A model generated the notes under the pieces. The model saw only the letters and a program-made list of their open reading frames with translations, was not told the DNA's origin and ran no database searches. Shown piece by piece: positions 1-12,733 of a stretch of 12,733 nt of DNA. Every line of letters starts with the position of its first letter. The first letter of the stretch is position 1. The stretch comes from a bacterium (GTDB lineage Bacteria > B130-G9). The stretch spans positions 1 through 12,733 of the forward strand of contig JAGHCW010000100.1 of the NCBI GenBank assembly GCA_021160245.1. Direction: 5' to 3'. A program made the position numbers and the translations under genes.

Positions 1-1
1 C

Positions 2-736
2 ATTCAGGGAAATGTCATCTCGGACAATTATGTGCTGGGCGACGATGGCCTTGCGGGCGGTATTCACTGCAACAAATGTTCGCCCACGATAACGGCGAAT
101 CTCTTCACGGGGAACTTCTCAAAGGCCGTCGGCGGCGTGCATTGCCTCGAAGGCTCAGCGACGATTTCCGGCAACATGTTTGACGGTAACGTCGGCCTCG
201 TCGGCGGCATCTGCTGCACGGACGAGGGCGCGCCTAATGTCTCCTGCAATATCGTCATAGGCAACGAGGGCTTTGGCATCGCTTGTTTTCCCAACACCTC
301 GCCGCTCATTATGAACAACCTAATTGCGAAAAACCGCGCCTCATTCTACACGGGCGCTGGTATATGGTGCTGGGGAAGCCCCGCCATCATCTCCAACAAC
401 ACAATCGCGGGAAACGATGACTTTGGGATCATCTGTTATGTGTCCCTGACCGTGATTGAGAACTGCATCTTATGGGACAACGATGACGACCTTTGGAACA
501 CCACTGCAACCTATAGCTGCATCGGGGACGATGACCGAGGTCCGGGCAACATCCACCAGCTCCCGATGTTCGTGTCCGGCCCGTTGGGCGCCTATTACCT
601 CGACCCGGCGAGCGCGTGCATAGACGCCGGCAACAGGTCGGCGGAAAGCGCTAGTCTGGACGATTTTACGACCCAGGCCGATGGCTACTTGGACGCTGGT
701 ACGGTTGACATCGGATTCCATTACCCATTGCCCTGA
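2..736 (+). CDS. Right-handed parallel beta-helix repeat protein, C-terminal part (5' end outside window)
   Basis: The reading frame is open from the first complete codon, so the start lies upstream; 244 residues are visible before TGA. The protein is built of coils of about 22-28 residues with the pattern G-G-I-x-C then S-P-x-I then N-x-(I/F)-x-x-N, the pattern of Pfam-type beta-helix (PbH1) proteins. At least six successive coils carry Cys at the same place (visible residues 23, 48, 72, 95, 123, 145), which would stack as a ladder along the helix. After about residue 160 the repeat pattern fades into a C-terminal cap ending GYLDAGTVDIGFHYPLP, a type of ending common in secreted beta-helix proteins of environmental bacteria. 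Such proteins are usually exported and may bind or degrade polysaccharide; no catalytic residues can be assigned here. It faces the rhodanese/DoxX operon tail to tail. The family is confident; the function is unknown. Confidence 0.85.
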   Translation: MQGNVISDNYVLGDDGLAGGIHCNKCSPTITANLFTGNFSKAVGGVHCLEGSATISGNMFDGNVGLVGGICCTDEGAPNVSCNIVIGNEGFGIACFPNTSPLIMNNLIAKNRASFYTGAGIWCWGSPAIISNNTIAGNDDFGIICYVSLTVIENCILWDNDDDLWNTTATYSCIGDDDRGPGNIHQLPMFVSGPLGAYYLDPASACIDAGNRSAESASLDDFTTQADGYLDAGTVDIGFHYPLP

Positions 737-766
737 GCTATCTTGCCGGACCAGCAAGCCGATTTC

Positions 767-932
767 GGAGTGCGGAGGCCAGGCGCCGCTTTCATTGGTG
801 TTGGCTTGACACCACATAATGAATTGCTTTGTCAGCACGAAGGATGTGGAATCGAAAGTAACCGGCCTATTGATCAAAGCGATGCCGCGTCAAGCCGCGT
901 CAAGCTAAAGCGGAGTCAAGCCTCCGCACTCC
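767..932. repeat. REPIN/BIME-like element, copy 1
   Basis: The outer ends are a perfect 13-base inverted repeat: GGAGTGCGGAGGC at 767-779 and its complement at 920-932. Inside lie four hairpin units, two pointing each way. They are 772-789 (degenerate), 798-815 (GTGTTG, loop GCTTGA, CACCAC), 884-901 (GCCGCG, loop TCAAGC, CGCGTC) and 910-927 (GCGGAG, loop TCAAGC, CTCCGC). The loop of three units is GCTTGA or its complement. The last 52 bases match copy 2 (2219-2270) at 47 positions. The element fills the space between the convergent beta-helix and DoxX genes and may also act as a two-way terminator. Its form resembles REP doublets (REPINs), which RAYT transposases mobilise in other bacteria; no such transposase is in the window. 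Confidence 0.75.
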
Positions 933-957
933 AAAGCACCGTTGACTGCAAAGGAAT

Positions 958-1434
958 CTAGACCTTTCGGTCGGGGCTCTTGCGCAATAGGTCGAAGATG
1001 AACGAATATCCCAACATCGCTATCAGGAAGGTATTTCGGATTATGACATCAAGGCCCGCTCGTTCACCCTCTCCCGTAGTCGTGAAACAGCCGCACGCGA
1101 TGTCTAGGCCCCGGAACAAAGCTGCCGCGCTCGCTACGATGAAGACAACAAGAAGCGACCCGGTTACGGCCGAGGCGGCGTCAGAAAACGGCCCCAAGAT
1201 GAGGCATAGGCCGATTACTAGCTCAATCCAGGGCAGAATGACCGCGAAGAGGTTGATGAACACAAACGGGACTATCTTGTAGTTGTCAACCATGATGGCG
1301 AACTTATCGGGATGAACAATCTTGTCGAGGCACGCATAGACGAATACGAAGCCCACTGTCATCCTGAATAACGTCGCGACGACCCTATTCCAGAGAATCA
1401 ACTTAATTGTATCTCTCGCTGAACGTTTACTCAT
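958..1434 (-). CDS. MauE/DoxX-type redox-associated membrane protein
   Basis: A 158-residue integral membrane protein with about four hydrophobic segments, near residues 18-36, 56-80, 86-107 and 128-148. The pattern of segments, the ELVIG stretch at 71-75 inside the second, and the C-x-C pair (Cys114, Cys116, in DIACGCF) before the last segment fit the MauE/DoxX group. Members are linked to disulfide or sulfur redox chemistry at the cytoplasmic membrane; MauE itself is needed for maturation of methylamine dehydrogenase. The ATG overlaps the stop of the rhodanese gene as ATGA (1431-1434), so the two are probably translationally coupled, and no strong separate ribosome site is visible. A joint role in handling thiol or persulfide groups at the membrane is inferred. 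No methylamine-utilisation genes are nearby, so a role in that pathway is not supported. Confidence 0.8.
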   Translation of the reverse strand: MSKRSARDTIKLILWNRVVATLFRMTVGFVFVYACLDKIVHPDKFAIMVDNYKIVPFVFINLFAVILPWIELVIGLCLILGPFSDAASAVTGSLLVVFIVASAAALFRGLDIACGCFTTTGEGERAGLDVIIRNTFLIAMLGYSFIFDLLRKSPDRKV

Positions 1435-1946
1435 CTTGACACAGGCCCCTTGTCGCCATACTCCCTCATCCCCCCGGAGAAAACGAATATCGTCCGCCCA
1501 AGCTCCAATCGAAGCGATTCTGCCAGCTCAAACGCCTCGTCACACTCAATGTCGCTGCAATATGCGATAATATCGCCCGCCCCATTAAGAGACGCTTTGT
1601 GGGTCGCATACGCGGCCTCAAAATCCTCGGCGGGGATGTTGATCGCGCCCGCTATATGACCGGAAGCAAATTCCGACGGCTTTCTTGCGTCAACGAACAG
1701 AGCCCGGCCGCCCTTCTGAAGCGCCAGAGCCTTCGCCAGACCGATCACGGTGATGGTTGCCTCCTGACGCTTGGCCTGGGCCTTTGCCTTCTCAAGTATC
1801 TTCTGCTTTGGTGGCTTGTAGCCGAATAGGTCCACGTTCGGCGTGCGCACGGCATTGACGATAAGGCCGATCGCGCTCGCCATCACCACCAAGAACAGCG
1901 ACCTTATGATGATCCTCTTAACAAAAATCTTAACTGCCGCAATCAC
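1431..1946 (-). CDS. Membrane-anchored rhodanese-like sulfurtransferase
   Basis: A 171-residue protein with a basic N-terminus, one membrane segment (about 12-33), a charged linker (about 43-63) and a single rhodanese domain (about 65-171). Rhodanese marks are FVDAR at 84-88, GHIAGAINIP at 96-105 and the active-site loop starting at Cys130 (YCSDIECDE), the Cys that would carry the persulfide. A second Cys sits five residues on (Cys135). The FSGGM stretch near 156-160 corresponds to the usual C-terminal glycine motif. The start is GTG with GAGG about 10 bases upstream. The loop is rich in acidic residues, unlike the positively charged loop of thiosulfate sulfurtransferases, so the natural substrate is uncertain. 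It is the first gene of a two-gene operon with the MauE/DoxX-type gene. The domain faces the periplasm if the anchor has the usual N-in orientation. Confidence 0.85.
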   Translation of the reverse strand: MIAAVKIFVKRIIIRSLFLVVMASAIGLIVNAVRTPNVDLFGYKPPKQKILEKAKAQAKRQEATITVIGLAKALALQKGGRALFVDARKPSEFASGHIAGAINIPAEDFEAAYATHKASLNGAGDIIAYCSDIECDEAFELAESLRLELGRTIFVFSGGMREYGDKGPVSR

Positions 1947-2331
1947 AGCAATTTCGCCTCAACATTTCATATAGTATTCACGCCCTCATGACTCGCCCAT
2001 TTAGGCCGATGTTTAATGAATAACACAAAACAGGAAGATTGATCAATAGGGCGAGGGAATCCTCAATAATCAGATTGAGTCAGATGGTGCTGGCTTTTTG
2101 GAGTACGGTGGCTCGACACCGCTTTCATTGGTGGTGGCTTGACACCACCCTCTCATGGATAGCCTTTTTGGCGCTTCAGACAGGGGTTCGGGAACCTAGA
2201 TGCCAATTGATCTGGGTTGATGCCGCGTCAAGCCGCGGCAAACCAAAGCGGCGTCAAGCCGCCGCACTCCGAAATCACCCAACGGGTGCAACTCACAGAA
2301 GGGCCGGCATTCCCCTCTCCCATTGCCTGCC
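1947..2331. other. Intergenic region between propeller gene and rhodanese operon
   Basis: 385 bases without a credible gene. The left part (1947-2050) is A+T-rich and must hold the minus-strand promoter of the rhodanese operon; a TACTAT sequence is present there but no convincing -35 partner. A small inverted repeat, CTCAAT at 2062-2067 and ATTGAG at 2074-2079, precedes the hairpin element at 2100-2270. The rest shows nothing recognisable. Confidence 0.5.
2100..2270. repeat. REPIN/BIME-like element, copy 2
   Basis: Same layout and orientation as the element at 767-932. The outer 26-base arms (2100-2125 and 2245-2270) are inverted copies with four differences, all transitions. Four hairpin units are present: 2105-2122 (CGGTG paired with CACCG, loop GCTCGA), 2130-2149 (seven-pair stem, loop GCTTGA), 2222-2239 (GCCGCG, loop TCAAGC, CGCGGC, perfect) and 2248-2265 (GCGGCG, loop TCAAGC, CGCCGC, perfect). 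Compared with copy 1, the fifth pair of the last stem changes from A-T to C-G on both sides, so pairing is kept. It lies between the rhodanese start and the end of the propeller gene, and could also terminate the latter's transcript. Confidence 0.78.
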
Positions 2332-4686
2332 CTACTCAATCGAGAATGGGGCTGAGGCGATGTGGCCGATGATTCCTGAGCTATTGGAGAATGCTGCGAA
2401 CCAGGCGTATTGGCCTTTGGGGAAACCTTCAGTAATGGTCGTTTGGAAAAACTCGAGGCGGCCTGTCTGGGTTCCCGGTCTTATCGACTGCGTCATCAAG
2501 ATGTTCGCGGCCTCGGTGAAGTTTGGGAAGAAGAGGAGCGAGCCGTCGGGCAGCAGTATCGCGATCACGAGTTGAACTTCCCACCACGCGCTGCTGAAGT
2601 TCGTCTCGATGACCGAGGCGGTCATGACGTCACCCTCGCGATAGCTGAGAGAACGGTCCATCGCTATCTGCAGCGACGGCAAGGGGTTTGGGGACCCCAC
2701 ATTTGTCAGCCTGCTGATCCCATACCCTTCCGAGCCGAACCACTTCACACCATTTTTTGCGCAGGCAACGCAGCAGATGTTGACGTCCTTGCCCTCTCGT
2801 CTTTGCACGAGGCCGCTCGTCTGTGAGGTGTACGTCGTCCATTCGATGCCGTCAAAGGCAGATACACCTCCACCAATAGTGCCACCGGCGCCATGGGCAA
2901 ACCACTTCACATTGCTCTCATCGACCGCCACCTGTACCGCCCTGTTAGATAGAATCCCTGAATTGGCGGTGTCGTAAAGCGTGACCGAATCCCCGTCGAA
3001 TGAGAAGACAGATGGCTGCATTCCGCCCGTCTCCGAGAGCGTGCCCCAGACGATGCCGTCAAGGTCGATTGCCAGAGAGGAGACACCGCTGTTTACCTCG
3101 ATTGCCACATTCCGCCATGAATCGCCCTCCGGCACGTAAAGCATTCTAAAACCTCCACAGTAGGGCAATTCTGCAGAATCGCCGAACGCCACGGACTGAA
3201 CTACATCGAACTCGCGGCCCTCGGGAAGAGCAACTCTCGTCCAAACGTCCCAGTCGAACTTGAGCACGCCGCCCTTAACGCCAACCCATACGTTATTCTC
3301 AGGATCAATCAAAAGGCATCGCGCCTCGCAAGAATCGAAATATGTCACTCCATTGCTGAAATTGCTCCAAGTCGCCCCATCAAACCTCTGAAGCGAGAAC
3401 TTGTCGGGAGAGGAATCGATCGGTCGATACCCAGCCAGTGTCCAAAGTGCCCCGTCCGGCGCCTCGACCATGTCCCAAAAATTCGGACTCTCGAGGTCGC
3501 TGGTCTCGCTGGTCCAAGTTCGCCACTCGCCATTCTCGAGCCGGCATATACCCGAACCTCGCGCCACAATCCAGACCGCATCAGAGAACTTGGAAGGCAC
3601 AATCCTAGTATGACTCGGTGCATCCAGAAGCCCCAGCTCCGGTGGGCTATAGATCGATTGGAGACCATCGCTAATCCTAATGAATCCCTCATCCGTAAAA
3701 ACCCAAAGCGCTCCATCTAGGTCAAAGAGCATCTCCGTGAAATCCGTAATTGGCGAGGCGGTGCGGACGGGAACGATACCCCAGATGTCGTCATGCAGCC
3801 TGCAGACGCAGCCTGACGTGCCCTTCACAAGACCATAAATATCTCCATCTGGCCCAATGGCAAGCCTCTTGACCGGCCCTGGCAGAGAGCCTTCGGACGC
3901 AGAATACGTCGCCCAGTCGTTCCCATCAAACAGCACGACATCCCCATCGAGCGCCATCCACAACCACCCCTGGCTGTCGAAGAGCATGTCATAAGAAAAA
4001 GTACCATCTGGCATTTCAGAATCGCCCGGAGCGAGGCGGACCCAGTGATCCGAATCAACGAAGTAGAGGTATAAGCATTGAAGATATTCTGGAGGCATGC
4101 CGCCCAAGTTCTCCAGAATGACGCAGGCAAGGACCTTTGCATCATCATTGTAGGCCATGTTTGAACAGCCGAAATCGCCGGGCAGTATTGTGCTTTGGGA
4201 TGTGAACGAGGACCATACGTCGTCCTTAATGCGACATATCCCATATCTAGTCCCGGCCCACACAGAGCCATCAGCCCCGCCGCAAACGCTTACTACCTGG
4301 CTATATGGCAGAGGGCTGTTCTCGGATGTATAGATAACTGAGTAAAGCTCCTTGTATAGCACCAGTCCATACTCCGAGGCGATCCAGAGGCCGTCGAAAT
4401 TGGCATGAAGGTCCCAGATATAGGATGGAATGCTCACGGCGTTGTATGGCGAGCGGTGCCGCCAACTCATCAAGCCGCCGGAGAGCCTGCCCTGAAGAAG
4501 ACCGCTCATATCGCAGTCGCTCCCATGCGTCCAGATGGACCCATCGGGCGCCATGGTAACGTTTTCAACGCTTCGCCACCCTGGCGCCGTGAAGTTCTGC
4601 CATTCGTCAGCAAGCGCAACGCCGCACGGCGCAATAGAAACCAGAAAGACCGAGAAAATAAGCACAAGAGCATTCTTTGACATCAT
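2332..4686 (-). CDS. Secreted beta-propeller protein with C-terminal beta-sandwich-like tail
   Basis: 784 residues. The first 27 or so form a Sec signal peptide (basic start, hydrophobic core 6-20, likely cleavage after ALA at 24-26). At least twelve blade-type repeats follow, marked by D-G-x-x-W or N-x-V-K-W-F strands near residues 48, 98, 139, 239, 279, 324, 368, 411, 464, 542, 591 and 645, often followed by G-x-G-(I/V)-x-(R/K)-(L/F). This is the two-component-regulator-propeller (Reg_prop) pattern, and the number suggests two propellers. Residues about 665-784 lack it and look like a beta-sandwich or Ig-like tail. No membrane segment, kinase or sorting tail is seen, so this is the propeller alone, exported; ligand and role are unknown. 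Two ATG codons stand in a row after GGAGGG; the second (4683) has the better spacing, so the true start may be one codon later. The gene lies 89 bases behind the Tyr/Cys-rich gene. Confidence 0.85.
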   Translation of the reverse strand: MMSKNALVLIFSVFLVSIAPCGVALADEWQNFTAPGWRSVENVTMAPDGSIWTHGSDCDMSGLLQGRLSGGLMSWRHRSPYNAVSIPSYIWDLHANFDGLWIASEYGLVLYKELYSVIYTSENSPLPYSQVVSVCGGADGSVWAGTRYGICRIKDDVWSSFTSQSTILPGDFGCSNMAYNDDAKVLACVILENLGGMPPEYLQCLYLYFVDSDHWVRLAPGDSEMPDGTFSYDMLFDSQGWLWMALDGDVVLFDGNDWATYSASEGSLPGPVKRLAIGPDGDIYGLVKGTSGCVCRLHDDIWGIVPVRTASPITDFTEMLFDLDGALWVFTDEGFIRISDGLQSIYSPPELGLLDAPSHTRIVPSKFSDAVWIVARGSGICRLENGEWRTWTSETSDLESPNFWDMVEAPDGALWTLAGYRPIDSSPDKFSLQRFDGATWSNFSNGVTYFDSCEARCLLIDPENNVWVGVKGGVLKFDWDVWTRVALPEGREFDVVQSVAFGDSAELPYCGGFRMLYVPEGDSWRNVAIEVNSGVSSLAIDLDGIVWGTLSETGGMQPSVFSFDGDSVTLYDTANSGILSNRAVQVAVDESNVKWFAHGAGGTIGGGVSAFDGIEWTTYTSQTSGLVQRREGKDVNICCVACAKNGVKWFGSEGYGISRLTNVGSPNPLPSLQIAMDRSLSYREGDVMTASVIETNFSSAWWEVQLVIAILLPDGSLLFFPNFTEAANILMTQSIRPGTQTGRLEFFQTTITEGFPKGQYAWFAAFSNSSGIIGHIASAPFSIE

Positions 4687-4775
4687 ATTCCCTCCATTGC
4701 CTTTATTGTATTGTGCTATCTTACTATATATGTAAGCGGGAGCGCGTTTTAGCTGCGAACATCTAATGGACCCTA

Positions 4776-5330
4776 CTACTCACTGCAGTCGGAATACATC
4801 GTATAGTAGTTGTACTCGGGATCCCGGCAGGCGTGTTCCTCGTAGGTCGTGGTGTAATAGTGATTATAGTACTCGCCCTGCGACGTTAGCATCGTGACAT
4901 CGTAGTACCTTCCCCAACAACTGTAATACTCGTTATACGCATATAGCCCAGGCTGCATAACAGCTGTCATCCAATCCTGGTCTATCCGCCTTACGTGAAG
5001 CGTGGCGGATGTGGGCATTCCATGATCGCAGGAATCTATGTCGTATTGGTTATGGTAGAAATGGAAAACCGAAAACGTCACTAAACATTGGTTTAGCAAA
5101 CCCGGCGCTATCTCGCTGATATGGCCGTCCACCAAGCAATCGGCTACATAATCGATCTCGTCTTCGACGACAACAGCCTTTGCACTGCATTCCGCAGGGC
5201 TTGCCAAAGCCGGACTTCGCAGTCGTCGAGGCGCTTCGGCCGCCTGCGCCTGCGTTGATAATGTGTACTGGTACATCCCGAACCCGAAGAGTCCGATGAG
5301 GGCCAGCATGATAATCAGTGTTCTTCTCAC
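4776..5330 (-). CDS. Small secreted Tyr- and Cys-rich protein, unknown family
   Basis: I do not recognise this 184-residue protein. It starts with GTG after AAGGGG at good spacing and opens with a signal peptide (RR, hydrophobic core about 5-18, likely cleavage in AQA-AEA near residue 30). A Pro/Ala/Arg-rich stretch follows (about 33-47). The mature part has seven Cys (48, 65, 82, 101, 138, 168, 182), spaced widely enough for disulfides in the periplasm or outside. Residues 130-179 hold 15 Tyr, many as YY pairs (135-136, 142-143, 154-155, 158-159, 175-176). The protein is acidic towards the end. It is the upstream neighbour of the propeller gene on the same strand, so the two may be expressed together. 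The coding call rests on the signal peptide, ribosome site and composition; the function cannot be inferred. Confidence 0.7.
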   Translation of the reverse strand: MRRTLIIMLALIGLFGFGMYQYTLSTQAQAAEAPRRLRSPALASPAECSAKAVVVEDEIDYVADCLVDGHISEIAPGLLNQCLVTFSVFHFYHNQYDIDSCDHGMPTSATLHVRRIDQDWMTAVMQPGLYAYNEYYSCWGRYYDVTMLTSQGEYYNHYYTTTYEEHACRDPEYNYYTMYSDCSE

Positions 5331-5371
5331 AATTCCCCTTTAATAGTTAAGCACATGCGCCCCGCCCAGGC

Positions 5372-5402
5372 ATTTTACGTTAACCGAGAATAACATTATC
5401 AA
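5372..5402 (-). promoter_or_regulatory. Possible promoter of the Tyr/Cys-rich gene
   Basis: Read on the minus strand, TTGATA (5397-5402) and TAAAAT (5372-5377) each match five of six sigma70 consensus bases. The spacing of 19 bases is longer than ideal. The -35 box overlaps the left arm of the inverted repeat at 5386-5446, which would suit control by a binding protein. Weak call. Confidence 0.28.
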
Positions 5403-5446
5403 CTGATTTGCAGCATTGCAACCTTTTTTTAGTAATAGTTATTCTC
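5386..5446. repeat. Inverted repeat over the promoter region
   Basis: GAGAATAAC (5386-5394) and its perfect complement GTTATTCTC (5438-5446) form nine-base arms. These extend to 13 pairs by ATTA against TAAT if one base is bulged. Arm centres are about 52 bases apart, close to five helical turns. It could be a two-site operator or a long stem-loop. Confidence 0.4.
5408..5430 (+). terminator. Weak hairpin followed by seven T, plus strand
   Basis: TTGCA (5408-5412), a four-base loop, and TGCAA (5417-5421) are followed by CC and seven T (5424-5430). This has the form of an intrinsic terminator on the plus strand, but the stem is short and poor in G+C. No plus-strand gene stands before it, so it would end only an antisense or small transcript. 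Confidence 0.25.
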
Positions 5447-5703
5447 ACTAACACTTATATTATCGCGTTTTGCATTAACGATTAGCTTAGTAAACGAGTG
5501 TGCTGGCCAGATATAATCCGATATTCTGGGATTTCTTCCCTTTGTCGTAAATTGTGCTACACAGAACGTTGAGTGCATAGGTCCTTTTTTGTGTCTCGGT
5601 GGCTCAACAGGAACACAACTCGAACAGCGCGGATTTCAGCATAAGAATCAGCATGGGCGATAAGGGGGAGATTCTTTGCAGGAGAAGATGTCGCCTCATA
5701 GTA

Positions 5704-5750
5704 CCCCGCGTTTCATACGGGGCTACCATTATCACGCCCCTTCAGGGCGT
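5704..5750. repeat. Double-hairpin element
   Basis: Two adjacent hairpins: CCCCG (5704-5708) with CGGGG (5718-5722), and ACGCCC (5734-5739) with GGGCGT (5745-5750), separated by the A+T-rich CTACCATTATC. Such GC-rich paired hairpins are often interspersed repeats in genomes of environmental bacteria. Only one copy is in this window, so the repeat status is inferred. Confidence 0.4.
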
Positions 5751-5837
5751 CGATAGGATCATGCGGATTCAGGACGTGCGTGACTGAAAACGAGAACTCA
5801 CCTACAATCTTAGGTCGCACGCTGCGGGCCGCGCCAG

Positions 5838-6437
5838 CTATTCCTTGAGGCTTAGCTCTCTTCTCTCAAAGATGGAGTCGATTATGCCGTAATCCTTCGC
5901 CTCCTGGGCCGACATGAAGAAGTCCCTGGCTGTATCCCGCCTTATCTTGCGTTTCGGGAGGCCGATGTGCTTCACGAAAAGATCATACATGATCTCGCGC
6001 TTGCGCGACATCTCGTCACGGTATATATCGAAGTCGGTGAATTTGCCCTCATAACCACCCGCAGGCTCATGCAACATGACGGTGCCGTGCGGCAGTGAAT
6101 AGCGTTTGCCGCGGGTTCCAGCCGCGAGAAGAAGCGAGGCCATGCTCCCGGCGAGGCCAAAGCAAATCGTGCAGACGTCCGACTTGATGTATTGCATCGT
6201 GTCATAAATGGCGAGGCCCGCTGTTATGCTGCCGCCCGGGCTATTTATGTAGAGGCTGATGTCCTTCTTGGGGTCTTCCGCCTCAAGAAACAGCATTTGA
6301 GCCACAATCAGACTCGCCATCTCGTCATGGATTGGACCGTGCATAAAAATAATCGAATCCTTCAGCAGGCGAGAGTATATGTCGAACGCTCGCTCGCCTC
6401 GGCCCGTCTCCTCAACGACCATCGGCACAAGTGTCAT
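5838..6437 (-). CDS. clpP: ATP-dependent Clp protease proteolytic subunit ClpP
   Basis: 199 residues, the usual length. ClpP forms the 14-subunit peptidase chamber that degrades proteins fed by a Clp ATPase in the cytoplasm. The triad is present: Ser98 in [14 protein letters not shown], His123 in VMLHEPAGG and Asp172 in [21 protein letters not shown], with the same residue spacing as in E. coli ClpP. The [21 protein letters not shown] stretch (61-81) is typical for the substrate-binding region. The usual GQAASM before the catalytic Ser reads GLAGSM here. GGAGGG lies nine bases before the ATG. The gene follows tig by 36 bases on the same strand, the common order, but clpX does not follow. A processed propeptide of a few residues is possible. 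The call is very secure. Confidence 0.97.
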
Positions 6438-6473
6438 ATCTCTAAACCCTCCAGTTATCGGCTATTTGCTGTT

Positions 6474-7790
6474 CTATTCTTCGTCTGGTTCGGCGGCTTC
6501 CGTCTTCGGCTGCACATCGGTCACCTCGAGGCGTTTGGCAAGGAGTGCCTCGGTTTTCCTCTCCATGATGCTCTTGCATGCCGAGAGCCTCAGCCTCGTC
6601 CGCTCAACGAGGTAATTGGATGCGTTCTTGTCCTTCTGAGCTTCTATTCCGGATTCGGACAGAACTTCATCTATCTCTTCGTCCGAGACGGTGATGTTTT
6701 CCTGAATGGCTATCTGCGCCGTTATAATTTCCTTTAGCACGCTCTGAACAACGATCGGTCGTATCGAATTGGCAACGTTCGAGAGCTCCTCTTGGGTGAC
6801 ATCTTTCTTGATCATTCCACGTTCCGCCATCCCCCGAAGCGTCTGGCTAGTACGTCGAATAATCAGCTGGTGGTGCAGTTCGAAGGGATTCAGTTCTATC
6901 AGCCGCCCGAACATCGCATCCTGCTTGAAACTCAGATAATCCTTTTCGTGTTGCTCCGCGAGGCGCTCTTTCAAGAATGCTTTGAGGCCCTCGAGCGTCT
7001 CGGCCTGGCCGACCATCTTGGCAAGAGAATCGTCTTTGGGCGGCAATTCCAGCTTCTTAATCTCCTTGACCTCAAGACTCGCTCGAATCTCCTTGCCCCG
7101 GAAGCTCTCGTCCGCGAAATCTTCCGGCACGACATAGTCAAAAGTCTCCTTTGCGCCAAGTTTTCTTCCGAGCAGAACCTTCCCAAGCAGCTCGGTTCCA
7201 GCGGATTGAATGTCAACGGCCTCGTTGGGTGCAGAGATGAGTACCTCGTCGGTCTCTTTGCCGAGAAACGCGACGTCAACCGTTATCCTATCACCCTCTG
7301 CGACCGAGACATCCGGTCCCTCGGCCGGCTTGAGGGTCGCTGCCCGGCGACGAATATCTTCGATCATCTCGTCCAGCTTCTGCTCAGTTATATCAGGTAC
7401 TCCAGGGACCTCGACCTCGATCTTGTCGTAGCCACGCATCTTGGGGACGACATTCGACTCGGTTGTCACGGTAAATCTGAACGGCTGGCCCTCCTTGAGC
7501 TCTCCGTCGATCTCAGTCTTGGGCGCCGCAAGCAAGTGAATATTGACCGCATCCAGCGCCCAGAGGGTATAGGCCTCCAATAGAGAGTCCCGCACTTCGC
7601 TCTTCACTCTGCCGCCGAATTTCGTCCTCACAGCGCTGTCCGGCGCCCGCCCCTTCCGAAAGCCCGGCACAACGAGTGATTTCCGGTAACGGTTGAACGC
7701 TCGCTTGAATTCATCATCGACCTCGGTTGAATCGAGCTCGACCTCAACGACCTGCGTCTTGCCATCCTGAGAGACTATCCTTGCTTTCAT
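6474..7790 (-). CDS. tig: Trigger factor, ribosome-associated chaperone
   Basis: 438 residues from the chosen start, close to the usual 430-450. Trigger factor binds at the ribosome exit tunnel and shields nascent chains. The N-terminal ribosome-binding domain shows the signature GFRKGRAP at 43-50. The FKBP-like peptidyl-prolyl isomerase domain covers about 160-245 (GDRITVDVAFLG, then ELLGKVLLGRKLGAKETFDYVVPEDF). The helical C-terminal chaperone domain follows, and the end is acidic, with a short tail EAAEPDEE. An in-frame codon 36 bases upstream (7826) exists, but MKARIVS aligns with the family start and has AAGGAAGG a good distance before it, so 7790 is preferred. It lies between the aminotransferase-fold gene (68 bases upstream) and clpP (36 bases downstream), probably in one transcript. 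Confidence 0.96.
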   Translation of the reverse strand: MKARIVSQDGKTQVVEVELDSTEVDDEFKRAFNRYRKSLVVPGFRKGRAPDSAVRTKFGGRVKSEVRDSLLEAYTLWALDAVNIHLLAAPKTEIDGELKEGQPFRFTVTTESNVVPKMRGYDKIEVEVPGVPDITEQKLDEMIEDIRRRAATLKPAEGPDVSVAEGDRITVDVAFLGKETDEVLISAPNEAVDIQSAGTELLGKVLLGRKLGAKETFDYVVPEDFADESFRGKEIRASLEVKEIKKLELPPKDDSLAKMVGQAETLEGLKAFLKERLAEQHEKDYLSFKQDAMFGRLIELNPFELHHQLIIRRTSQTLRGMAERGMIKKDVTQEELSNVANSIRPIVVQSVLKEIITAQIAIQENITVSDEEIDEVLSESGIEAQKDKNASNYLVERTRLRLSACKSIMERKTEALLAKRLEVTDVQPKTEAAEPDEE

Positions 7791-7858
7791 CAACGACCTT
7801 CCTTCACTACATGTGAATTGCCTCAAGTGTCCGGACCCAAACTCGGGCTACTGCAGAA

Positions 7859-9067
7859 CTAATCGTTTACTATCCTAATGGCTCGATTTCTGCAAGGTTT
7901 TATTCTCAATCGGACGCGAGAGATGAATTCTGCGGTCGCAGTCAGGAGTCGCTCGATGTTCCCGGTGCTGTTGAAGCCGTGAATCGCCACGCGGAGCGCA
8001 CCTTCCCTATGCGCGACGAAGACTTGATTCTCTTTCAGGAAATCGCACAGGCCCGCATCATCGGGCGACGAGAAGCTCAGGATGCCCGACCTCGCTGATG
8101 GCTCGAGATCGCTGACAATTGTTATGTCTGAAATACCCGTCAATCCCGCTACGAGACCCTCATAGAGCCTCGAGACTTGCGAATAGACCACGTCGATGCC
8201 AACATCAAGTAGAAGTCCGACCGAGTGGTTGAAAGCCGCGAAGTCATGATAGGGAAGCGTCCCCACCTCAAACCTTCTAGCATCAGAAAAGGCCCTACGC
8301 TCCACATTGATGATGCTCGAAAAGTCATGGCCTATATACTCGAAGGCCAGCCAGCCGCATCCTGGCAGCCAATCGGTGCTTTCAAGCATTCTCGGACTGA
8401 AGTAGCAGAAGCCCGTCCCATAAGGAGATACGAGCCATTTCGCCCCACCACATGAGACGAAATCAGCGCCGATTTCCCTCACTGAGAAGGGGCAGACGCC
8501 AAGCCCCTGCATCGCGTCAACCGCGAAGTAGATGCCCTTGCTTCTGCAAATCGAGCCAATTGCCGCTAGATCGTGCTTATACCCGTCATAATACTGCACA
8601 AACGAAATCGCTAGAGCCCTCGTCCTCGGCCCAATCTGCGACTCAATCTCTTCAGGCGTGATGTGTCTGCCCGCAGCTTCTAGATGCCTAACCTTAATGC
8701 CCTTCTTCTCCAGATTATGCCAGGGCACAGCGTTGGCCGGGAACTCAGTTGCGAGGAGAAGCATATCATCGCCCGGCTCGAACGGAATCGCCTGCGCCGC
8801 CAGGTTGATCCCCATCGATGTGTTCATCGTCAGGCAGATCTCCTCGGACGAGGCGCCGACAAGTCTCGCGGCGAGCTCCCTGGCCTTTTGGGTCGCGGCA
8901 AATTCGTGGCCAACGATGTCAACGTCGGTTCGACCGCGGAGCTTGAGCATTGAGTCAAGAGCTTCGAGCGAGCCGTTCGGGATGATCCCCTGCGATGCCC
9001 AGTTCAAGTAGGCGACGCCTTTCGGGAACGAGATAGCATTCCTTAGACTTTCTATCGGCTTGTTCAT
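7859..9067 (-). CDS. PLP-dependent enzyme of the class V aminotransferase fold
   Basis: 402 residues, full length for the fold. Family marks are Asp184 and Gln187 in FAVDAMQGLG, which hold the cofactor, and Lys210 in GGAKWLVSPYGTGF, the likely Schiff-base lysine. The ending ALRVAIHGFNSTGNIERLL (357-375) is like that of isopenicillin-N-epimerase and cysteine-desulfurase relatives. The loop where SufS-type desulfurases carry the catalytic Cys (R-x-G-x-x-C) reads VFVAHREGALR without Cys, so a desulfurase role is unlikely. An aminotransferase, epimerase or lyase acting on an amino acid is the fair reading; the substrate is unknown. The ATG follows AGGAG. It is the first gene of the series with tig and clpP, and a good promoter lies upstream. 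The C-terminal 15 residues are basic and extend past the usual end. Confidence 0.88.
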   Translation of the reverse strand: MNKPIESLRNAISFPKGVAYLNWASQGIIPNGSLEALDSMLKLRGRTDVDIVGHEFAATQKARELAARLVGASSEEICLTMNTSMGINLAAQAIPFEPGDDMLLLATEFPANAVPWHNLEKKGIKVRHLEAAGRHITPEEIESQIGPRTRALAISFVQYYDGYKHDLAAIGSICRSKGIYFAVDAMQGLGVCPFSVREIGADFVSCGGAKWLVSPYGTGFCYFSPRMLESTDWLPGCGWLAFEYIGHDFSSIINVERRAFSDARRFEVGTLPYHDFAAFNHSVGLLLDVGIDVVYSQVSRLYEGLVAGLTGISDITIVSDLEPSARSGILSFSSPDDAGLCDFLKENQVFVAHREGALRVAIHGFNSTGNIERLLTATAEFISRVRLRIKPCRNRAIRIVND

Positions 9068-9111
9068 GGCGCTCCTGACAATCTGAAATCATCGGCAACA
9101 TAAGCATGGCA

Positions 9112-9140
9112 AGGATATTGGTGTCGTAGGTTTCTGTCAA
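9112..9140 (-). promoter_or_regulatory. Sigma70-type promoter of the aminotransferase-tig-clpP series
   Basis: On the minus strand, a perfect -35 box TTGACA (9135-9140) stands 17 bases before TATCCT (9112-9117, four of six matches). Transcription would start near 9105, about 38 bases before the aminotransferase ATG. It sits in the 174-base divergent region shared with the 2H phosphoesterase gene, for which no equally good promoter is seen. Confidence 0.5.
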
Positions 9141-9241
9141 TTGCCGGCTGACCCGTCCGTTGAAAGTTTGCCACTGCTGTTGCATACATCAGCAGCCTAG
9201 AGCATTCTATAACCAAGATAGCAAACATGGGAGAAACCTGA

Positions 9242-9766
9242 ATGATCATGACGGGCCTGCGGGCAATTCTGATACTCCCTCGCCTAGACAATGTGGAGGC
9301 CATCGAGCGAGTGCGGAAAAGATACGACCCGTCGTTTGGGAAAATCGCGCCGCACAATACGCTTGTATTCCCGTTTAAAAGCGGGATGACGACAGAAGAA
9401 GTCCACGCTCATGCTGAGGCCGCCCTCAAAGGGTGCGACCCGTTCAGCCTTCAAATGCGGGGGGTCACAGGGCATGAGAGCAGCCATCTGTTCCTGAATG
9501 TCATCCGAGGCAATGACGAGATCATCGACCTTCATCACCGCCTCTATTCTGGACCGCTCGCTATGTACCGGAATCGGGCCTACACGTTCTTCCCACATTT
9601 GACGGTCGGCAGGTTCTTTGATGAAGGGACATTTGAGGAGGCGTTAGCAACGCTGGAGTCGTTTGACGAGCCCTTCGAGACGACGGTGGACGAGGTTACG
9701 ATTATCGCAATTGACGGGAGCGGATGCGCCAACTTTCAGTCGGTTGTGCATTTGAATGGGGAATGA
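9242..9766 (+). CDS. 2H phosphoesterase of the 2'-5' RNA ligase group
   Basis: 174 residues with the two H-x-T motifs that define the 2H superfamily: His38-Asn-Thr40 in APHNTLVFPF and His119-Leu-Thr121 in FFPHLTVGRF, about 80 residues apart as expected. Relatives (LigT/ThpR, YjcG-like proteins) open 2',3'-cyclic phosphates at RNA ends or act on 2'-5' linkages and related cyclic nucleotides; the exact substrate here is unknown. GGGAG lies eight bases before the ATG at 9242; an ATG two codons later is possible. It is followed after 44 bases by the small DUF4177-like gene on the same strand, probably co-transcribed. The lack of a signal peptide points to the cytoplasm. Confidence 0.88.
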   Translation: MIMTGLRAILILPRLDNVEAIERVRKRYDPSFGKIAPHNTLVFPFKSGMTTEEVHAHAEAALKGCDPFSLQMRGVTGHESSHLFLNVIRGNDEIIDLHHRLYSGPLAMYRNRAYTFFPHLTVGRFFDEGTFEEALATLESFDEPFETTVDEVTIIAIDGSGCANFQSVVHLNGE

Positions 9767-9810
9767 CAGAATGAGAGAAGCAATAACATGAATCATCTGA
9801 GGAGACAGCC

Positions 9811-10008
9811 TTGAAGTGGGAGTACAAGACGCTTAAACAGCCGGCCACGGGGCTCTTCGGTGGGGAGATCGACGGTGCTAATCTGGAAATATCAATGAAC
9901 GCGCTGGGCGCAGAGGGATGGGAGCTCGTAACCTCATTTGTGACAGCTCAAGGCGTAGGTTTCACGAGGGATGTCATCCTTATCTTCAAACGAGAAGTCC
10001 CGAAGTAA
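9811..10008 (+). CDS. Small DUF4177-like protein
   Basis: 65 residues. The opening KWEYKTLKQ and the later NALGAEGWELVTSF, ending in a strand ILIFKRE, match the short beta-alpha-beta pattern of DUF4177 proteins, whose role is unknown. The start is TTG: GAGGAG lies six bases before it, and the only nearby upstream ATG (9789) is out of frame and hits a stop. In many relatives the same W-E-Y start follows the initiator directly, which supports this choice. It has no signal peptide or membrane segment. It sits 44 bases behind the 2H phosphoesterase gene and faces the LigD-like gene tail to tail, with 92 bases between them that show nothing recognisable. Confidence 0.75.
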   Translation: MKWEYKTLKQPATGLFGGEIDGANLEISMNALGAEGWELVTSFVTAQGVGFTRDVILIFKREVPK

Positions 10009-10100
10009 TGTGAATCCTGGCCGAATCTCAGTAGTACAGGCGCTCGCTGCCTAATCGCAGAGATGTGACCTGCTCCTGCCATGCGGTCCCATTCACGCTG

Positions 10101-10709
10101 CTAGGGTTGCTGATCGCCCTCCTCGACAGATATCTGCTCCAAACTGCGGCCCGTTGTGGCGGAATTCGGCTCATCGACGAGGATGTCTCTGCCCGAAGCC
10201 GCGAATCCGTCCTTCTTCTTCCACAAAAGCCATTGCGGTTTCGCGCCTCCCCTCTTCGTGCGAATCATCGTGAACGCGCCTCGCAGCTTCTTGCCCTCTA
10301 TGTGAAAATCAAGGTGTCCCTTTGTGTAGCTCTCCGCCATTGATAGCGGCTCCTCGCCCTCCGCTTTCAGGTTGCGGAACGTCCCGATGTCCCAGACCAT
10401 AACCGTTCCGCCGCCGTATTCGCCCTTGGGAATAACGCCCTCGAAACTGGCGTAGTCGAGCGGATGGTCCTCCGTTGGGATAGCCAGCCGCTTCACCTTT
10501 GGGTCCATCGAAGGCCCTTTGGGAACCGCCCATGACTTCAACGCACCGTCGATCTCAATGCGGAAGTCGTAGTGCAGGTGGCTTGCGTCGTGCTTCTGAA
10601 CGACGAATATGGGCGTCTCACGCGCCCCAGAATCGCCGCCATCTGGCTCAGTTGTCTTAGTGAAATCCCGCTTTGCGTGATAGTTCTTTAGCGAATCGTC
10701 TTGTGTCAT
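10101..10709 (-). CDS. Stand-alone LigD-type DNA 3'-phosphoesterase
   Basis: 202 residues. The protein is the 3'-phosphoesterase domain that in bacterial LigD is fused to ligase and polymerase domains for non-homologous end joining. It removes 3'-phosphates and 3'-terminal ribonucleotides from DNA ends. Active-site residues of Pseudomonas LigD are found with a constant offset: His40, His46, Asp48 and Arg50 in QKHDASHLHYDFR, and His82 and Tyr86 in EDHPLDYASFEG. LKSWAVPKGPS (57-67) and GVIPKGEYGGG (91-101) are also typical. The C-terminal part about 157-188 (PQWLLWKKKDG, GRDILVDEP) matches longer stand-alone members. No ligase, polymerase or Ku gene is nearby. The ATG is preceded by only a weak GGGG. 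It lies behind the HEPN/MNT pair with 117 bases between, so it may or may not share their transcript. Confidence 0.93.
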   Translation of the reverse strand: MTQDDSLKNYHAKRDFTKTTEPDGGDSGARETPIFVVQKHDASHLHYDFRIEIDGALKSWAVPKGPSMDPKVKRLAIPTEDHPLDYASFEGVIPKGEYGGGTVMVWDIGTFRNLKAEGEEPLSMAESYTKGHLDFHIEGKKLRGAFTMIRTKRGGAKPQWLLWKKKDGFAASGRDILVDEPNSATTGRSLEQISVEEGDQQP

Positions 10710-10775
10710 GTCTATGCCCCGATTTGAGTTGCGCTCGTTGTCATCTGGAGTACGCAGAATAGAGGCTACCTGTCA

Positions 10776-10813
10776 GAATCGCAAGCAGCGGGAAAACTCC
10801 TGCTTGCCGATTC
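10776..10813 (-). repeat. Strong hairpin behind the HEPN/MNT pair
   Basis: GAATCGCAAGCAG (10776-10788) pairs with CTGCTTGCCGATTC (10800-10813), 13 pairs with one bulged base and an 11-base loop. It lies 14 bases past the MNT stop. No T-run follows on the minus strand, so it is not a standard intrinsic terminator; it may protect or end the transcript, or lie in the leader of the LigD-like gene. Confidence 0.5.
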
Positions 10814-10826
10814 GTGCGGGGAGAAT

Positions 10827-11147
10827 CTACGCTGCAATGACGACGCCTTCACGACGGGCGATCTCAAGGATTGGTCGGCCGCCGTCCGTCTCCCATTCAT
10901 GCTCGCCGCAGGGGATAGGCTCGATGCGGTTATCGGTCACCGTCGCCCGCCACAGCTGCTTAACAAGAGCTATTTCGTATTGCTGGTCAAACTCCGGCGC
11001 TATTACGATCAGATCGATGTCGCTCCATTCGCCCGGCTTACCATTTGCATAAGACCCAAACAGTATTGCGCGTTGAGGATGAATGCCGTAATCGGGAAGC
11101 GCAGCTAGATAGCGCCTCACCGCCGCTACAATTTCGCCGTTAACCAC
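10827..11147 (-). CDS. MNT-type minimal nucleotidyltransferase, putative antitoxin of a HEPN/MNT pair
   Basis: 106 residues, a minimal polymerase-beta-fold nucleotidyltransferase. The motif G-S-Y-A-N-G-K-P-G-E-W-S-D-I-D-L (31-46) gives the nucleotide-binding GS and the metal-binding Asp43 and Asp45. Glu76 in RIEPIPC is the likely third carboxylate. All catalytic residues are present, so it should be active. In known pairs the MNT partner (MntA) adds AMP groups to the HEPN toxin (HepT) and so silences it. The start is GTG, with GGAG eight bases before it inside the HEPN gene, and the two genes overlap by 22 bases, a sign of coupled translation. The family call is secure; the antitoxin role is inferred from the pairing. 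Confidence 0.9.
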   Translation of the reverse strand: MVNGEIVAAVRRYLAALPDYGIHPQRAILFGSYANGKPGEWSDIDLIVIAPEFDQQYEIALVKQLWRATVTDNRIEPIPCGEHEWETDGGRPILEIARREGVVIAA

Positions 11148-11503
11148 TCAACCATCTCCTTCATGGACGCGAGGTCTTCTTTCGCTGTTCCGAAATCAAG
11201 AGACGCCTTGATATGATCGGGATAGCGACCAGCCAGCTGATAAAATGAGAAATCACGAAGCAATGTCATCCGGTCGGAATCGAGGGCCAATTCGGCTATC
11301 TCGGCCAAACGGATGAGATTATGAATATATGGCGGCTCCTTGCCAGTTTTCCGGACCACATGCGCCTTTAGCATCTTCTCGATGGCGAGATGCGCGAAGA
11401 AGAGGCCATGTCGCAGATGCCTTTTTTCTATCAGAGAGCTCGCGGCGGCGATGTCTTCCTCGCTGCCGAACCGCCAATACTCAATCTGCTTCATGGTGTC
11501 CAT
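11126..11503 (-). CDS. HEPN-domain protein, putative toxin of a HEPN/MNT pair
   Basis: 125 residues, helical throughout. The stretches FFAHLAIEKMLKAHVVRKTG (35-54), PYIHNLIRLAE (58-68) and QLAGRYPDHIKAS (89-101) fit the HEPN family of Pfam PF05168 type, with the RYPD sequence. HEPN proteins are often RNases or bind nucleotides. I do not see the R-x4-6-H-x-Y active motif of HepT in the later helices; R93 and H97 are only three residues apart, so RNase activity is unsure. Two starts are possible: 11503, or Met4 at 11494. Neither has its own ribosome site. A 13-residue frame upstream, which has one, ends with its stop overlapping the Met4 codon, so the second start could be used by coupling. It is the first gene of the pair. 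Confidence 0.88.
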   Translation of the reverse strand: MDTMKQIEYWRFGSEEDIAAASSLIEKRHLRHGLFFAHLAIEKMLKAHVVRKTGKEPPYIHNLIRLAEIAELALDSDRMTLLRDFSFYQLAGRYPDHIKASLDFGTAKEDLASMKEMVEWLTAKL

Positions 11504-11532
11504 CTGCTAGCCAAGCGAAGTCGTAAATTCAT
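11491..11532 (-). other. Possible leader peptide frame before the HEPN gene
   Basis: Thirteen codons from ATG (11530-11532) to TGA (11491-11493), giving MNLRLRLASRWTP. GAGGAG lies nine bases before its ATG. The stop overlaps the ATG at 11492-11494 (fourth codon of the longer HEPN frame) as ATGA. This could be a leader that couples translation, or chance. Confidence 0.25.
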
Positions 11533-11819
11533 TGCGCGCAACTCCTCAAAATTGCCGAAGACAAAGAACAGAATACTCGCTCTCAATCCTGATTCAAGTC
11601 AAATATGGCTCGGCATTGTCAATCCGCCGCGACTTAAGGGATGTGTAATTGTCTGGATGGGAGGAGTCTCCGCACGGTTCGCCCCTTGAACTCATCAAGC
11701 TTGAAAGGCGCGGGGCTATGATGTATTTAGTAATCTACAAGCATTCTGTGAATTCGGACTATCAAGACCCTTCAGTGCATTATGGTGGGCCTTAAATCCA
11801 GGACAAGTGGAGGAAAGAG
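11504..11819. other. Divergent intergenic region between HEPN/MNT pair and secreted-protein gene
   Basis: 316 bases without a credible gene apart from the small leader frame. On the plus strand TTGAAA (11701-11706) stands 17 bases before TATTTA (11724-11729), a weak promoter candidate for the gene at 11820. No strong hairpin or repeat was seen in the central part (11600-11700). Confidence 0.4.
11570..11597 (-). promoter_or_regulatory. Possible promoter of the HEPN/MNT pair
   Basis: On the minus strand TTGAAT (11592-11597) stands 16 bases before TATTCT (11570-11575), each with four of six consensus matches. The start would be near 11563, upstream of the possible leader peptide. Weak. Confidence 0.3.
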
Positions 11820-12733
11820 ATGCGCAAAGCTACACTCATTCTCGCAGTTTTGATGTTGACTGTTGGCCTTCAAGCGGAGCCACTTGCCCCACGACCTTAC
11901 GAGCAGATACTAGGGCCTGCTCCGGAGATGATTCCCATTCTTGAGGAGGCTGAGCAAATTGTGCGGCCCGATTCTGAGTCGCCGGGCATTTCCATCGCAG
12001 AGACTAATGGCGGCGATTATATAGGTGATCTGACATCCCCCGAGGCCATATCAACCTCGGCGGAGAAGTCGCTCGCCATCGTGCCTGACTGGCTCAAAAT
12101 GGACCTCTACGACATGTTCACACGAATGTCCGCGAGCGATCAGGAGGACTATGGGCAGCTTCTTCTTGCGATATCCGACCCCCGTCTGATTGACGAGGTG
12201 GCTTTCACAATTGCCCACTCCTCAAAAAGCGTCCTGAGCCGAACGGAACCGGAGCTTTATCTTCGGAATGTTGAGCTTTTGTATCAGATCGATCCGGAGA
12301 TACCTTATGCCGACATCGTGGACTATGGCGAGCCGGGCGTCGATTCCGATTTCTACTCAACGGTTCGATACTCGACTATCCGAGGCGGCGAGATGGATCA
12401 ATATGAGCTTCCGAGGGACATATACTATTGGTTCGTGGTGCATCCCAAGCTTGGGAAAGAGGAGCCTTCGATGAGTCCTGAGCCGAGAGAGAACGCGAAC
12501 ACCTATGGTTACTTCTGGCGAGAATACCTCTTTTACAATCCCTCAAATGAGTTCGACTACAGCCTCAATTACATGACGAAAGAGCCCAATATGATCGGCG
12601 AGGCGGACATTGACGGCTGGGGACCCTCGGCGAGCGGCTATCTTGTTGATGGCACAAGAAAATGCCCGGATGGCGTGATCGTTGGCGGGTCGGGAATTGA
12701 AAAGCCTCTTCTCGTTGAATATGTCTGGGGCGA
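11820..12733 (+). CDS. Secreted protein, N-terminal part (3' end outside window), possibly transglutaminase-like
   Basis: An ATG with GGAGG six bases upstream opens a frame that stays open to the window edge, 304 whole codons. Residues 1-19 form a signal peptide (MRK, hydrophobic core to about 16, cleavage after LQA). Then come a Pro/Glu-rich stretch (20-60), a helical region (about 88-160, with LLLAISDPRLIDEVAFTIAH) and a part rich in Tyr and acidic residues (163-260; STVRYSTIRGGEMDQYELP, YYWFVVHPKL). It resembles the N-terminal region of secreted proteins from uncultivated bacteria that carry a transglutaminase-like domain further on, but this is from memory and the deciding part lies outside. 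No Cys-His-Asp site is visible; the single Cys is at 282. The coding call is strong; the function is open. Confidence 0.82.
   Translation, partial: MRKATLILAVLMLTVGLQAEPLAPRPYEQILGPAPEMIPILEEAEQIVRPDSESPGISIAETNGGDYIGDLTSPEAISTSAEKSLAIVPDWLKMDLYDMFTRMSASDQEDYGQLLLAISDPRLIDEVAFTIAHSSKSVLSRTEPELYLRNVELLYQIDPEIPYADIVDYGEPGVDSDFYSTVRYSTIRGGEMDQYELPRDIYYWFVVHPKLGKEEPSMSPEPRENANTYGYFWREYLFYNPSNEFDYSLNYMTKEPNMIGEADIDGWGPSASGYLVDGTRKCPDGVIVGGSGIEKPLLVEYVWG

Follow-up and report, generated by a model that had tools for sequence, protein, structure and literature searches.

A mirrored four-hairpin, REP-like module probably dispersed as the interior of a MITE in a genome inferred to belong to Candidatus Coatesbacteria

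The window – the whole 12,733-nucleotide stretch of DNA that was analyzed – contains two similar elements of four hairpins each, raising the question of what kind of repeat these are, how they spread and why their stems stay paired. The first-pass annotation proposed REPIN-like elements moved by a RAYT transposase, with the folded form under selection. Both of the mirrored elements that it described are present, one at 767-932 and the other at 2100-2270, with lengths of 166-171 bp. Each has an outer pair of GGAGT-tagged hairpins and an inner pair, arranged as mirror images, and single-stranded DNA folding of both beats shuffled sequences by far (z = -5.4 and -4.0). The inner hairpins are of two kinds, GCCGCG-GCTTGA-CGCGGC and GGTGGTG-GCTTGA-CACCACC; because these are not equivalent, the element has a direction. 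Changes of the fifth stem pair had been cited for three of the outer hairpins, where A-T, C-G and T-A indeed occur, but the left outer hairpin of copy 1 had been omitted, and there an A opposite a G breaks the pair (Table 1).

Both copies belong to a four-hairpin repeat family dispersed in what we infer to be a Candidatus Coatesbacteria genome. The genome-wide search for the arm that had been proposed earlier returned 55 matches with ≤3 mismatches in the window's own genome, compared to 2 for a reversed-pattern control. With a covariance model built on one half of the element, we found 62 half-element matches in the same genome, and three other genomes from its family gave 48, 55 and 139. Rfam gave no match for the element, and we rejected a structured-RNA family on that ground; literature on GGAGTGCGG gave only unrelated matches among the matches listed.

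We examined the surroundings of the module by extending alignments outward from copies in the window's own genome. Most copies examined share flanks that end in the inverted repeat CCCCAATAATCAGATTGA, about 320 bp apart. In 25 elements, terminal inverted repeats (TIRs) of 16-18 bp are present, with CCCCAATAATCAGATTGA at both ends and up to 4 mismatches. These units resemble MITEs: they are 264-380 bp long (mostly about 320 bp), lack coding capacity and occur in dozens of copies. Exact direct repeats abut the ends of nine of the 25 (4 bp in five, 5 bp in four), compared to about 0.08 expected from cross-paired flanks, which gave 0.17% for each length; the other 16 lack an exact 4-5 bp duplication. 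TIRs combined with 4-5 bp target duplications are the signature of a cut-and-paste MITE.

The window copies are consistent with this organization to different degrees. The MITE profile built from the window's own genome matches 2063-2299 (nhmmer, 3.5e-66), and the left TIR of copy 2, CCTCAATAATCAGATTGA, has one mismatch to CCCCAATAATCAGATTGA, compared to six for the next best match on the same strand of the window. The limits first assigned to copy 2 were thus too narrow, as conserved sequence runs from ~2061 to at least 2299. The probable right TIR of copy 2 overlaps the 3' end of an ORF at 2332-4686. No TIR is recognizable on either side of copy 1, and no target duplication is visible at either window copy. 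As a separate observation, the ORF at 2332-4686 encodes a Reg_prop, beta-propeller-like protein, and the degenerate MITE end at 2332-2352 may supply its last codons and stop.

Table 1. Coordinates of the repeat features in the window
Feature	Position	Strand	Basis
MITE carrying copy 2	2061..2352 (right end estimated from degenerate TIR)	-	nhmmer, left TIR
Left TIR of copy 2 MITE, CCTCAATAATCAGATTGA	2061..2078	+	17/18 vs CCCCAATAATCAGATTGA
Probable degenerate right TIR, CCCCATTCTCGATTGA	2337..2352 (limits approximate)	-	sequence reading; missed by ungapped scan
Four-hairpin module, copy 2	2100..2270	-	sequence, folding
Copy 2 outer hairpin, GGAGT tag, variable pair T-A	2100..2125	+	sequence, arm pattern
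Copy 2 inner hairpin, GGTGGTG-GCTTGA-CACCACC type	2131..2149 (limits approximate)	+	
Copy 2 inner hairpin, GCCGCG-GCTTGA-CGCGGC type	2220..2238 (limits approximate)	-	
Copy 2 outer hairpin, GGAGT tag, variable pair C-G	2245..2270	-	sequence, arm pattern
Copy 1, decayed MITE remnant holding module 767-932	762..940	-	nhmmer, 1.7e-29
Copy 1 outer hairpin GGAGTGCGGAGGCCAGGCGCCGCTTT, variable pair disrupted by A facing G	767..792	+	
Copy 1 outer hairpin, variable pair A-T	907..932	-	

We therefore favor, with a probability of roughly three in four, a reading in which the four mirrored hairpins form a REP-like module of about 170 bp that resides mostly within a MITE of about 320 bp, the latter being dispersed through its TIRs by a DDE transposase supplied in trans. 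Such an enzyme would cut at the TIRs and move the whole unit. We looked for a transposase with matching TIRs among genes of PF01609 and PF13701 and, at the loci that were read, in the DNA enclosed by TIR pairs, and found none. A separate pattern was noted near elements at four loci (L002, L020, L022 and L046), where sequence similar to GAGGCTGTC(C/T)AATAAG comes after several copies. This resembles the inverted repeat flanking a DDE transposase elsewhere in the window's own genome (L192), which we take to be IS1182-like. By this likeness of sequence, the insertion sequence may insert into these repeats.

Spread of the unit looks like ordinary cut-and-paste transposition and not like RAYT activity. 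Y1 transposition by the IS200/IS605 mechanism makes no target-site duplication, so the 4-5 bp duplications and TIRs around most of the copies examined in the window's own genome do not support the RAYT dispersal proposed in the first-pass annotation. Nor did we find the predicted RAYT gene with the same hairpins at its ends in six genomes, including the window's own, a search limited by the incompleteness of the MAGs. The sole Y1 transposase match in the window's own genome is a truncated remnant that covers 52 of 121 model positions before the frame diverges, with no arms nearby, and none of the Y1 loci found in a further five genomes (three same-family members and two distant hairpin carriers) is flanked by the element. 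Of the features of a RAYT-moved REPIN, the module has the inverted pair of tagged outer hairpins; its tag is GGAGT, with no GTAG tag on the module and no flanked RAYT gene. Insertion without target duplication does not describe the MITE-borne copies, and bare module copies are too few to judge.

A RAYT could still have acted earlier or elsewhere: the module might be a REPIN-type element, moved by a RAYT now or formerly, that landed in a MITE and was then amplified by it. Consistent with such an origin, tagged hairpins stand in inverted pairs and are strongly conserved, bare tagged doublets of about 52-54 bp occur in distant genomes (L035 and L198), relatives have some copies of the module outside the MITE, and in one relative (G001) some MITEs with the same TIRs hold a different interior, including a GTAG-type REP pair. 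A further genome (G002) encodes an intact IS200-like Y1 gene (L050, about 1326-1938) with inverted GTAG-tagged hairpins (GTAGCCGTAGGCGGGAGCCTACGG) on both sides, an arrangement like a REPtron. Since the six searched genomes yielded no GGAGT-flanked Y1 gene, the window's own genome has no intact one and the module lacks a GTAG tag, we regard this origin as possible but somewhat doubtful. The copies outside the MITE suggest that the module may once have moved independently; one of them (L078) has an 8-bp flank duplication, the single such case. At L078 and L112, in G003 and G001, similar genes have the bare module directly behind their stop codons; to judge by a resemblance in C-terminal sequence, these genes may encode DNA methyltransferases.

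We then consider why the hairpins persist. The covariation claimed from the two window copies extends to the family: over 32 half-elements from the window's own genome, pairing holds in 96.1% of the stem cells, and the covariation score is 0.344, compared to 0.168 (sd 0.015) for shuffles and ≤0.184 for slid partners. The outer hairpin's fifth pair by itself occurs as C-G, T-A and A-T; the covariation of the inner hairpins partly reflects two ancestral inner stems. Conservation is likewise concentrated in the hairpins, with between-copy identity of 74-87%, versus 54% in the core, 52-56% in the adjoining 15-40 bp of MITE and 28-41% further out. We had considered arm-to-arm pairing as the conserved unit and dropped it in favor of local hairpins, as each hairpin stays paired where the arms differ; in G000, 18 of 22 hairpins are paired though the two arms differ in 9 of 11 elements.

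The module also appears to invert in place. Bounded by the same MITE ends, it is found in either orientation (24 vs 8 in G003, 7 vs 1 in G000), and assembly error in fragmented MAGs is an unlikely source of this pattern. On a tree of 20 copies the orientation label is not clustered, though the tree's resolution is too low for events to be counted. As is known from inverted repeats (PMC8604942, PMC8794818), template switching can homogenize arms and invert spacers, and between inverted arms it would explain the inversion and some, or much, of the compensatory change. Mutation alone might thus account for the paired stems, with template switching rewriting them and flipping the spacer while the fold itself is not selected. 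This fits the inversion and the scattered orientations, but the loops keep a single orientation (0 of 32 halves inverted) and it is hard to see how local template switching would keep hairpins alike in unlinked copies whose cores have diverged; we consider mutation alone unlikely as the whole explanation.

Because template switching at inverted repeats also yields compensatory change, covariation alone does not prove the selection on the fold suggested in the first-pass annotation. The better conservation of hairpins than of the rest of the MITE does favor it, and we view such selection as likely but not proven. Under the MITE reading, the inner module would flip with its stems kept matched, partly by template switching or recombination between inverted arms, and the hairpins would be retained since the folded DNA or RNA matters – a step suggested by their higher conservation relative to the rest of the MITE.

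One specific function would be transcription termination or mRNA stabilization at gene ends. The position of copy 1 between convergent ORFs and of copy 2 downstream of the ORF at 2332-4686 would suit such a role. Across the window's own genome, however, 3 sites are convergent, 11 tandem, 3 divergent and 2 inside ORFs, and no preference for gene 3' ends was seen, on crude ORF calls and small numbers. The lack of an Rfam match and the shortness of the T runs after the stems also weigh against it, making retention for this purpose improbable.

To place the module more broadly, we searched beyond the family. A stricter arm pattern matched in 4 of 288 genomes outside it, and these matches include, besides the bare doublets, a 102-bp four-hairpin form with different stems. 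Doublets and four-hairpin forms with other stems outside the lineage suggest a wider GGAGT-tagged REP-like family, from which the module probably descends through capture by the MITE. More tentatively, these GGAGT-tagged palindromes may constitute a REP-like class of their own, separate from the GTAG and CGTC superfamilies, present in several distant bacteria and captured by a TIR transposon, in which the four-hairpin module repeatedly inverts in place between fixed ends.

Each half of this arrangement has known counterparts. Bacterial MITEs such as NEMIS, ERIC, RUP and Nezha are likewise short, non-coding, TIR-bounded, flanked by target-site duplications, present in many copies and rich in secondary structure (PMC3733652), whereas here the interior is a mirrored, REP-like set of four hairpins, conserved above the rest and found in both orientations. 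REPINs, which are REP doublets (PMC3116915), share the inverted tagged palindromes that form hairpins and the concentration of conservation in those hairpins; they differ from the present module in that it has four hairpins, a GGAGT instead of a GTAG tag and no linked RAYT that we found, and sits inside a TIR transposon with target duplication. The GTAG- and CGTC-tagged REP superfamilies and RAYT-linked TIR repeats, as the main text of a REP survey describes them (PMC3733652), are similarly short stem-loops that bear a tag, vary in their stems and often stand as inverted pairs; the tag here is GGAGT, and that main text contains no word beginning GGAG.

MITEs and REP-like hairpins are thus themselves known kinds, and what is new here is a MITE with a REP-like four-hairpin interior. 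By riding inside a cut-and-paste MITE, REP-like hairpins can spread with no need of a RAYT, and the dozens of copies in two orientations provide material for telling selection on DNA hairpins apart from mutation by template switching.
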